From Algoriella xinjiangensis (GTDB lineage Bacteria; Bacteroidota; Bacteroidia; Flavobacteriales; Weeksellaceae): 64,000 nucleotides of DNA. Below, in pieces: positions 1-64,000 of the stretch. Under the pieces are notes generated by a model. That model saw nothing but the letters and a program-made list of their open reading frames with translations, was not told the DNA's origin and searched no databases. The stretch's first letter is position 1. Each line of letters starts with the position of its first letter. The DNA lies in the NCBI RefSeq assembly GCF_900115015.1, contig NZ_FOUZ01000001.1, positions 62,001-126,000 on the forward strand, read 5' to 3'. Both the position numbers and the translations under genes were made by a program.

Positions 1-1205
1 CCTTGAATAACCAATGTTAGAAGAATTACAACAAAGGTTACAAATAAAATTAAATTTCGATATGGAAAAGGCTCTCCATTTAATTTTAAGGGAATAGATA
101 AAGCAGCTGCCAACGAAACCACGCCGCGCATACCCGTCCATCCTAATGCTAAAGGTGTCAAAAAAGTTCTTCGTGAAAAGTTCATACTATGTGCAACTTG
201 TGGTCGAAAAATCATGGTCGAAAACATTGCTGTATAAGAGCTAATCATACGTGCAAGTATCAAAACAATTGTCACAATAACACCATAACCAATTGCAGTT
301 TCTATTGGAATTCCGTTACTTTTTATTCCTGCAACAATTTCTGGTAAACCCAAACCAATAATAAAAAACACTAAACCGTTTAACAAGAAAACAAAACTTT
401 CCCAAAAATTAAAACCTTTCAATCGACTACTACTTGCCAAAAATTTTAATTGATTTGATGACATAAACAATCCTCCACAAACAACAGCCAAAACACCCGA
501 ACAGTGCATTTCTTCTGCAACATAGTACATAATATAAGGCGCAATAAGTGTTAAGATTATATCTGATGGTGCATCGGTTGCTAATCTTTTGTGTGCTTGC
601 ATAAAAATCCAAGCTATGATTAAACCAATACCTACACCACCAATTAGCATCCAAACGAAATCTACAATAGCTTCTTGCCAAATAAATTGTCCTGTACCAA
701 CGGTAATTAAAGCAAATCTGAAAATGATTAATGACGAAGCATCATTCAATAAACTTTCGCCTTCTAATATTGCAGAAGTTGATTTTGGTATTTTTACAAA
801 TTTTGTAATTGCACCAGTACTAACGGCATCGGGCGGAGAAACAATTCCTCCCAACACAAAACCTAAAGCAATACTAAATCCTGGTATAATATGATTGGAC
901 ACAATTGCAACTAAAAAAGCCGTAAAAAACACGACCAAAAAGGCAAAACTTCCGATGATTCGCCACCATTTTTTCATTTCTTTTAATGAAACACTCCAAG
1001 AAGCTTCAAACAATAATGGTGGTAAAAAGATGAAAAAGATTAAATCTGGATCAATATGTAATATAGGTAATTCGGGAATAAAACTTATTCCTAATCCTGC
1101 GATTACAAGTAAAATTGGATAGGCAATTTTTAATTTATTTGCCCAAAGATTCAATAATACAATCAAAACAATAATTGTAAAAAAGAACGGTAAATGCTCA
1201 ATCAT
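1..1205 (-). CDS. Na+/H+ antiporter, CPA1 (NhaP) family, 3' end cut by window edge
   Basis: Inner-membrane cation/proton exchanger for pH and sodium homeostasis. Reading the minus strand from the ATG at 1205 gives an uninterrupted hydrophobic frame of about 401 codons to the window edge, so the C-terminus is missing. Visible CPA1 landmarks are SPPDAVSTGAI near residue 120 and ESLLNDASSLI near residue 150; the ND pair is the family's ion-binding signature. A Bacteroidota -7 box lies about 22 bases upstream of the start. ORFs on the other strand between 589 and 1122 are mirror images of this gene. The family is clear; the exact ion specificity cannot be read from sequence. Confidence 0.88.
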   Translation of the reverse strand, partial: MIEHLPFFFTIIVLIVLLNLWANKLKIAYPILLVIAGLGISFIPELPILHIDPDLIFFIFLPPLLFEASWSVSLKEMKKWWRIIGSFAFLVVFFTAFLVAIVSNHIIPGFSIALGFVLGGIVSPPDAVSTGAITKFVKIPKSTSAILEGESLLNDASSLIIFRFALITVGTGQFIWQEAIVDFVWMLIGGVGIGLIIAWIFMQAHKRLATDAPSDIILTLIAPYIMYYVAEEMHCSGVLAVVCGGLFMSSNQLKFLASSSRLKGFNFWESFVFLLNGLVFFIIGLGLPEIVAGIKSNGIPIETAIGYGVIVTIVLILARMISSYTAMFSTMIFRPQVAHSMNFSRRTFLTPLALGWTGMRGVVSLAAALSIPLKLNGEPFPYRNLILFVTFVVILLTLVIQ

Positions 1206-1226
1206 AAAGGGTTGGTTTGGTAGCAG

Positions 1227-1234
1227 CAAAAATA
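1227..1234 (-). promoter_or_regulatory. -7 promoter box of the antiporter gene
   Basis: The minus strand reads TATTTTTG, a perfect TAnnTTTG match. It predicts a leader of about 16 bases before the ATG at 1205. I see no convincing -33 TTG. Confidence 0.5.
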
Positions 1235-1307
1235 ATCTTTTTTTTATTTAATATTCAGAAAAATTTTTAAACATAAATTGCTTAAATTTAAGTCTAAAAA
1301 TTACATT

Positions 1308-2075
1308 ATGCCTTGGAATCCAGAAATTTATAATACCTTCAAAAATGTGCGTTATCAACCATTTTATGATTTGGCTGCACTTATTACCGACGAAAATTTA
1401 ACTAATTGTGTAGATGTTGGTTGCGGAACTGGAGAACAAACGGCTATTTTGACTGAAAAATTTAAACAAGCTAATTTCTTAGGTATTGATTCTTCGGAAG
1501 AAATGCTTGAAAAATCGAAAGAATTAGAACATGAAAATTTGCATTTTGAACAAGTTACGATAGAAGATTTTGCAAATTCTGATTCAAAATATGATTTAAT
1601 TTTTAGTAATGCAGCCTTGCAATGGTCGGATAATCATGTTGAATTATTTCCTAAATTGATTTCAAAACTGAATGATAATGGTCAATTTGCGGTTCAAATG
1701 CCTTGTCAAAAGGAAAACATTTTAAATTTTATTTTGAGTGAATTGGTACAAGAGCAACCTTATTCGGATTTTTTGAGTGGTTATCACCGAGAATCTCCCT
1801 TATTAAGCATTGATGAATATGCAAAAATTATGTTTGACGAAGGTTTGAAAGATTTAAATATCAGTTTGCGTGTCTATCCTATTTATGCAGATGACGAAAC
1901 TGATTTGTATAATTTTATTTCTGGATCAGCTTTAATTCCTTACATGGAAAGATTTACGGTACATGAACAAGAACTTTTTGTGAAAGAATTTATGCGTCGA
2001 ATCAAAAATTATTTTGAGCCATTTCCTACAATTTATTCATTTAAAAGATTATTGTTTTACGGAAGAAAAAGATAA
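1308..2075 (+). CDS. tam: Trans-aconitate methyltransferase-like SAM-dependent methyltransferase
   Basis: Class I SAM-dependent methyltransferase of 255 residues. The N-terminus PWNPEIYNTFKNVR matches the WNPxxYxxF opening of trans-aconitate 2-methyltransferase. Motif I, VDVGCGTGEQTAIL, lies near residue 34, and SNAALQWSDNH near residue 98 is the family post-II region. An in-frame ATG exists at 1278, but I prefer 1308: it gives the family N-terminus, and a near-consensus TAAATTTA promoter box lies between the two. The gene stands alone, divergent from the antiporter and convergent with the aminotransferase. The substrate is inferred from the family only. Confidence 0.75.
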   Translation: MPWNPEIYNTFKNVRYQPFYDLAALITDENLTNCVDVGCGTGEQTAILTEKFKQANFLGIDSSEEMLEKSKELEHENLHFEQVTIEDFANSDSKYDLIFSNAALQWSDNHVELFPKLISKLNDNGQFAVQMPCQKENILNFILSELVQEQPYSDFLSGYHRESPLLSIDEYAKIMFDEGLKDLNISLRVYPIYADDETDLYNFISGSALIPYMERFTVHEQELFVKEFMRRIKNYFEPFPTIYSFKRLLFYGRKR

Positions 2076-2087
2076 ACTTTAAACAAC

Positions 2088-2120
2088 AAAAGAGAACAAG
2101 TAAATCACTTATTCTCTTTT
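2088..2120. terminator. Bidirectional terminator between convergent genes
   Basis: AAAAGAGAACAAGT pairs with ACTTATTCTCTTTT with one mismatch, giving a 13-14 bp stem with A-tract and T-tract flanks. It serves both the methyltransferase and the aminotransferase. Confidence 0.8.
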
Positions 2121-2144
2121 ATTTATATTATTTTACTTTAAGTA

Positions 2145-3332
2145 TTAATCTAAATCGTCTAATACATTTTTCAAGATTGTACAACCTTTAATAATATCTT
2201 CATCCGAAATATTAATTGGTGGTGTAATTCGTAATGTTTCGATGCTGTACATCAACCAAAAAAGAATCAAACCACGATTCATACATTCAGCTGCAACACG
2301 TAAAGCATAATCCACATTTTTTACTTCTGGTGCTAACATTAGACCTTTTCCGTGAATCTTTAAAATTTTTGGATGTTGTAGATGTTCTCTAAATAATTGT
2401 TCTTTACGATCAATATCTTCCATTAATTTTTCATCATCAATTACATTCAACAACTCTAAAGAAGCAGCTGCAATAACAGGATTTCCACCAAAAGTTGTAA
2501 TGTGTCCCAATTGAGGATTTTGCTTTAACGAACCCATAATTTCGTTAGACGACATAAAAGCGCCAACCGGCAAACCGCTCGCCATACCTTTACCCATCGC
2601 GACAATATCGGGTACAATACCAAAATGCTCAAAACCAAATAACTTCCCAGTTCTACCAAAACCTGGTTGTATTTCGTCCATAATCAATAAAGCACCAACC
2701 TCTTCGCAACGATTTTTTAATTTCTTGAAAAAATCATTTTCGGGTAATCTAAATCCCGAAGCACCACGAATACTTTCTACAATAACACCTGCAGTTTCTG
2801 TGGTAATTTTTTGTAAATCTTCTTCGTTATTAAATTCTAAAAAATACACTTCTGGTAACAATGGTCGGAATGCAGATTTTTTACGTTCATCTCCCGAAAC
2901 ACTCAACGAACCGTGTGTATTTCCGTGATACGAATTTTTAAACGACACCAATTGTTGACGTCCCGTATAACGTTTTGCTAATTTTAACGAAGCTTCAATT
3001 GCTTCTGTTCCAGAATTCACCAAATAAACTTGTTCTAAACCATCTGGTGTTAAATCCACCAAACGTTTGCACAATTCTACTGGTTTTTCTTGTGCATATT
3101 CGCCATAAACGGCAACATGCATATATTTATTTACTTGATTGATAATTGCTTGATTGATACGCGGATGACTGTGCCCTAATGTGTTTACAGAAACGCCCGC
3201 TACAAAATCAAGATAGGCTCTTCCATCCTTTCCATAGATATAAGAGCCCTTTGCGTAATCTACTTCAAAACCAGACGCAAAATTTGTCGTTTGCGCCTGA
3301 AATTTGAAAAATTCTTCTTTTAATGTTCCCAT
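2145..3332 (-). CDS. Class III pyridoxal-phosphate aminotransferase (acetylornithine/ornithine type)
   Basis: Cytoplasmic PLP enzyme of 395 residues, the usual length for ArgD/RocD-like aminotransferases. Visible are the PLP-contact region NSGTEAIEASLKLA (about residue 106), MDEIQPGFGRTG (about 218) and the Schiff-base lysine in MGKGMASGLPVGA (about 247), followed by HITTFGGNP. The start ATG lies 2 bases beyond the stop of the lipoprotein gene, so the two are probably cotranscribed. No arginine-pathway genes are adjacent, so the substrate (acetylornithine, ornithine or another omega-amine) stays open. Confidence 0.8.
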   Translation of the reverse strand: MGTLKEEFFKFQAQTTNFASGFEVDYAKGSYIYGKDGRAYLDFVAGVSVNTLGHSHPRINQAIINQVNKYMHVAVYGEYAQEKPVELCKRLVDLTPDGLEQVYLVNSGTEAIEASLKLAKRYTGRQQLVSFKNSYHGNTHGSLSVSGDERKKSAFRPLLPEVYFLEFNNEEDLQKITTETAGVIVESIRGASGFRLPENDFFKKLKNRCEEVGALLIMDEIQPGFGRTGKLFGFEHFGIVPDIVAMGKGMASGLPVGAFMSSNEIMGSLKQNPQLGHITTFGGNPVIAAASLELLNVIDDEKLMEDIDRKEQLFREHLQHPKILKIHGKGLMLAPEVKNVDYALRVAAECMNRGLILFWLMYSIETLRITPPINISDEDIIKGCTILKNVLDDLD

Positions 3333-3334
3333 TA

Positions 3335-3889
3335 TTATTTTAATAATAAAAATACACCAACACCGCCTAATGCATAAGCTGCAACTGTAAGCGCGTCTGA
3401 TTTACCTTTTGAAAATTTTCTGATTTGAACATCAGAAATATCGTTTTTATGAAATTTTAATTCTTCTTTTTTACCTTTTACAACAGCATATAAAGTATCA
3501 GCTTTCCATTGCTTTGCCTCTATTGTATATTGTTTACCTTGTACATCAACTTTATAAAACTTGTTTTCTTTTATAATATCTGTCATTTTAATTGTTGACG
3601 GATCAATTACAGGTTTTTCCTTATTTTCGCCTTTTTTTAACATCGCTTGTTTCACAAGTTCTTCTTCATCAATTAATGCACTTGTATCATTAAACGAATT
3701 TTGATTTGGAGACAATTTTTGTCTTCTAGCTTCTGTCATTTGCGTTACTCTGCTTCTCGCATTTTGAGTAGACGTATTTGTACTTTGATTTGCTAATTCG
3801 ACAGCGTATTCTTCTGGATCGAAAGCTTTGTACGTATAACAGCTCGTAAAAAATAAGGTAATTGCAAGAAATATATAGTTTGTTTTCAT
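3335..3889 (-). CDS. Putative lipoprotein of unknown function
   Basis: 184 residues. The N-terminus has a Lys, a hydrophobic core and a lipobox-like FFTSC, which predicts a lipidated Cys17 and envelope location. The middle is charged and Gln/Asn/Ser-rich. The C-terminal half contains beta-rich sequence (FYKVDVQGKQYTIEAKQW) and ends in a short hydrophobic tail, LGGVGVFLLLK. It lies between the OstA-like gene and the aminotransferase with 38- and 2-base gaps. I do not recognise the family. Confidence 0.65.
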   Translation of the reverse strand: MKTNYIFLAITLFFTSCYTYKAFDPEEYAVELANQSTNTSTQNARSRVTQMTEARRQKLSPNQNSFNDTSALIDEEELVKQAMLKKGENKEKPVIDPSTIKMTDIIKENKFYKVDVQGKQYTIEAKQWKADTLYAVVKGKKEELKFHKNDISDVQIRKFSKGKSDALTVAAYALGGVGVFLLLK

Positions 3890-3927
3890 GTGTCGCTTTT
3901 AAGGTTAACGATTAAAATTAGAAAAGA

Positions 3928-5571
3928 TTATTTTGATTCAACAAAAATATCTCGCCATTTGTTTAATCGTTCGCTAATTCGCCACTTAAAATCGGGTAAA
4001 TAGCGCAACTCATCTGGAAATTGTGACAAAGGATACATTTTTCCATCAGATTTTATACGACATGCAACTAATTCTACATCTTTACCAACAACATCAACTT
4101 CTATAATTCCACAATACGAAATATTAACACCATAACGCTCTTTTTTCTTCGTTTTGGCATCCGTATCATCCATATACGTTAATGCAACAGCGTTTTCTTC
4201 TACATTTACAAAATCAATTTTATCATCTTGAAACAATACCGTTAAGTATTTTCCTTTTATTTGATGAAATTCATTGTCAACCAAAGAATCTACTTTCGCG
4301 ATTACAAATGCGTTATTAAAAACCTTTAACGAATCCATTTTATTGGTTTTCGTATTGGTATACGCTTCCATATAATCGCCAGTCACTTGATTATCGCCCG
4401 ACCAAAGTATAGGATCTTTGTAAAATTGCATGATTCCTTTTGTTTGATTAAAAACCAAAGAATCTGCTTTTCCATTTGCATTAGATTTATAAAAACGTGC
4501 TTTATGATAAGCTTTGATAAACGACGTAGAATCTACATCGTGGCGTTTAACAGCCAACAAAGTATCAGCGCTTATATACAACGAATCTTTATCGAAAGAT
4601 TTTACAGCATACGCATTTTTGGTTACGTAAGCAGAATCTAAATAACGAAAAGCTTCGCCATAATCGCCGCGTAGAAAACGTTTTTCTTTTGGATCATCTA
4701 AAAAGACATCGCCTTCTCCTTTTCCAAAACCAGTTTTATCATTAAAATATAACTTTTTAGCCGTTAACATTTTACCTTGATAAAACACTTGCGAATTATT
4801 TCTTAACCAAGCTTCGCCCGTTTTTTTATTAAAATCTCCATCCGATGTAATGATGTATTGAGAAGGATCATTGCGACGAGTTATTTTAGAATAATCTCTG
4901 AAAGTTGTAATTCCAGTCAAATCATTAGTCGTCATTTTTCTCGAATAAATGGTATAATCTTTATTCGTGATAAAAACTTCTGAACCAAAATTGGCTGATT
5001 TTGAGTTGATATTATACACAACATTTCGTCCTTCGACTAATGTTCCATCAGATCCTATTGTTTTATACGTATCGTTAACAATGATATTTCCTGTTAAACG
5101 TTCGTAAATTATTTTCTCTGAACTGATTTGTTGTGTTGGCGTTTTAACTTCTACTTTTCCAATTCCTGTTGCAATTTCATTTGTACGATTATATTCCATA
5201 TAATCTGCTGTAATGCGAGAACCTGGATCTGTTAATACAACATTTTTAAACGCTTTTGCGATAGTTGTATTTCCATCATACTCCATTTTATCGGCCGTAA
5301 TTGTTTTGTCTTTGCTAACTAAACGTGAATTAGACCAAACAACAGCCAAATTTTTGTCTTGATACAAAACGGCGCTATCGGCATAAACCAAATCGCCTTT
5401 GTACTCAATAACAACGTTTCCTGTTAAAAACTGATTTCCTTCGTATTTATCAGGATTACGCTCTACTAAATCAGCATGCTGAAGTTTAACTTTAGCTTTT
5501 ACAGGCTTTTTTTGTGCAAATAAACTTGCCGTTAAAATGCAAGATAAGATGATTGAAATTTTAAATTTCAT
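3928..5571 (-). CDS. OstA-like protein (LptA/OstA family, lipopolysaccharide transport)
   Basis: 547 residues with a Sec signal peptide ending in TASLFAQ. After it come repeated short beta-strand units typical of OstA/LptA jelly-roll proteins, such as LTGNVVIEYKGDLVYADSAVLY, DKTITADKMEYDGNT and ITADYMEYN. In Bacteroidota, proteins of this kind are thought to take part in moving LPS or lipids to the outer membrane, with a periplasmic location. The protein is longer than E. coli LptA (about 185 residues), as expected for the Bacteroidota form. It lies 18 bases after the Fur-family gene and may share its transcript. Confidence 0.8.
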   Translation of the reverse strand: MKFKISIILSCILTASLFAQKKPVKAKVKLQHADLVERNPDKYEGNQFLTGNVVIEYKGDLVYADSAVLYQDKNLAVVWSNSRLVSKDKTITADKMEYDGNTTIAKAFKNVVLTDPGSRITADYMEYNRTNEIATGIGKVEVKTPTQQISSEKIIYERLTGNIIVNDTYKTIGSDGTLVEGRNVVYNINSKSANFGSEVFITNKDYTIYSRKMTTNDLTGITTFRDYSKITRRNDPSQYIITSDGDFNKKTGEAWLRNNSQVFYQGKMLTAKKLYFNDKTGFGKGEGDVFLDDPKEKRFLRGDYGEAFRYLDSAYVTKNAYAVKSFDKDSLYISADTLLAVKRHDVDSTSFIKAYHKARFYKSNANGKADSLVFNQTKGIMQFYKDPILWSGDNQVTGDYMEAYTNTKTNKMDSLKVFNNAFVIAKVDSLVDNEFHQIKGKYLTVLFQDDKIDFVNVEENAVALTYMDDTDAKTKKKERYGVNISYCGIIEVDVVGKDVELVACRIKSDGKMYPLSQFPDELRYLPDFKWRISERLNKWRDIFVESK

Positions 5572-5589
5572 TTCAATTGTTTACTTGTA

Positions 5590-6045
5590 TTAAGACTTGT
5601 TTTTTCTAGTTCCGTAAAAATACAATGAATGATTATCGATTTTTATATCAAAAACTTCTTCTATTGTTTGTTTTATTGTTTGGATACGAGGATCACAAAA
5701 CTCTAAAACTTCGCCAGTATCAGAAAGGATAATATGATCGTGATTTTTATCAAAATACGATTTTTCATAATGAGCTTGTTGATCTCCAAACTGATGTTTA
5801 CGCACCAATTTAGCATCTAATAACAACTCAATTGTATTGTATAAAGTAGCGCGGCTAACGCGGTATTTCTTGTTTTTCATTTTGATATACAACATATCTA
5901 TATCAAAATGATCATCTGTAAAATAAATTTCCTCTAAAATAGCGTAACGCTCTGGTGTTTTACGATGTCCTTTATCTTCCAAGAAATTCGTAAACACTTG
6001 CTTTACTACCTCATAATTACTTGATTTTACTGATTCCTCTGTCAT
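5590..6045 (-). CDS. Fur-family transcriptional regulator
   Basis: 151-residue DNA-binding repressor. The winged helix includes [15 protein letters not shown] and [21 protein letters not shown], the Fur recognition helix. The dimerisation and metal region contains [15 protein letters not shown] and EFCDPRI. There is no CxxC structural zinc pair, so it may be PerR-like or a Fur that uses only the regulatory metal site; sequence alone does not decide. It is the first gene of a minus-strand run (fur, OstA, lipoprotein, aminotransferase) and is divergent from uvrD. Confidence 0.85.
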
Positions 6046-6211
6046 ATAAAAAATTTGTGTAAATATAGGGATTAATAATTTATCAAATCAACGATATCTT
6101 CCCTAAATATTACTAAAATTCTATCATTTGATAACATAATTTTATAATCAATAAAAAATCATCATTTAAAATTTTTAAGTCAAATATATTTTATCCTTTA
6201 CCTACAAAGTT

Positions 6212-6219
6212 TAACTTTG
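6212..6219 (+). promoter_or_regulatory. -7 promoter box directly in front of uvrD
   Basis: TAACTTTG fits TAnnTTTG exactly and ends only 6 bases before the ATG at 6226. The transcript would therefore be leaderless or nearly so. No clear -33 TTG is seen. Confidence 0.45.
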
Positions 6220-6225
6220 CACGTG

Positions 6226-8568
6226 ATGGAAGAAAATTATTTGGAAAAACTGAACGAACCGCAGCGATTGGCTGTAGAAGCTACCGAAGGACCAGTTATG
6301 GTAATTGCGGGTGCGGGTTCTGGAAAAACGAGAGTTTTAACATATCGAATTGCTCATTTATTGCATAAAGGCGTTGATGCGTTTAATATATTATCCCTAA
6401 CATTTACCAACAAAGCTGCGCGCGAAATGAAAGAGCGTATTGGAAATGTTGTGGGTGATGCAAATGCAAAATCGCTTTGGATGGGTACCTTCCACTCTGT
6501 TTTTGCACGTATTCTTCGTGTAGAAGCTCCATTATTGGGTTATCCATCAGATTTTACAATTTATGATCAGCAAGATGCGGTTTCGGTGATGACAAAAATT
6601 ATCAACGAAATGCATTTGGATAAAGATATTTATAAGCCAAAACAAGTATTGGGAAGAATTTCTCAATTCAAAAATAACTTAATTACCGTTCGTGCTTATC
6701 ACAATAATCAAGCATTAATTGAAGCAGATAACGAAGCTATGAAACCTCGCATGGGCGATATTTACAGAGCTTATGTAGATCGTTGTTTCAAATCTGGTGC
6801 AATGGATTTTGATGATTTATTATTACGAACAAACGAGATTTTAACTCGATTTCCTGAAGTTTTAGCAAAATACCAAGAACGTTTTAAATATATTATGGTT
6901 GATGAGTACCAAGATACCAACCATTCGCAATATTTAATTGTAAAAGCATTGGCTTCTCGTTACGAAAACCTTTGTGTGGTTGGTGATGATGCGCAATCTA
7001 TTTATGCGTTTCGTGGCGCAAATATTCGCAACATTTTATCATTTAAACAAGATTATCCTGACGCAAAATTATATCCGCTAGAGCAAAATTATCGCTCGAC
7101 ACAAATGATTGTTGAAGCGGCAAATCATATTATCAAACATAATCAAGATCAGTTAGAAAAAAATGTTTGGACAGCAAATGAAGATGGTGAAAAAATAGCC
7201 GTTTACCGCGGACTTTCTGATGCTGATGAAGCGCGTTATATTGCTACTCAAATTTGGGAAAGACAAATAAGCGAACATCTACAACCAAAAGATTTTGCTA
7301 TTTTGTATCGTACAAATGCGCAATCTCGTGCCTTAGAAGAAGCGTTGCGTAAAAGAGGAATTAGTTACCGCGTTTTTGGTGGAACTTCTTTCTATCAGCG
7401 TAAAGAAATCAAGGATATGGTTGGTTATATGCGCCTTTTGATTAATCAAAATGATGAAGAAGCCTTATTGCGTACAGTAAATTATCCGGCTCGTGGAATT
7501 GGACAAACTACGATTACAAAGTTATTAGTTGCGGCAGATCAATACAATATTTCATTATTTAATTTGATAGAAAATATTGCCATGTATGCACCAAATATTG
7601 GTATTAATGCAGGTACATCTAATAAATTGAATGATTTTGCTTTGATGATTAAACGTTTCCAAGTGATGCTAAAAACACATAATGTGTACGAAGTAACGAT
7701 GGAAATGGCGAAAACTACGCAATTATTGAATGCATTGAAAGAAGATTCTACACCAGAAGGTGTTTCTCGACTAGAAAATGTACAAGAGTTATTAAACTCG
7801 ATTCAAGGTTATGTTGAAGAGCAGCAACAATTGGATGAAGGAGATTCGTCATTAGGTGGATTTTTAGAAAATATTGCTTTAGCAACCGATGCCGACAACG
7901 AAGATGAAGACGACAACAAAGTAAATTTGATGACGGTGCATTTAGCAAAAGGACTAGAATTTCCGGTTGTTTTTATTGCTGGATTAGAGGAAAACCTTTT
8001 CCCTTCTATGATGAGCGTTAATACGCGTGCTGAATTAGAAGAAGAACGTCGTTTATTTTATGTTGCCTTAACACGTGCCGAAAAAGTTGCTTATTTTACC
8101 TATTCAGTTTCTCGTTTTAGATGGGGAAAAATTATTGATTGCGAACCTTCTCGTTTTTTAGAAGAAGTTGATGATCGTTTTTTAGATTGGAAGAATTTAA
8201 ATATTAACGTTCGCGCAAGTAACAATAGTGGTTTATCTGCTGATTTATTTGGTGACGAACCATCTCCACAACAGTATCAACAAAGAGAAAAAGCGGTTGC
8301 AAGACAAAATCCGAATCAGAGAAAAGTAATCGAAAGTCAACCAAAAGCAAACTTTAAACCAGTAAATAAAACGAGTGCTTCTGCAAATGGAAACTCAAAT
8401 GCGCAAGGTTTACAAGTTGGTCAAGTTGTCGTACATGATCGTTTTGGACGAGGCGTTGTAAAAGATTTACAAGGTGAACCAAGCGATATGAAAGCGATTA
8501 TTTACTTTGATAATGCCGGAGAAAAGAAATTATTACTGAATTTCGCAAAATTAAAAATCGTACAATAA
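6226..8568 (+). CDS. uvrD: UvrD/PcrA-type superfamily 1 DNA helicase
   Basis: 3'-5' ATP-dependent DNA helicase of 780 residues for excision repair and replication-fork maintenance. Motifs in order: AGAGSGKTRVLTYRI (Walker A), DEYQDTNHSQY (Walker B), GDDAQSIYAFRGA (III), LEQNYRS (IV), LMTVHLAKGLEFPVV (V) and EERRLFYVALTRA (VI). A C-terminal Tudor-like module (LQVGQVVVHDRFGRGVV) is the PcrA/UvrD RNA-polymerase-binding tail. I chose ATG 6226: a TTG three codons upstream is in frame but lies inside the promoter box. The length is that of a typical Bacteroidota UvrD. Confidence 0.95.
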   Translation: MEENYLEKLNEPQRLAVEATEGPVMVIAGAGSGKTRVLTYRIAHLLHKGVDAFNILSLTFTNKAAREMKERIGNVVGDANAKSLWMGTFHSVFARILRVEAPLLGYPSDFTIYDQQDAVSVMTKIINEMHLDKDIYKPKQVLGRISQFKNNLITVRAYHNNQALIEADNEAMKPRMGDIYRAYVDRCFKSGAMDFDDLLLRTNEILTRFPEVLAKYQERFKYIMVDEYQDTNHSQYLIVKALASRYENLCVVGDDAQSIYAFRGANIRNILSFKQDYPDAKLYPLEQNYRSTQMIVEAANHIIKHNQDQLEKNVWTANEDGEKIAVYRGLSDADEARYIATQIWERQISEHLQPKDFAILYRTNAQSRALEEALRKRGISYRVFGGTSFYQRKEIKDMVGYMRLLINQNDEEALLRTVNYPARGIGQTTITKLLVAADQYNISLFNLIENIAMYAPNIGINAGTSNKLNDFALMIKRFQVMLKTHNVYEVTMEMAKTTQLLNALKEDSTPEGVSRLENVQELLNSIQGYVEEQQQLDEGDSSLGGFLENIALATDADNEDEDDNKVNLMTVHLAKGLEFPVVFIAGLEENLFPSMMSVNTRAELEEERRLFYVALTRAEKVAYFTYSVSRFRWGKIIDCEPSRFLEEVDDRFLDWKNLNINVRASNNSGLSADLFGDEPSPQQYQQREKAVARQNPNQRKVIESQPKANFKPVNKTSASANGNSNAQGLQVGQVVVHDRFGRGVVKDLQGEPSDMKAIIYFDNAGEKKLLLNFAKLKIVQ

Positions 8569-8583
8569 ATCTATCAAAATAGG

Positions 8584-8610
8584 AAAGACTACATAATGTA
8601 GTCTTTTTTT
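8584..8610 (+). terminator. Rho-independent terminator of uvrD
   Basis: AAAGACTAC pairs with GTAGTCTTT around a 5-base loop, followed by a T-tract. The rest of the gap to 8801 is very AT-rich and holds no ORF of note. Confidence 0.85.
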
Positions 8611-8801
8611 ATTTAATTATATTTCAATATTTTAAATACATTAACTTAAACTAATAATTTAAATAAAACTAAATACCTTTAACTCAAGACAAATGAAGTT
8701 AAATCAATTATTTAATTAAATTCTTAAAGAACTTAGTCCTTTTTTTAGATTTTTTTATCATTTTAGCAACAAATTAAACACAAAACAAATATTTTACTCA
8801 G

Positions 8802-10271
8802 ATGGACGAAATCGTTAACGTCATTAGCAGCTACGTTTGGTCGTACGCACTTATAGGGCTTTGCGGTATTACAGGAATTTATTTCTCGATACGAACAGGC
8901 TTTCTTCAAATTACCTATCTCAAAGATATGGTCCGACTACTTTTTAGTGGTAAAAAATCAGACAAAGGAATTACACCATTTCAGGCTTTTTCATTAGCCA
9001 TTTCTGGGCGTGTTGGTACAGGAAACATCGTAGGTGTTGCAACTGCAATTGCAATGGGCGGACCTGGAGCTATTTTCTGGATGTGGGCAATCGCTTTTCT
9101 TGGTAGCGCTTCTGCTTTTATAGAATCTACTTTAGGACAAGTTTACAAACAAGAAATTGATGGTGAGTACCGTGGTGGACCATCTTATTATATAGAAAAA
9201 GGATTGGGAATAAAATGGTACGCTGTTTTATTTGCAGTTATCACAATTATTAGTTGTGGATTATTATTACCAGGAATACAATCAAACAGTATTTCTTCTG
9301 CGTTGAATAATGCATTCCAAATTCCGACTTTTAACTTCATCGGATTTGAAATTAATTTAGTTGGAATCGCAATTATTGCATTATTAGGTTTAATTATTTT
9401 CGGAGGTGTAAAACGTCTTGGTCAAGCATCCGAGTTTATTGTTCCATTTATGGCTGGTGCCTACATTTTGATGGCAATTATTATTATCGGAATGAATATT
9501 CACCAAGTTCCATCAGTTATAAAATTAATTTTTGCATCAGCATTCAACCAAGAATCGCTTTATAGTGGAGTTTTTGGTGCTGCAATTGCGTGGGGTGTAA
9601 AACGTGGAATCTACTCAAACGAAGCTGGACAAGGTACAGCGCCACATGCAGCAGCTGCAGCAGAAGTAAATCATCCTGCACAACAAGGTTTAGTACAAGC
9701 TTTTTCAGTTTATATTGATACTTTATTTGTGTGTACAGCGACAGCATTTATGATTTTATTTACAGGAAAATATAACGTAAATCATCCAACACAAGCAGGT
9801 AAATTTATTACCGAAAATTTACCTGGAACAGATTATACAGGCTTTACACAAGCTGCAGTTTCGCATCATTTCCCAGCTTTTGGAGATAGTTTTGTTGCAA
9901 TTGCATTATTCTTTTTTGCTTTTACTACGATTATGGCTTATTACTATTATGCGGAAACAAATATTATGTACATTTTTAGAGATGGAAACAAAAAATTATA
10001 TGTTTGGTTATTGCGTATTGGTTTTTTATTAGCAACTTATTATGGTACAATAAAAACCGCAGAAACAGCTTGGGCAATTGGTGATATTGGTGTAGGATTA
10101 ATGGCTTGGGTTAACGTAATTGCTATTTTACTATTGAGCAATACGGGACTAAAAGTTTGGAAAGATTACAAACAAAAACGTCAAAAAGGAATTGAAAATC
10201 CTGATTTTAATCCATCAGAAATTGGAATTAAAAATGCAGATTTCTGGGATAAAAGAAATCAATCAAAATAA
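8802..10271 (+). CDS. Sodium:amino acid symporter, AGCS family (alanine/glycine)
   Basis: 489-residue inner-membrane carrier that couples Na+ to uptake of alanine, glycine or similar amino acids. Family landmarks are the N-terminal region with FSIRTGFLQITYL, the signature ISGRVGTGNIVGVATAIAMG (about residue 66), FWMWAIAFLGSASAFIEST and AWGVKRGIYSNEAGQGTAPH (about residue 264). Roughly ten hydrophobic segments are visible. The gene is monocistronic, with its own terminator, and convergent with the YceI gene. Exact substrate not determinable. Confidence 0.92.
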   Translation: MDEIVNVISSYVWSYALIGLCGITGIYFSIRTGFLQITYLKDMVRLLFSGKKSDKGITPFQAFSLAISGRVGTGNIVGVATAIAMGGPGAIFWMWAIAFLGSASAFIESTLGQVYKQEIDGEYRGGPSYYIEKGLGIKWYAVLFAVITIISCGLLLPGIQSNSISSALNNAFQIPTFNFIGFEINLVGIAIIALLGLIIFGGVKRLGQASEFIVPFMAGAYILMAIIIIGMNIHQVPSVIKLIFASAFNQESLYSGVFGAAIAWGVKRGIYSNEAGQGTAPHAAAAAEVNHPAQQGLVQAFSVYIDTLFVCTATAFMILFTGKYNVNHPTQAGKFITENLPGTDYTGFTQAAVSHHFPAFGDSFVAIALFFFAFTTIMAYYYYAETNIMYIFRDGNKKLYVWLLRIGFLLATYYGTIKTAETAWAIGDIGVGLMAWVNVIAILLLSNTGLKVWKDYKQKRQKGIENPDFNPSEIGIKNADFWDKRNQSK

Positions 10272-10302
10272 AAAAAGGCAACTCATTGAGTTGCCTTTTT
10301 TG
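10271..10302. terminator. Bidirectional terminator, AGCS symporter / yceI
   Basis: AAGGCAACTCA and TGAGTTGCCTT form a perfect stem with flanking A and T runs between the two convergent genes. Confidence 0.88.
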
Positions 10303-10318
10303 TTATAATTTAAATGAA

Positions 10319-10831
10319 TTAAGCTTTTGTAAACTCTAAATTCACTAATAATTTTACTTTATCAGAAACTACTAATCCTCCAGCTTCTGTAACTTGACTC
10401 CATCCTAATCCGAAATCTTTGCGGTTAATGTCTCCAGAAAACTCAAAACCTGCACGAGAATATCCATAAGGATCTTTTATTACTCCTCCAAAATCAGCAT
10501 CTAAAGTAATTGGTCTTTTTTCTCCACGAATTTCTAATGTTCCATCAATTTTTCCATTTTCGATACCAGAAGTACTTTCAAATTTCATTTCAGGAAATTT
10601 TTCTGCAGCAAAAAAATCATCTGATTTTAAGTGATTATCACGATCAGCATTTTTTGTATTTACTGTATTTACATGAGCAGCAAATTCGAATTTTGCATCA
10701 GAAAAATCGTCGCTATTTGATTCTGCTGTAGCTTCAAAATTATCAAAACTTCCTGTTACAGTAGAAATTACCATGTGTTTTACTTTAAATTGAACCTCTG
10801 AATGAGAAGGATCTAAATTCCATTTTGCCAT
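10319..10831 (-). CDS. YceI-family lipid-binding-fold protein, cytoplasmic form
   Basis: 170 residues, one complete YceI domain: WNLDPSHSEVQFKVKHMVIS opens the lipocalin-like barrel, with DNHLKSDDFF and the KFPEMKFES strand in the middle and INRKDFGLGW near the end. YceI folds bind isoprenoid-type lipids. This copy has no signal peptide, unlike its paralogue at 11715-12287. The two flank a YgiD-type dioxygenase on the same strand with short gaps, so the three may be one transcript. Confidence 0.88.
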   Translation of the reverse strand: MAKWNLDPSHSEVQFKVKHMVISTVTGSFDNFEATAESNSDDFSDAKFEFAAHVNTVNTKNADRDNHLKSDDFFAAEKFPEMKFESTSGIENGKIDGTLEIRGEKRPITLDADFGGVIKDPYGYSRAGFEFSGDINRKDFGLGWSQVTEAGGLVVSDKVKLLVNLEFTKA

Positions 10832-10868
10832 AATGTTTGTTTTTTAATAGTTATTTAAATTGATTTTT

Positions 10869-11687
10869 TTATCCTATTTTGAATGATAACATTCCTAATG
10901 AACCATAAATTAATTGGTCATTAAACAAGGTTACTTCTTCGTCTTTTTCTTGTAATGCCAGCGAATAAATCGATGGTAAATAATGCTCTAACGAAGGAAC
11001 AGCCATATTGAAAGCTGGTCCTTTCTCGAAAAAATTAAACAATTGTTGATGATCATTTGACCTTACAATGTCTTTAAACGTTTCATTGGCTTCTATTGCC
11101 CAATCAAATCCTCCCGTCGGATTGTGCCAATCCATGGCTCTTAGATTATGAACAACATTACCACTCCCAACAATTAACACACCTTTTCTTCGCAAAGCAT
11201 TTAACTCTTTTGCCAATTCGTAATGCTGTTTTGGTGTTTTATACACGTCCAAACTCAATTCTATCATCGGAACATCTGCTTCGGGATACAAAAATTTAAT
11301 TACACTCCACGATCCGTGGTCAAAACCCCACATTTTGTCTAATTCGACATCAGAAGTTTTAATCAAATTTTTAATCTCATCTGCCAATTCTGGACTTCCA
11401 GGAGCTGGATATTGAACATCGAATAAAGCTTGAGGAAAACCATAAAAATCATGAATAGTTTTGGGCTGTTGTAAAGCCGTAACCTTCGTTCCTTTTGTTT
11501 CCCAGTGCGCCGAAATACAAATAATTGCATTTGGTTTAGGAATAGATTTTCCTATGTTTCGCCAACCTTCTACAAAAATATTTTCTTCAATCGCGTTCAT
11601 TGGTGAACCATGTCCTAAAAATAAAACGGGCATTTTTTCGGTTGAAGTAAAACTTGAAGTTATTGATTTTAACTGATTAAAATCCAT
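10869..11687 (-). CDS. ygiD: YgiD-type 4,5-DOPA extradiol dioxygenase
   Basis: 272-residue class III extradiol dioxygenase. The zinc/active-site histidines are visible in VLFLGHGSPMNAI, ICISAHWETKG, WGFDHGSWSV and GSGNVVHNLRAM, in the same order and spacing as E. coli YgiD. The C-terminus PSLEHYLPSIYSL and YGSLGMLSFKIG also matches. YgiD opens the ring of L-DOPA; the natural substrate here is not known. The start at 11687 gives the short N-terminal extension usual before MPVLFLGHG. Confidence 0.9.
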   Translation of the reverse strand: MDFNQLKSITSSFTSTEKMPVLFLGHGSPMNAIEENIFVEGWRNIGKSIPKPNAIICISAHWETKGTKVTALQQPKTIHDFYGFPQALFDVQYPAPGSPELADEIKNLIKTSDVELDKMWGFDHGSWSVIKFLYPEADVPMIELSLDVYKTPKQHYELAKELNALRRKGVLIVGSGNVVHNLRAMDWHNPTGGFDWAIEANETFKDIVRSNDHQQLFNFFEKGPAFNMAVPSLEHYLPSIYSLALQEKDEEVTLFNDQLIYGSLGMLSFKIG

Positions 11688-11714
11688 GATTTTTATGGTT
11701 TATATTTTTAAAAA

Positions 11715-12287
11715 TTATTTTTTAACTGGTGTAGCAAATTCTAAGTTAGAAGTTAATGTAACTTCGTCACCAACAACTGCTTCTGGAATTGCTGTACCAA
11801 CACTAAAATCACTTCTTTTTAAGTTTCCTTTTACTGTGAATCCGTAAGTTTTAACACCATTGTTATTAATACTTCCGTTGTAAATTAAGTTTAAAGCAAC
11901 TGGTTTTGTAACTCCGTTTAAAGTTAAATCTCCTGTCATTTTAAATTGATTTCCTTTAACACGAGTAATTCCTTTTGAAGAAAATTCTAATTTAGAGTTT
12001 TTAGCAGCGTTGAAAAAATCTGGCGATTTTAAGTGCGTATCACGTGCGTCAATTCCTGTATTAATAGAATTGATGTCTGCAACTACATGAAATTTTGCGT
12101 CGCTTAAATCCTCTTTAGTGAAGTTTAAATGAACATCAAAATTTTTGAATTCACCTTCAACATCAGAAATTGTCATGTGAGATACATTGAATCCTAATTT
12201 TGAGTGTGCTTTATCGTTTGTATAATTTTGAGCGAATGCAGTTAAAGATGCTGCAGTTAACATTAATGTTACGAATAATTTTTTCAT
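11715..12287 (-). CDS. YceI-family protein, secreted form
   Basis: 190 residues with a Sec signal peptide ending in ASLTAFAQ, so periplasmic. The mature part is a YceI domain: YTNDKAHSKLGFNVSHMTIS, RDTHLKSPDFF, LTLNGVTKPVALNL and LKRSDFSVG. It is the exported partner of the cytoplasmic YceI at 10319 and sits 27 bases upstream of the dioxygenase gene. A -7 box lies upstream, so this is probably the first gene of the trio. Confidence 0.9.
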   Translation of the reverse strand: MKKLFVTLMLTAASLTAFAQNYTNDKAHSKLGFNVSHMTISDVEGEFKNFDVHLNFTKEDLSDAKFHVVADINSINTGIDARDTHLKSPDFFNAAKNSKLEFSSKGITRVKGNQFKMTGDLTLNGVTKPVALNLIYNGSINNNGVKTYGFTVKGNLKRSDFSVGTAIPEAVVGDEVTLTSNLEFATPVKK

Positions 12288-12324
12288 ATTACTTTGACTT
12301 TATATTTATTATTTTTTGTTGATA

Positions 12325-12332
12325 CAAATTTA
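12325..12332 (-). promoter_or_regulatory. -7 promoter box of the secreted YceI gene
   Basis: The minus strand reads TAAATTTG, a perfect TAnnTTTG box about 38 bases before the ATG at 12287. No clear -33 element. Confidence 0.5.
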
Positions 12333-12461
12333 GTTCACACACAAAATCTCTACATTGACATAAGATAAGAAATGAAATATTTTTTGTTACAATTAAAAAT
12401 AGCTACCATTTAGTATCAATTAATATTCCAAAAAATGCATTTTAAAGCATTGTATAATAAA

Positions 12462-12489
12462 AAAATGCACCTCAATTGAGATGCATTTT
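12462..12489 (-). terminator. Terminator of the 100-residue hypothetical gene
   Basis: AAAATGCA-C-CTC pairs with GAG-A-TGCATTTT around AATT with one mismatch. On the minus strand a long T-tract follows. This is the only structure seen in the gap 12333-12495. Confidence 0.7.
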
Positions 12490-12495
12490 ATCGTT

Positions 12496-12798
12496 TTACT
12501 TAACAGCATTAAAATACCAATAAGTTACTATTTTTTTATTGTCGTTCTCTCTTCTTTCTGGAGAAGCTTGCGGCAATAACGCCAATTCTTCCGAACGATC
12601 AAGATCATTTAAAATCTGACGCAACGGATAACCTTTTTTACGATCATGAGGAAAATATCCTTTTTCGATCAAGAAAGGCATCATATCTTTCGTTTTAACG
12701 CGCTCCAGATTATTTTCTACTAAATAAGCTTGTATATCTTCGCTCATTTTTTTAACCACTTCGCGGTCAATTTGTTCGTATGTATTTGTTTTCTTCAT
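12496..12798 (-). CDS. Small conserved-looking hypothetical protein
   Basis: 100 residues, charged, no signal peptide or membrane segment. Sequence such as DREVVKKMSEDIQAYL and YPLRQILNDLDRSEELALLP suggests a compact helical fold, perhaps a small DNA- or protein-binding helix bundle, but I do not recognise it. It starts 6 bases after the methionine aminopeptidase stop, so it is probably cotranscribed with map, and a terminator follows. Confidence 0.6.
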   Translation of the reverse strand: MKKTNTYEQIDREVVKKMSEDIQAYLVENNLERVKTKDMMPFLIEKGYFPHDRKKGYPLRQILNDLDRSEELALLPQASPERRENDNKKIVTYWYFNAVK

Positions 12799-12804
12799 AT
12801 ATAA

Positions 12805-13566
12805 TTACCAATTGCCATTCATAAGCGTCAAAATCATTGGACCTTCGGATGTTACTAAAACAGTATGTTCGTGCTGTGCAAAAACACCTGGATTATTACC
12901 AATCATTGTCCAACCGTCTTCTTGCTGAATAGCTTCGTTTGAGTTTTCTGAAATAAATGTTTCCAAAGCTACGACAGAATTTTTACGAAAACGACGTTTA
13001 TCATAAACATCTCTATAATTTAATAAATCTAAAGGCTCTTCGTGCAACGATCTACCAACACCGTGTCCCGTTAAATTCTCGATTACTTTATAATGATGTT
13101 TTTTAGCTTCTTTTTCGATAATACCACCAATATCTGCAATTTTAACGCCCGATTTTACGGCAGAAATTGCTTTTTGCAATGCAGAAATAGATGCATCTAC
13201 AATTTTTTGATAACCATTAATATCATCTCCAATTACAATAGAACCACCATTATCTGCCCAAAAACCTCCTAATTCTCCAGAAACATCAATATTTATAACA
13301 TCTCCTTCTTTCAAAATTTTTGTGTCAGATGGAATTCCGTGACATATTTCTTCGTTTACACTTAAGCATGTATAACCTGGGAATTTATATGATTCGTATG
13401 GTGCAGATTTACACCCAAACTTACTCATAATTGTCGCACCAAAATTATCTAATTCTTTGGTAGACATTCCTGGTTTTGCAAAATCTTTCATCTCTTTAAG
13501 AGTTACGGCTACAGCTTCGCTGACTTTTTTCATTCCGATTAACTCTTCTTCTGTCTCTATAATCAT
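12805..13566 (-). CDS. map: Methionine aminopeptidase, type I
   Basis: 253-residue metalloprotease that removes the initiator methionine from new proteins. Visible are EEICHGIPSD (active-site His), INIDVSGELGGFWADNGG (two metal Asp), LTGHGVGRSLHEEP (metal His), VALETFISE (metal Glu) and FAQHEHTVLVT (metal Glu). No N-terminal zinc-finger extension. It is not in a ribosomal-protein operon, so a second map could exist elsewhere. A TAATTTTG box lies about 40 bases upstream. Confidence 0.92.
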   Translation of the reverse strand: MIIETEEELIGMKKVSEAVAVTLKEMKDFAKPGMSTKELDNFGATIMSKFGCKSAPYESYKFPGYTCLSVNEEICHGIPSDTKILKEGDVINIDVSGELGGFWADNGGSIVIGDDINGYQKIVDASISALQKAISAVKSGVKIADIGGIIEKEAKKHHYKVIENLTGHGVGRSLHEEPLDLLNYRDVYDKRRFRKNSVVALETFISENSNEAIQQEDGWTMIGNNPGVFAQHEHTVLVTSEGPMILTLMNGNW

Positions 13567-13605
13567 TGCTTACTACTTTTGGATTTCGTTTTCAGAAATC
13601 TTTTG

Positions 13606-13613
13606 CAAAATTA
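13606..13613 (-). promoter_or_regulatory. -7 promoter box of map
   Basis: The minus strand reads TAATTTTG (TAnnTTTG). It is paired back-to-back with the plus-strand box at 13630. Confidence 0.45.
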
Positions 13614-13629
13614 CGAGTATTTTTAAATA

Positions 13630-13637
13630 TAATTTTG
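13630..13637 (+). promoter_or_regulatory. -7 promoter box of the orphan gene at 13673
   Basis: TAATTTTG, with a TTG at 13603-13605 that lies 24 bases upstream as a possible -33 element. Predicted leader about 30 bases. Confidence 0.45.
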
Positions 13638-13672
13638 GTATTTTGGTATAAATAATTTTTTAAATAATACAA

Positions 13673-14329
13673 ATGTATCCTCAATTATTATTAAGATTCA
13701 GTAAAGAAGAATATCTAAAAAATTCATTAAACAATGGAATATTTAGGCTATCACCATTTAGCTATTATAGAGAATTAGAAGAACAAGATATTATTAAATA
13801 TAAAGAATATAATAAACTAAATATAGAACCTCCAAAAGATTTAAAATTTGTAAAAGGTAAATTAAGTTCAATAAAAATAGACAACAAAATTCAGGATATA
13901 AATTTAGAAGTAACACTTAAAGAGTTTCATAAGGATGATAAAATACTTTGTTTTTACAATGGTTTAAATCATGCTGATAAAAATTTAGAAGAAAAAAATA
14001 TTAAAACTTATTCTTTTACTTACAATGAAGAAATGAATTCATTTCCTTCTCGATTTTGTCTAGTTATTTATAATACAGATGAATTTCATAATAGAATTTT
14101 AAATACAAAAAAAGTTAAAAGTTTTGATTATGTAAAGTATATTGAAAATTTCGAGCCAAATTTAGACTATAGCCCTTTTATTAAGCATAAGATTTACTCT
14201 TTTCAAAATGAATTCAGATATATTTTTGACGATGACATTAATGAAATTAAAATAGGTTCTATAGCGGACATTGCTAAAGTTGTAAACATTGAAGAATTGA
14301 ATAATATTGAAATATCTCTTAAAATATAA
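13673..14329 (+). CDS. Orphan hypothetical protein, AT-rich
   Basis: 218 residues, cytoplasmic, rich in Lys, Asn, Ile and Glu, and visibly more AT-rich than its neighbours. N-terminal LLLRFSKEEYLKNSLNNG is followed by FRLSPFSYYRELEEQD. The C-terminal part has HKIYSFQNEFRYIFDDD. This layout (short 'place where things are' strand, early aromatic/acidic motif, late E-x-R) loosely resembles DUF2971-type proteins, but I cannot confirm it. The gene has its own promoter box and terminator and sits as an island between housekeeping genes on the other strand, which suggests acquisition. Confidence 0.7.
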   Translation: MYPQLLLRFSKEEYLKNSLNNGIFRLSPFSYYRELEEQDIIKYKEYNKLNIEPPKDLKFVKGKLSSIKIDNKIQDINLEVTLKEFHKDDKILCFYNGLNHADKNLEEKNIKTYSFTYNEEMNSFPSRFCLVIYNTDEFHNRILNTKKVKSFDYVKYIENFEPNLDYSPFIKHKIYSFQNEFRYIFDDDINEIKIGSIADIAKVVNIEELNNIEISLKI

Positions 14330-14331
14330 AA

Positions 14332-14353
14332 AATCCGTCAAAATTGACGGATT
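14332..14353. terminator. Terminator after the orphan gene
   Basis: AATCCGTCA and TGACGGATT form a perfect 9 bp stem around AAAT, preceded by an A-tract. It can serve both this gene and the convergent Dabb gene. Confidence 0.75.
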
Positions 14354-14376
14354 CTATATTTTTTTATGAATTTTGA

Positions 14377-14673
14377 TTAATCAGCATCATAAATCACAAC
14401 TTTAGTTGCGTGTTTATTTGGCCCATTAAGAAACGCAATGTGTTGCGGATGTTTTTGATATGCTTCAAAACTTTGCATATCCTCAAAAGCAACAAATAAC
14501 GAAAACGAATATGTTCCGTCAACAACATCTCTTTCTATTGCAGCTGGCGTACCAACATGAAAAAATGGAACTGGAACCATTTGCTCTAAATCTTCTAAAG
14601 CTGTTTTAAATTCGTTGTATTCAGTTTCAGAAATATCATCTTTCAACCAAAATAATACGTGATGCGCTATCAT
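14377..14673 (-). CDS. Dabb-family (stress-responsive A/B barrel) protein
   Basis: 98 residues, a single ferredoxin-like alpha/beta barrel. Opening IAHHVLFWLKDD and the central TYSFSLFVAFEDMQSFEAYQ with KHPQHIAF are characteristic. Such proteins dimerise; the role is mostly unknown. It starts 12 bases after the RNA-helicase stop, so it probably shares that transcript. Confidence 0.85.
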   Translation of the reverse strand: MIAHHVLFWLKDDISETEYNEFKTALEDLEQMVPVPFFHVGTPAAIERDVVDGTYSFSLFVAFEDMQSFEAYQKHPQHIAFLNGPNKHATKVVIYDAD

Positions 14674-14685
14674 ATTTTATTTATT

Positions 14686-15993
14686 TTAGTATGCAATTTG
14701 CATTTTTACTTTCTTATTCTTCAATTTCAAGCCGTTTAAAGTTTTCAAAACATCTGGAACTTTTTGGCGATTAATCGCAACATAGGATGTATTATCTTTT
14801 ACTTCGATAATTCCGATGTCTTGTTTCTCTAAATTTCCTTTTTTGAACAAGAATCCAACAATATCAACTTTGTTAATTTTATCTTTTTTTCCTGCCGAAA
14901 TATAAATTGTTTGAAATGGTGTACGTACCGGTATTTTATATGTTCCACCTAAATTTTCGATTGGTAAACCTGCTTGCACAAACGGAAAATTTTCATCATT
15001 ACTAATGATTAAATAAACAGAACCTTTCGCATTCATACGCGCTGTACGCCCATTTCTGTGAATAAAAGCAGCTTCTTTTGGAGGTAATTGATAATGAATA
15101 ATCGAATCAACTTCGGGAATATCTAATCCACGCGCAGCTAAATCTGTCGTAATTAAAACACGAACCGAATCATTACGGAATTTTAATAAAGCACGTTCGC
15201 GCTCATCTTGTTCCATTCCACCATGAAAACTTTCACGTGCAATTCCTTTTTCATTTAATAAGTTACTAATACGGTCTACTGCATCGCGGTGATTACAGAA
15301 AATTAACATACGTTTATTTCCTATTTTACAAATCAAATTAAACAATGTATCCAATTTATCTTCAGAAATTGTGTTCACCAATTTCATGTGTAAATCTGGT
15401 TTTACTTCTTTATTTTTTAAGTAACTTACCGTTTTATCATTCTCTAAACCAACAAATTCTGGTATATCTTGCATCTCTGTTGCAGACGTCAAAATACGGT
15501 GATTAACATTAATCAATTGGTTGATAATAAAACTCATATCTTCCTGAAAACCTAATTCTAAAGCTTTATCAAATTCGTCTAAAACTAAGGCTTTAGCTAT
15601 TGCTGGATCAAAATTTTCGTTACGTAAATGGTATGCAATTCTTCCTGGTGTTCCAATTAAAACAGCAGGTGCTTCTACCAATGTATTTTGCTCAATTTTT
15701 GTATTGTGACCACCATAACAACACGTTACCTTAAAATCAACTTTCATCGATTTGAAAACTGACTCAATTTGTAAGGCTAATTCGCGTGCTGGCACCAAAA
15801 TTAAACACTGTACTCCTTTTACATCTGGTTTTAAATCACGTAATATTGGGATTAGAAAAGCTAGCGTTTTTCCTGAACCTGTAGGTGATAATAAAACAAT
15901 ATCTTGTTGATTGTCGGAAGCTTTGAATGCAGATTTTTGCATCGCATTCATTTCTTTAATTCCTATATTTTTGTAAAGTAATTCTAAATCCAT
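14686..15993 (-). CDS. DEAD-box RNA helicase with DbpA-type RNA-binding tail
   Basis: 435-residue ATP-dependent RNA helicase. Motifs: SPTGSGKTLAF (I), PARELALQI (Ia), GTPGRIAYHL (Ib), LVLDEFDKALELGF (II), LTSATEMQDIP (III), TTDLAARGLDIPEVD (V) and HRNGRTARM (VI). Motif II reads DEFD (residues 139-142) where DEAD is usual; the two catalytic acids stay. From about residue 365 a small RRM-like domain, KINKVDIVGFLFKKG...DIGIIEVKDNTSYVAI, matches the DbpA tail that binds hairpin 92 of 23S rRNA, so a role in 50S assembly is likely. A promoter box lies 4 bases before the start. Confidence 0.88.
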   Translation of the reverse strand: MDLELLYKNIGIKEMNAMQKSAFKASDNQQDIVLLSPTGSGKTLAFLIPILRDLKPDVKGVQCLILVPARELALQIESVFKSMKVDFKVTCCYGGHNTKIEQNTLVEAPAVLIGTPGRIAYHLRNENFDPAIAKALVLDEFDKALELGFQEDMSFIINQLINVNHRILTSATEMQDIPEFVGLENDKTVSYLKNKEVKPDLHMKLVNTISEDKLDTLFNLICKIGNKRMLIFCNHRDAVDRISNLLNEKGIARESFHGGMEQDERERALLKFRNDSVRVLITTDLAARGLDIPEVDSIIHYQLPPKEAAFIHRNGRTARMNAKGSVYLIISNDENFPFVQAGLPIENLGGTYKIPVRTPFQTIYISAGKKDKINKVDIVGFLFKKGNLEKQDIGIIEVKDNTSYVAINRQKVPDVLKTLNGLKLKNKKVKMQIAY

Positions 15994-15997
15994 TTTG

Positions 15998-16005
15998 CAA
16001 AATTA
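15998..16005 (-). promoter_or_regulatory. -7 promoter box abutting the RNA-helicase start
   Basis: The minus strand reads TAATTTTG and ends 4 bases before the ATG at 15993, which predicts a leaderless or near-leaderless mRNA. Confidence 0.45.
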
Positions 16006-16029
16006 GCTGAATTTAATGAATAAATACGC

Positions 16030-16554
16030 TTAGTTTTGAAGAGATGATTTATAGTTTGTCATAAATTCATCAAAAATATACATAATTTCGAAGTGATTTT
16101 TATCTAACGTATTGGCATCAAAGGAAACGACAGCGCCATACATTTGATTCCAGAATTTCATGCGAGCTTGTAAAATTTTTTGATTTTCTGCCTCAATATA
16201 TTTTTCGCTTTCTATAACTTTAATATTGATAACACGTTGACGAGGCAATTTTAATTCCTCTATTTCAGCAATATTTCCCCAAACAATGTAATTTAATTTT
16301 TCGGATGGATGAAATACAATTCCTTTTTCATCAATCAAAACGATTAATTGTTTTTTACGCAATTTTTTGATCGAAAAAAGAACTAAAATCAAACTCGGCA
16401 CAAACATAACAACGCTAATTAGCTTTGCTGTTGTTGGCGAATTTACTTGGTTGACATTAAAAAATAAATAAATAGAACAAAACAAGAAAATTAGACTTCC
16501 AATTAAAAGTCCCCAATTGCTTCGTTGTTTTGCATAAATTTCGACTGAATTCAA
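16030..16554 (-). CDS. STM3941-family small membrane protein
   Basis: 174 residues. Two membrane helices lie at about 14-32 (LLIGSLIFLFCSIYLFF) and 43-62 (LISVVMFVPSLILVLFSI), followed by a soluble PH-like domain containing VLIDEKGIVFHPSEKLNYIVW. The layout fits the STM3941 family, whose role is unknown. No ATG suits the N-terminus, so I take TTG at 16554; a TAATTTTG box at 16569-16576 predicts a leader of about 10 bases to that codon. Confidence 0.72.
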   Translation of the reverse strand: MNSVEIYAKQRSNWGLLIGSLIFLFCSIYLFFNVNQVNSPTTAKLISVVMFVPSLILVLFSIKKLRKKQLIVLIDEKGIVFHPSEKLNYIVWGNIAEIEELKLPRQRVINIKVIESEKYIEAENQKILQARMKFWNQMYGAVVSFDANTLDKNHFEIMYIFDEFMTNYKSSLQN

Positions 16555-16568
16555 TATTATAATTTTTG

Positions 16569-16576
16569 CAAAATTA
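16569..16576 (-). promoter_or_regulatory. -7 promoter box that supports the TTG start at 16554
   Basis: The minus strand reads TAATTTTG. The expected transcription start lies about 9-10 bases before the TTG codon. Confidence 0.42.
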
Positions 16577-16604
16577 ATACTTTACAAGTTAAGAAAAGGT
16601 TATT

Positions 16605-16641
16605 AAAACAATAGAGCTTTCGATAAAAGCTCTTTTGTTTT
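16605..16641 (-). terminator. Terminator of the downstream acyl-CoA ligase gene
   Basis: AGAGCTTT pairs with AAAGCTCT around CGATA, inside a longer AAAACAA/TTGTTTT flank. It follows the stop of the gene that ends at 16652. Confidence 0.65.
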
Positions 16642-16651
16642 CTTTGAAATT

Positions 16652-18415
16652 CTATCCAAAAATTTCGTTGTATTTTTCGTTGTATTTTTCTAGAATAATT
16701 TTACGTTTAAACTTTAGTGTTGGTGTTAATTCTCCACCTTCTACCGTCATTTCATTCGGAATAATTGCAATTTTCTTAATTTGTTCCCAATGTCCAAAAT
16801 TATCATTTAGTTTTGTTATTTCAGCTTCAAGCTTTTTCATCACAACATTACTTAATTGAAATTCATCATGCGATAAATTTTCAATTTCTGGTGCGTTATC
16901 TTTCGCCCATTTTTTCAGGTTTGAATAACTTGGAACAACAAATGCCGCAGGAAATTTTTCTCCTTCTCCAACAACCATCAATTGCTCTATAAATGGAGAT
17001 TCTACCATTTTCATTTCAATTTGTTGTGGAACGATATATTTTCCGCCAGATGTTTTAAACATTTCCTTTTTACGATCTACAATCTTCAGGAATTTATCAT
17101 CTACCCATTCGCCAATATCACCCGTATACAACCAACCGTCTTTTATTTCTTCGGCTGTTTTTTCTGGTAAATTATGATAACCCATCATCACGGTATCGCC
17201 TTTTATCAAAACTTCTCCATCTTCGGCTAATTTTACTTCAATGCCTTTTAATGGTGGTCCAACAGTTCCTATTTTTACACCTCTTTTGTAGCAATTAACT
17301 GCGACAACTGGCGAAGCTTCTGTTAAACCATATCCTTCATAAATAGGAATTTCGGCGGCTAAAAAAACACGAACTATACGTTGTTGTATTGCTGCACTTC
17401 CCGTTACAATTGCTTTTAATTCACCACCTAAACCATCATACCATTTGCGTAAAACTAACTTTCTGGCAATTACTAATTTTATATCATACGAAAGCGATCG
17501 TTGATTTTCTTCTAAAATAAATTGATCTCCAACTTCTACAGCCCAATTAAAAATTTTATGTTTAATACCCGTTAATTGATTTCCAGTTGCCATAATTTTC
17601 TCGTAAACTTTTTCGATAACACGAGGAACAGCGGTAATCATATGTGGTTTTATCTCTTTTAAGTTATCACCAATTTTTTCCATTGATTCAGCAAAATAAA
17701 TCGAGATTCCCATGTATACATACAAATACTGAATTGTACGTTCGTAAGCATGACAAGCAGGTAAAAACGTCAAAGCGCGATCGTAAGCATCTAAAGGCGT
17801 TGAATATTCGCAAGCGATAACATCTGCAATAATATTTTTGTGAGAAAGCATTACTCCTTTCGGATTTCCCGTTGTACCAGAGGTATAAATAAGAAATGCT
17901 AAATCTTCGTATTTAACTTGAGCAGAACGATTTTCTACTTCTATTATATCAATTTCTTGTCCTTTTTTTATTACTTCATTCCAACTAATTGTATTTTCAA
18001 ATTCGTCGATAGAATACAATTGTTCTAATGATGGTAATTTTGTTTTAAGTAAATCAAGACGAGTATATAAATCTAAATTGCTTGTAAAACATACTTTTAT
18101 AGACGAATCTTTAAAAATATATTCATAATCGTTGTCCGAAATATTAGGATAAATAGCTACTACAACCGCTCCAACTTGTTGTATTGCATAATCTATCATA
18201 TTCCATTCGACACGATTTTCTGAGATTAAACCGACTTTTTCTCCTGGTTGAATACCAATTGCAATTAAACCTTTTGAAATTTCGTTCACACGATCTAAAA
18301 ATGTTTGGGTATTCATTGATTTCCATTCACCATTTTGCTTTGACACAAACATTGGTAAATTTGGAAACTTTTCCAGTTGACGTTTTGGTAAATCAAAAAT
18401 TCTGGTTGCTTCCAT
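16652..18415 (-). CDS. Long-chain acyl-CoA synthetase (AMP-forming), copy 1
   Basis: 587 residues. Activates fatty acids to acyl-CoA through an acyl-adenylate. Visible are the P-loop YTSGTTGNPKGVMLSH (about residue 177), FLPACHAYERTIQYLY, YGLTEASPVVAVN, the ATP-binding GWLYTGDIGEWVDD and the catalytic KTSGGKYIVPQQIEMK near residue 465. No signal peptide. This is the FadD15-like form common in Bacteroidota. A close paralogue lies directly upstream on the same strand, separated by a terminator, so the two are separate transcription units. Confidence 0.92.
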   Translation of the reverse strand: MEATRIFDLPKRQLEKFPNLPMFVSKQNGEWKSMNTQTFLDRVNEISKGLIAIGIQPGEKVGLISENRVEWNMIDYAIQQVGAVVVAIYPNISDNDYEYIFKDSSIKVCFTSNLDLYTRLDLLKTKLPSLEQLYSIDEFENTISWNEVIKKGQEIDIIEVENRSAQVKYEDLAFLIYTSGTTGNPKGVMLSHKNIIADVIACEYSTPLDAYDRALTFLPACHAYERTIQYLYVYMGISIYFAESMEKIGDNLKEIKPHMITAVPRVIEKVYEKIMATGNQLTGIKHKIFNWAVEVGDQFILEENQRSLSYDIKLVIARKLVLRKWYDGLGGELKAIVTGSAAIQQRIVRVFLAAEIPIYEGYGLTEASPVVAVNCYKRGVKIGTVGPPLKGIEVKLAEDGEVLIKGDTVMMGYHNLPEKTAEEIKDGWLYTGDIGEWVDDKFLKIVDRKKEMFKTSGGKYIVPQQIEMKMVESPFIEQLMVVGEGEKFPAAFVVPSYSNLKKWAKDNAPEIENLSHDEFQLSNVVMKKLEAEITKLNDNFGHWEQIKKIAIIPNEMTVEGGELTPTLKFKRKIILEKYNEKYNEIFG

Positions 18416-18521
18416 AGCGCACTTTCTTGTTTTGTAATTTTGAAAAGAATTCGTCGAAAATAACTTAAAAAGCTGAATTTATTACAATTTATTTTAGATG
18501 ACAGAAAAAATTTAATTAAAT

Positions 18522-18551
18522 AAAAAAGGTTACTCATTTTGAGCAACCTTT
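18522..18551 (-). terminator. Terminator between the two acyl-CoA ligase genes
   Basis: AAAGGTT-A-CTC pairs with GAG-C-AACCTTT around ATTTT, with a T-tract on the minus strand. Confidence 0.75.
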
Positions 18552-18556
18552 GGTAA

Positions 18557-20323
18557 TTATTTATAGATTTCGTTAATTTCGTTTTCGTATTTAGCAAGAA
18601 TAATTTTACGTTTCATTTTTAAAGTTGGCGTTAATTCGCCCGTTTCTATTGTAAATTCATTCGGAATGATGGCAAATTTTTTGATTTTTTCCCAATTTCC
18701 AAAATTTACATTTAATCGATTTACTTCTTCTTCGATGATTGTTTTAATTTTAGCATTCGCTAAAAACTCTGATTTTGAAATTTGAATTAATGATGAATCA
18801 TTTGTTTTTGCCCAATCCATCAGATTTTGATAAGCTGGAACAATTAAAGCTGAAGGAAATTTACGTCCTTCGCCAACTACCATAATTTGTTCTATAAAAG
18901 TTGATTCGGATAATTTGGCTTCAATTTGTTGTGGCACAACATATTTACCACCAGATGTTTTGAACATTTCCTTTTTTCGATCAATAATCTTCAAAAACTT
19001 TTCGTCAACCCATTCTCCGATATCGCCCGTATACAACCAACCATCTTTCAGAACTTCCGCAGTTGCTTCTGGATTTTTGTAATAACCCAACATTATATTT
19101 TTTCCTTTGGCTAAAATTTCTCCATCTTCGGCTAACTTTATGTCAATATTAATCAATGGAATACCTACAGTTCCTATCTTCATGCCTCGTTTTATACAAT
19201 TTACGGAAAGACACGGACCAGCCTCGGTTAAACCATAACCTTCGTAAATAGGAATACCGGCAGCTAAATACAAACGCAAAAGTTTTGTTTGCAAAGTCGC
19301 GCTACCAGAGGCAACACCTTTTATATGACCCCCTAAAGCATCTTTCCATTTAGAAAAGATTAATTTTCGAGCAATTTTTAATTGAAATTTATACCAAGCA
19401 GAAAATTTAGTTTCATCTGTATCATATTGTTCGCCCAAAGCAATTGCCCAAAAGAATAATTTTCTTTTAACTCCAGTCAATTGTTCGCCCGTTGCCATAA
19501 TTTTATCATACACTTTTTCTAAAACACGTGGAACAGCAGAAAAAATATGTGGTTGAACTTCTTTCATATCCGCACCAATTGTTTCCATTGATTGTGCATA
19601 ATAAATTGGCAAACCCATTTTGATATAAACGTACTGAAAAACACGTTCGTAAGCATGACAAGCAGGTAAGAAAGACAATGCTTTGTCGTAGGCTTTTACT
19701 GGAAAAGAATATTCTGAACTGTCTACATCTGCCAATAAATTTTCGTGCGTTAGCATTACTCCTTTCGGATTTCCAGTGGTTCCTGATGTATAAATAATAG
19801 TTGCTAAATCGGTTGTTTTAACTTGATTCATCGCAAGTTCTAATGTTTCATCAGAAATATCAATTCCTTTCGAAATCAACTCAACCCAATTTGGCGTATT
19901 TAGATAACTATTAAATGTATAAACTTGTTCAACAATATTAATTTTGTCTTTTATGCCTAATAAACGCTGATACAACGAATCTGTACTAACAACACAAAGT
20001 TTGATTTCGGCATTGTTTAAGATAAATTCGTAATCATTATCAGATATATTTGGATAAATTGCAACTACCACAGCGCCTATTTGTTGAATTGCAAAATCCA
20101 ATAAATTCCACTCTAATCTATTCTCGCTAATTAATGCAACTTTATCATTAGGTTGTACATCATGGGCAAGTAAACCTTTCGAAATATTGTTGACTCTTTT
20201 TATGAAATCTGCCGTCGAAATTCCTTTCCATTCCTTGTTTTCTTTGTAATTGAAAATAGTAATACCTGGTGTATTTTTTTCTTGAAAACGAGGTAAATCG
20301 AATATTCTTTGTGGTGTTGTCAT
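18557..20323 (-). CDS. Long-chain acyl-CoA synthetase (AMP-forming), copy 2
   Basis: 588 residues, colinear with the ligase at 16652-18415: YTSGTTGNPKGVMLTH, FLPACHAYERVFQYVY, YGLTEAGPCLSVN, GWLYTGDIGEWVDE and KTSGGKYVVPQQIEAK. The two copies share long identical blocks and look like an old tandem duplication. Differences cluster in the N-terminal fatty-acid-binding half, which could mean different chain-length preference; that is inference. The minus-strand ORF at 18313-18597 overlaps the two ends and is a shadow. Confidence 0.92.
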   Translation of the reverse strand: MTTPQRIFDLPRFQEKNTPGITIFNYKENKEWKGISTADFIKRVNNISKGLLAHDVQPNDKVALISENRLEWNLLDFAIQQIGAVVVAIYPNISDNDYEFILNNAEIKLCVVSTDSLYQRLLGIKDKINIVEQVYTFNSYLNTPNWVELISKGIDISDETLELAMNQVKTTDLATIIYTSGTTGNPKGVMLTHENLLADVDSSEYSFPVKAYDKALSFLPACHAYERVFQYVYIKMGLPIYYAQSMETIGADMKEVQPHIFSAVPRVLEKVYDKIMATGEQLTGVKRKLFFWAIALGEQYDTDETKFSAWYKFQLKIARKLIFSKWKDALGGHIKGVASGSATLQTKLLRLYLAAGIPIYEGYGLTEAGPCLSVNCIKRGMKIGTVGIPLINIDIKLAEDGEILAKGKNIMLGYYKNPEATAEVLKDGWLYTGDIGEWVDEKFLKIIDRKKEMFKTSGGKYVVPQQIEAKLSESTFIEQIMVVGEGRKFPSALIVPAYQNLMDWAKTNDSSLIQISKSEFLANAKIKTIIEEEVNRLNVNFGNWEKIKKFAIIPNEFTIETGELTPTLKMKRKIILAKYENEINEIYK

Positions 20324-20444
20324 ACTCTATTATTAAGACAACAAATTTCGACTATTTATCGAGTTTTTAAAAGATTTCTGAATTTCTTTCTCAAAAAAAT
20401 AAAATTTTAATTGAGTATAAATTGATTAGAAAATGTACTAAATG

Positions 20445-20486
20445 AAAAGAATCGAACCTTAATATAAATAAGATTCGATTCTTTTT
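20445..20486 (-). terminator. Terminator of the small secreted-protein gene at 20523
   Basis: AAAAGAATCGAA pairs perfectly with TTCGATTCTTTT around a 17-base loop that itself contains CTTA/TAAG. The rest of the gap 20324-20522 is AT-rich without ORFs. Confidence 0.6.
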
Positions 20487-20522
20487 GAATGTAGTGTTAG
20501 TTAAATAGTTTATTTTTAAAGT

Positions 20523-21020
20523 TTAGTTGTATTTATAACAACTACCCGTTTTTTTGGCAGATTTACCTACTGTTTTATCTGAAAGTAATAAAATAAATGG
20601 ACATCTTACTTCTGCTGCTTGTTGTTTTAAAACTTTTTCTGCACGCTCATCTTTTCCATTTCCTGATCTAAAGTTTACCATTCCGGTTTTAGATTTTAAA
20701 TCATCACCTTTCTTAAGACCAGCAACTAATTGTTTATCTTCTAGAATAACAACTTTATTCCAATCTTTATCATCAGTAATTTCAATTTTGTTTGATACAT
20801 CCTCAATACGTGTACTTTTTCCGTAAAAAACTTTGTTTACAGAATATTTACTCAAACTCTGAATTGCATCCTCTCCATCATACGTATATTCTACCGTAAA
20901 CTCACCTACTCTTTTTATTTGGCCTTCTATTATTTCACCCGAATGTTTATAGATTTTATCAACTTGACCAAATGCTACAGAAGCTAAAACTCCTAATCCT
21001 AAAATAAAAATGTTTCTCAT
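20523..21020 (-). CDS. Small secreted protein of unknown function
   Basis: 165 residues with a Sec signal peptide ending in ASVAFGQ. The mature start VDKIYKHSGEIIEGQIKRVG and the strand EYTYDGEDAIQSLS recall beta-rich proteins found widely in Bacteroidota, which often repeat an 'IxxKDGxxIxGxI' motif. There is one Cys pair near the C-terminus. It lies 36 bases from a second small secreted-protein gene on the same strand, and divergent to a TPR/LuxR regulator. Function not recognised. Confidence 0.65.
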   Translation of the reverse strand: MRNIFILGLGVLASVAFGQVDKIYKHSGEIIEGQIKRVGEFTVEYTYDGEDAIQSLSKYSVNKVFYGKSTRIEDVSNKIEITDDKDWNKVVILEDKQLVAGLKKGDDLKSKTGMVNFRSGNGKDERAEKVLKQQAAEVRCPFILLLSDKTVGKSAKKTGSCYKYN

Positions 21021-21056
21021 GTTTTAATAAATTACTGTTTAATATCTAATTATAAA

Positions 21057-21584
21057 TTAATTGATTGTTAAGATGCAAGCGCTATCATTTATGATAACTG
21101 AAGTTTTAAGTGACTCAGATTCTAAAAGACCATGATTTTGTTTCAGATCTGTTGTTGAATTCTTTAAAACCTCAATCAACTCTGAACTGTTGTCAAAATA
21201 GGTTTTCTTTTTTGTAGAATTTTTAACTAACGAAACATATACCGTTTTATAGTTCTTTTTTGTTGGAGTTTCTTTCTCTATTTCAGTTGTAATATGTTTA
21301 AAAAAGCTTGTTTTCTTATCAGAATTTTTTACTTCAACTTTCTTGATATTTTTTCCTTCTGTTTCTAATTTTATATCAACTTTATAATTATCTATCAATA
21401 TATCGTTAAATAAAACTGTTTGATTTCCAAAATTGTCATCAACTTCTGTTGCTTCAACTTTGTAGAAATCTTGAAAATCGGTTACTCTTTCTCCAATAAA
21501 GTTTTTCAAATTTTTAAAACTTAGTTCTTGCGAAAAACAGTTTATAGAAACTAATGTCAAAAAACATAATAGATGTGTTCTCAT
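21057..21584 (-). CDS. Small secreted protein of unknown function
   Basis: 175 residues with a signal peptide ending in SINCFSQ. The Cys at position 16 is not in a clear lipobox, so I read it as Sec-secreted. The mature part is Lys/Thr-rich and beta-like. Paired with 20523-21020 and divergent from the TPR/LuxR gene. Unknown function. Confidence 0.62.
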   Translation of the reverse strand: MRTHLLCFLTLVSINCFSQELSFKNLKNFIGERVTDFQDFYKVEATEVDDNFGNQTVLFNDILIDNYKVDIKLETEGKNIKKVEVKNSDKKTSFFKHITTEIEKETPTKKNYKTVYVSLVKNSTKKKTYFDNSSELIEVLKNSTTDLKQNHGLLESESLKTSVIINDSACILTIN

Positions 21585-21673
21585 AAATACTTAAAATAGT
21601 TTAATTAAAATATAATCAATTATATATCCGAATTAATTACTTTGCAAATTTTAGAAAAATAACATTTATTGCC

Positions 21674-21681
21674 TATTTTTG
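21674..21681 (+). promoter_or_regulatory. -7 promoter box of the TPR/LuxR gene
   Basis: TATTTTTG fits TAnnTTTG. It predicts a leader of about 73 bases that carries the hairpin at 21709-21727. Confidence 0.5.
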
Positions 21682-21708
21682 CAGGAGTAGTTAAAGAGTA
21701 GTTTTCCT

Positions 21709-21727
21709 GACTACCTAGCGGGTAGTC
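21709..21727 (+). promoter_or_regulatory. Leader hairpin before the TPR/LuxR gene
   Basis: GACTACC pairs perfectly with GGTAGTC around TAGCG. Just upstream the half-sequence GAGTAG occurs twice (21685 and 21696). No T-tract follows, so it is not a terminator; it may be a regulatory RNA structure or a protein-binding dyad. Confidence 0.45.
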
Positions 21728-21759
21728 GAAATTAATTAACTAGCAAACAAACAAATAGC

Positions 21760-22986
21760 ATGACGTTTTTAAGAAACATATTTACCTTAATTATCATTAC
21801 AACTGTGTTTCAAATAGGGTTTTGTAATACGATTGATCCGAATAAACTGAATAATGAAATCTCAAAACTGAATGATGAGCTAAAATATGACTCTGCAATT
21901 ATTAAACTTGAGCAGATTATTAATGATAAAAAATCATCTAAATACGATTTATACAATGCTTATTTACAAAAACATATCACGTATAAACGACTATTTATTT
22001 ACTCAGAAGCTATAGAAAATCTAGAATCTGCTTATAAAATAGGTATAAAAAGCAAGCAACATAAAGAGGAAGTTGAAACAAGAGTATCAATAGAAAAATT
22101 ATTTATTGCTTTTGATTTGCTTAAGTACGATGAAGTTAAAGAAATACTTCCACAAATAAAAAAAGAAAATCTAAATTTAGTTGATTCAGACACAAAAGCC
22201 TTTTATTTCGCGGTATTGGGAACCTTAAATTCTAAAAATAAGGAGTTTAGTTTAGCCGAAGAGAATTACAATAATGCAATCAAGATTTTAGAAAAATATA
22301 ATCCAAAGCATTTACCAAATATCTACAGAAAAAAGATCGGATTATACGGACATTTAAACAATCACAATAAAGCTATAGAATCTTTTAAAACAGGTTTATT
22401 TTATGCTGAAAAATACAAAATAGATATTTATGTATTAAACATGTACGAAGCTTTAACACACTATTATAGTGATATAGAAGACTGGGAAAACGCTTATAAA
22501 AATAGAATTATTGTAAATGATTTAGCTACAAAATATGATGCTATAAATCAAAGTGGAAAATTGCAATTATTAGAAAAACAATTACTTAATAATCGAAATA
22601 ATTTAGAGATTAGAAACGAAAAAAATATTCGTATTTATCTAAGTATTTTATCTTTTATACTCGTTATTTTAATTCTGGTTTTACTTAAACTTTACAAAAC
22701 CAATCAACAAAAAAGTCTGTTAATTGAAAAAGAAAATAATCGAATGCGAAACGATTTAGCCAATCTTACAAAAGAAATACAATGTAAAGATCAGGCTAAA
22801 TTTAACTTAGCAGATTATGATTTATCCGAACGTCAATTAGAAATTATTCGTTTAGTAGAACAAGGAAAAACAAATAAAGAGATTGGAAATGAGTTATTTA
22901 TTTCAGAAAACACCGTGAAATATCACTTAAAAATCATTTATAATACATTAGGAATTGACAACCGAAATTCATTAATTAACGATTAA
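21760..22986 (+). CDS. Membrane-anchored TPR protein with LuxR-type DNA-binding domain
   Basis: 408 residues. A signal peptide/anchor (about 1-23) is followed by tetratricopeptide helices (about 30-265), a transmembrane helix (IYLSILSFILVILILVLLKL, about 288-308), a short coiled coil, and a C-terminal LuxR helix-turn-helix: LSERQLEIIRLVEQGKTNKE and NTVKYHLKIIYNTLG (about 352-402). The TPR part would be periplasmic and the HTH cytoplasmic. This is a one-component membrane regulator type well known in Flavobacteriia. It may control the divergent secreted-protein genes; that is inference. Confidence 0.85.
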   Translation: MTFLRNIFTLIIITTVFQIGFCNTIDPNKLNNEISKLNDELKYDSAIIKLEQIINDKKSSKYDLYNAYLQKHITYKRLFIYSEAIENLESAYKIGIKSKQHKEEVETRVSIEKLFIAFDLLKYDEVKEILPQIKKENLNLVDSDTKAFYFAVLGTLNSKNKEFSLAEENYNNAIKILEKYNPKHLPNIYRKKIGLYGHLNNHNKAIESFKTGLFYAEKYKIDIYVLNMYEALTHYYSDIEDWENAYKNRIIVNDLATKYDAINQSGKLQLLEKQLLNNRNNLEIRNEKNIRIYLSILSFILVILILVLLKLYKTNQQKSLLIEKENNRMRNDLANLTKEIQCKDQAKFNLADYDLSERQLEIIRLVEQGKTNKEIGNELFISENTVKYHLKIIYNTLGIDNRNSLIND

Positions 22987-23062
22987 TTGTAAGTTCATTT
23001 TAATGAGTTTTTCTAAATTAAGTAACTAAAATTTGTAATTTTACAACTTAATTATTCGTAAA

Positions 23063-23644
23063 ATGGAGTTAACGACTTATCGTGATGAAGAGGAAGATTT
23101 CAAACTATTTTGTTTGGAAGGTGTTGAAGATGTAGAAGAAGAAAACGACTCACAAATCATTACTTTTCTAGAGTATCTTGCGCTAAATTTTGATATTATT
23201 AATGTCTATAAAACCTGCGATGATATCGAAACTTTCGAAATAAGTTTGAGTAATTTATTGTACCACGATCGTTTTTTTAAGGATTACAGTATCATTTATT
23301 TGGTTTTTGAAGGTGATGATAATCTTGTCAAGATTGGCGATTATTATTACACTTTAGAAGAAATTGCAGAGTTTTTTGAAGGAAAATTAACCGATAAAAT
23401 TGTGCATTTCGCAAATACTAAAATGTTAGATTTAGAAGACGAAACATTTCAGTATTTTTTAGATGTTACAGGCGCAAAAGCAATTTCTGGTTACATTAAT
23501 CATTCGCCAGTTTTGAGTACAATTTTAGATCAATATTATTTTGCTTTAAATGCAGAAATAGATGATGTTGTAGAATTGGTACATGCTTTGTTCGAAAAAC
23601 ACGCGAATTTGTGTCAAAAAATGGGTTTCAGATTATATCATTAA
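23063..23644 (+). CDS. Hypothetical acidic protein
   Basis: 193 residues, very acidic, no signal peptide or membrane segment. The N-terminus contains runs of Glu and Asp (DEEEDFKLFCLEGVEDVEEE), and the middle has SIIYLVFEGDDNLVKIGDYY and LEEIAEFF. I think it is a flavobacterial family of unknown function that contains a CHAT- or TIR-like alternation of strands, but I cannot assign it. It lies 77 bases after the TPR/LuxR gene and ends at a strong bidirectional terminator. Confidence 0.65.
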   Translation: MELTTYRDEEEDFKLFCLEGVEDVEEENDSQIITFLEYLALNFDIINVYKTCDDIETFEISLSNLLYHDRFFKDYSIIYLVFEGDDNLVKIGDYYYTLEEIAEFFEGKLTDKIVHFANTKMLDLEDETFQYFLDVTGAKAISGYINHSPVLSTILDQYYFALNAEIDDVVELVHALFEKHANLCQKMGFRLYH

Positions 23645-23647
23645 CAT

Positions 23648-23677
23648 AAAAAAACGCTCAAATTTGAGCGTTTTTTT
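23648..23677. terminator. Bidirectional terminator
   Basis: AAAACGCTCAAA pairs with TTTGAGCGTTTT with flanking A and T runs, between convergent genes. Confidence 0.88.
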
Positions 23678-23699
23678 ATGTTTTATTACATTTCAATTA

Positions 23700-24143
23700 T
23701 TAATGTTGCGCTTTATTTCCTTCAAAATGAATCATCCAATTAATTCCAAATTTATCTGTAAAAGACGAATATAATTCTGCCCAAAATTGTTCTCCCAAAG
23801 GCATTTCAATTTTTTGAGCGTCTACAGTTAATTTGTCATATAATTTATGCGCTTCGTCTGCTGTATCCGTATCCAACATCAAATATGTGTTGCTGCCTTG
23901 TGTTGCATTTCCACCACAATCGCCAAAAGTATCAGAACCCATCAACATTGTATTTTCGTTAATTAACAGCGCCGTGTGCATCACTTTATTTTTTGCTTCA
24001 TCTGGAATCACAAATTCTGAATTCGCAGGCATATCTCCAAAACGATGAATTCCTATATTTTTTGTCTCAAAAACTGTTTCATAAAAAGTAAATGCTTCTT
24101 CGCAATTTCCTTCAAAATTTAAATATGCGTGTAATTTTGCCAT
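23700..24143 (-). CDS. VOC-family protein, PhnB-like
   Basis: 147 residues, glyoxalase/bleomycin-resistance fold of the PhnB/3-demethylubiquinone type: AYLNFEGNCEEAFTFYETVF at the start, HTALLINENTMLMGSD in the middle, WAELYSSFTDKFGINWMIHF at the end. Members of this branch often lack metal-dependent activity. It heads a set of accessory small-domain genes (DUF2461, DUF1801, SRPBCC) frequently found together in bacteria. No clear operon with its neighbour (40-base gap). Confidence 0.85.
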   Translation of the reverse strand: MAKLHAYLNFEGNCEEAFTFYETVFETKNIGIHRFGDMPANSEFVIPDEAKNKVMHTALLINENTMLMGSDTFGDCGGNATQGSNTYLMLDTDTADEAHKLYDKLTVDAQKIEMPLGEQFWAELYSSFTDKFGINWMIHFEGNKAQH

Positions 24144-24183
24144 AATAATTTATTTTTTTGTGGTTTTATTGTTCTAAATGTAA

Positions 24184-24840
24184 TTATACTAACGGTTCTC
24201 CGTTTGCATCAGTAGTTAAAATATCTGTCATATAGTCTAAAAAAGGCTGAAGAATTTGCATTGATTTCGCCACTTTTTGTGGAAAATCTTTTGCTAAAGT
24301 TTCTTCCTCTGTAAACTTTTTAACAAAATATAATTGCTTCTTTCTTAATAAATTAATTCGTTCATGTTCTTTCGAAAATCCTTTTGGAGCAGATTTGACT
24401 TCATCACCAACAATTTCTCCAAATTCTTGTTGAATTGCTTTAGAAGAAACTATTTTTTGTAATTCGTCCGAAGCTTCAATTTCTTTTCTAATTCGTAATA
24501 AATCGTCGCGTTCTGGACCCCAAAATCCCGCACCAATAAAACAATTATTCGGTTGAAATTGAATATAAAATCCGCCTCTATTGTATGGTTTTTTACGGCC
24601 AGTTTGCGCAGAAAAATGATTTTTATAAGGCGTTTTATCATTCGAAAAACGAACATCTCTGTAAATTCTATAAATTTTTAGCGGCTCTAATTCTTCTTTT
24701 TTAGATAACTCTTGATAAATCGCATTAAAAATTAAATCGGCTTCGGTTTTTGCAGTATCAAATTCTGTTTTGTGTTCGGTAAACCATTCGCGGTTATTAT
24801 TTTTTTCTAGTTTTTTTAAAAATTTATATATTTCTGACAT
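24184..24840 (-). CDS. DUF2461 domain protein
   Basis: 218 residues. The family hallmarks are FLKKLEKNNNREWFTEHK near the N-terminus and RFSNDKTPYKNHFSAQ (about residue 68) with GGFYIQFQPNNCFIGAGFWG (about 95). The biochemical role is unknown. It lies 6 bases after the DUF1801 gene (24847), so coupled expression is likely. Confidence 0.88.
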   Translation of the reverse strand: MSEIYKFLKKLEKNNNREWFTEHKTEFDTAKTEADLIFNAIYQELSKKEELEPLKIYRIYRDVRFSNDKTPYKNHFSAQTGRKKPYNRGGFYIQFQPNNCFIGAGFWGPERDDLLRIRKEIEASDELQKIVSSKAIQQEFGEIVGDEVKSAPKGFSKEHERINLLRKKQLYFVKKFTEEETLAKDFPQKVAKSMQILQPFLDYMTDILTTDANGEPLV

Positions 24841-24846
24841 TTTTTA

Positions 24847-25311
24847 TTACTTTTTTCGATTAATTAAGACACTTTCGTACATATTAATCCATTGTTCTGG
24901 TGTTATTTTTTGAGCCAATTGTCTTATTAAATCATAGGGAATATCTTCTACTTTTTTGAATCGAATACAGCTTTTTCCCATATCTAATTTCTTTGTAGAA
25001 TGTTTAGGATATTCCGCCACAAACCAATTGTAAATTTCATCATTCATGTACAATCCCATGTGATATAACGCGATAAAATTCTTTTGCGAAGCGATATTAA
25101 TAAATGGCAACGGCGCTTTCGGATCGCAATGATAACCTGACGGATATAACGTATGCGGAACCACAAAACCAAGATGTCCATAGCTTAATTCTAAAGCAAA
25201 ACCATCTGGTAAATTGGTTTTAAGAACTTCTATTAATTGTTCTATTGCTTCTTTTCTTTCGACTGGAATACTTTCCAAATATTCATTTAAGCTTGAAACA
25301 TCGTATTGCAT
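24847..25311 (-). CDS. DUF1801 (YdhG-like) domain protein
   Basis: 154 residues, one DUF1801 domain: LEMGYGxxxF-type GYGHLGFV core written here as ELSYGHLGFVVPHTLYPSG, and a C-terminal KLDMGKSCIRFKKVEDIPYD. Fold of the SRPBCC-neighbour type, role unknown. Its ATG overlaps the stop of the upstream DUF1801-YdeI gene by one base (TAATG), a sign of translational coupling. Confidence 0.85.
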   Translation of the reverse strand: MQYDVSSLNEYLESIPVERKEAIEQLIEVLKTNLPDGFALELSYGHLGFVVPHTLYPSGYHCDPKAPLPFINIASQKNFIALYHMGLYMNDEIYNWFVAEYPKHSTKKLDMGKSCIRFKKVEDIPYDLIRQLAQKITPEQWINMYESVLINRKK

Positions 25312-26240
25312 TATTTTTTGTATTTATCGTGTAAACCTTTTCCGTCTAAAATCAATGGAATTATTTTTTCTAAACGACTAACTTTCGTCTTTTCTTGCTT
25401 TGCTTCATCAATATATTCATTGTAATCTTTTTGCTTTCCTTTAGTTAAAGCTTTAAATGAACTATTTAAATTATCATTCTGATTTAAAGCATTTTGCAAA
25501 AAATGATTCACTTCTTTTGGAATAGATTTTTCTGGTTTTATTTCTTTCCCATTCTTTACCAATTGTATTGCTTCATCAATGTATTGTTTTATTTTTTTAA
25601 GATTCATTTCATCAGAAGATGTAAATCTCCATTGACGCAAAGCTTTCGTTTTACCTTCGCTTGCCGCAATCAAAATTTTATCTTTATCAATCAATAAAAC
25701 TCCATTGTAAAACCATAAAGCAAAGTGATTTTTGAAACCACTAAAAGCTAAAACATTCTTTTTATTGTATGTATAAACTTCGCCACCCCATTTAAACTCT
25801 TTTTGCAATTCTGTTTGATTGACTAATTGCTGAATTTTTTCGTTGGCATCACTCCATTTTTCATTATATTTTTTCCAATCTGGCGAATTATTATCTTTTA
25901 ATAAATCAACTTTATACAAGATAATTTCTTGAATCAATTTGGTTGGAATTGGTACATCTAACGGAATCTGAATGGCACCTTTTGAGGTTTTATAAGAACT
26001 TAACTTGTCTTGAAAATGAACTATTGCATCAACGCCCGGATAAAGTCCCAAATGATTTTTAAACATTGCAAAATGAATCAAATTTCCATTTAATCGAAAA
26101 GTTGGCATTTTATAATTAATTGTTTCGGCGGCATCAGGAACATTTTTAGTAATTAGTTCTCTAACTTCAATTAAAATTTGTCGTTTATCTTCTTCAAAAC
26201 AAGCAATATATTCATCAATATTTGTAAAATTATCCGTCAT
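25311..26240 (-). CDS. Fusion of DUF1801 domain with YdeI/OmpD-associated domain
   Basis: 309 residues. Residues 1-115 are a DUF1801 domain (ETINYKMPTFRLNGNLIHFA, LGLYPGVDAIVHF). A second DUF1801-like segment follows (about 140-215, FKWGGEVYTYNKKNVLAFSG, FKNHFALWFYNGVLL). The C-terminal 80 residues are YdeI-type: the LxxNxxLxxxFxxLTxGKQKDY-like segment and EYIDEAKQEKTKVSRLEKII. It is the first of two overlapping DUF1801 genes. Confidence 0.85.
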   Translation of the reverse strand: MTDNFTNIDEYIACFEEDKRQILIEVRELITKNVPDAAETINYKMPTFRLNGNLIHFAMFKNHLGLYPGVDAIVHFQDKLSSYKTSKGAIQIPLDVPIPTKLIQEIILYKVDLLKDNNSPDWKKYNEKWSDANEKIQQLVNQTELQKEFKWGGEVYTYNKKNVLAFSGFKNHFALWFYNGVLLIDKDKILIAASEGKTKALRQWRFTSSDEMNLKKIKQYIDEAIQLVKNGKEIKPEKSIPKEVNHFLQNALNQNDNLNSSFKALTKGKQKDYNEYIDEAKQEKTKVSRLEKIIPLILDGKGLHDKYKK

Positions 26241-26249
26241 TCAATTCTA

Positions 26250-26696
26250 TTATTGCTCGCAAATTTCTTTTAATAATCGCAAAGCTTTCAACCACATTTC
26301 TTTGTATTTTGCTTCGTCAGCTTCAGAATCTTCAATTTCTATTGTACAAACCAATCGTGTATGGCCTTCGACATCATTAAATTTATAAGTTTCTAAAGTA
26401 TTTTTCCACTTATCAACTTCAGATCCAGACAAAATTTCTTCGTTATTTTTTAGAATACCGACATGACGGATTACAATAGATTCGCCCAATTTATTTTCAT
26501 CGATTATAGAAACCATTCCACCTTTACCATCGTCGGAAGTAAAATAAATTTTAGAACCTTCGCTCCAATCTCCCTTATAATCGGAGGTTTCACTAAAAGG
26601 TTTTGTCCAAATTTTATACGAATCTTGGGATAACATAACTTTATGAACGTGTTTAGGTAGCGCGTAAATAATCTCTGTAAACGATATCTTTTTCAT
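26250..26696 (-). CDS. SRPBCC/START-type domain protein (AHSA1-like), copy A
   Basis: 148 residues, ligand-binding helix-grip fold. Recognisable elements are VMLSQDSYKIWTKPFSETSD near residue 20, EGSKIYFTSDDGKGGMVS and the C-terminal amphipathic helix WLKALRLLKEICEQ. It lies 9 bases before the DUF1801 fusion stop, in one direction with it. Ligand unknown. Confidence 0.8.
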   Translation of the reverse strand: MKKISFTEIIYALPKHVHKVMLSQDSYKIWTKPFSETSDYKGDWSEGSKIYFTSDDGKGGMVSIIDENKLGESIVIRHVGILKNNEEILSGSEVDKWKNTLETYKFNDVEGHTRLVCTIEIEDSEADEAKYKEMWLKALRLLKEICEQ

Positions 26697-26742
26697 ATTA
26701 TTGAGTTTAATTAATCTATTATTAAGTCATTATTTTACTCTT

Positions 26743-27153
26743 TTATTCATTTTTAGTTTCTACATAATTTTTAAAACTATCTAAAATTGCTTGCCAACCT
26801 TGACGTTGCATTTCTTCTGGATTTTGATTTTCTGGATCAAATTTTTCAGTTATAACTGTCGAATTATTTTCTTCCATAAAATCAATTTCAACTTTTCTAC
26901 CATCAGCAATATAATAGCGAATAAATTTATTTGGTATAATTTCGTCATATTTTGCTTCAAATTCAAACTGAAAACTACCATCTTTTGCCGCCATTGTACT
27001 TTTTAGCGTTCCGCCATTTTGCAAATCATTTTCTGCCTTTGGACAATGCCAATCTGGCGAAGCTTGATTCCATTTTACAATATCTTCTGGATTATTAAAT
27101 GCAAACCAAACTTTGTCTAGCGGTGCATTAATCGTTGTTTGTACCGTAATCAT
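26743..27153 (-). CDS. SRPBCC/START-type domain protein (AHSA1-like), copy B
   Basis: 136 residues. TTINAPLDKVWFAFNNPEDI and KWNQASPDWHCP at the N-terminus and EMQRQGWQAILDSFKNYVE at the C-terminus are typical of the AHSA1 group. It starts 6 bases after the stop of copy C, so they are cotranscribed. Ligand unknown. Confidence 0.85.
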   Translation of the reverse strand: MITVQTTINAPLDKVWFAFNNPEDIVKWNQASPDWHCPKAENDLQNGGTLKSTMAAKDGSFQFEFEAKYDEIIPNKFIRYYIADGRKVEIDFMEENNSTVITEKFDPENQNPEEMQRQGWQAILDSFKNYVETKNE

Positions 27154-27159
27154 ATTCCG

Positions 27160-27612
27160 TTATTTTGTCGTTTTATAAAAGTCAAATGCACCTTTTCTAA
27201 GGTTTATTCCGTATTCTAAATATGCTTTTAGCGAAGCCAAAAAATTGGCCCAACCTTCTGTTTGTCCAATTACTTGTTTTATTCCCGCTTCGTCATCATT
27301 CATTTCATGTTCTACAATTTTTACAACTGTCGAATCATCCGTTTGTTTCTCGAAAACAATTTCCACCAACATATTTTGCTTTCCACCACTCCAATCAAAA
27401 GAAATGTATTCGTCTTTTCTAATTATTTTACCAACAACAGGATAAAGTTCATCAAATTCGGTAAATTTCCATTCAACCGTTTTATCCGTTTCTAGTTTTC
27501 CTGTTGACGATTCTATAAAATATTGATTCATTTTAGTTGGATCAATAATCGCTTCGAAAACAGAATTTATTGGTTTCTGAATTTGAATAGTAGCTTTTGC
27601 TGTTAATTTCAT
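27160..27612 (-). CDS. SRPBCC/START-type domain protein (AHSA1-like), copy C
   Basis: 150 residues. ATIQIQKPINSVFEAIIDPT at the N-terminus, YISFDWSGGKQNMLVEIVF in the middle and EGWANFLASLKAYLEYGINL at the C-terminus mark the AHSA1 fold. It is the first of three successive START-type genes and lies about 170 bases upstream of the divergent ester acyltransferase gene. I see no promoter box in that gap. Confidence 0.85.
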   Translation of the reverse strand: MKLTAKATIQIQKPINSVFEAIIDPTKMNQYFIESSTGKLETDKTVEWKFTEFDELYPVVGKIIRKDEYISFDWSGGKQNMLVEIVFEKQTDDSTVVKIVEHEMNDDEAGIKQVIGQTEGWANFLASLKAYLEYGINLRKGAFDFYKTTK

Positions 27613-27781
27613 TTCAATAATTTGGTGGTATCTAATTTAATCAAAAAACCAATTCGTTTTATCATTCCTTCAAAATAATCTTTTAATTGATGATGAAAAT
27701 TTTTAAAAACTATTTGAATTAATTTCTTAATAAAAACTGAAATCTTAATACATTTATACTATCGTAAAATTTATTGAACAC

Positions 27782-29632
27782 GTGAAAAAATTAACATTAA
27801 AAGTAACTCTACTTACACTTTTGTTGGGAAGTACAGTTGGATTTGCGCAAGATGCAAAAGCAGATTCTGCTTATGTGCGCGACAATTACGAAAAAATAGA
27901 ACAAGTAATTCCGATGCGCGATGGTACAAAGTTATTTACAGCTATTTATCAGCCAAAAGATAAAACAAAACAATATCCCGTTTTGTTAAATCGTACGCCT
28001 TATACAGTTGCGCCTTATGGTGTAAATGAATACAAGAAATCGTTAGGAAATTTTCCTACAGAAATGCGCGAAGGTTTTATTTTTGTTTACCAAGATGTGA
28101 GAGGAAAATGGATGAGCGAAGGCGAATTTGAAGATGTTCGACCTATAAATCCTTCAAAAAGTAAAAAGGCAATTGACGAAAGCACAGATACATTTGATAC
28201 GCTAGAATGGCTTGCTAAAAACTTGAAGAATTACACGAAAAAAGCTGGAATTTATGGAATTTCGTATCCTGGTTTTTATTCGACAATGAGTTTGGTTAAT
28301 TCGCATCCAACTCTAAAAGCCGTTTCGCCACAAGCGCCCGTTACCAATTGGTTTTTAGGTGACGATTTTCATCATAATGGAGTTTTATTCTTGAATGATT
28401 CTTTCTCATTTATGACTTTTTTTGGTGTAAAACGTCCGCAACCAATTACGCCAGATAAAGGTCCGAAACGTTTTGAATATCCAATAAAAGATAATTATAG
28501 ATTTTATGCAAGTGGCTCTGTAAAAGAGTTGAAAGATAAATATTTGCAAGATAATATCAAGTTTTACAATGATTTATTTGCGCATCCAGATTACGATCAA
28601 TTTTGGCAAGATCGTAATGTTTTACCACATTTAACTAACGTGCAACCTGCTGTAATGACGGTTGGAGGTTTTTTTGATGCAGAAGATGTCTACGGCGCTT
28701 TCGAAACGTATAAAGCAATTGAGAAACAAAATCCGAAAGCAACAAATATTATGGTTGCCGGACCTTGGTTTCATGGTGGTTGGGTTCGTAGCAACGGAAG
28801 TACTTTTGGAGATATGCAATTTGCATCGAATACAAGTGAGCATTATCAGCAAGAAATAGAATTGCCTTTTTTTAATTATTACTTAAAAGATAAAGGTAAT
28901 TTTAAACCAACCGAAGCTACAATTTTTATTACGGGATCTAACGAATGGAAACAATTTGATGCTTGGCCACCAAAAAATGTAACAACACAAAAAATTTATT
29001 TGCAACAAAATGGTAAAATAGCTTTTAATAAAACCAATACAACAACTACTTTTGACGAATATGTTGCAGATCCAAATTCTCCAGTTCCTTATCAAGGAGG
29101 AGTTTTAGAAACTCGTTCAAGAGAATATATGGTCGATGATCAACGCTTTGCTTCTACTCGTCCTGATGTTATGGTGTATCAATCTGATATTTTGACAGAA
29201 GATATTACGCTTGCTGGTCCTGTTATCAATCATTTAGTGGTTTCTACTACGGGAACAGACGCTGATTATGTTGTAAAATTGATTGATGTTTATCCTGAAA
29301 ACACGCCAAAATTTAATAACAAATTAATGGCTGGATATCAAAATTTGATTCGTGCAGAAATTATGCGCGGAAAATATAGAAATAGTTTCTCTAACCCCGA
29401 AGCTATGGTTCCGAATAAAGAAACAAATGTAACGTACACGATGCCAGATGTTGGACATACATTTAAGAAAGGACATCGCATTATGATTCAAGTTCAGAAC
29501 AGTTGGTTTCCTTTAGCAGATCGCAATCCGCAACAATTTATGAATGTTTACGAAGCAACTTCTAAAGATTATTTAAAACAAACGCAACGAATTTATCATA
29601 CTTCTTATATCGAAATTCCGGTATTGAAATAA
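27782..29632 (+). CDS. aet: Secreted alpha-amino-acid ester acyltransferase/hydrolase (CocE/NonD, S15 family)
   Basis: 616 residues with a Sec signal peptide ending in GSTVGFAQ, so the mature protein is periplasmic. The S15 alpha/beta hydrolase core has nucleophile Ser161 in GIYGISYPGFYS, VYQDVRGKWMSEGEF upstream, and the triad His in AGPWFHGGW near residue 329. A C-terminal jelly-roll (ITLAGPVINHLVVSTTGTDA) completes the X-Pro-dipeptidyl-peptidase layout. I recall this as nearly identical to the E. brevis enzyme that condenses amino acid esters with amino acids into dipeptides such as Ala-Gln; the native role is probably hydrolysis. Start codon is GTG. Confidence 0.88.
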   Translation: MKKLTLKVTLLTLLLGSTVGFAQDAKADSAYVRDNYEKIEQVIPMRDGTKLFTAIYQPKDKTKQYPVLLNRTPYTVAPYGVNEYKKSLGNFPTEMREGFIFVYQDVRGKWMSEGEFEDVRPINPSKSKKAIDESTDTFDTLEWLAKNLKNYTKKAGIYGISYPGFYSTMSLVNSHPTLKAVSPQAPVTNWFLGDDFHHNGVLFLNDSFSFMTFFGVKRPQPITPDKGPKRFEYPIKDNYRFYASGSVKELKDKYLQDNIKFYNDLFAHPDYDQFWQDRNVLPHLTNVQPAVMTVGGFFDAEDVYGAFETYKAIEKQNPKATNIMVAGPWFHGGWVRSNGSTFGDMQFASNTSEHYQQEIELPFFNYYLKDKGNFKPTEATIFITGSNEWKQFDAWPPKNVTTQKIYLQQNGKIAFNKTNTTTTFDEYVADPNSPVPYQGGVLETRSREYMVDDQRFASTRPDVMVYQSDILTEDITLAGPVINHLVVSTTGTDADYVVKLIDVYPENTPKFNNKLMAGYQNLIRAEIMRGKYRNSFSNPEAMVPNKETNVTYTMPDVGHTFKKGHRIMIQVQNSWFPLADRNPQQFMNVYEATSKDYLKQTQRIYHTSYIEIPVLK

Positions 29633-29633
29633 C

Positions 29634-29665
29634 AAAAAAATCCAGCTAATTAGCTGGATTTTTTT
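29634..29665. terminator. Bidirectional terminator
   Basis: AAATCCAGCTAATTAGCTGGATTT is a perfect palindrome with A and T runs on both sides. It overlaps the stop of the convergent gene by one base. Confidence 0.88.
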
Positions 29666-30681
29666 TATAATGTTACTTTTCCTATTTTTCCTTTATTTCC
29701 AACTAAAATTACATATTTTTTATCGGGCGAAACCGTACAAGTATTGTAACTATCTGTTGTGATATTTTTCCAATTATGACCTCCATCTACAGAATAATCA
29801 ACGCCAGAATAACCGCAAACCATTACTTTATCTTTACTAATAATTGTTACACCAGATTTATAACCCGTCGGATAACTCCACGAATCCTGAAAAACCAATT
29901 TACCATTTGTAATTTTAAATTTATATAAATTGTATTTTGAATCGTTTGGTTTCGTAAAATCTCCACCAACCAAATAACCTACATTATTTGTCGCATCATA
30001 CGCCAAACCATTAATTCCAGAAGTCGAACTTTTCGTTTTTTCTAACGCATACATTTGTCCACCTTTTGGCGTATAATAGTATAAATTAGACAATTCGCCA
30101 CCCGTAACAATCAACGCCTGCTTATCATCAACATACAAATTACTTCCGCTTGATGCGAAAAATGCTTCTTTCGGATTTTTTAACCGCAATGGCTGACCAA
30201 ATAATGCTTTTGCAACATCCCATTTTGTAGTTGCAGTCGTCGTCGAAGTCAAAATAAATGGTTTATCTATTTCCATTGGATCACCAACAACTGTAATTTT
30301 CTTCGATTTTGAATCTACATAAATCGCATCTAAAAACATTCCTTTTTCAGCATTTTCGTACACTTTATTCCAAGACTTTCCACCATCTTTTGTTTCAAGA
30401 ATATAAGCTGGAGAATCAATTCCCAAAGCCAAATAATTATTCTTTCCAATTACTTCTATATCACGAAAATCTCTATTTTCAACAACTTTTGGATTAATCC
30501 AACTAAATGTTTTTCCGCCATCTGTCGATTTTCCTATTGTATTTTTAGAACCTGAAACAACAAAACTTGTTGCATTTTCGAAAGCTAAACCGCGATAACT
30601 TACATCCGTTTTATCAGAATTTATAACTTGATACGTTTGCGCAAAAGAAAAAGAGGATAAGAATAAAAATAAATGTTTCAT
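29665..30681 (-). CDS. Secreted BNR/Ycf48-like beta-propeller protein
   Basis: 338 residues with a signal peptide ending in FSFAQ. Aspartate-box (BNR) repeats are visible: KSTDGGKTFSWINP near residue 50, ETKDGGKSWNKVYE near 96 and YSVDGGHNWKNITTD near 303. This indicates a sialidase-like or Ycf48-like propeller. Known relatives include photosystem-assembly-like factors and secreted proteins of unknown job in Bacteroidota; no catalytic sialidase Arg triad is obvious. Single gene. Confidence 0.8.
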   Translation of the reverse strand: MKHLFLFLSSFSFAQTYQVINSDKTDVSYRGLAFENATSFVVSGSKNTIGKSTDGGKTFSWINPKVVENRDFRDIEVIGKNNYLALGIDSPAYILETKDGGKSWNKVYENAEKGMFLDAIYVDSKSKKITVVGDPMEIDKPFILTSTTTATTKWDVAKALFGQPLRLKNPKEAFFASSGSNLYVDDKQALIVTGGELSNLYYYTPKGGQMYALEKTKSSTSGINGLAYDATNNVGYLVGGDFTKPNDSKYNLYKFKITNGKLVFQDSWSYPTGYKSGVTIISKDKVMVCGYSGVDYSVDGGHNWKNITTDSYNTCTVSPDKKYVILVGNKGKIGKVTL

Positions 30682-30792
30682 GTGTTAATTTTTCTCAACT
30701 AAATTAGCTTTAATTTTAGTTATTTTAGCAATTATTTAATCAGAATTTATAAAATTCAACCATAATTTATCAATAATACAAGACAACATTCA

Positions 30793-31680
30793 ATGAAAAA
30801 TAGAGATCAAAAGTTGCAGCAAATTATTGATTGGGCAAAGCAAAATCCTGATGTTAGAGCTGTTTTATTAACAAGTTCTTTGGTAAATCCGCTTGCGCCA
30901 ATTGATGATTTTAGTGATTTGGATATTGAATTAGTTTTTGAAGATTTAGAACCATATAAACATGATGATAATTGGTTGTCTTATTTTGGAAATCCAATCG
31001 CAAAAATGAATGATGATGAACAAGCTTTTGACGGTTTTAATGCAATAAAAATGGTTTTATATGATGATTTTGTCAAAATTGACTTCAAAATCTATCAAAA
31101 AGAGAAATTTATTGAATTAGCAAATCAAGCCAATTTACCATACGATTGGGATATTGGGTATAAAATATTGCTTGATAAAGATTATTTAACAATAAAACTT
31201 AAACGACCAACTTATACTGCTTCACTTATAAAAAAACCTACAAAAAATGAATTTGAAAAACTGAATCAAGACTTTTTTTGGGATGTTACTTACGCTGTAA
31301 AATCTTTGGCTAGAAAAGATTTTTTTTATGCAAAATTTATCATCGAAAATATTTTAAGAACAGAATATTTTATTCCGATGATTGAGTATTATATTGGTTT
31401 AGAAAATGATTGGAAAGTGACAGCAAATAAACATGGTCGGTTATTCGAAAACTATTTATCACCAAGTGATTGGGTTAAAATTAAATTGACATTTGCAGGA
31501 AATGAACTACAAGAAAATTGGAGTGCACTCGAAATTATGATTCAATTATTTTGTAAATTTAGCAAGAAAATTGCGTTGCATTTAAACTATAATTATCCCG
31601 AGAAATTAGCGCAAGATATTTCTAACTATTTTATTACAATCCGAAATAATTCGAGTCCAAAATCAGAAGATAAATTGTAA
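30793..31680 (+). CDS. Aminoglycoside 6-adenylyltransferase-like protein (ANT(6) family)
   Basis: 295 residues, the ANT(6) length. The nucleotidyltransferase core has FSDLDIELVFED with metal Asp42 and Asp44, then DDFVKIDFKIYQ with the third acidic residue; RPTYTASLIKKPTKNEFEKL and NEFEKLNQDFFWDVTYAVKS match the C-terminal half. The usual GSRxNP is here TSSLVNP (residues 27-33): Gly becomes Ser and Arg becomes Leu. It resembles chromosomal relatives more than mobile aadE, and no mobile element is near. Resistance activity cannot be assumed. Confidence 0.85.
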   Translation: MKNRDQKLQQIIDWAKQNPDVRAVLLTSSLVNPLAPIDDFSDLDIELVFEDLEPYKHDDNWLSYFGNPIAKMNDDEQAFDGFNAIKMVLYDDFVKIDFKIYQKEKFIELANQANLPYDWDIGYKILLDKDYLTIKLKRPTYTASLIKKPTKNEFEKLNQDFFWDVTYAVKSLARKDFFYAKFIIENILRTEYFIPMIEYYIGLENDWKVTANKHGRLFENYLSPSDWVKIKLTFAGNELQENWSALEIMIQLFCKFSKKIALHLNYNYPEKLAQDISNYFITIRNNSSPKSEDKL

Positions 31681-31701
31681 ATAATATCGGTTATAATTAC
31701 C

Positions 31702-31709
31702 TATTTTTG
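31702..31709 (+). promoter_or_regulatory. -7 promoter box of the LysR gene
   Basis: TATTTTTG, with a TTG at 31675-31677 that lies 24 bases upstream. Predicted leader about 14 bases. Confidence 0.5.
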
Positions 31710-31728
31710 TTTAGAAATACCATAAAAT

Positions 31729-32622
31729 ATGTTCGATTTTAGACTAAAAGTTTTTGATACTGTTGCGCGACGTTTAAATTTTACAAAAGCTGCAAATGAG
31801 CTAAATATAACGCAACCAGCGGTTACAAAACATGTCAAAGAAATTGAAAATTATTTAAACACAAAGCTTTTTGATCGTAACGGTACTAAAATTAAGTTGA
31901 CAAAAGCTGGTGAAATTTTACTTCAATATACCGATCAACTTTTTAATGTTTACCGAGATATGGAGTTCGAAATTGCGCAATTAAAAGAACATCAAAAAGG
32001 TAATTTGCGATTGGGCGCAAGTACAACAATTGCGCAATATGTTTTGCCTGCGATTTTAGCCGAGTTTCATCAACGATATCCTGCAATTAAAGTTTCTTTG
32101 GTGATACAAAATTCAGAAGCGATTGAAGATTTATTGTCTCAAAATAAAATTGATTTAGGTTTAATTGAAGGTCAAATTAAAAATAGAAATTTTCATTATT
32201 TTCCTTTTCTAAAAGATGAAATTATCTTGGTTTCTCGTAATCATCACGCTTTAACTAAGAAAAATGCTTTGAAATTAGAGCAATTGGAAACACTTCCTTT
32301 AGTTATGCGCGAGCCTGGTTCTGGAACTTTAGAAACGATTGATTTAGCTTTAAAAGAAAAAGGAATTAAGCTAAATTCGTTGAATATAGAAATGCAATTA
32401 GGGAATACAGAAAGTATAAAAAATTATCTTTTGCATTCGGATGCTTTGGCCTTTTTGTCTGTTCAATCTATTCTGCAAGAACTTAAAAATCAAACTTTAG
32501 CAATAATTGATGTAAAAAATCTAACCATAAAGCGCGATTTCAATTTTATTTTGCCTGAAGGCGAACAATCTTCTATTGGAGATTTATTTATTCAATTTAC
32601 TAATCGTTATAACTTAAAGTAA
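31729..32622 (+). CDS. LysR-family transcriptional regulator
   Basis: 297 residues. The winged helix-turn-helix is at 1-60: FTKAANELNITQPAVTKHVK. A substrate-binding domain follows (GNLRLGASTTIAQYVLPAIL, about 90; VMREPGSGTLETIDLAL, about 196). It lies 71 bases upstream of a YeiH-type exporter on the same strand, the same pairing as YeiE/YeiH in enterobacteria, so regulation of the exporter is likely. Confidence 0.92.
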   Translation: MFDFRLKVFDTVARRLNFTKAANELNITQPAVTKHVKEIENYLNTKLFDRNGTKIKLTKAGEILLQYTDQLFNVYRDMEFEIAQLKEHQKGNLRLGASTTIAQYVLPAILAEFHQRYPAIKVSLVIQNSEAIEDLLSQNKIDLGLIEGQIKNRNFHYFPFLKDEIILVSRNHHALTKKNALKLEQLETLPLVMREPGSGTLETIDLALKEKGIKLNSLNIEMQLGNTESIKNYLLHSDALAFLSVQSILQELKNQTLAIIDVKNLTIKRDFNFILPEGEQSSIGDLFIQFTNRYNLK

Positions 32623-32693
32623 TAACAAATTACTTTTTATGATTTCTTTTAGAATAATAACTGTCGGAAATTTGTCCTATAAAATTATTCAAA

Positions 32694-33653
32694 ATGAAAT
32701 TCATTCAATCAGAAGAAAACCTGCCATCCTTTTCTACATCTAAAAAAATAATCTTTATAATTTGCGCTGTTTGTTGCGCTTTACCATTTGTATCATCACC
32801 AATTGCATTAATTGTTGGCTTTGTCGTAGCACAAGTTATTGGTAATCCGTACGAAGTACAATCACGAAAGTTTTCTGGTATTTTACTAAAATTTGCAGTT
32901 GTTGGACTAGGTTTCGGAATGAATATTTTTTCTGCAATACAAGCCGGTAAAGAAGGAATTGTATTTACAATAATCAGTATTTCTACATTGATGCTTTTAG
33001 GATTTTTTTTAACCAAATTTTTCAAAATAGAAAAAGTAACTGGTTATTTAATTTCAGCTGGAACTGCGATTTGTGGAGGAAGCGCAATTGCGGCAATCGC
33101 ACCAATTACAAACGCAAAACCCAATCAAATATCGGTTGCATTGGCTGTCGTTTTTACATTAAACTCGGTCGCATTATTAATATTTCCCACATTGGGACAT
33201 TTATTTAACTTATCTCAACACGATTTCGGATTATGGTGCGCAATCGCCATTCACGACACAAGTTCTGTGGTTGGTGCAGCAAGCAAATACGGCGAAGAAG
33301 CACTACAAGTGGCAACAACAGTAAAATTAGCGCGTGCATTATGGATTATTCCATTGTCATTTTTAACCTTATTATTTTTTAAAAGCTCTACATCTAAAAT
33401 TAGTATTCCGTGGTTTATTGGTTTGTTCTTAGTCGCAATTTGCATCAATACTTATGTTCCGTTTGTACATACAATTAGCCCGTATATCATTTGTTTATCA
33501 AAGGCTGCATTAACATTAACGTTGTTTTTAATTGGGACAAGTTTATCGTTTAAGATGATGAAAAACATCGGTTTTAAACCACTTTTAATGGCGATACTTT
33601 TATGGATTTTTATTGGAGTTGGAAGTTTAATAATGATTATGAAATTTGCTTAA
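32694..33653 (+). CDS. YeiH/PSE-family putative exporter
   Basis: 319 residues, about ten membrane helices. Family signature features are AVVGLGFGMNIFSAIQAG near residue 66, SAGTAICGGSAIAAIAP near 120 and HDTSSVVGAASKYG near 185. Members are proposed to export sulfate or related anions. It follows a LysR regulator and ends at a strong terminator. Substrate is unproven in the family. Confidence 0.88.
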   Translation: MKFIQSEENLPSFSTSKKIIFIICAVCCALPFVSSPIALIVGFVVAQVIGNPYEVQSRKFSGILLKFAVVGLGFGMNIFSAIQAGKEGIVFTIISISTLMLLGFFLTKFFKIEKVTGYLISAGTAICGGSAIAAIAPITNAKPNQISVALAVVFTLNSVALLIFPTLGHLFNLSQHDFGLWCAIAIHDTSSVVGAASKYGEEALQVATTVKLARALWIIPLSFLTLLFFKSSTSKISIPWFIGLFLVAICINTYVPFVHTISPYIICLSKAALTLTLFLIGTSLSFKMMKNIGFKPLLMAILLWIFIGVGSLIMIMKFA

Positions 33654-33670
33654 TTAATAGATTTCCAATA

Positions 33671-33698
33671 AAAAAAAGCCTCAATTTGAGGCTTTTTT
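33671..33698. terminator. Bidirectional terminator
   Basis: AAAGCCTCAA and TTGAGGCTTT form a perfect stem with flanking A and T runs, between convergent YeiH and FKBP genes. Confidence 0.88.
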
Positions 33699-33700
33699 AT

Positions 33701-34135
33701 TTATAATATTCCAAGTAAATCAACTTCAAAAATCATCGTCGATTTTGGACCTAATTCTTTTGATATTTCACGGTCTTTGTATCCTAATTCTGGTTTTACA
33801 ACAAACCTAAATTTGCTTCCAACTGGCATTAATTGTACACCTTCGGCCCAACCTTTTATCACATTTTCTAAAGGAAAAGCGGCAGGTTTTTTACGCTGAA
33901 CAGAACTATCAAAGACTTCTCCCTGAATATTTGTACCATGATAATGACACAAAACTGTCTGTGATAAAGAAGGTTTTACGCCTTCACCCATTGTAATTAC
34001 TTCGTATAATAATCCACTTTCAGTCTCAATAACTCCTTCTTTTATTTTATATTCATCACGAAAAATAATTCCTTCGTTAAAATTTTTCTCCGACAATTCT
34101 TTTTTACGTTTCAGTAACAATTCAGCTACACCCAT
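33701..34135 (-). CDS. FKBP-type peptidyl-prolyl cis-trans isomerase
   Basis: 144 residues from the ATG at 34135. A short N-terminal helix is followed by an FKBP domain: SQTVLCHYHGTNIQGEVFDSS, KPAAFPLENVIKGWAEGVQL, PVGSKFRFVVKPELGYKDR and IFEVDLLGIL. No signal peptide, so cytosolic. An in-frame TTG at 34156 lies inside the -7 promoter box and cannot be the start. Single gene that ends at a bidirectional terminator. Confidence 0.9.
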   Translation of the reverse strand: MGVAELLLKRKKELSEKNFNEGIIFRDEYKIKEGVIETESGLLYEVITMGEGVKPSLSQTVLCHYHGTNIQGEVFDSSVQRKKPAAFPLENVIKGWAEGVQLMPVGSKFRFVVKPELGYKDREISKELGPKSTMIFEVDLLGIL

Positions 34136-34153
34136 TTTATCCTTATTTGAATA

Positions 34154-34161
34154 CAAATTTA
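34154..34161 (-). promoter_or_regulatory. -7 promoter box of the FKBP gene
   Basis: The minus strand reads TAAATTTG, 18 bases before the ATG. It rules out the upstream TTG start. Confidence 0.5.
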
Positions 34162-34173
34162 TTAAGATTTAAT

Positions 34174-34204
34174 GAAAAAAGCGCAATTCAATAGAATTGC
34201 GCTT
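34174..34204 (-). terminator. Terminator of the paa operon
   Basis: AAGCGCAATTC and GAATTGCGCTT form a perfect 11 bp stem around AATA; the minus strand continues with a T-tract. It follows the last paa gene. Confidence 0.9.
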
Positions 34205-34234
34205 ATATTTTTATCAACTAAAATAATGTTGCGT

Positions 34235-34990
34235 TTATTTTGATTTGAATTTATTAATCGCATTGATTGTAAATTCTGATAAAACTAATTCACCAGAAAT
34301 CTTTGCACGTTCTATTAACAATTCGTCCCAATTTTCTGATCCTTCCCAAGAAACACGTTTCAAATGTTTCATTGCATCTGGATTAGAATTTGCTAATTTA
34401 GTTGCTAATAACTCAATTCCTTCGTCCATTTCTACTGCATTTGCAAAAACTTCGGCATATAAACCTTTTTCTTTTGCCCAAGCAGCAGTCTGAAATTCTG
34501 TTGCGTTAATAGCCATTTGTGTAAAAGCAGAATTTCCTACTTTACGTTCAACTGCTGGTCCAACTACAAATGGTCCGATACCAACTGCTAATTCTGACAA
34601 TTTAACCGAAGCAAATTCTGTTGCAAACGTATAATCTGCGGCAGACGCAATTCCGACTCCTCCACCAACAGCTTTTCCTTGAATACGTGCTAAAACAAAT
34701 TTTGGCGCTTTACGAATTGCATTGATTACGTGCGCAAATCCTGAAAAGAATTCTAAACCAGTTTCGCGGTCTTTGATAGAAATTAATTCGTCAAAAGAAG
34801 CTCCTGCACAAAACGTACGTTCGCCTTCACTTTTTAAAACGATTACTTTTACAGCAGTATCATTTCCTAATTTTTCAATTTCTGTTGCTAGATTTCTTAA
34901 TTGAGAACCTGGCATTGAATTACTTTGTGGATGAAAAAATTCAATTGTTCCTATTCCGTTTACAATCTCTGATTTTACGTAAGCTTCCAT
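34235..34990 (-). CDS. PaaF-like enoyl-CoA hydratase/isomerase with one catalytic Glu missing
   Basis: 251-residue crotonase-fold protein, last gene of the paa operon. By position it would hydrate 2,3-dehydroadipyl-CoA (PaaF step). ERTFCAGASFDEL forms the first oxyanion part and GKAVGGGVGIASAAD the second. In active hydratases this loop reads GGGxELA; here Gly113 replaces the first catalytic Glu. The second, Glu133 in KLSELAVGIGP, is present at the expected 20-residue distance. It might therefore act as an isomerase or a weak hydratase. Its ATG overlaps the paaZ stop by one base. Confidence 0.75.
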   Translation of the reverse strand: MEAYVKSEIVNGIGTIEFFHPQSNSMPGSQLRNLATEIEKLGNDTAVKVIVLKSEGERTFCAGASFDELISIKDRETGLEFFSGFAHVINAIRKAPKFVLARIQGKAVGGGVGIASAADYTFATEFASVKLSELAVGIGPFVVGPAVERKVGNSAFTQMAINATEFQTAAWAKEKGLYAEVFANAVEMDEGIELLATKLANSNPDAMKHLKRVSWEGSENWDELLIERAKISGELVLSEFTINAINKFKSK

Positions 34991-37044
34991 TAATCTTCTT
35001 GATTTAATTTTTTAACCATTGTTAAAATTGTTGCAACTGCTACTGTTTCGCCAGTTTCGTCATAAATATCAACTAACCAACGTACAATTCCTTTTGCAAC
35101 ATCGTTTTCGTCTTTTTTCTCTTGCGAGATTTTTTCTTTACATGTAAAACGAACACCCATTGTTGTTCCTGGATAAACAGGTTTTACAAAACGACATTCA
35201 TCTAATCCATAATTTAATAAAACTGGACCTTTTTTACCTTGTACAAATAAACCTGCAGCTTTAGATAAAATGTAATATCCGTGTGCTACATTACGCTCAA
35301 AGATAGTTCCTTCTAACGAAGTTGCGTCAACGTGTGCATAAAAATTATCGCCAGATAAAGCTGCAAAAGCATTAATATCTGATTGTTGAATTGTATGTTT
35401 TGCTGTGATTAATGTATCACCAACTTTTACTTCTTCAAAATATTTTGCAAATGGATGTTTATCATCTTCAATATAATCTGCACCATATTGGTATTGTTGT
35501 GTAACAGCCGTTAATTTGTTAGGCGAACCTTGTAGTGCTGTACGTTGCATATAATGCATTACACCACGTTTTCCTCCCATTTCTTCTCCTCCACCTGCAC
35601 GACCTGGACCACCATGAACCAATAATGGTAATGGAGAACCGTGACCTGTAGATTCTTTGATACATTCTGTATCTAAAATCACGATACGTCCGTGCATAGA
35701 ACCTGCGTTTAAAACAAATTCTGTTGCAATATCATTATCGCCCGTTACAATAGAACAAACCAAGGAACCTTTACCCATACGAGCTAATTCTACCGCTTCT
35801 TCTGTTCCGTTATAAGGAATAATTGTAGAAACTGGTCCAAAAGCTTCGATGTTATGAACATCAGTTTTATTGAAAGGATCATTGTTTACAAATAAAATTG
35901 GCGACATAAACGAACCTTTATTTTTGTCTGCTCCAACTACTTCAAATTGATCTAAATTTCCAAAAACAATTTCTTGAGATTTTGCTAATTCTTCAACTTT
36001 CTCGCGAACTTCTTTTACTTGCGCTGCACCTGCTAAAGCTCCCATGCGAACACCTTCTACATTTGGATCTCCAATTTTTGTTGTTGATAAACGTTGTCCT
36101 AAAGCAATTTGAACATCTTCTACCAAATTAGTTGGAACAATTGCACGACGAATTGCAGTACATTTTTGACCTGCTTTTGTCGTCATTTCTCTTGTTACCT
36201 CTTTGATAAAAATATCAAATTCTGGAGAACCTACTTTTACATCTTCTCCTAAAATACATGCATTTAAAGAATCCGCTTCTAAATTAAAAGGAACGCCTTC
36301 TGCTGTAATTCTTGGATGAGATTTTAACATTTGTCCTGTTGATGCAGAACCTGTAAATGTTACCACATCTTCTGATTCTACATAATCTAAAATTCCGTTT
36401 GCAGAACCAGAGATTAATTGCAATGCACCGTCTGGTAAAATATTAGAATCGATAATTGCACGAACAACAGTTTCTGTTAAAAAAGAAGTTATTGTTGCTG
36501 GTTTAACAATTGCTGGAACACCAGCCAAAAAGTTAACTGCAATTTTTTCTAACATTCCCCAAACTGGGAAATTAAATGCATTAATATGTATAGCAACACC
36601 GCGTTTTGGTGTTAAAATATGTGTTCCTAAAAAAGTTCCATTTTTTGAAATTTGATGTGTATCACCTTCAACATAAAATGGTTGATCGCCAAATTGACGA
36701 CGTAAAGAAGCGTTCGCAAATAAGTTTCCGATACCACCTTCAATATCAACCCAGCTGTCTGCACGAGTTGCTCCAGTTGCCCAAGAAACCGTATAAAATT
36801 CTTCTTTTCTATCCATCAAATACAAGGCTAATTTCTTTAACATTAAACCTCTTTCTTGGAAAGTCATTTTACGTAATTTTGGTCCACCAACTTTACGCGC
36901 ATAATCCATCATCGCTCCGAAATCTAATCCAGCTGATGATGCTGTTGCAATCTCGTCACCAGTGATTGCATTATATAACATTTGCCCATCAGACGAACCT
37001 TTTGTCCATTGTCCTAAAGCATAATTTTCTAATTGATTAGCCAT
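34990..37044 (-). CDS. paaZ: PaaZ, bifunctional oxepin-CoA hydrolase / 3-oxo-5,6-dehydrosuberyl-CoA dehydrogenase
   Basis: 684 residues from ATG 37044, matching the E. coli PaaZ N-terminus (a further ATG at 37098 is in frame but adds an unlike 18-residue extension). Residues 1-520 are an aldehyde dehydrogenase with FNFPVWGMLEKIAVNFLAG, VTFTGSASTGQML and catalytic Cys in TKAGQKCTAIRRAIV. From about 530 a MaoC/hot-dog (R)-hydratase domain follows: ITAKHTIQQSDINAFAALSG and NVAHGYYILSKAAGL. The two halves open the oxepin ring and oxidise the resulting aldehyde. Downstream paaF-like gene overlaps by one base. Confidence 0.93.
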   Translation of the reverse strand: MANQLENYALGQWTKGSSDGQMLYNAITGDEIATASSAGLDFGAMMDYARKVGGPKLRKMTFQERGLMLKKLALYLMDRKEEFYTVSWATGATRADSWVDIEGGIGNLFANASLRRQFGDQPFYVEGDTHQISKNGTFLGTHILTPKRGVAIHINAFNFPVWGMLEKIAVNFLAGVPAIVKPATITSFLTETVVRAIIDSNILPDGALQLISGSANGILDYVESEDVVTFTGSASTGQMLKSHPRITAEGVPFNLEADSLNACILGEDVKVGSPEFDIFIKEVTREMTTKAGQKCTAIRRAIVPTNLVEDVQIALGQRLSTTKIGDPNVEGVRMGALAGAAQVKEVREKVEELAKSQEIVFGNLDQFEVVGADKNKGSFMSPILFVNNDPFNKTDVHNIEAFGPVSTIIPYNGTEEAVELARMGKGSLVCSIVTGDNDIATEFVLNAGSMHGRIVILDTECIKESTGHGSPLPLLVHGGPGRAGGGEEMGGKRGVMHYMQRTALQGSPNKLTAVTQQYQYGADYIEDDKHPFAKYFEEVKVGDTLITAKHTIQQSDINAFAALSGDNFYAHVDATSLEGTIFERNVAHGYYILSKAAGLFVQGKKGPVLLNYGLDECRFVKPVYPGTTMGVRFTCKEKISQEKKDENDVAKGIVRWLVDIYDETGETVAVATILTMVKKLNQED

Positions 37045-37131
37045 TGTTATTTTGTGTTTTAGTTTAGTTGTACGTTTTAAATAGTAAGTAAGTTTCATAT
37101 CATTTAATATAATATTTAAACTTAGTACGTA

Positions 37132-37725
37132 TTACTTTGTTTCGTTCCACGTTTTATAATTACTTGCCATCGACTCGTAATAATGTGCAGGAACTTCTGT
37201 TAATGGTTCGCAAGGTTTCAAACTTTCATGACAATCACTCGGTAATTGCATGTATTGTTGTGTTCCTTGATCTTTCCATTCAATCATTTGATCCGAAACT
37301 TGTTTTACGATTTTCGCAGGATTTCCGACTACAACACTTCGTGTCGGAATTACTGTATCTGCTCTAACAAAAGCCAAAGCACCAACAATACATTCGTCCT
37401 CAATAACAACATTATCCATCACAACAGCATTCATTCCAACCATACAATTTCTTCCAATTGTTGCGCCGTGTATAATTGCTCCGTGACCAATATGCGCTTT
37501 TTCTTTTAAATGAACCGTTGTTCCCGGAAACATGTGTACCGTACAATTTTCTTGTACATTACAATTATCTTCGATAATAATCTGTCCCCAATCCCCTCTT
37601 AACGCGCAACCAGGACCAATGTAAACATCTTTTCCTATAATTACATTTCCCGTAACCACAGCTTGCGGATGCACAAAAGCGGTAGGATGCACAACTGGTT
37701 TATATCCTTTGAATTCGTAAATCAT
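37132..37725 (-). CDS. paaY: PaaY-type hexapeptide-repeat thioesterase/gamma-carbonic-anhydrase-like protein
   Basis: 197 residues, left-handed beta-helix of hexapeptide repeats (VVTGNVIIGKDVYIGPGCAL, AHIGHGAIIHGATIGRN), with zinc-type His in HIGHGAIIHG. PaaY is a thioesterase that clears stalled paa-pathway CoA intermediates in E. coli. The start ATG at 37725 follows paaJ by 84 bases in the same direction. Related YrdA-like proteins have carbonic anhydrase folds without this role, but the operon context points to PaaY. Confidence 0.9.
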   Translation of the reverse strand: MIYEFKGYKPVVHPTAFVHPQAVVTGNVIIGKDVYIGPGCALRGDWGQIIIEDNCNVQENCTVHMFPGTTVHLKEKAHIGHGAIIHGATIGRNCMVGMNAVVMDNVVIEDECIVGALAFVRADTVIPTRSVVVGNPAKIVKQVSDQMIEWKDQGTQQYMQLPSDCHESLKPCEPLTEVPAHYYESMASNYKTWNETK

Positions 37726-37809
37726 TTTTATAATAGTATTTAGATATTTGTCATTAGATATGAGTTTTTTTGAATAATTTATCTAATAACTCTATTCTAA
37801 TATCTTATT

Positions 37810-39015
37810 TTATGCTCTTTCTATTACTACTGCGAAACCTTGTCCTAAACCAATACACATTGTTATTAATGCATATTTTCCGCCTGTTGCTTGTAATTCG
37901 TAAGCAGCAGAATTTAAGATTCTTGCACCAGACATACCAAGTGGATGACCCAATGCAATTGCACCACCATTTGGATTGATACGAGGATCGTTATCTGCTA
38001 ATCCCATTGCACGTGTACACGACAAAGATTGAGCAGCGAAAGCTTCATTAAGCTCAATAACATCCATATCATTTAATGTTAATCCTGCATTTTTTAGTGC
38101 AATTTGAGAAGCATAAACTGGTCCGATTCCCATAATACGAGGTTCTACACCCGCAACACCAGAACTTACAATACGAGCCATTGGTGTTAAATTAAAATCT
38201 TTAATCGCTTGTTCTGAAGCTAAAATATTAGCCGCAGCACCGTCATTTAAACCTGAAGCATTTCCTGCCGTTACAGTTCCATCTGGTTTAAAAGCTGGAC
38301 GTAATTTTCCTAAAATTTCTAATGTTGTATCATTTTTAGGGAATTCGTCCGTATTAAATATAATTGGATCTCCTTTGCGTTGTGGAATTTCTACTGCTAC
38401 AATTTCTTTTGCTAAACGTCCGTTAGCTTGTGCAGCAGCCGTTTTTTGTTGTGACCAAACAGCAAATTGATCTTGATTTTCACGAGAAATATTATCACGT
38501 TCAGCTAAATTTTCAGCTGTATTTCCCATTCCATCAACACCCCACATTTCTTTCATTTTTGGGTTGATAAAACGCCATCCGAAAGTAGAATCATAAATTT
38601 TTGCATCTCCACCAAAAGGCGTTGCAGATTTAGAAACAACTAAAGGAGCACGTGTCATCGATTCTGCTCCACCAGAAATCATCAATTGCGCATCACCAAC
38701 TTGAATTGCTCTTGATGCTGAAATTGCAGCAGATAATCCTGAAGCACATAAACGGTTAACCGTTTCGCCAGGAACAGTATAAGGCAACCCTGATAATAAA
38801 GCAGACATACGCGCGATATTACGGTTATCCTCTCCTGCTTGATTAGCATTTCCTAAAATTACATCATAAAAAGCAGCAGGATCAATAGACGGATTACGTT
38901 TTAATAATTCTGCAATTACTAAAGCACCCATATCGTCTGGACGAATAGCTGATAATCCTCCTTTTAGTTTTCCGATTGGAGTTCTAACTCCATCAATAAT
39001 ATATGTTTGGTTCAT
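37810..39015 (-). CDS. paaJ: PaaJ, 3-oxoadipyl-CoA/3-oxo-5,6-dehydrosuberyl-CoA thiolase
   Basis: 401-residue thiolase. Visible: the nucleophile Cys in NRLCASGLSAAISASRAIQ (about residue 90), GGAESMTRAPLV, the AFKPDGTVTAGNASGLNDGA loop, NEAFAAQSLS and the C-terminal active-site Cys in YALITMCIGLGQG with GGAIALGHPLG. It releases succinyl-CoA and acetyl-CoA at the end of the pathway. It sits in the paa operon 69 bases after paaI. Confidence 0.95.
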   Translation of the reverse strand: MNQTYIIDGVRTPIGKLKGGLSAIRPDDMGALVIAELLKRNPSIDPAAFYDVILGNANQAGEDNRNIARMSALLSGLPYTVPGETVNRLCASGLSAAISASRAIQVGDAQLMISGGAESMTRAPLVVSKSATPFGGDAKIYDSTFGWRFINPKMKEMWGVDGMGNTAENLAERDNISRENQDQFAVWSQQKTAAAQANGRLAKEIVAVEIPQRKGDPIIFNTDEFPKNDTTLEILGKLRPAFKPDGTVTAGNASGLNDGAAANILASEQAIKDFNLTPMARIVSSGVAGVEPRIMGIGPVYASQIALKNAGLTLNDMDVIELNEAFAAQSLSCTRAMGLADNDPRINPNGGAIALGHPLGMSGARILNSAAYELQATGGKYALITMCIGLGQGFAVVIERA

Positions 39016-39084
39016 TTATTACAAGTTATAAGTTGTGAGTTTTTTTGTTTAATAAATTTCCTCACTACATTAATTAGTATAATT

Positions 39085-39498
39085 TTATTCTTCAATTAAA
39101 GGTTTACCTGTTCTAAAGCAAGTACCTTTAAATAAAGCAATTAAATCATTATTTTGATTTGTTACTTTGATGTCGTAAACACCTGTTTTTTTAGTTGAAT
39201 TAACTTCTTGCGATTCAATTGTAAAAACATCTCCTTCGCGACCAGCTTTTGTAAAAGAAATATGCACATCTAATGCAACCGAAATATTGTTGTACATATT
39301 GCATGAAAATGCAAACGCACTATCTGCCATTGCAAACGTTACACCGCCATGTACAGTACCAACTCCGTTCATCATTTCTGGACGAATATTAGCTTGTAAT
39401 TTTGCATAACCTTCATGTACTTCAATTACTTCTAATCCTAACCATTCACTAAATTTATCTTGGTCAAGCATTCTGTTTAATAACTTTTGTGGTTCCAT
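39085..39498 (-). CDS. paaI: PaaI, hot-dog acyl-CoA thioesterase
   Basis: 137 residues, single hot-dog domain with the catalytic stretch GVGTVHGGVTFAMADSAFAF. PaaI hydrolyses hydroxyphenylacetyl-CoA and other dead-end CoA esters. It starts 13 bases after paaH. Confidence 0.92.
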   Translation of the reverse strand: MEPQKLLNRMLDQDKFSEWLGLEVIEVHEGYAKLQANIRPEMMNGVGTVHGGVTFAMADSAFAFSCNMYNNISVALDVHISFTKAGREGDVFTIESQEVNSTKKTGVYDIKVTNQNNDLIALFKGTCFRTGKPLIEE

Positions 39499-39511
39499 AA
39501 TTTTATAAATT

Positions 39512-40669
39512 TTAGTAGAATGATTTGTTCTCTTTTACCATGTTACGAATAATTGGACTTAAACGGTAACGATCTTCGTGGTAATAGTTATACAACTCAT
39601 CTAAATCGTTTTGTACGTTTTCTAATCCATATTCGTCCGCCCATTTCAATAATCCTTTCGGATAATTTACTCCTTTCGTCATAGCTGTATCTAAATCTTC
39701 GCGATTCGCGATGTTTAAAAATAAAGCATCTGCTGCCTCATTAATTAACATCAATAAAATACGTTTGTAGATTTTTTCTAATAAAGCTTGCTCTTGATTT
39801 GGTGCTTTTTTCTCTGCTCCTTCTGCATAATTGTAGAATCCACGTCCAGATTTGCGTCCATAATATCCTGCTTCGAATAAACGTTTTTGAGAAAATGATG
39901 GTTTAAATCTTGGGTCGTAAAAAAATGCTTCGAAAACAGATTCGGTTACACGATAATTAACATCATGACCAATAAAATCCATTAATTCGAAAGGTCCCAT
40001 ACGGAAACCGCCTAAAGATGTCATTGCAAAATCAATAGTTTCTGCATCGGCAACACCTTCTTCTAAAATACGAATTGCTTCACCATAAAAAGGACGAGCT
40101 ACACGATTTACAATAAAACCAGGCGTATCTTTTGTGATAACGGGTAATTTTTTAACCGATTGAATTAAAGCTTTAACTTCTTCTGCTAAACCTTCGCGCG
40201 TTTGTACAGCCGGAATAATTTCTACCAAAGCCATTAATGGCGCAGGATTAAAAAAGTGAATTCCTATTACACGTGATGGATTTTCGCAAGATGATGCAAT
40301 TGATGCAATTGAAAGTGATGATGTATTTGAGGCTAAAATACAGTCTTCTGAAACGATTGCTTCAACTTGTTTAAAAACCGATTTTTTAACGTCTAAATTC
40401 TCAACAATTGCCTCAATCATCAAATCAATTGTTGCAAAAGCGTCTAAACTTTGTGCATATTCAATTGAGTTTTGAATTGTTTCTGCTTGTTCCGCAGTAT
40501 ATTTTTCTTTGGCCACTAACTTTACAAAAGTATTGGCTAAATTTTGTTTTGAGCGATCTAATGCTTCTTGGTTTGTGTCATATAAAACAACCGAATGACC
40601 AGCTTGTGCAAACACTTGCGCAATACCAGATCCCATTGCTCCACCACCAATAATACCTATTTTTTTCAT
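39512..40669 (-). CDS. paaH: PaaH-type 3-hydroxyacyl-CoA dehydrogenase
   Basis: 385 residues. The Rossmann NAD site is GIIGGGAMGSGIAQVFAQAG at the N-terminus. HFFNPAPLMALVEIIPAVQT (about 140) carries the active-site His, followed by TKDTPGFIVNRVARPF. The C-terminal dimerisation domain is FELMDFIGHDVN...YDPRFKPS and SGRGFYNY. It is shorter than E. coli PaaH (475), lacking part of the second C-terminal repeat. Acts on 3-hydroxyadipyl-CoA. Confidence 0.92.
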   Translation of the reverse strand: MKKIGIIGGGAMGSGIAQVFAQAGHSVVLYDTNQEALDRSKQNLANTFVKLVAKEKYTAEQAETIQNSIEYAQSLDAFATIDLMIEAIVENLDVKKSVFKQVEAIVSEDCILASNTSSLSIASIASSCENPSRVIGIHFFNPAPLMALVEIIPAVQTREGLAEEVKALIQSVKKLPVITKDTPGFIVNRVARPFYGEAIRILEEGVADAETIDFAMTSLGGFRMGPFELMDFIGHDVNYRVTESVFEAFFYDPRFKPSFSQKRLFEAGYYGRKSGRGFYNYAEGAEKKAPNQEQALLEKIYKRILLMLINEAADALFLNIANREDLDTAMTKGVNYPKGLLKWADEYGLENVQNDLDELYNYYHEDRYRLSPIIRNMVKENKSFY

Positions 40670-40672
40670 TTT

Positions 40673-41458
40673 TTACTCTCCTTTAAAAACTGGATTTCTT
40701 TTTTCTAAAAAAGCATCTACACCTTCTTGATAATCTGATGTATTTCCCGATTTAGCTTGAAATAATCCTTCTTGATTTAATTGTTCTTCAATCGAATTTT
40801 GAAATGTTTGGTTTAGTAATTTCTTTGTATAAGCCAAACCTTTTGTTGGTAAATTTGCTAATTTCTCAGCCAATTTTGCAACTTGTGCATCAAACTCATC
40901 ATCCGAAAAATAATCGTAAATCATTCCTATTTCTTTTGCTTGAGCCGCAGAAACTTTATCTGCTAACATCATTAATGCAGAAGCACGTTGAAAACCAATT
41001 AAACGAGGTAAAAAATACGTTCCACCACAATCAGGAATTAAACCAATTTTACTAAAAGCTTGGATAAAATTTGCAGATTCTTTTGCTACAACTATATCAC
41101 ATGCCAAAGCTAAATTAGCTCCTGCACCAGCTGCAACACCATTTACGGCTGCGATAACTGGTTTATCCATATTTCTAATTTTAAGAACTAATGGATTGTA
41201 GTTTTCTTGAACGATTTTATTAAAATCAATGTCTTTTTCTTCTAACACTTCGCCTAGATCTTGACCAGCGCAGAATGCTTTTCCTGTCGCCGTTAAAACA
41301 ACAGCGCGTACAGAGGCATCTTGGGCTGCAACATCTAATGAATTTTGAAGTGCTTTAATCATTTCTTGATTAAAACTATTGAATACCGAAGGACGATTCA
41401 ACGTAATTGTCGCAATTCCGCCTTCTTGTGTATAGTGAATTGTAGTTGAATTTTCCAT
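40673..41458 (-). CDS. paaG: PaaG, ring-1,2-epoxyphenylacetyl-CoA isomerase
   Basis: 261-residue crotonase-fold isomerase that turns the epoxide into oxepin-CoA. Landmarks are GKAFCAGQDLGEVLEEKD, MDKPVIAAVNGVAAGAGANLALACD and KIGLIPDCGGTYFLPRL, where the Asp of PDCG is the PaaG catalytic acid. It lies 6 bases after paaD and 3 before paaH. Confidence 0.93.
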   Translation of the reverse strand: MENSTTIHYTQEGGIATITLNRPSVFNSFNQEMIKALQNSLDVAAQDASVRAVVLTATGKAFCAGQDLGEVLEEKDIDFNKIVQENYNPLVLKIRNMDKPVIAAVNGVAAGAGANLALACDIVVAKESANFIQAFSKIGLIPDCGGTYFLPRLIGFQRASALMMLADKVSAAQAKEIGMIYDYFSDDEFDAQVAKLAEKLANLPTKGLAYTKKLLNQTFQNSIEEQLNQEGLFQAKSGNTSDYQEGVDAFLEKRNPVFKGE

Positions 41459-41464
41459 AATTTT

Positions 41465-41953
41465 TTAGTGATGACATTTGAAATAATCAAACGGTTCGTG
41501 ACAACTATTACATTGATACATAGCTTTGCAGGCAGTTGAACCGAATTGACTGATTAGTCGAGTATCCATAGAACCACATTGTGGACATTCTACTTCTTGC
41601 TCATCAGAAAAGAGCGCGTCACTCGACGGCGTTTTATTAGGCGGCGCAATTCCGTAAGCTTTCATCTTTTGCTTGCCTTCTTCAGTCATCCAATCAGTAG
41701 TCCAAGTTGGACTTAACTGATTGATGACATTTATATTTTTAAATCCTTTTTCGATTAATTTTAAACGTATTGAAATTGAAAAGGCACTAACAGCAGGACA
41801 TCCCGAATATGTTGGCGTAATTGTGATATTGACACTTTCTTGATCTATTAAATCAATTTTACGCACTACACCTAAATCGATGACGCTAATCACAGGTATT
41901 TCTGGATCAGCGACTTCCTCCATATATTGCCAGATTTCTTTTTCTGTTACCAT
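41465..41953 (-). CDS. paaD: PaaD, Fe-S assembly/maturation subunit of the epoxidase
   Basis: 162 residues. An N-terminal MIP18/DUF59 domain (EVADPEIPVISVIDLGVVRK, TITPTYSGCPAVSAF) is joined to a zinc-ribbon, ECPQCGSMDTRL and MYQCNSCHEPFDYFKCHH, with paired CxxC. PaaD is needed for the phenylacetyl-CoA epoxidase but is not part of the core complex. Its ATG overlaps the paaC end by 7 bases. Confidence 0.92.
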   Translation of the reverse strand: MVTEKEIWQYMEEVADPEIPVISVIDLGVVRKIDLIDQESVNITITPTYSGCPAVSAFSISIRLKLIEKGFKNINVINQLSPTWTTDWMTEEGKQKMKAYGIAPPNKTPSSDALFSDEQEVECPQCGSMDTRLISQFGSTACKAMYQCNSCHEPFDYFKCHH

Positions 41954-42723
41954 TGCGAATTTGGATATGTTCTTTGTAAATATTGCAATTCTGTTAAGAT
42001 AAAACCTAAATGTTCTGTGTGTACACCTTGCTTTCCTCCTTTTTGTACAAATGCATTTTCTACATCAGCAACAATTGTTGCTTCTTCTAAAATATCGTTT
42101 ACTTTTGATAACCAAGCTGCTTTAAAAGCTTCTGGATTTTCTATTAAACCTTCTTCTACTAAAGCTTTTTGATAATTTGATAATAAAAATGCTTCTTTTA
42201 CGTAAGGTAAAATATCATTAACAGCTTGCTGAATTTTATCGTGAGATTCTTGTGTACCATCTCCTAAACGAATCATCCATTCTGATGACCATTTTAAGTG
42301 ATATTTAACTTCTTTCAACGATTTTTCTGCAATTGCTTGTAGTTTTAAATCTTTTACTTTTAAGAATTGTTCTAACAATAAAACGTGGTACGAATCGTAA
42401 AAAAATTGACGTGCAACTGTATTTCCGAAATGTCCGTTTGGTAATTCAACTAACAATAAGTTTTTATACTCACGTTCTTCGCGTAACATGGCTAATGAAT
42501 CTTCTGTTGCTCCATTACCAATCATTTCGGCAGCATAGTCGTAATAATTAGATGTTTGTCCCAACAAATCTAAAGCCATATTAGACATCGCAATGTCTTG
42601 CTCTAAAATAGGTCCGTGACCACACCATTCGCATAAACGTTGTGCTAAAATCAAATTTGTATCTGCTAAATGCAAGATAAAATCGATGTAATTTTGATTG
42701 TTTTGATATACTGTAGCCGTCAT
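41947..42723 (-). CDS. paaC: PaaC, structural subunit of phenylacetyl-CoA epoxidase
   Basis: 258 residues, ferritin-like helical fold. HLADTNLILAQRLCEWCGHG and EDIAMSNMALDLLGQ mark it, as does the HxxW-type surface motif in KWSSEWMIRLGDGT. It pairs with PaaA and lacks metal ligands for catalysis. Tight spacing (3 bases) to paaB. Confidence 0.93.
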   Translation of the reverse strand: MTATVYQNNQNYIDFILHLADTNLILAQRLCEWCGHGPILEQDIAMSNMALDLLGQTSNYYDYAAEMIGNGATEDSLAMLREEREYKNLLLVELPNGHFGNTVARQFFYDSYHVLLLEQFLKVKDLKLQAIAEKSLKEVKYHLKWSSEWMIRLGDGTQESHDKIQQAVNDILPYVKEAFLLSNYQKALVEEGLIENPEAFKAAWLSKVNDILEEATIVADVENAFVQKGGKQGVHTEHLGFILTELQYLQRTYPNSQW

Positions 42724-42726
42724 AAA

Positions 42727-43014
42727 TTACATGTTTTTGATTTCTTCTGGAACATCATAAAAAGTTGGATGACGATAAACTTTATCTTCAGCTGGATCAA
42801 AAAATTGATCTGCTTCGTCTGGATTAGAAGCATGAATATTCATAGATTCTACAACCCAAATACTTACACCTTCTAAACGACGAGTGTAAACATCGCGCGC
42901 ATTTTCTAAAGCCATCGTTGCATCAGCAGCATGTAAACTACCAACATGTTTGTGGTCTAAACCTTGTTTACTTCTGATAAATACTTCCCATAAAGGCCAA
43001 TCTCTATTCTCCAT
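42727..43014 (-). CDS. paaB: PaaB, small subunit of phenylacetyl-CoA epoxidase
   Basis: 95 residues. RDWPLWEVFIRSKQGLDHKH, SLHAADATMALENARDVYTR and the C-terminal EDKVYRHPTFYDVP are characteristic PaaB elements. It bridges the PaaAC heterodimers. Lies 4 bases from paaA. Confidence 0.94.
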   Translation of the reverse strand: MENRDWPLWEVFIRSKQGLDHKHVGSLHAADATMALENARDVYTRRLEGVSIWVVESMNIHASNPDEADQFFDPAEDKVYRHPTFYDVPEEIKNM

Positions 43015-43018
43015 CTTT

Positions 43019-43984
43019 TTATGCGTTTTTACGTTGTTCTTGTTCTAATTCTCTTTGTTTTCTTTTTTCATGGTAAGCTGTTGCAGCGTCTCTAACCCAA
43101 GCACCATTTTCGTGTGCATTACGGCGAGCATCTAAACGTTCTTTATTACATTTTCCGTTTCCTTTAACAACATTCCAAAACTCTTCCCAATCAATTTCTC
43201 CAAATTCGTAATGACCTGTTTCATCATTAAATTTTAAATCTGGATCTGGAATAGTTAATCCTAAATATTCTGCTTGAGGGATAGAAATATCGACAAAACG
43301 TTGACGTAATTCATCATTAGAAAAACGTTTAATTCTCCATTTCATTGATAATTCTGAGTTTGATGATACATCATCACCAGGTCCAAACATCATTAATGTA
43401 GGCCACCACCAACGATCCATTGCATCTTGCAACATCGCTTTTTGCTCTGGTGTTCCTTTTGATAATACCACTAATGCTTCGTAACCTTGTCTTTGGTGGA
43501 AAGATTCTTCTTTACAAACACGTACCATTGCGCGAGCGTATGGTCCGTAAGATGCGCGACATAATGGAACTTGATTTAAGATTGCAGCTCCATCTACTAA
43601 CCAACCAATCATACCTATATCTGCCCAAGTTAATGTTGGGTAATTGAAGATACTTGAATATTTTGCTTTACCTGAATGTAAGTCGTTTAATGTTTGTATA
43701 CGAGATGTTCCCAAGGTTTCGGCAGCACAGTATAAATATAATCCGTGACCGGCTTCATCTTGTACTTTCGCTAATAAGATTTTTTTTCTGTTTAACGAAG
43801 GTGCTCTTGTAATCCAATTTGCTTCTGGCAACATACCCACAATTTCTGAGTGAGCGTGTTGAGAAATTTGTCTAACTAATGTTTTGCGGTATGCGTCTGG
43901 CATCCAATCTTTTGGTTCGATACGAACTTCATTTTCAATCTTTTCATCAAAAAGTTGTTGAAAATCAATTTCTTTTGCACTCAT
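43019..43984 (-). CDS. paaA: PaaA, catalytic di-iron subunit of phenylacetyl-CoA epoxidase
   Basis: 321 residues. Ferritin-like di-iron helices carry [20 protein letters not shown] (ExxH, about 70-90) and [17 protein letters not shown] (about 145), the family ligands. Epoxidises the ring of phenylacetyl-CoA with O2. The C-terminus [20 protein letters not shown] is family-typical. In order E-A-B-C-D, as in many Bacteroidota clusters. Confidence 0.95.
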
Positions 43985-44006
43985 TTTGTTTAGTTTTTAA
44001 AGTTGA

Positions 44007-45089
44007 TTATTTGGCATCAAAATCTACTATTACTTCTGCCGAACGAGGGTGAGCTTGGCAAGAAAGTACAAAGCCACGTGCTATTTCGTCTGGTTCTAAT
44101 GAATAGTTGATGTCCATTTCTACTTCGCCTTTTAATACTTTACACTTACAAGTGGCGCAAACACCACCTTTACAAGCATATGGTAAATCGGCACCGTTTT
44201 GCAAAGCCGCATCTAAGATTGTATCGCCATGGTAACCTAAATCAAGTTGTAAAGATGTTGCGTCTAGCTTAACAGTTACTTTACTCATTGTATCATTAGA
44301 TTCTTTTACCGCATTTTTGCGTTCAACCTTTTTAGCTTCTGAAGATGCGCTGTAAAATAATTCGAAATGTACATTTTTCAAATCTACTCCAGCTTCTACA
44401 AAAGCGTCACGACCGCTTAAAATCATTTCTTCGGGACCACAAAGAAAAACTTCACTAACATCTGTTGGATTGATAATATTTTTTAAGAAATATTCAATTT
44501 TTTCTTTATCAATACGACCGCTCAAAATTTCTGCATCAGCCGTTTCTCGGCTCAAGATATTGTAAACGCTAAGGCGTTGCATATATCTATTTTTTAATGC
44601 TTCAATTTCTTCTTTAAAGATGATAGATCCTTTATTTTTGTTTCCGTATAATAGTATAACTTCACTATTAGGTTCTGTTTGTAGCACTGTTTTCATGATC
44701 GAAAGTACTGGTGTAATTCCAGATCCAGCAACAATGCCTACATATAATTTTTTGTTATCTTCATGTACTTCTGTAAAGAAATTTCCTTGTGGAGTCATTA
44801 CATCAAGAACATCACCAATTTTTATTTGGTCGTTCATAAATGTAGAAAAAACACCGTCGTCAATTTTCTTTACTGCAACTCTCAATTCGTTGTCTAATGG
44901 ACTTGAACAAATCGAATACGAACGTCTAATTTCTTCATTATTATGATGATTTTTTAACGTTAGATATTGACCATGTTTAAAACTAAATTCTTTGTTTAAT
45001 TCTTCAGGTACATCAAATGTAACGGATACACAATCTGGTGTTTCCTTTTTTACATTTTTTACGCGTAATTGATGAAAATTTATTGCCAT
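44007..45089 (-). CDS. paaE: PaaE, reductase of phenylacetyl-CoA epoxidase
   Basis: 360 residues: ferredoxin-NADP reductase domain (RRSYSICSSPLD for flavin, VAGSGITPVLSIMKTV for nicotinamide, VFLCGPEEMI) joined to a C-terminal plant-type 2Fe-2S ferredoxin with CKGGVCATCKCKVLKG and SCQAHPRS. It passes electrons from NADPH to PaaA. One base separates it from the tetR stop. Confidence 0.95.
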   Translation of the reverse strand: MAINFHQLRVKNVKKETPDCVSVTFDVPEELNKEFSFKHGQYLTLKNHHNNEEIRRSYSICSSPLDNELRVAVKKIDDGVFSTFMNDQIKIGDVLDVMTPQGNFFTEVHEDNKKLYVGIVAGSGITPVLSIMKTVLQTEPNSEVILLYGNKNKGSIIFKEEIEALKNRYMQRLSVYNILSRETADAEILSGRIDKEKIEYFLKNIINPTDVSEVFLCGPEEMILSGRDAFVEAGVDLKNVHFELFYSASSEAKKVERKNAVKESNDTMSKVTVKLDATSLQLDLGYHGDTILDAALQNGADLPYACKGGVCATCKCKVLKGEVEMDINYSLEPDEIARGFVLSCQAHPRSAEVIVDFDAK

Positions 45090-45090
45090 A

Positions 45091-45663
45091 TTATTTTTGA
45101 AATCCGTTAATTAATAGTGTCATCAAGTCATTTTCTAATTGTTCTGGCGAGATATCTCGACCAGGTTTATACCACAATTCTATCCAACGAAGTGATGATA
45201 ATAAAGTAAATAAAGCCACTGATACATTTAAGTCTTTAAACTCGCCTGCTGCAATTCCTGCTTTTATTAAATTTGCAATTCGTTTTTCGTACCCTTTTCG
45301 TATTGTTTTGTACAATTCTTTTTTGGTATCCGAAAGATTTTTCCAATCATTATTTGCGACAGAAACTTCATCTGGTTCTGCAATAATCATGCGAACGTGT
45401 AACTGTATCAAATCTCGTAATTTTTGCACATTTGTTTCATCTGTATCTTCGATCATACTAATGTGAGAAACGTATTGATTGGCTACTTTGAAGCAAATTT
45501 CTTCTAAAATTTCGTCTTTCGAACGAATGTGATTATATAAACTTGCCGCTTCCATCCCAACCTTCTCTGCCAATTCGCGCATAGATGTTGCAGAATAGCC
45601 TTTGTGCTTAAAAATTGCGGCTGCTTCTTGAATAATCAGTTCTTTTTTACTTTGTTTTGGCAT
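45091..45663 (-). CDS. TetR-family regulator, candidate PaaR repressor
   Basis: 190 residues. N-terminal helix-turn-helix FKHKGYSATSMRELAEKVGM followed by a ligand-binding helical domain (LEEICFKVANQYVSHISMIE). It sits inside the paa operon, 3 bases after paaK and 1 before paaE. Palindromes that fit the PaaR operator occur before paaK and before the E2 gene. In Thermus thermophilus PaaR is a TetR protein that senses phenylacetyl-CoA; the same ligand is inferred here. Confidence 0.8.
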   Translation of the reverse strand: MPKQSKKELIIQEAAAIFKHKGYSATSMRELAEKVGMEAASLYNHIRSKDEILEEICFKVANQYVSHISMIEDTDETNVQKLRDLIQLHVRMIIAEPDEVSVANNDWKNLSDTKKELYKTIRKGYEKRIANLIKAGIAAGEFKDLNVSVALFTLLSSLRWIELWYKPGRDISPEQLENDLMTLLINGFQK

Positions 45664-45666
45664 TTT

Positions 45667-47004
45667 TTATAAATGTCTATTATCGATAATTCGGTTTAAT
45701 TTTCCTCCCTCACTTTTCGGAAGACAATCTGTTTCGTATAACTTAACATTCATTCCCAAACCGATATTATCTCTAATTTTTTTGTGAATATTACAAATTA
45801 AACGTTGTGCTTCAACGTTTGTTTCGTCGTTTAAATTATCTAATGTAAACCCATTTTGGTTGAAATAAGCTGAATTAATTTCGAATCCAACTTCTACTAC
45901 ATCCATATTTTTAGGTTTTGTCAAAACTACTTGATAATTTGGAGATAAGTGTGGAAATTCTGGAATAAAATCAGCTATTTGTGTATGAAAGAAATTTACG
46001 CCACGAATAATCATCATATCATCTGCACGACCAATAATTGGACCCATTTTGATATGTGTTCTTTTCTTAGAATGTTCGTATGTTAAAGTCGTAATATCGC
46101 CCGTCCAATAGCGTACCAACGGCAAAGCTTCTTTAGTTAAAGTTGTGATAACTAAAACACCTGGTTGTCCGTAAGGAACTGGCTCGCCTGTTTTTTCGTC
46201 TACAATTTCTGGAAAAAAATGATCTTCCCAAATATATGATCCTGTACCTTGTTCTTCGAAATCTTCGTTAGAAACTCCAGGTCCAATAATTTCGCTTAAT
46301 CCGTAGATATTAGACGCCTTGATATGTAAACTATTTTCTACTTCTTGACGCAATGCTTCAGACCAAGGTTCTGAACCTAAAATCGCAATTTTAAGGTTAA
46401 AATTATCTAATGATTCTCCTCTTTTCTTGATTTCTTCTGCTACTGTTAACGCATAAGATGGTGTTGCACAAATAGCATCTGCCTGAAAATCTTTCAGTAA
46501 CATGATTTGTTTATCTGTATTACCTCCAGAAATTGGAACAACCGTCATTCCTAATTTTTCTGCACCGTAATGTAATCCTAAACCACCTGTAAATAATCCG
46601 TATCCGTACGCATTTTGCAAAGTCATTCCTGGTTCGCAACCCGATGCAGCCAATGATCTTGCAACAACTTCAGAAAACAATTCAATATCATTTCTTGTGT
46701 AACCAACAACTGTAGGTTTTCCCGTTGTACCACTTGAACAATGTAAACGAATTACTTCGCTTTTTGGTTCTGCAAATAAGCCGAAAGGATAATTATCCCT
46801 TAAATGATTTTTCTTTGTAAATGGTAATTTATGTAAATCTTCAACACCATTAATGTCTTCTGGTTTTACTCCAGCTTCATCAAAAGCATTTTTGTAAAAA
46901 GGCACTTTACTGTACACTTTTTGTAACATATTTTGAAGTCTCTCATTTTGAATCTTGCGCAATTCTTCAATTGGCATTTGTTCAATTTCAGGATTAAATA
47001 TCAT
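45667..47004 (-). CDS. paaK: PaaK, phenylacetate-CoA ligase
   Basis: 445-residue adenylate-forming ligase, first enzyme of the pathway. LHCSSGTTGKPTVVGYT (ATP loop, about residue 91), AYGYGLFTGGLGLHYGAEKL, ATPSYALTVAEEIKK, YGLSEIIGPGVS and RADDMMIIRGVNFFHTQI are diagnostic. It is the first gene of the paa operon, with an operator and promoter directly upstream. Confidence 0.95.
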   Translation of the reverse strand: MIFNPEIEQMPIEELRKIQNERLQNMLQKVYSKVPFYKNAFDEAGVKPEDINGVEDLHKLPFTKKNHLRDNYPFGLFAEPKSEVIRLHCSSGTTGKPTVVGYTRNDIELFSEVVARSLAASGCEPGMTLQNAYGYGLFTGGLGLHYGAEKLGMTVVPISGGNTDKQIMLLKDFQADAICATPSYALTVAEEIKKRGESLDNFNLKIAILGSEPWSEALRQEVENSLHIKASNIYGLSEIIGPGVSNEDFEEQGTGSYIWEDHFFPEIVDEKTGEPVPYGQPGVLVITTLTKEALPLVRYWTGDITTLTYEHSKKRTHIKMGPIIGRADDMMIIRGVNFFHTQIADFIPEFPHLSPNYQVVLTKPKNMDVVEVGFEINSAYFNQNGFTLDNLNDETNVEAQRLICNIHKKIRDNIGLGMNVKLYETDCLPKSEGGKLNRIIDNRHL

Positions 47005-47035
47005 AATTTTTGCAGATTTTGATTTTTGTCTTTAA

Positions 47036-47043
47036 CAAATGTA
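47036..47043 (-). promoter_or_regulatory. -7 promoter box of the paa operon
   Basis: The minus strand reads TACATTTG, a perfect TAnnTTTG. A TTTG lies 23 bases upstream inside the operator at 47063-47076, so a bound repressor would cover the -33 element. Leader to paaK about 26 bases. Confidence 0.65.
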
Positions 47044-47062
47044 ACAAAAAAAAATAAAAAAA

Positions 47063-47076
47063 CTAACAAACGTTAG
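47063..47076. promoter_or_regulatory. Putative TetR/PaaR operator before paaK
   Basis: CTAACAAACGTTAG within a longer dyad AACTAAC-4-GTTAGTT. The PaaR consensus CNAACGNNCGTTNG that I recall from Thermus fits at all but one position. It overlaps the -33 region of the paaK promoter. Confidence 0.65.
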
Positions 47077-47121
47077 TTTTTTTAGTGTAAAAAATACATC
47101 TATTAATTAAATGTAGTCAAA

Positions 47122-49161
47122 TTAGTAATTTAAAACGTTATTAATCAATACTTTTAACTTTTCAGCATTTGGTAACATTTCTTGCTCTAAAGTAGAATTT
47201 AATGGTATTGCTGGTAAATCTTGCGCACCTAAAACACGAACTGGTGCATCTAAATACTCAAAACATTCTTCACTAATTAATCCTGCAACGCTCTGTGCAA
47301 AAGAGTTTTGCTTAGCTTCTTCAGTTAAAACAATACAACGACTGTGTTTTTTTACACTAGTAAAAATTGTTTCTTCATCAAGCGGAACTAATGTTCTTAA
47401 ATCAATAATTTCGACTTGGTTTGGAAAATCTTTTGCAGCTTGTTTCGCCCAATAAACGCCCATACCATACGTTATTATTGATACTGAATTATAATCTGTA
47501 GAAACTTCTGATGCTATGACTTCGCGTGCTTTTCCGAATGGTAAAACATAATCTTCATCTGGTTCTACAGTTGCAGCATCTTCTGTTCCTTTTATTTTAC
47601 TCCAATATAATCCTTTGTGTTCTAACATTACAACTGGATTTGGATCATAATAAGCAGCTTTCATCAATCCTTTCAAATCTGCTCCTGTAGATGGATAAGC
47701 TATTTTGATTCCTTTGATATTCGTCAAAACACTTTCTACTGAACTCGAATGATAAGGTCCACCACTTCCGTACGCACCAATTGGCACACGAAGCACCATA
47801 GAAACTGGCCATTTACCGTTTGATAAATAGTTACTACGCGCAACTTCTGTAAATAATTGATTTAGACCAGGCCAGATATAATCTGCAAACTGAACTTCTA
47901 CAATCGGTTTTAAACCAACTGCGCTCATTCCAACTGTAGAACCGATAATAAACGCTTCTTGAATTGGTGTATTAAATACACGATTCTTACCATATTGTTT
48001 GGCTAAAGTTGCAGCTTCGCGAAAAACTCCACCCAAACGCAACCCAACATCTTGTCCATATAATAAAGCTTCTGGATGTTCTGCCATTAATTCGCGAATT
48101 GCAAATAAAGCAGAATCTACCATTACTGTTTTTTCTTTTCCTTCTGGCGAACGGTTTCCTTTTTCTTCTGTAATTGGTGTTGGCGCAAAAACATGCGTAT
48201 ACAAATCTTCTGGACGAGGATCTTCGGCTTTTAACGCTTCTTGATATTCTAACTGAACTTTGTCTGCTGCATCTTTCTCGATCTGAATTAATTCATCTAA
48301 TTCAAAACCATCATTCAATAAAGCAGTTTTTAATTTATCATAAGGATCACGCGCTTGCGCTTCCTCCAGATCATCGCGGTACCATTCTTTACGAACGCCT
48401 GATGTATGATGATTAAGTAAAGGAACTTTTGCATGAACCAAAATTGGACGACGCTCTGTTCTAATAATTTCGATTGCCTTTTGAATCGTTTCATACGAAG
48501 CTAAAAAATCTGTTCCATCCACTTGAAGAACTTCAAGTCCTTTAAAACCTTTCGCATAATGCGAAATATCTTGTGCGCGAATTTCGTCCGCCGAAGCAGA
48601 AATATCCCATTCGTTGTCTTGTACTAAATATAAAATTGGCAATTGTTTTAGAGCCGCCATCTGAAAAGCTTCTGCCACTTCTCCTTCTGTACAACTTGCA
48701 TCACCCAAAGAACAAACTGAAATTGGCTTAATTTCATCTGTCGCTAAACCTTCTAATTCTTTGTATTGCATTCCCATCGCAATTCCAGTTGTTGGGATAG
48801 CTTGCATTCCCGTCGCACTACTTTGATGTGGAATTTTCGGCATATCATCTCTCCTTAAACTTGGATGAGAATAATAGGTTCTACCTCCTGAAAAAACATC
48901 ATCACGTTTTGCTAACAATTGCAACATCAATTCGTAAGGTGTAATACCGATTGCCAACAACATAGCGTCGTCGCGATAATATGCGCTTAAGTAATCTTGT
49001 GGTAATAATTGTAAACCAGTCGCAATTTGAATTGCTTCGTGTCCACGCGAAGTTGCATGTACATATTTACCCGTTACTTGTTTATTTTCTTCGTATAATT
49101 CTGTTAATGCTTTTGCAGTGACTAAAAGCTCGTAAGCTTGTTTTAATAATGTAGATTTCAT
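47122..49161 (-). CDS. 2-oxoacid dehydrogenase E1, fused alpha and beta subunits
   Basis: 679 residues from ATG 49161, which follows the E2 stop by 4 bases (an ATG at 49185 overlaps E2 and is less likely). Alpha part: thiamine-diphosphate motif GDASCTEGEVAEAFQMAALK with NxWDI downstream; beta part from about residue 345: ALLYGQDVGLRLGGVFREA, PVVMLEHKGLYWSKI. This is the branched-chain/pyruvate-like E1. No E3 is next to it. Sharing an operator with paaK suggests that its acyl-CoA product can be phenylacetyl-CoA; inference. Confidence 0.88.
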   Translation of the reverse strand: MKSTLLKQAYELLVTAKALTELYEENKQVTGKYVHATSRGHEAIQIATGLQLLPQDYLSAYYRDDAMLLAIGITPYELMLQLLAKRDDVFSGGRTYYSHPSLRRDDMPKIPHQSSATGMQAIPTTGIAMGMQYKELEGLATDEIKPISVCSLGDASCTEGEVAEAFQMAALKQLPILYLVQDNEWDISASADEIRAQDISHYAKGFKGLEVLQVDGTDFLASYETIQKAIEIIRTERRPILVHAKVPLLNHHTSGVRKEWYRDDLEEAQARDPYDKLKTALLNDGFELDELIQIEKDAADKVQLEYQEALKAEDPRPEDLYTHVFAPTPITEEKGNRSPEGKEKTVMVDSALFAIRELMAEHPEALLYGQDVGLRLGGVFREAATLAKQYGKNRVFNTPIQEAFIIGSTVGMSAVGLKPIVEVQFADYIWPGLNQLFTEVARSNYLSNGKWPVSMVLRVPIGAYGSGGPYHSSSVESVLTNIKGIKIAYPSTGADLKGLMKAAYYDPNPVVMLEHKGLYWSKIKGTEDAATVEPDEDYVLPFGKAREVIASEVSTDYNSVSIITYGMGVYWAKQAAKDFPNQVEIIDLRTLVPLDEETIFTSVKKHSRCIVLTEEAKQNSFAQSVAGLISEECFEYLDAPVRVLGAQDLPAIPLNSTLEQEMLPNAEKLKVLINNVLNY

Positions 49162-49165
49162 GGCT

Positions 49166-50422
49166 TTAAATTTGTGTGTTAACATCCCAATTTTCGATAT
49201 AATCTGAAATACGTTTTAAGAAAACGCCTCCCAAAGAACCGTCTACCACACGATGATCAAACGAAAGAGATAAATACATAAATTGTCTTGCAACAATAAT
49301 ATCTCCAAATTCTGTCTCTAAAACTGCGGGTTTTTTCTTGATAACACCCGTCGCTAAAATTGCAACTTCGGGTTGATTGATAATCGGTGTTCCCATCAAA
49401 TTACCAAAAGTCCCCACATTACTAATTGTAAATGTACCGCCACGAACGTCATCTGGCGATAATTTATTATTTCTAGCCTTATTTACAATGGTATTTACGC
49501 CATTTGCTAAACCTTCTAAATTTAATTGATTCGCGTTTCTGATAACAGGAACAATCAAATTATTATTTGGTAAAGCAGTCGCAATTCCTATATTGATTTC
49601 GCTGTGTTTGATAATCTTTGTTTCAGTTTCATCAACCGAAACATTTATCATCGGAAAGTCTTTTATTGCACGAACCACGCACTCCACAATCATTGGTGTG
49701 TACGTTAATTTTTGCTTGTATTTTGCTTCAAAACTTGCTTTATTTTCTTCGCGCCATTTTACAAAATTCGTCACATCTGGTTCTACATAAGCCGTAACAT
49801 GAGGAGAAGTTTGTTTACTTTTCTTCATGTGTTTCGAAATCATTTGACGCATTTTATCCATCTCGATAATTTCGTCATTTGCACCAAATGAAGCTGTAGA
49901 AATAACTGAATTATTAGTTAAACTATTACTTGAAATAATATCTGTAACGGATTTATTTTGAATATAATTTAAAACATCATTCTTAGAAATTCGTCCATCA
50001 CGACCAGTTCCTTTTATTTGTTTTAAATCATTTGTTTCTATATTCTCTTTCTGAACAATACTTTTTACCAAAGGCGATAAAAATTGATCAGTTTGAATAG
50101 ATTCTTGGTTAACTTTTGGTGTAGAATTAGATTGATGAACCTCAACTAATTCTGGTTCATTTTTAGTCGAACTATTGTCATCTGAAATTTCTATAATTGC
50201 GAAAATTTCTCCGATCTTAATCTCATCTCCTTCATTAAATCTAAACTCGATAATTTTACCAGAATTTGTAGACGGAACATCAGAATCTACTTTATCTGTT
50301 GAAACCTCAGCAATTACTTCATTTTCTTGAATAAAGTCGCCAATATTTTTGGTAAAACGAACAAGTTGCACAGACTCAACACTCTCTCCCAGCCTAGGAA
50401 TCGTTAGTTCTATTTTTTTCAT
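49166..50422 (-). CDS. 2-oxoacid dehydrogenase E2 (dihydrolipoamide acyltransferase)
   Basis: 418 residues. Lipoyl domain at 1-80 with the lysine in EVSTDKVDSDVPS, then a linker, a peripheral subunit-binding domain (LSPLVKSIVQKENIE..GTGRDGRISKNDVLNYI, about 115-160) and a catalytic domain ending with SFDHRVVDGSLGGVFLK (HRxxDG). It forms the core of a branched-chain or pyruvate-like complex with the fused E1. The substrate acyl group is unknown. Confidence 0.92.
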   Translation of the reverse strand: MKKIELTIPRLGESVESVQLVRFTKNIGDFIQENEVIAEVSTDKVDSDVPSTNSGKIIEFRFNEGDEIKIGEIFAIIEISDDNSSTKNEPELVEVHQSNSTPKVNQESIQTDQFLSPLVKSIVQKENIETNDLKQIKGTGRDGRISKNDVLNYIQNKSVTDIISSNSLTNNSVISTASFGANDEIIEMDKMRQMISKHMKKSKQTSPHVTAYVEPDVTNFVKWREENKASFEAKYKQKLTYTPMIVECVVRAIKDFPMINVSVDETETKIIKHSEINIGIATALPNNNLIVPVIRNANQLNLEGLANGVNTIVNKARNNKLSPDDVRGGTFTISNVGTFGNLMGTPIINQPEVAILATGVIKKKPAVLETEFGDIIVARQFMYLSLSFDHRVVDGSLGGVFLKRISDYIENWDVNTQI

Positions 50423-50473
50423 TTTATTTGTTTGCAGTTTTGTGCGTTGAAGATATTAAATTTTTGTCAAAAA

Positions 50474-50487
50474 CTAATGATTGTTAG
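50474..50487. promoter_or_regulatory. Second putative TetR/PaaR operator, before the E2/E1 genes
   Basis: CTAATGATTGTTAG, in the longer ACTAAT-4-GTTAGT. It matches the paaK operator in the outer half-sites with two consensus mismatches. It lies 51 bases upstream of the E2 start. Apart from it the gap 50423-50627 is featureless and AT-rich. Confidence 0.5.
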
Positions 50488-50627
50488 TAAAATAATTTAT
50501 AATCTTTTGCATCTCAAAATAGTTCTGAATCAATTAAATAAAATTATTCAAATTAAGTAAACAAGCAATTTAAAATACTTATTATCAATATATTAAATAC
50601 AATTACTTTATAAAATAGTTTAATCAA

Positions 50628-51452
50628 TTAAAACCTCATCACAACTCCTAAACCAGCTTGTTTTTCTTGAAATGTTGGAAAAACCATTGTCGCAATTTTA
50701 GATTCTTTACTTTTTGGAGTAAACCATTTATTGATTGTCGGAAATAACCAATATGCTAATTCTGTCGATAAAATTCCAATTCCTGCACCAGCAACAACAT
50801 CGCCAACCCAATGTTTGTTATTTATTACGCGATAAATTCCCGTAAAAGCGGCCAATGGATAACCTGCCATACTTAACCAAAAATTTGAATCGTGGTACTC
50901 GCGATACATAAATTGAGCCGTTGAAAAGGCATTCGCCGTATGCCCAGAAGGAAAAGATAAGTGATTTGATGCATCTGGACGTTCTTCTTTTACAATGTGT
51001 TTTAAAGGCAAAACTAAACCGCTTGTAATAATTTGAGAAGTTGCTAAAATAATTGTACGATCGCGGAAATTATGTTTTCCTTCTACTCCTGCCAAATTAA
51101 GTCCATATACCGCAACAGCAGGCATATATTGTGTATAATTATCAAAATTATTTCCTTTTGTTTTATCTTCTAAAATTTCATTTTTAGTTGATTTATTTAA
51201 ATTATCAAGTTGAGGAATAACCAAACTTAAACTTCCGTAGGTAATTAAAGCAGCTGGAATTATTAACTTTTTTGCTTTAAAATGATAATCTTTATCATTT
51301 GGATTAAATGTATGTTTTGGAACGGAATCTAAAATAATAGAATCGTTAATTTTTGGTGCAGTTTGAATGGTATCTTGTGCTTTTACAACTTGAGGAAAAA
51401 AGATTGTACTAGCGTATAAAATAACCAAAGGTTTAAGTTGAATCAATTTCAT
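50628..51452 (-). CDS. PAP2-family membrane phosphatase
   Basis: 274 residues from ATG 51452 with a signal peptide ending in FFPQVVKAQ. The catalytic PAP2 motifs are KEERPDASNHLSFPSGHTAN (KxxxxxxRP and PSGH) and HWVGDVVAGAGIG (SRxxxxxHxxxD variant). It is probably a lipid phosphatase in the periplasm or membrane. An upstream in-frame GTG at 51473 lies inside the -7 box TACATTTG (51473-51480), so it is not the start. Confidence 0.85.
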   Translation of the reverse strand: MKLIQLKPLVILYASTIFFPQVVKAQDTIQTAPKINDSIILDSVPKHTFNPNDKDYHFKAKKLIIPAALITYGSLSLVIPQLDNLNKSTKNEILEDKTKGNNFDNYTQYMPAVAVYGLNLAGVEGKHNFRDRTIILATSQIITSGLVLPLKHIVKEERPDASNHLSFPSGHTANAFSTAQFMYREYHDSNFWLSMAGYPLAAFTGIYRVINNKHWVGDVVAGAGIGILSTELAYWLFPTINKWFTPKSKESKIATMVFPTFQEKQAGLGVVMRF

Positions 51453-51472
51453 TTGATGATGATTTTGTCTCA

Positions 51473-51480
51473 CAAATGTA
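51473..51480 (-). promoter_or_regulatory. -7 promoter box of the PAP2 phosphatase gene
   Basis: The minus strand reads TACATTTG, about 20 bases before the ATG at 51452. It excludes the GTG start at 51473. Confidence 0.5.
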
Positions 51481-51529
51481 TTTGATAACCTAACATATAA
51501 AACTTAAGATTTGGTTAAGAATTGTAACT

Positions 51530-51561
51530 AAAAAACCGCTAGCTTATACAAACTAACGGTT
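51530..51561 (-). terminator. Terminator of hppD
   Basis: AACCGCTAG pairs with CTAACGGTT (one G-U pair on the minus strand), followed by a T-tract in the minus direction. Confidence 0.7.
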
Positions 51562-51588
51562 GAATTATCAAAAAAATAATTAATTAAA

Positions 51589-52719
51589 TTATAAATTTCC
51601 TCTACGATCTTGCTCTCTTTCTAAAGCTTCAAATAATGCTTTAAAATTTCCTGCTCCAAAAGATTGTGCGCCATGACGCTCAATTATTTCATAAAACAAT
51701 GTTGGACGATCTTCTACAGGTTTTGTAAAGATTTGTAATAAATATCCTTCTTCATCACAATCAACCAAAATTCCTAGGCTTTGAAGTTTTTTGATGTCTT
51801 CATCAATTTCTCCAACACGTTCTGGAATCATATCGTAATATGCTTCTGGCGGTGCAGATAAAAATTCAACTCCACGAGATTTTAATTCAGTTACAGTTTT
51901 TACAATATCTTTTGTTGCAACTGCAATGTGTTGAACACCTTCGCCTTCGTAAAAATCTAAATATTCTTCAACTTGCGATTTCTTTTTTCCTTCAGCAGGT
52001 TCGTTAATTGGAAATTTAGAAAAACCATTTCCGTTACTCATTACTTTAGACATCAAAGCAGAATATTCTGTATTAATTTGTTTGTCATCAAAAGACAAAA
52101 TATTAACAAATCCCATCACATCTTGGTACCATTGCACGGTATCATTCATACGATTCCAACCCACATTACCAACGCAATGATCTACATACAACAAACCACA
52201 ATCAGTCGGTTGATAAGCAGATTCTGACTTTACATAACCAGGCATAAATGGACCATCATAATTTTTACGCTCAATAAACATGTGTATTGTTTCTCCATAC
52301 GTATAAATTCCAGCCATTTTAACTTCACCAAATTCATCTGTAATTGTAGTTGGCTCTAAGTATGATTTGGCACCTCTTTTTGTTGTTTGTTCGTACGCAT
52401 CGTACGCATCATCTACCCAAAGTGCTAAAATCTTTACGCCATCTCCATGTTTTAGAGCATGTAAAGCGATAGGAGAATCTGATTTTAAACCAGAAGTTAA
52501 AACTAAACGAATTTTACCTTGTTGTAAAACATAAGAAGCTCTATCTCTAACGCCGGTTTCTGGACCTGCATAAGCAACTTCTTGATATCCGAAAGCTGTT
52601 TTGTAATAATGTGCTGCTTGCTTTGCATTACCAACATAAAACTCGATATAATCTGTTCCATTAATTGGTAAAAAATCTTGGGCTTGCGCTATTTTTTCAG
52701 CAAATGTTTGTGTACTCAT
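51589..52719 (-). CDS. hppD: 4-Hydroxyphenylpyruvate dioxygenase
   Basis: 376-residue non-haem iron enzyme that turns 4-hydroxyphenylpyruvate into homogentisate (tyrosine breakdown). Metal ligands are visible in LLYVDHCVGNV (His, about 182), GVQHIAVATKDIV (His, about 263) and LFYEIIERHGAQSFGAGNF (Glu, about 346). Two VOC-like domains as expected. It is separated from hmgA by a repeat-containing gap of 196 bases; a terminator follows it. Confidence 0.95.
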   Translation of the reverse strand: MSTQTFAEKIAQAQDFLPINGTDYIEFYVGNAKQAAHYYKTAFGYQEVAYAGPETGVRDRASYVLQQGKIRLVLTSGLKSDSPIALHALKHGDGVKILALWVDDAYDAYEQTTKRGAKSYLEPTTITDEFGEVKMAGIYTYGETIHMFIERKNYDGPFMPGYVKSESAYQPTDCGLLYVDHCVGNVGWNRMNDTVQWYQDVMGFVNILSFDDKQINTEYSALMSKVMSNGNGFSKFPINEPAEGKKKSQVEEYLDFYEGEGVQHIAVATKDIVKTVTELKSRGVEFLSAPPEAYYDMIPERVGEIDEDIKKLQSLGILVDCDEEGYLLQIFTKPVEDRPTLFYEIIERHGAQSFGAGNFKALFEALEREQDRRGNL

Positions 52720-52794
52720 TTTATTGTGTTTTTTTATTTTTCTTATGTGTGATTCTATTGTAATGTCAAATTTGATTCAACATTTTATTATTGC

Positions 52795-52827
52795 AATGTG
52801 ATTCTGAAATAAATTCAGAATCACATT
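52795..52827. repeat. Perfect palindrome, left half of a bipartite repeat
   Basis: AATGTGATTCTGAA and TTCAGAATCACATT form a perfect 14 bp stem around a 5-base loop. Followed at 52876 by a second palindrome of similar core. No T-tract on the side that would make it the hmgA terminator. Confidence 0.75.
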
Positions 52828-52875
52828 AACTTTTATTGAAATTTAAAATTTTTGTCCTAAACAAATCTTAGTGAG

Positions 52876-52896
52876 AAGCTGAAACAAGTTCAGCTT
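52876..52896. repeat. Second palindrome, right half of a bipartite repeat
   Basis: AAGCTGAA and TTCAGCTT flank ACAAG. On the minus strand the core reads GCTGAACTTGTTTCAGC, which I recall as common intergenic repeat sequence in Flavobacteria. The two palindromes lie 49 bases apart. Confidence 0.6.
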
Positions 52897-52915
52897 GACA
52901 AAACTTAGAACAAAA

Positions 52916-54073
52916 TTAATAAAGCCATGATTTAAAATAATCAGGATCTTCTATTTCCAATGCTTGTTCGGTTAACATTAATGGTCTAAAAGGATCAATC
53001 ATCACAGCTAATTCGTGTGTTTCTTTTTGACCAATAGATTTTTCTACAGTACCAGGATGTGGACCATGTGGAATTCCTGCTGGATGTAAGGTAATTTGTC
53101 CTCTCTCGACAGATTTTCTCGACATAAAATCTCCATCTACATAATACAAAATCTCATCCGAATCTACATTACTGTGATTATAAGGCGCCGGAATTGCATT
53201 TGGATGATAATCAAACAAACGAGGAACAAAACTACAGATTACAAAACCTGCTCCTTCAAAAGTTTGATGTACCGGTGGTGGCTGATGAATACGACCTGTA
53301 ATTGGCTCGAAATTATGAATAGAAAATGCCCACGGATAATGAAAACCATCCCATCCTACAAAATCAAATGGATGTGTACCGTACACATAAGGATAAATTA
53401 ATCCTTCTTTTTTAATCATGATTTTAAAATCACCGTGTTCATCAATGGTTTCAAGATTTTGCGGACGTTTTATATCACGTTCACAAAATGGTGCATGTTC
53501 CATTAATTGTCCAAAATGATTACGATAACGACGCGGCGTTTCTATTGGACTAAATGATTCGGTAATAAACAATCGGTTATTTGAATCATTAAAATGAAAT
53601 TGATAAATAATTCCGCGAGGAATCACTAAATAATCTCCATATTCAAACTCAATTTGTCCGTAACCTGTTTTTAAAACTCCAGAACCTTCGTGTATAAAAA
53701 TAACCTCATCTGCTTGTGTATTTTTATAGAAATAATCTGTCATAGATTCTTGCGGAGCAGCCAAAGAAATATGCAAATCATTGTTGACCAAAACTGGTAC
53801 TCTCGATTCGATATAATCTTTTTTTGGTGCTACTTTAAAACCTTTTAAAGAAGTATGTTTTAAATGTTTTGCACGTGCAATTTTTGGTTCGACCGAAAAT
53901 GGTTCGTTAATTTCTTTTACCAAAGTTGGTGGATAACAGTGATAAACATTAGAATACGTACTCGAAAAGCCATGCGTAGAAACTAATTCTTCTGCGTATA
54001 ATTCGCCGTTTGGTTTTCGGAATACTGTATGTCGCTTTTGTGGGAAATTCCCCAAAGAGTGATAAAGTGGCAT
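52916..54073 (-). CDS. hmgA: Homogentisate 1,2-dioxygenase
   Basis: 385-residue iron enzyme that opens the homogentisate ring, next step after HppD. Metal and active-site region: HNFEPITGRIHQPPPVHQTF, SFVPRLFDYHPNAIPAPYNH and LHPAGIPHGPHPGTVEKSIG. Maleylacetoacetate isomerase and fumarylacetoacetase are not adjacent. An unusual leader with its own promoter and a 33-codon ORF lies upstream. Confidence 0.95.
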   Translation of the reverse strand: MPLYHSLGNFPQKRHTVFRKPNGELYAEELVSTHGFSSTYSNVYHCYPPTLVKEINEPFSVEPKIARAKHLKHTSLKGFKVAPKKDYIESRVPVLVNNDLHISLAAPQESMTDYFYKNTQADEVIFIHEGSGVLKTGYGQIEFEYGDYLVIPRGIIYQFHFNDSNNRLFITESFSPIETPRRYRNHFGQLMEHAPFCERDIKRPQNLETIDEHGDFKIMIKKEGLIYPYVYGTHPFDFVGWDGFHYPWAFSIHNFEPITGRIHQPPPVHQTFEGAGFVICSFVPRLFDYHPNAIPAPYNHSNVDSDEILYYVDGDFMSRKSVERGQITLHPAGIPHGPHPGTVEKSIGQKETHELAVMIDPFRPLMLTEQALEIEDPDYFKSWLY

Positions 54074-54115
54074 AGCGTACTTTTATTTTTTTTGTTTTGA
54101 TGAAAAGGTATAGAT

Positions 54116-54130
54116 GACGAGAATTCCGTC
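54116..54130. promoter_or_regulatory. Imperfect palindrome just upstream of hmgA
   Basis: GACGAGAATTCCGTC has GACG/CGTC arms and a central GAATTC. On the minus strand a TTG (54128-54130 region) and a TACCTTTT box surround it. Possible operator or minor promoter; weak evidence. Confidence 0.3.
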
Positions 54131-54155
54131 AACACTAATTTTGCATTATTCTTAC

Positions 54156-54257
54156 TTAATGAGAATATTGCGCGAAAACAATTTTGGAAAGTAAAGCAGA
54201 AGTTTGCTTATTCATTCCAACAAATAAGGGTTTCATATTTTCCTTTTTCGTTTCCAT
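54156..54257 (-). CDS. Short 33-codon ORF in the hmgA leader
   Basis: Starts METKKENMKPLF and ends in FAQYSH, then TAA. The ATG follows a well-formed promoter by about 13 bases, which is the same short-leader layout seen for other genes in the window. The product has no clear signal peptide or membrane helix. The stop is about 82 bases before the hmgA ATG. It may be a leader peptide (F, Y and H codons at the end), a small protein gene, or chance; I lean to the first two. Confidence 0.35.
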   Translation of the reverse strand: METKKENMKPLFVGMNKQTSALLSKIVFAQYSH

Positions 54258-54276
54258 TTCTTTCTTGTGGTTATCC

Positions 54277-54308
54277 CAAATATAGCACATTTATTTTGAT
54301 TGTACCAA
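54277..54308 (-). promoter_or_regulatory. Complete promoter (TTG - 21 bp - TATATTTG) for the leader ORF and hmgA
   Basis: On the minus strand TTG at 54308-54306 is separated by 21 bases from TATATTTG at 54284-54277. This is the best two-part Bacteroidota promoter in the window. Transcription would begin near 54271, giving an hmgA leader of about 200 bases. Confidence 0.65.
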
Positions 54309-54328
54309 TTACACCACTATTTTATCCA

Positions 54329-54357
54329 CAAAAAAAGCAACCTAACTTAGATTGCTT
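54329..54357 (-). terminator. Terminator of the radical SAM gene
   Basis: AAGCAA-C-CTAA pairs with TTAG-A-TTGCTT, followed by a T-tract on the minus strand. Confidence 0.7.
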
Positions 54358-54364
54358 GACTATT

Positions 54365-56560
54365 TTAAACGATTAACAATGCGTTTTCTTTTAATTTTTC
54401 GGCAGATTTGGAATAGATAAATAATTCGAAATCTTCAGAAATATGTTCTTCAAAATTGGTTTTCATAGTTTGATATGAAACTGATTTTGGACTTTCTTTT
54501 AGAAATTGAATAAAGTCAATCAACCAAATTCCGATTTCTTTTTCTAAAACAACTTCTGTAAAAGATTGTTTGGTATGAAATTGAATTAAAGCATTTTCGA
54601 ACGTTTTTCCTTTCTTGGTTTTCGTTACAATTTCTACAGTTGGCAAACCAGCTAACCACACTACTTTTTGCGTTGGTTTATGTGTTGTAAATACTTCAGT
54701 ATTCAAAACAGTTTCGATATGATTTGATTTTATAGATGTCTTAGGAACTTTAAAATCGAACCATTCATTAAGTGGTAATTCAAATCCAACACCGTGCATA
54801 TAATTAAACAATGATTTTTTTAATCCATACGAAAATTGATCATGAATTAATCCTGATTTTTCTTCGTGAATCATATCATTATTTGCAAATGTACCCAATG
54901 TTGTGCTATGATTGATAACATCGTATTTCTCTGGATTTAAACCAACCGGACTATGTGCCGTCATTGCAAATTGATGCCAAAAACCTGATTGCAATATTCC
55001 TAATTCGAACATTTGACGAACCATTTCTAAACTATCAATCGTTTCTTGTTTAGTTTGCGTCGGAAAACCATACATCAAATAAGCATGCACCATAATTCCT
55101 GCTTCGGTAAAATTGCGGTTAACAACAGCAACTTGTTCTACAGTCACACCTTTATCAATCAATTTTAATAAACGATCTGAAGCAACTTCTAATCCACCAG
55201 AAACAGCTATACAACCAGATGCTTTTAATAATCGACACAAATCAAGTGAAAAACTTTTCTCAAATCGAATGTTTGTCCACCAAGTTACAGTTAATCTTCT
55301 ACGAATAATTTCTAATGCAACTTCTCGCATTAAAGCCGGTGGAGCAGCTTCATCTACAAAATGGAAACCAGTATTTTGAGTCGATTCTATCAACTCTTCC
55401 ATCCTATCTACAATTTGTTTGGCTGCAATAGGTTCATAAACTTTTATATAATCTAACGAAATATCACAAAAAGTACATTTTCCCCAATAACAACCATGCG
55501 CCATTGTTAACTTATTCCATCTACCATCGCTCCATAAACGATGCATTGGATTAACAACTTCTATCACCGAAATATAATGATCTAGCTTAATATCAGTATA
55601 ATCTGGTGTACCAACTTCGCTAAATTTATAGTCTTTTATTAATGGATTATTGATATAAGAAACTTGGTTATTTACTAGTGCAAAAGTTCTTTTCAGTTCC
55701 GAAATTTCTGCTTCTTTATTCACATATTTCAGCAATTGCTCTGTTGGCGCTTCACCATCATCTAACGTAATAAAATCAAAAAATTCGAAAACACGAACAT
55801 CTGATAAAGAACGCAACTCGGTATTTGGGAAACCACCACCCATATCAACTACAATTTCGGGATAATTTTGTTTGATGTATTGCGCACAACGAAATGCACT
55901 GTACAAATTACCAGGAAATGGAACCGAAAAACCAATCATTTTTGGATTTGTTTGCTGAATTAATTTCTCTAATTCGGTCAACGTAATTCGGTCAATATAT
56001 GTAGGCTCTTTTTGAAGTTCGCCATATAATTCGTCAAAAGAATTAGCAGAACGTCCTAAACGCTCGGCATATCGGCTAAAACCAAAATTTTCGTCAACAG
56101 CTTCGATAATTAAATCTGATAAATCTTCTAAATAAAGTGTTGCAAAATGTTTTGCTTTATCTTGAAATGACATCGAGCCAAAAGCCCATTCTAAGTCATC
56201 TAATTCTGCAAAGCGAGAAGCTTCTGGTAAATAACCATCTTGTACAATTGAATCGGCTAAAGTTGAATTTTTTCCTTGTAAAAAAGCAATTACAGGAGCA
56301 ATTGTCGCAATATAATCATCGCGTAACATCAACATACGTTGACTGTTTTCACCTAATTCTATTTCTTTTTCAAGAATAAAATCAAATAAATTAGTTAAGC
56401 CTTTTTTCGAAAATAATTGCAGAATAACATCTAAACCTAAATCGGCCTGAAATGTATTGTAATGCAAAGTGTTCAAAAAACCTTTCAGATAAACTGTTCC
56501 GGGATAAGGCGTATTAAGTTGCGTAAACGGTGGAGTGATTAATAATAGATCCGTATTCAA
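54365..56560 (-). CDS. B12-binding-type radical SAM protein
   Basis: 731 residues from TTG 56560. The N-terminal half (ITPPFTQLNTPYPGTVYLKG, MIGFSVPFPGNLYSAFRCAQ, DMGGGFPNTELRS) is a cobalamin-binding-like Rossmann domain. The radical SAM core starts near residue 355 with GCYWGKCTFCDIS, where the cluster cysteines are spaced C-x4-C-x2-C. VSGGLEVASDRLLKLIDKGV and YLMYGFPTQTKQET follow. An earlier in-frame TTG at 56638 lies upstream of the -7 box 56577-56584, so 56560 is preferred. Reaction unknown. Confidence 0.85.
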   Translation of the reverse strand: MNTDLLLITPPFTQLNTPYPGTVYLKGFLNTLHYNTFQADLGLDVILQLFSKKGLTNLFDFILEKEIELGENSQRMLMLRDDYIATIAPVIAFLQGKNSTLADSIVQDGYLPEASRFAELDDLEWAFGSMSFQDKAKHFATLYLEDLSDLIIEAVDENFGFSRYAERLGRSANSFDELYGELQKEPTYIDRITLTELEKLIQQTNPKMIGFSVPFPGNLYSAFRCAQYIKQNYPEIVVDMGGGFPNTELRSLSDVRVFEFFDFITLDDGEAPTEQLLKYVNKEAEISELKRTFALVNNQVSYINNPLIKDYKFSEVGTPDYTDIKLDHYISVIEVVNPMHRLWSDGRWNKLTMAHGCYWGKCTFCDISLDYIKVYEPIAAKQIVDRMEELIESTQNTGFHFVDEAAPPALMREVALEIIRRRLTVTWWTNIRFEKSFSLDLCRLLKASGCIAVSGGLEVASDRLLKLIDKGVTVEQVAVVNRNFTEAGIMVHAYLMYGFPTQTKQETIDSLEMVRQMFELGILQSGFWHQFAMTAHSPVGLNPEKYDVINHSTTLGTFANNDMIHEEKSGLIHDQFSYGLKKSLFNYMHGVGFELPLNEWFDFKVPKTSIKSNHIETVLNTEVFTTHKPTQKVVWLAGLPTVEIVTKTKKGKTFENALIQFHTKQSFTEVVLEKEIGIWLIDFIQFLKESPKSVSYQTMKTNFEEHISEDFELFIYSKSAEKLKENALLIV

Positions 56561-56576
56561 TTGTTCGAATTTGATG

Positions 56577-56584
56577 CAAAAATA
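56577..56584 (-). promoter_or_regulatory. -7 promoter box that supports the TTG start at 56560
   Basis: The minus strand reads TATTTTTG; transcription would begin about 10 bases before the TTG. Confidence 0.45.
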
Positions 56585-56642
56585 CGCAGAATCGAGAAAA
56601 AATAAGCGGTAGAATTCATTTATTTCGAGAAATAACAATTAA

Positions 56643-56686
56643 ATAAAAAGTCGCGTTTAGACCATAAATTGATCTAAACGCGACTT
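56643..56686 (-). terminator. Terminator of lplA
   Basis: AAGTCGCGTTTAGA pairs perfectly with TCTAAACGCGACTT (14 bp), followed by a T-tract on the minus strand. Confidence 0.85.
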
Positions 56687-56703
56687 AAAAGTATGATGAT
56701 AAC

Positions 56704-57687
56704 TTATTTAAACAACGCTAAAATTTCTTCTATAGTTACTTTCCCGAAGTAATTTGTTAAATCATTTGAAGCTAAAACGCGTTCAATTTCGGCTAATTCG
56801 TGTTTTTTACCAACCAATTGTTCTTCTAATTCTTCAATCGGATTTGAAGCAAAAAAATCTCCAAAAATCTTTACTTTTTCTATTATTCCTTTTTCGACAT
56901 CTAAATGAATTTCTATAAAACCTGCTGGAATTTTCTTTGCATTTTTGAAGTTATATTTAGGAGAAAATCCAAAATTCCAATCCCATGTTTGATATTTTTC
57001 TTTAATCAAATCGGCAATTCCAGCTAAATCTTCAGTGGTTAATTGATAGATTATTGCATTTTCATTATTCTCTAACATTTCTTCGACCAATAATTCTTTT
57101 AATTCGTCCGTAGAAATCTCAGTCGGAAAATAATCAATCAAATTTGTAACACGTGCACGGTTAGATTTTATTGCTTTATCGACATATTTTAGAGGATTCA
57201 TTTTTAAAGCATCTCCCAAAACTGACATATCCGAGTTGAATAAAATTGTACCATGTTGAATCATTTTTCCATTTTTAGCCAACTTTGCGTTGCCACTAAA
57301 TTTCTTTCCGTCAACCAACAAATCATTTCGACCTTCTAATTTTGCAGGAACATCCAAACTATTCAAAACCTTGATAACAGGCGCCGTAAATTTAGAAAAA
57401 TCCATAAAATCATTTAATCCAAGAAGGGTATGAAACGAAAAATTAAGATTTCCTAAATCGTGGTAAACCGCTCCACCTCCCGACATGCGGCGAACAACTT
57501 TTATTTGTTGCGCATTTACATAATCTAAATTAATTTCGGCTAATGTATTCTGAAATTTCCCGACAATTATGGATGGCGCATTGATATACAACAAAAAAAT
57601 ATCCTCGGTTGGATATTTGTACAATAAATATTCTTCTAAAGCTATATTGAAATATGCATCGTGAGATGGCGAATCGATTATAAACAT
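56704..57687 (-). CDS. lplA: Lipoate-protein ligase
   Basis: 327 residues. Catalytic domain features are RRMSGGGAVYHDLGNLNFSF (about residue 65), GRNDLLVDGKKFSGNAKLAK (about 118) with the conserved lysine, and MIQHGTILFNSDM. The C-terminal accessory domain follows. It attaches lipoate to E2 lipoyl domains, such as the one encoded at 49166-50422. Single transcription unit. Confidence 0.92.
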   Translation of the reverse strand: MFIIDSPSHDAYFNIALEEYLLYKYPTEDIFLLYINAPSIIVGKFQNTLAEINLDYVNAQQIKVVRRMSGGGAVYHDLGNLNFSFHTLLGLNDFMDFSKFTAPVIKVLNSLDVPAKLEGRNDLLVDGKKFSGNAKLAKNGKMIQHGTILFNSDMSVLGDALKMNPLKYVDKAIKSNRARVTNLIDYFPTEISTDELKELLVEEMLENNENAIIYQLTTEDLAGIADLIKEKYQTWDWNFGFSPKYNFKNAKKIPAGFIEIHLDVEKGIIEKVKIFGDFFASNPIEELEEQLVGKKHELAEIERVLASNDLTNYFGKVTIEEILALFK

Positions 57688-57743
57688 ATTGAAAGTTTAT
57701 ACAAAAGTATGAAGGAAATTTACATCTTAAATACTTTCTGATT

Positions 57744-57781
57744 AAAATAAAAGAGATGCTTATAAGCATCTCTTTTATTTT
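57744..57781 (-). terminator. Terminator of the SDR gene
   Basis: A perfect palindrome of 19 bases per arm, with core AAAGAGATGCTTATAAGCAT, T-rich at both ends. Works on either strand. Confidence 0.88.
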
Positions 57782-57786
57782 AAGTT

Positions 57787-58551
57787 TTATATCATCATTC
57801 CTCCAGAAGCTTCTATACGTTGAGCATTAACCCAACGTGCTTGTTCTGAACATAAAAAAGCAACGACACCTCCAATATCATCAGGAACGCCTGCTCTACC
57901 CAAAGCTGTTGCATCGGCAATATGACTGTTTACAGATTCGTCATCGCGTACGCGTCCTCCTCCAAAATCTGTAGCAATTGCACCAGGCGCAACAACATTA
58001 GCCGTAATTCCACGTGCTCCTAATTCTTTTGCCAAATAGCGTGTTAAAACTTCAATTGCTCCTTTCATAGATGCATAAGCTGCAGAACCAGGAAAAGAAA
58101 ATCGAGATAAGCCCGAAGATATATTTACAATTCGACCACCATCATTTAAGTAAGGCAATGCTTTTTGTGTTAAAAAGAATACGCCTTTGTAATGTATGTT
58201 AACGGCTTGATCAAATTGTTCTTCTGTAGTTTCTGCAAACGCAGAATATAAAGCAGTACCTGCATTATTAATTAGAAAATCGAAATTAGAATTTCCATTC
58301 TTTTCCTGTAAATAAGAAGTAACTTCTTGAATAAATTGGTCAAATGATTTTATATTTCCAGCATCTAGCTGAAACGCAACTGCATTTTGTCCTAAATCTT
58401 TTATTTCAGCAACAACTTTATCGGCTTCATCCTTATTATTGTGATAAGTTAAAACAACATCGTTACCATTTTTGGCTAAATTAATTGCCATATTTTTACC
58501 TAAACCGCGACTTCCCCCAGTTACTAAGGCTATTTTTTTAGTTGTATTCAT
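57787..58551 (-). CDS. Short-chain dehydrogenase/reductase
   Basis: 254 residues. Nucleotide site ALVTGGSRGLGKNMA, NNAG in FLINNAGTALYSAF, the catalytic Ser in NISSGLSRFSFPGS and YxxxK in AAYASMKGAIEVL. FabG-like, ending in GYxxN-type SGGMMI. Substrate unknown. It is separate from neighbours by terminators on both sides. Confidence 0.9.
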   Translation of the reverse strand: MNTTKKIALVTGGSRGLGKNMAINLAKNGNDVVLTYHNNKDEADKVVAEIKDLGQNAVAFQLDAGNIKSFDQFIQEVTSYLQEKNGNSNFDFLINNAGTALYSAFAETTEEQFDQAVNIHYKGVFFLTQKALPYLNDGGRIVNISSGLSRFSFPGSAAYASMKGAIEVLTRYLAKELGARGITANVVAPGAIATDFGGGRVRDDESVNSHIADATALGRAGVPDDIGGVVAFLCSEQARWVNAQRIEASGGMMI

Positions 58552-58638
58552 TTTTAATAATTTTGATACTCAAATATAATTAATGAACAGATTATTTAGG
58601 AAATGTAATGTATAAATTATCGTTAAAAATTGAATCAA

Positions 58639-59922
58639 TTAATTCGCTATTAACTGAACATTATTATCCGAAAATTTGAGTTGTAACCATTGCATTAATT
58701 TTGGCGCATCTATTTTTTTATCCACTTTATAAATAACAACCGTCGATTGAAAAGTAGAATCTTTTGAAAAATAATTATTGATTTTTCCGAACGATATTTC
58801 TGTTATTTCTGGAAACAAAACCTTTACTTCTTGCACCAATTCGGGATCATCAAATTTATATTGTTTTAACTCCGTACTAAGCAAATTAATCTGAATATCT
58901 TTCTCAGAAAGATTTGTATTTTGTTTGCTTAACTCAGACAAAATCTCAGATTTCATGTCTTGTGTACTTTGTCTAATATTTACTTTTGTGTTATTTAAAC
59001 CATAAACAATCAAGTCTTTATTTAATTTATCAATCTCAATACTATCAAATTTTTTGGTAAGAAAAGCCAAATCTATTGTTTTGGGCGAGGCATTGTAACT
59101 TATTTTTTGATAGATTAACGTATAGCCTTTATCTGTAAATTCGGTTTTGATGTAATTGTTTACATTTTGACTAAATTTTTTCTCATTCAATAAATTATAA
59201 GCCAAATAAAAACTCGGAATAACCATTAAGAAAACTAAAATTGTTATGATGTAACGAAGTTTTTTATCAAACGATTTATTTTCGGTAACTACAGGTTTAA
59301 ATTTTAGATATTTAATAATCGCAAAAGTTGCAATTCCGATAAAAAAACAATTGATACAATATAAATACATTGCGCCAATAAAAAACTTAAAATCAAGAGC
59401 CGCTAACCCGAAACCTGCTGTACATAAGGGTGGCATTAATGCCGTAGCAATTGCAACACCTGGAATTGGATTTCCTTTTTCGACACGAGTAATAGAAATT
59501 GCGCCAACAATTCCTCCAAAAAAAGCGATTAAAACATCATAAATAGTTGGTGATGTACGCGCTAATAATTCGGATTGGACTTCTTTGAACGGACTTAAAT
59601 AAAAGTAAATTGAAGAAACAATTAAACTTACAACAGTAGCAATAAGCAAATTTTTAGCAGACTTTTTTAATAAATTAAAATCATACGTTGCCAAAGCGAA
59701 ACCAGCGCCAACAATTGGTCCCATTAAAGGAGAAATTAACATGGCACCGATTATAACTGCCGTAGAATTAACATTTAAACCAATTGAAGCAATAAAAATT
59801 GCGCATGCTAAAATCCATAAATTAGAGCCTCTAAAAGATATATTTTTTACAACATCTGCCAATACTTTAGTTTTATCTTCTTCGCCTGTATGTAAATTTA
59901 GAAGTGTTTTTAATCTGCTCAT
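58639..59922 (-). CDS. DUF389-family membrane protein
   Basis: 427 residues. The N-terminal half carries about seven membrane helices with the DUF389 core GLNVNSTAVIIGAMLISPLM and PIVGAGFALATYD, plus PIPGVAIATALMPPLCTAGF. The C-terminal 200 residues are soluble and mostly helical, with a coiled-coil-like part. Role unknown. Divergent from the NYN gene. Confidence 0.88.
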   Translation of the reverse strand: MSRLKTLLNLHTGEEDKTKVLADVVKNISFRGSNLWILACAIFIASIGLNVNSTAVIIGAMLISPLMGPIVGAGFALATYDFNLLKKSAKNLLIATVVSLIVSSIYFYLSPFKEVQSELLARTSPTIYDVLIAFFGGIVGAISITRVEKGNPIPGVAIATALMPPLCTAGFGLAALDFKFFIGAMYLYCINCFFIGIATFAIIKYLKFKPVVTENKSFDKKLRYIITILVFLMVIPSFYLAYNLLNEKKFSQNVNNYIKTEFTDKGYTLIYQKISYNASPKTIDLAFLTKKFDSIEIDKLNKDLIVYGLNNTKVNIRQSTQDMKSEILSELSKQNTNLSEKDIQINLLSTELKQYKFDDPELVQEVKVLFPEITEISFGKINNYFSKDSTFQSTVVIYKVDKKIDAPKLMQWLQLKFSDNNVQLIAN

Positions 59923-60072
59923 TTTAATTTGTTTAGTCGTTTATAATTTAATCATTTTTTTAATAGCAATTCGAAAAAATAAATACATATATTCAGCTTA
60001 ATTTCTTATAAATTTTTGTTATTATCTTTACCTTTATAAAAATTGTTTAAGATTACTAAATAATCAAAACCA

Positions 60073-60843
60073 ATGAGTGAAAAAAAATTTAATATTGCCA
60101 TTTTAATTGATGGAGATAATGCGCAAGCCAAATTATTGAAAGAAACGATTGAAGAAGTTTCGAAATATGGTAAAGCTACAATTAGACGTATTTATGGTGA
60201 TTGGACTTCGAATACGATGAACTCTTGGAAAGAATTAATCAATCAATTTTCTATTAATCCGATTCAAAAATTTTCATACACAACAGGTAAAAATTCTACT
60301 GATGGCGCATTAATTATTGATGCAATGGACATTTTACATAGTAAAAATGTAGAAGGATTTTGTATTGTTTCTAGTGATAGCGATTATACTGGATTGGCAA
60401 AAAGAATAAGAGAAGAAGGTTTATTTGTAATGGGAATTGGAGAAAAAAAGACGCCCGAAGCATTTGTAAAATCGTGCGATATTTTTACATACACCGAAAA
60501 TATTTCGCCTAAACCTCGATCTAAAGCACAAGTAGTTCCGAAAAAAATAAATACCAAAGCTGTTCCTAAAAAAGGAACTGTATCTAGAAAAACAAAAAAC
60601 AGCAATTTTCTATCCGAAAAGGATCAAGAGACTATTTTTAAAGCATTCGAAATTTCGACGAATGACAATGATATTGCACACATTTCTACTGTTGGCGCAA
60701 ATATCAGAAAAATAGATCCTAGTTTTGATGCCCGAACATACGGTTATACTTCGTTATCAAAATTATTTGATAATTTACCCGATTTCGAAATTATTAAAAA
60801 TGAAGTTGGTGAATTAAATCACCCATTGGTTAAGAGAAAATAA
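60073..60843 (+). CDS. NYN-domain (PIN-like) protein with OST-HTH/LOTUS domain
   Basis: 256 residues. NYN/PIN-type nuclease-like domain at about 8-145: ILIDGDNAQAKLLKETIEE, GALIIDAMDILHSKNVEGFC and IVSSDSDYTGLAKRIREEG, with the conserved acidic residues D13/D96/D118-type. A basic linker (about 150-185) leads to an OST-HTH/LOTUS domain (SFDARTYGYTSLSKLFDNLP). This layout occurs in RNA-associated proteins. Cytoplasmic; single gene. Confidence 0.88.
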   Translation: MSEKKFNIAILIDGDNAQAKLLKETIEEVSKYGKATIRRIYGDWTSNTMNSWKELINQFSINPIQKFSYTTGKNSTDGALIIDAMDILHSKNVEGFCIVSSDSDYTGLAKRIREEGLFVMGIGEKKTPEAFVKSCDIFTYTENISPKPRSKAQVVPKKINTKAVPKKGTVSRKTKNSNFLSEKDQETIFKAFEISTNDNDIAHISTVGANIRKIDPSFDARTYGYTSLSKLFDNLPDFEIIKNEVGELNHPLVKRK

Positions 60844-60883
60844 AAAAATGCCCTTCGACTTTTATAGTTTGAGGGCATTTTTT
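60843..60883. terminator. Bidirectional terminator
   Basis: AAAAAATGCCCT pairs with AGGGCATTTTTT around a 17-base loop, between convergent NYN and PepSY genes. Confidence 0.82.
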
Positions 60884-60890
60884 ATACATT

Positions 60891-62051
60891 CTATTTTTTC
60901 TTTTTAAACCACCAGACTAAAAAACCTGTAATTGGTAAAGATGCTCCAATTAAAGTAATCAAAAAATAAATTGATCGTCCAAATAATCCGCCCATAAAAG
61001 AGCCGACATGTAAATCGTAATTTAACTTTCGGACTTTTGTTGCAAAATTAGCCTTTTCATAATCTTGCGCATACATTGCTTTGTTTTCTATTAATTCTGC
61101 CGTATTACGATCATAAGTTACCATTTTTAGATCATAAAATTTACGATGAGATGGGTACATAAATATAGAAATTGGTGTTACTGAATCTTTTGGCACGGTA
61201 TAATAATATCCTTTTGGCTGAAAATTTTTGACGGCATCATTCCAAGAAATTTCCATCATTTTTGATAATTCACCCGCTTTATATTCTTTAATTTTAGAAA
61301 CTAATTGTTCTGGTTTTGAATCTGTTTTACCAAGAGAAGTGCTCCAATACAAAAATTTATTAAACCAAGGCAAACCATAATACATTCCCGTAATTGAAAT
61401 TAATATCAAAACTAGCATCGTATAAAATCCAAAAACATTGTGTAAATCATAATTTAAACGTTTTGTTTTAGCTTTCCATTTGATTGTAAAACTTTGTTTT
61501 TTGATTGCTTTTGTCCATTTTTTGGGCCACCATAAGACTAAACCAGTAATAAGTGTGATGAGAAAAATAAGTGTACTATAATTAATTATTGGTCGACCAA
61601 TTTCTGATGGCAGCCACAAAAAACGATGACCTTTTAATGTCCATTCAAAGAAATCAAATTCTTTTACAAAGCTTGGACGTTTTATTATTTCTCCCGAATA
61701 TGGATGAACAAACATTACAAATCCCGAATTTCTTTCTCCAAAACCAATCATAGCAGCTTGTCCCGTTGGTCGCCAAATAAAAGTTGGTTCGTTATCTGGA
61801 TATTCTTTTTTGGCTAATTGATACAATTTACCAGGATTCATCATTTGTTGATTTTGCTCTTTAATTGCAAATTCTGGATGGAGTAAATCTTTAATTTCAT
61901 CTTTAAAAGACCAAGTTAATCCTGTTATACAAACAATAACGATTACTAGACCAGAAAATAAGCCTAGCCACAAATGTAGCCAGGCTGAAATTCTATAAAA
62001 TAAACTTCTTTTTTTGACTTTAGAAGTCTTTTTATTACTATTTCTTTCCAT
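60891..62051 (-). CDS. PepSY-associated membrane protein, iron uptake
   Basis: 386 residues. First helix ISAWLHLWLGLFSGLVIVIVCITGLTW, then periplasmic PepSY-type segments (KEYPDNEPTFIWRPTGQAAM) and three further helices, ending LPITGFLVWWFKKKK. Such proteins are commonly placed next to TonB siderophore receptors and act as inner-membrane reductases. Its start follows the receptor stop by 8 bases, so one operon. Confidence 0.88.
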   Translation of the reverse strand: MERNSNKKTSKVKKRSLFYRISAWLHLWLGLFSGLVIVIVCITGLTWSFKDEIKDLLHPEFAIKEQNQQMMNPGKLYQLAKKEYPDNEPTFIWRPTGQAAMIGFGERNSGFVMFVHPYSGEIIKRPSFVKEFDFFEWTLKGHRFLWLPSEIGRPIINYSTLIFLITLITGLVLWWPKKWTKAIKKQSFTIKWKAKTKRLNYDLHNVFGFYTMLVLILISITGMYYGLPWFNKFLYWSTSLGKTDSKPEQLVSKIKEYKAGELSKMMEISWNDAVKNFQPKGYYYTVPKDSVTPISIFMYPSHRKFYDLKMVTYDRNTAELIENKAMYAQDYEKANFATKVRKLNYDLHVGSFMGGLFGRSIYFLITLIGASLPITGFLVWWFKKKK

Positions 62052-62059
62052 TTATTTGT

Positions 62060-64000
62060 TTAGAATGTGTAAGCCAAATTCAATCTAAATCCTAATGGAT
62101 TAACAACTCGCCAACCATAATGTGTGTATCCCCAAGCACCAGGATAATGTCCTACATAATTGTATCTATCTGTAACATTATTAACCAAAAGGGCTATTTG
62201 ATAATTACTTTTTTGGTAAGAAACACCAAGATCTAACGAAAATAAATCGTCTGGTAGATATTTATGATCTTGTACAACTGGCCATACTGCGCGTTTTGCT
62301 TGATATTCATATCCTACAGAGAAACCTAAACCTTCTAAATCGCCATCAGTAATCGTATATTTTACCCAAGCATTCGAAATATGTTTTGCAGTACCATACA
62401 ACATACCTCCTACTTTTTTGGGATCGTTATCTTTTGTTACTTTAGCATCTGTATAAGCATAGTTGAATAAAATATTCCAATTACGGTTAATCGTTCCATT
62501 TACATCTAATTCAATTCCTTTAGAAGTTGCTTCACCAGATTGTTCATACTTTCCTGGATTCTCGTTACCAGCAGAAGTCAACATATTTGTTTTAGTTAAA
62601 TGATAAGCTGTTAAATTTGTCATCAATTTACCGCCAAACCATGTTTTCTTAAATCCAATTTCTTTGTTTTTACCTAATGATGGATCTGCACTTCCGCCAT
62701 CTAACAAAACACCTGTTTGTTCTTGAAAAGACTCATCATACAAAGCATAAACTGTAAATGTTGGTGTAATTAAACCCGTGATACTAAAACGAGGTGTAAC
62801 TGCATTATTTTTTACTTCTCTACCATTATCTGCTTTAGACTCTTTGGTTGTAGAAGTATAGCGTAAACCTGCGCCAATTCTTAATTTATTATCCAAAAAA
62901 CGCGCTTCGTCTTGAATATGTACCGACATATACGAATAATCTGAAAGATAAGCTGCACCACGTTCTCTTAATGATTTTGAACGATCATAAGTTGGCAACA
63001 TATTCTTTGTCAAGTTTCCGTAAACAGGATTATAAATATTAAAAATTACTTCTCCTTTCTCATTTGTTGGTAATTTTTTTGAGGCATCTACAATAGAACC
63101 CGCAACAGACCAATCTGCAACATAAAACTTTTTACCTGTATCTAAACCTCCTAAAATAGTATGATTAACGCTACCAGTTTTAAATTTACCTCGCGCAAAA
63201 ACTTGTCCAACAGTTGTCGTATTTAAGGCATCATTTATACTTAAATTTCTTGTTACATCTCCTTTTTTTGTACCAGTAATTGGATCGTCTTTTAAAGCAA
63301 TTGTATTGTAGTTAGAGTACATCGAAGCACCTTCCATTTCGGAACGGACATAACCAAATTGAGCCGTTATCATCCAATCTTCATTAAAATTATGATTAAT
63401 GGTTCCGAATACATTATGTTCCCACGATTTGGTTGGATCTACGATTGGATCATTAAATGTGAATGATTTTTTAACTTCTTTAAAACCATCAATACCGTAC
63501 GCATATTTAGAAAAACCACCTGCAAAATTATTCTGCGAATAAATATATTCTAACGTCACATTTGTATCATCAGAGATATTGTATTTAAAAGATGGATTAA
63601 CAACAAACTGTTCATGCTCTACATATTGTTGAAAGTTTCCTTTTTTTGTTCCCATTAAATTCAATCGACCCAAAAACTTTCCGTCTTTGCTTAATTTTTG
63701 GTCAATATCTGCTGTTGCTCTGTACAAACTATTACTTCCCAATGTCATCTGAACCGATTTACGATTATTTCCCATTGGTTTTTTAGTTACAATATTATAA
63801 AAACCACCTGGTTGCGTATTTCCCATCATAAAACCAGCCGGGCCTTTTACAAATTCTACACGATCTACAAAAGACATATCTTCGCGCAATGGTCCAAAAC
63901 TACCGCTTACATCCATTCCATTTCGTAGATTAGAAGCCTGAAAACCTCTTACCGCAATACCAACACTACCTTCTTCTTGATGTGTAATTGTTCGTACTCC
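62060..64000 (-). CDS. TonB-dependent siderophore receptor, 5' end cut by window edge
   Basis: Outer-membrane beta-barrel receptor. The frame runs without stop to the window edge; about 646 residues are visible, and an ATG at 63916 is not the start because the plug continues upstream (GIAVRGFQASNLRNGMDVSG). Plug motifs VDRVEFVKGPAGFMMGNTQP and GGFYNIVTKKP fit FhuA/FoxA-type siderophore receptors; the last strand ends GFRLNLAYTF with the terminal Phe of porins. It forms an operon with the PepSY protein. Confidence 0.92.
   Translation of the reverse strand, partial: GVRTITHQEEGSVGIAVRGFQASNLRNGMDVSGSFGPLREDMSFVDRVEFVKGPAGFMMGNTQPGGFYNIVTKKPMGNNRKSVQMTLGSNSLYRATADIDQKLSKDGKFLGRLNLMGTKKGNFQQYVEHEQFVVNPSFKYNISDDTNVTLEYIYSQNNFAGGFSKYAYGIDGFKEVKKSFTFNDPIVDPTKSWEHNVFGTINHNFNEDWMITAQFGYVRSEMEGASMYSNYNTIALKDDPITGTKKGDVTRNLSINDALNTTTVGQVFARGKFKTGSVNHTILGGLDTGKKFYVADWSVAGSIVDASKKLPTNEKGEVIFNIYNPVYGNLTKNMLPTYDRSKSLRERGAAYLSDYSYMSVHIQDEARFLDNKLRIGAGLRYTSTTKESKADNGREVKNNAVTPRFSITGLITPTFTVYALYDESFQEQTGVLLDGGSADPSLGKNKEIGFKKTWFGGKLMTNLTAYHLTKTNMLTSAGNENPGKYEQSGEATSKGIELDVNGTINRNWNILFNYAYTDAKVTKDNDPKKVGGMLYGTAKHISNAWVKYTITDGDLEGLGFSVGYEYQAKRAVWPVVQDHKYLPDDLFSLDLGVSYQKSNYQIALLVNNVTDRYNYVGHYPGAWGYTHYGWRVVNPLGFRLNLAYTF

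Follow-up and report, generated by a model that had tools for sequence, protein, structure and literature searches.

A conserved leader peptide before hmgA in Bacteroidota is a probable nascent-peptide sensor of tyrosine catabolism

Leader peptides of the trp, his and pheA type typify the classical attenuators, and SecM, MifM, ErmCL and SpeFL are established nascent-chain arrest peptides; to our knowledge, few nascent peptides that sense a metabolite have been described. In the tnaCAB operon of Escherichia coli, ribosomes that reach the end of the leader peptide TnaC are stalled by free tryptophan, and Rho is thereby kept off (PMC8429421). TnaC is the nearest worked-out system to the leader described here; each is a short peptide encoded before an operon for the catabolism of an aromatic amino acid.

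Among Bacteroidota, attenuation has been described before amino-acid biosynthesis operons of Flavobacterium psychrophilum, in a section that does not name hmgA; the same paper gives a median 5' UTR of 24 nt and states that translation initiation in this phylum uses signals other than the Shine-Dalgarno sequence (PMC9723704). Bacteroides thetaiotaomicron has sORFs in long 5' UTRs (PMC7366714), and a mention of homogentisate dioxygenase in PMC3711429 concerns translational coupling. A search of the open-access literature (subscription papers, preprints and supplementary tables lay outside its scope) found no leader peptide before hmgA or hppD and none of the three tail strings reported below.

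The locus lies within a 64,000-nt stretch of the Algoriella xinjiangensis genome, hereafter the window, and its features are collected in Table 1. The leader frame is open for 44 codons and contains an additional ATG at 54290, which falls within the promoter. The encoded peptide ends in FAQYSH and occurs once in its own genome. Terminator-like hairpins with a T-tract, such as the one upstream of the leader, number two in the region, where shuffled sequence would give 1.7. In 45 of the 48 named loci examined (L015-L062), hmgA is followed by an hppD signature.

Table 1. Features of the hmgA leader locus (positions are those of the 64,000-nt window)
Feature	Position	Strand	Remarks
Predicted promoter, Bacteroidota primary-sigma type, TTG-N21-TATATTTG	54277-54308	-	Upstream of the leader ORF
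Leader ORF, 33 codons + TAA (METKKENMKPLFVGMNKQTSALLSKIVFAQYSH)	54156-54257	-	ATG at 54257, 19 nt past the promoter box; stop at 54156; found in all 13 hmgA-bearing genomes of the genus; peptide under purifying selection
Conserved codons of the peptide tail, ALLSKIVFAQYS	54162-54197	-	Candidate arrest motif: Gln-Tyr followed by Ser or a stop codon; comparison of 93 leaders
Leader-hmgA spacer, 82 nt	54074-54155	-	Between the leader stop and hmgA
Small hairpin, TGACGG-AATTC-TCGTCA	54115-54131	-	In the spacer; relatives keep a hairpin of other sequence there
hmgA, homogentisate 1,2-dioxygenase, Sphingobacteriaceae type	52916-54073	-	ATG at 54073; Pfam HgmA_N; trees
hppD, 4-hydroxyphenylpyruvate dioxygenase	51589-52719	-	Next pathway gene; Pfam
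Terminator-like hairpin + T-tract	54335-54357	-	After the upstream radical-SAM gene; separates that gene from the leader transcript

The gap between hmgA and hppD holds a perfect 12-bp inverted repeat, TGTGATTCTGAA-ATAAA-TTCAGAATCACA (52797-52825, + strand), along with another dyad like it near 52874-52896. Between the same two genes, the loci L007 and L012 have related palindromes too. We take them to resemble dispersed flavobacterial palindromic repeats, and they do not look like part of the leader system.

An earlier note, made from the window alone, had proposed a leader ORF before hmgA, and comparison with relatives indicates that it understated the case. Among 14 genomes of the genus, the window's own included, 13 have hmgA (the closest named locus is that of Empedobacter tilapiae, with an HmgA 95% identical to the window's), and all 13 carry the ORF just upstream of it, ending in KIVFAQYS(H/F/L) and a stop codon or, in one genome, in KIVFAQYS and a stop. 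The remaining genome (G004) has no hmgA match, and its best match to the leader reaches only E 0.25. Similarity among the leaders of the genus runs up to the stop codon and then breaks down. Over 21 codons of nine non-identical sequences pN/pS is 0.19, falling to 0.12 over the last 12 codons; this Empedobacter set was selected by hmgA alone and includes L011. A previous computation, from which a filter had omitted L011 and in which some near-copies were kept, gave 0.19, 0.097 for the last 12 codons, and 0.92 and 1.32 for the other frames.

In a sequence as AT-rich as this one, open frames some 30 codons long are common, which speaks for a chance ORF, or for a side effect of some conserved element in the DNA or RNA. 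This reading, which we consider barely credible, is already contradicted by frame-specific selection (0.19 in frame; 1.05 and 1.30 when the same nine sequences are read in the other two frames) and by the occurrence of the ORF throughout the 13 genus genomes and in 132 of 251 Sphingobacteriaceae genomes, and it was rejected. The ORF bears two marks of a functional leader ORF: its frame is under purifying selection at the level of the peptide, and it sits between promoter and main gene in conserved synteny. These comparisons indicate that it is a real protein-coding gene, beyond chance, and selection at the codon level argues that it is translated. Identity with a known protein or RNA family was rejected as well: no Pfam or NCBIfam model matched the five leaders tested, no Rfam family scored above its gathering score in 10 loci, and the window region gave only sub-threshold Rfam matches to unrelated eukaryotic families. 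No known arrest motif was recognized in the leader.

To follow the leader beyond the genus, we searched 296 genomes of the family with a leader profile. Strong matches (E < 1e-10) were confined to the 13 genus genomes and three genomes of a second genus, g28, where the leader also lies directly before hmgA. Weak matches in other Weeksellaceae (E 0.002-1) were discarded, as none of the eight loci inspected (L110-L116, L123) lies before hmgA or hppD. Other Weeksellaceae genera possess another HmgA type, and the 520 nt examined at 20 such loci contained no ORF ending in one of the three tails. Among the matches listed, HmgA of the 16 leader-bearing genomes is at least 88% identical to that of the window, versus 57-64% for the rest of the family and 75-82% for Sphingobacteriaceae. 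In a tree that left out 11 of 47 loci (L015, L032, L034, L046, L050, L063, L065, L070, L079, L089 and L092), Empedobacter and g28 HmgA fall with Sphingobacteriaceae, across a branch with 100/100 support from 16 native Weeksellaceae proteins. A second tree, which left out 20 of 62 loci (16 of them native Weeksellaceae loci included in the other tree), places Sphingobacterium as the sister group (support 94/91). Because HmgA of Empedobacter groups with Sphingobacteriaceae and not with its own family, gene and leader were probably acquired together, by Empedobacter and g28 alike. A draw of 395 genomes from across the phylum returned leader class 1 (E ≤ 0.01) only in the window's own genome and in nine genomes of one family, identified as Sphingobacteriaceae by matching coordinates; an eleventh match was set aside, lying inside a 375-codon frame.

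The Sphingobacteriaceae themselves yielded one match each in 132 of 251 genomes at E ≤ 0.001; hmgA is present in 165. Positions of hmgA were tabulated for 150 genomes, and in 117 of the 118 leader genomes among them the match lies 64-253 nt (median 96) upstream of hmgA on the same strand. The other 14 leader genomes were inspected singly: in 13 the leader precedes hmgA, and in one (G517) it precedes hppD (72% identical over residues 1-162). Overall, the leader precedes hmgA in 130 of 132 genomes, and hppD or a remnant of it in two. The remnant, in G414, matches HppD residues 4-37 (56% identical, E 4e-6) and runs into another gene; that gene, which now follows, may have taken over the leader. 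What is left at this locus (L174) is the leader with roughly 37 initial codons of hppD, the remainder of which is gone; the 418-codon ORF that follows resembles, by eye, a Glu/Leu/Phe/Val-type dehydrogenase. Thirty-two Sphingobacteriaceae genomes with hmgA are listed without a profile match. Of 20 that we inspected, ten carry a divergent leader, read by eye as G(M/L)xxxxKAL(I/L)A(D/E/A)VVF(A/D)QY and a stop, and no leader was seen by eye in the other ten. The earlier note had named conservation of the ORF, its frame and its end codons upstream of hmgA in relatives as a check, and the comparison bears this out for frame and end in the leader-bearing relatives.

What is conserved is the tail. 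We compared 93 non-identical leaders, obtained from 120 loci after removal of duplicates. Gln is present in 93/93, the preceding Ala in 92 and the following Tyr in 90 (Phe in three), although part of the conservation in the ten positions that end with Tyr comes from the motif filter used to select the set. The next codon is Ser in 58 leaders and stop in 35, and the peptide continues past Tyr for no residues (35 leaders), one (2), two (53), three (2) or five (1). Six places before Tyr stands Lys in 78 leaders, Asp in 8, Glu in 6 and Ala in 1; the Phe of the tail is replaced by Leu or Met in 38/93, and the window's final His is elsewhere Leu, Ile, Phe, Ala, Thr or absent. Wherever possible, tail codons for the commonest residue vary synonymously. 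Within three Sphingobacteriaceae groups, pN/pS of the last 12 codons is 0.08-0.13; across all 93 leaders it is 0.31, a weaker signal than within groups. A looser filter adds L011 (ending in LLTKIVFAQYSF and a stop, with Thr for Ser) and L169 (ending in AKIVFAQNSL and a stop, with Asn for Tyr). Two tails are deviant: L196 (G457) has VVFDQY for VVFAQY and L169 (G445) has IVFAQNSL for IVFAQYSL, each directly before the stop.

The N-terminal half is unconserved and variable in length, so that, as in SecM, MifM, ErmCL and SpeFL, function would sit in C-terminal residues within the tunnel while the N-terminus is free; a conserved tail with a variable N-terminus is also what a TnaC-type leader would show. 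We know of no precedent among arrest peptides for a motif like L(S/A)KIVFAQY or for a tyrosine-catabolism target in Bacteroidota.

The earlier note had suggested that clustered Tyr, Phe and His codons act as the sensor. The comparison speaks against this: a single aromatic codon, Tyr, is nearly constant, and neither Phe nor His is conserved. Tyr as the nearly constant codon does fit an attenuator in which too little charged tRNA-Tyr makes the ribosome stall there and alters folding downstream, given that the operon degrades tyrosine. We nevertheless consider such an attenuator very unlikely. One Tyr codon is not a run of regulatory codons; Phe (three leaders) or Asn (one) can take its place; conservation of the residues before Gln-Tyr would go unexplained; and a stall brought on by starvation would switch a catabolic gene the wrong way round, unless the response were inverted. 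The structures that such a mechanism would employ, a U-tract terminator and antiterminator pairing, were also absent from pattern searches and predicted folds, as described below.

Does transcription of hmgA begin before the leader? The earlier note had placed the best two-part promoter of the window there. The pattern count is not unusual, with three exact matches in the window and 3.0 expected from shuffling; TANNTTTG alone has 117 matches, with 111.5 expected. As these counts equal chance, we rejected motif rarity as evidence, and the box is informative by position and conservation. Twelve of the 13 genus genomes with hmgA (all except L013) have an exact TANNTTTG box 18-28 nt ahead of the leader ATG; 3/3 g28 sequences carry the box too. 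Across the 93 loci, 46 have an exact box upstream of the leader, at 75-220 nt from the last base of the Tyr codon (shuffling the letters would give 7.3), versus none in the spacers between leader and hmgA (6.3 expected). A looser box no more than 90 nt from the ATG occurs in 5/93 spacers, versus 7/10 leaderless Sphingobacteriaceae and 9/20 native Weeksellaceae upstream regions. From this distribution, hmgA transcripts very probably start upstream of the leader ORF, as the note had supposed.

The order of promoter, leader ORF and dyad is that of a classical attenuator, and the earlier note had likened the leader to one. The dyad is present, although it is modest (z -1.39, with 4/40 shuffles as good) and without a U-tract; taken as a whole, the leader folds with mild stability only (z -1.73). 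Taking 25 representative spacers with mutual identity below 72%, we found that the best local hairpin exceeds its shuffles (mean z -2.14; in the best 10% in 17/25), whereas control stretches inside hmgA do not (mean z -0.20, n=18). The sequence of the hairpin differs between species. No U-tract follows it in the 25 representatives (T 0.38, the same as in the spacers overall), and an intrinsic terminator after the leader was therefore rejected. When the leader RNA under a stalled ribosome was masked in 25 predicted folds, values for the hairpin moved from 0.66 to 0.70 and those for the hmgA start site from 0.61 to 0.63, and no alternative pairing was seen; a structural switch driven by masking was rejected, as the folds hardly change. 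Lacking a regulatory codon run, a U-tract and a competing structure, the hmgA leader does not look like a classical attenuator. Because masking barely alters the folds, an arrested ribosome would more likely act via Rho or RNA decay than via a refolding switch. The spacers contain more C than G in 24/25 representatives (pooled C/G 1.84, median 1.75); this bias, which would suit Rho, says little, since the median is close to that of ten leaderless Sphingobacteriaceae upstream regions (median 1.71, pooled 1.38; pooled controls 1.01-1.38) and the Flavobacteriaceae class described next stands at 1.17.

Two further families have tail-conserved ORFs of different sequence at the same genes. In Chitinophaga, leaders ending in QSSYCCLMATLAMDSSL (L079) and QQSYCYLMATLAMDSAV (L092), each followed by a stop, precede hmgA, and one ending in KYYFLMATLAMDSARS and a stop precedes hppD of Chitinophaga pinensis. 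A profile built from these three matched 48 of 214 Chitinophagaceae genomes at a lax E of 0.05. We inspected 32 loci (30 profile matches and two others): the ORF precedes hmgA in 10 and hppD in 13, four have hmgA or hppD with the ORF unplaced, and five have neither gene. The class (L079, L092, L243, L248-L276), with tail LMATLAMDS.. before the stop, includes sub-types such as FRNFTYWIDKRxWKYxFLMVSLEMDS.

In Flavobacteriaceae, 14 of 30 inspected hmgA loci carry an ORF of 21-22 residues ending in L(I/M)KR(N/K)PE and a stop; no such leader was seen by eye at the other 16. A profile of the 14 matched 93 of 184 genomes at E 0.05, 82 of them with E ≤ 3.1e-4. In all 36 of those 82 genomes with a known hmgA position, which may include the profile's own 14 source sequences, the match lies 51-246 nt (median 97) upstream of hmgA. 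Across 38 non-identical copies the stop is fixed after Pro-Glu (38/38), and pN/pS is 0.34, versus 0.96 and 1.18 in the other frames. The hairpin signal in the spacer is weaker (mean z -1.26; 17/38 in the best tenth). Only 5/38 have an exact promoter box in the roughly 45 nt ahead of the leader, and the spacers have none (0/38), so the promoter argument is absent for this class. Its general form (L277-L336) is about 21 residues, M..FW..LL..LHFLIKRNPE before the stop. By eye, the three tails have nothing in common beyond hydrophobic character. Given that no leader was seen at 10/20 Sphingobacteriaceae and 16/30 Flavobacteriaceae loci inspected, the leader appears dispensable in some lineages.

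These other classes bear on whether the peptide acts in trans. The earlier note had offered a small protein gene as its second possibility, and the ORF is indeed protein-coding and selected. Its purifying selection and co-inheritance with hmgA would suit a small trans-acting protein from the same operon, for example a partner of HmgA. Such a role is improbable, however, for a peptide whose N-terminal half is unconserved and whose length varies, which stands before hppD or its remnant in 2/132 genomes, and whose position is filled in Chitinophagaceae and Flavobacteriaceae by dissimilar peptides. That two other families keep ORFs with conserved but unlike tails at these genes argues instead for a function in cis.

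We tentatively suggest, as a possibility somewhat short of even, that Bacteroidota control homogentisate and tyrosine breakdown by sensors in the ribosome tunnel whose peptide was invented or rebuilt at least three times, with the same signal read by unrelated tails. Under this tentative reading, the three sensors would be L(S/A)KIVFAQY(Sx) of Sphingobacteriaceae, moved with hmgA to Empedobacter and a second genus, LMATLAMDS.. of Chitinophagaceae and LIKRNPE of Flavobacteriaceae, each ending at its stop.

Together, the tail-centred conservation, the position between promoter and operon, the probable co-transfer, the placement before hppD where the operon has come apart and the dissimilar peptides elsewhere point to a cis-acting peptide that works inside the ribosome. 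The ORF before hmgA probably encodes a nascent-peptide sensor of the hmgA-hppD (tyrosine catabolism) operon; its ligand and its output step are each less sure. With the tail ...LSKIVFAQY in the exit tunnel and ample L-tyrosine, or ample amounts of a catabolite such as 4-hydroxyphenylpyruvate or homogentisate, the ribosome would pause; the likeliest arrangement has Tyr in the P site, while the A site contains the Ser or stop codon. L-tyrosine is a first guess, by analogy with tryptophan and TnaC. The halted ribosome would shield the spacer from premature transcription termination by Rho, or from decay, and hmgA-hppD would be expressed; without ligand the ribosome would depart and the transcript would be lost. 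A peptide that pauses constitutively, its tail slowing the ribosome without any ligand and so protecting or tuning the mRNA, would account for tail conservation equally well. We regard it as unlikely, because the tie to one pathway and the recurrence of different peptides there suggest a signal.

The proposed sensor shares further features with TnaC, in that the stop directly follows the last conserved residue in 35/93 leaders and no intrinsic terminator was seen. It departs from TnaC in having no sequence similarity by eye, in a tail that ends in Gln-Tyr and not in Pro, and in a spacer with a hairpin; arrest, ligand and Rho are what we infer here. Nor is the stop fixed: in 58/93 leaders Ser comes first and the stop follows 1-5 residues later, so the ribosome, if it does arrest, would not do so purely at termination.

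If confirmed, three peptide families of one phylum would probably sense the same small molecule, which would make it possible to ask directly how dissimilar tails can form a common ligand site within the tunnel of the ribosome. Horizontal transfer would be seen to carry leader and target together as one unit, and the leaders would predict unannotated control of a widespread catabolic pathway.
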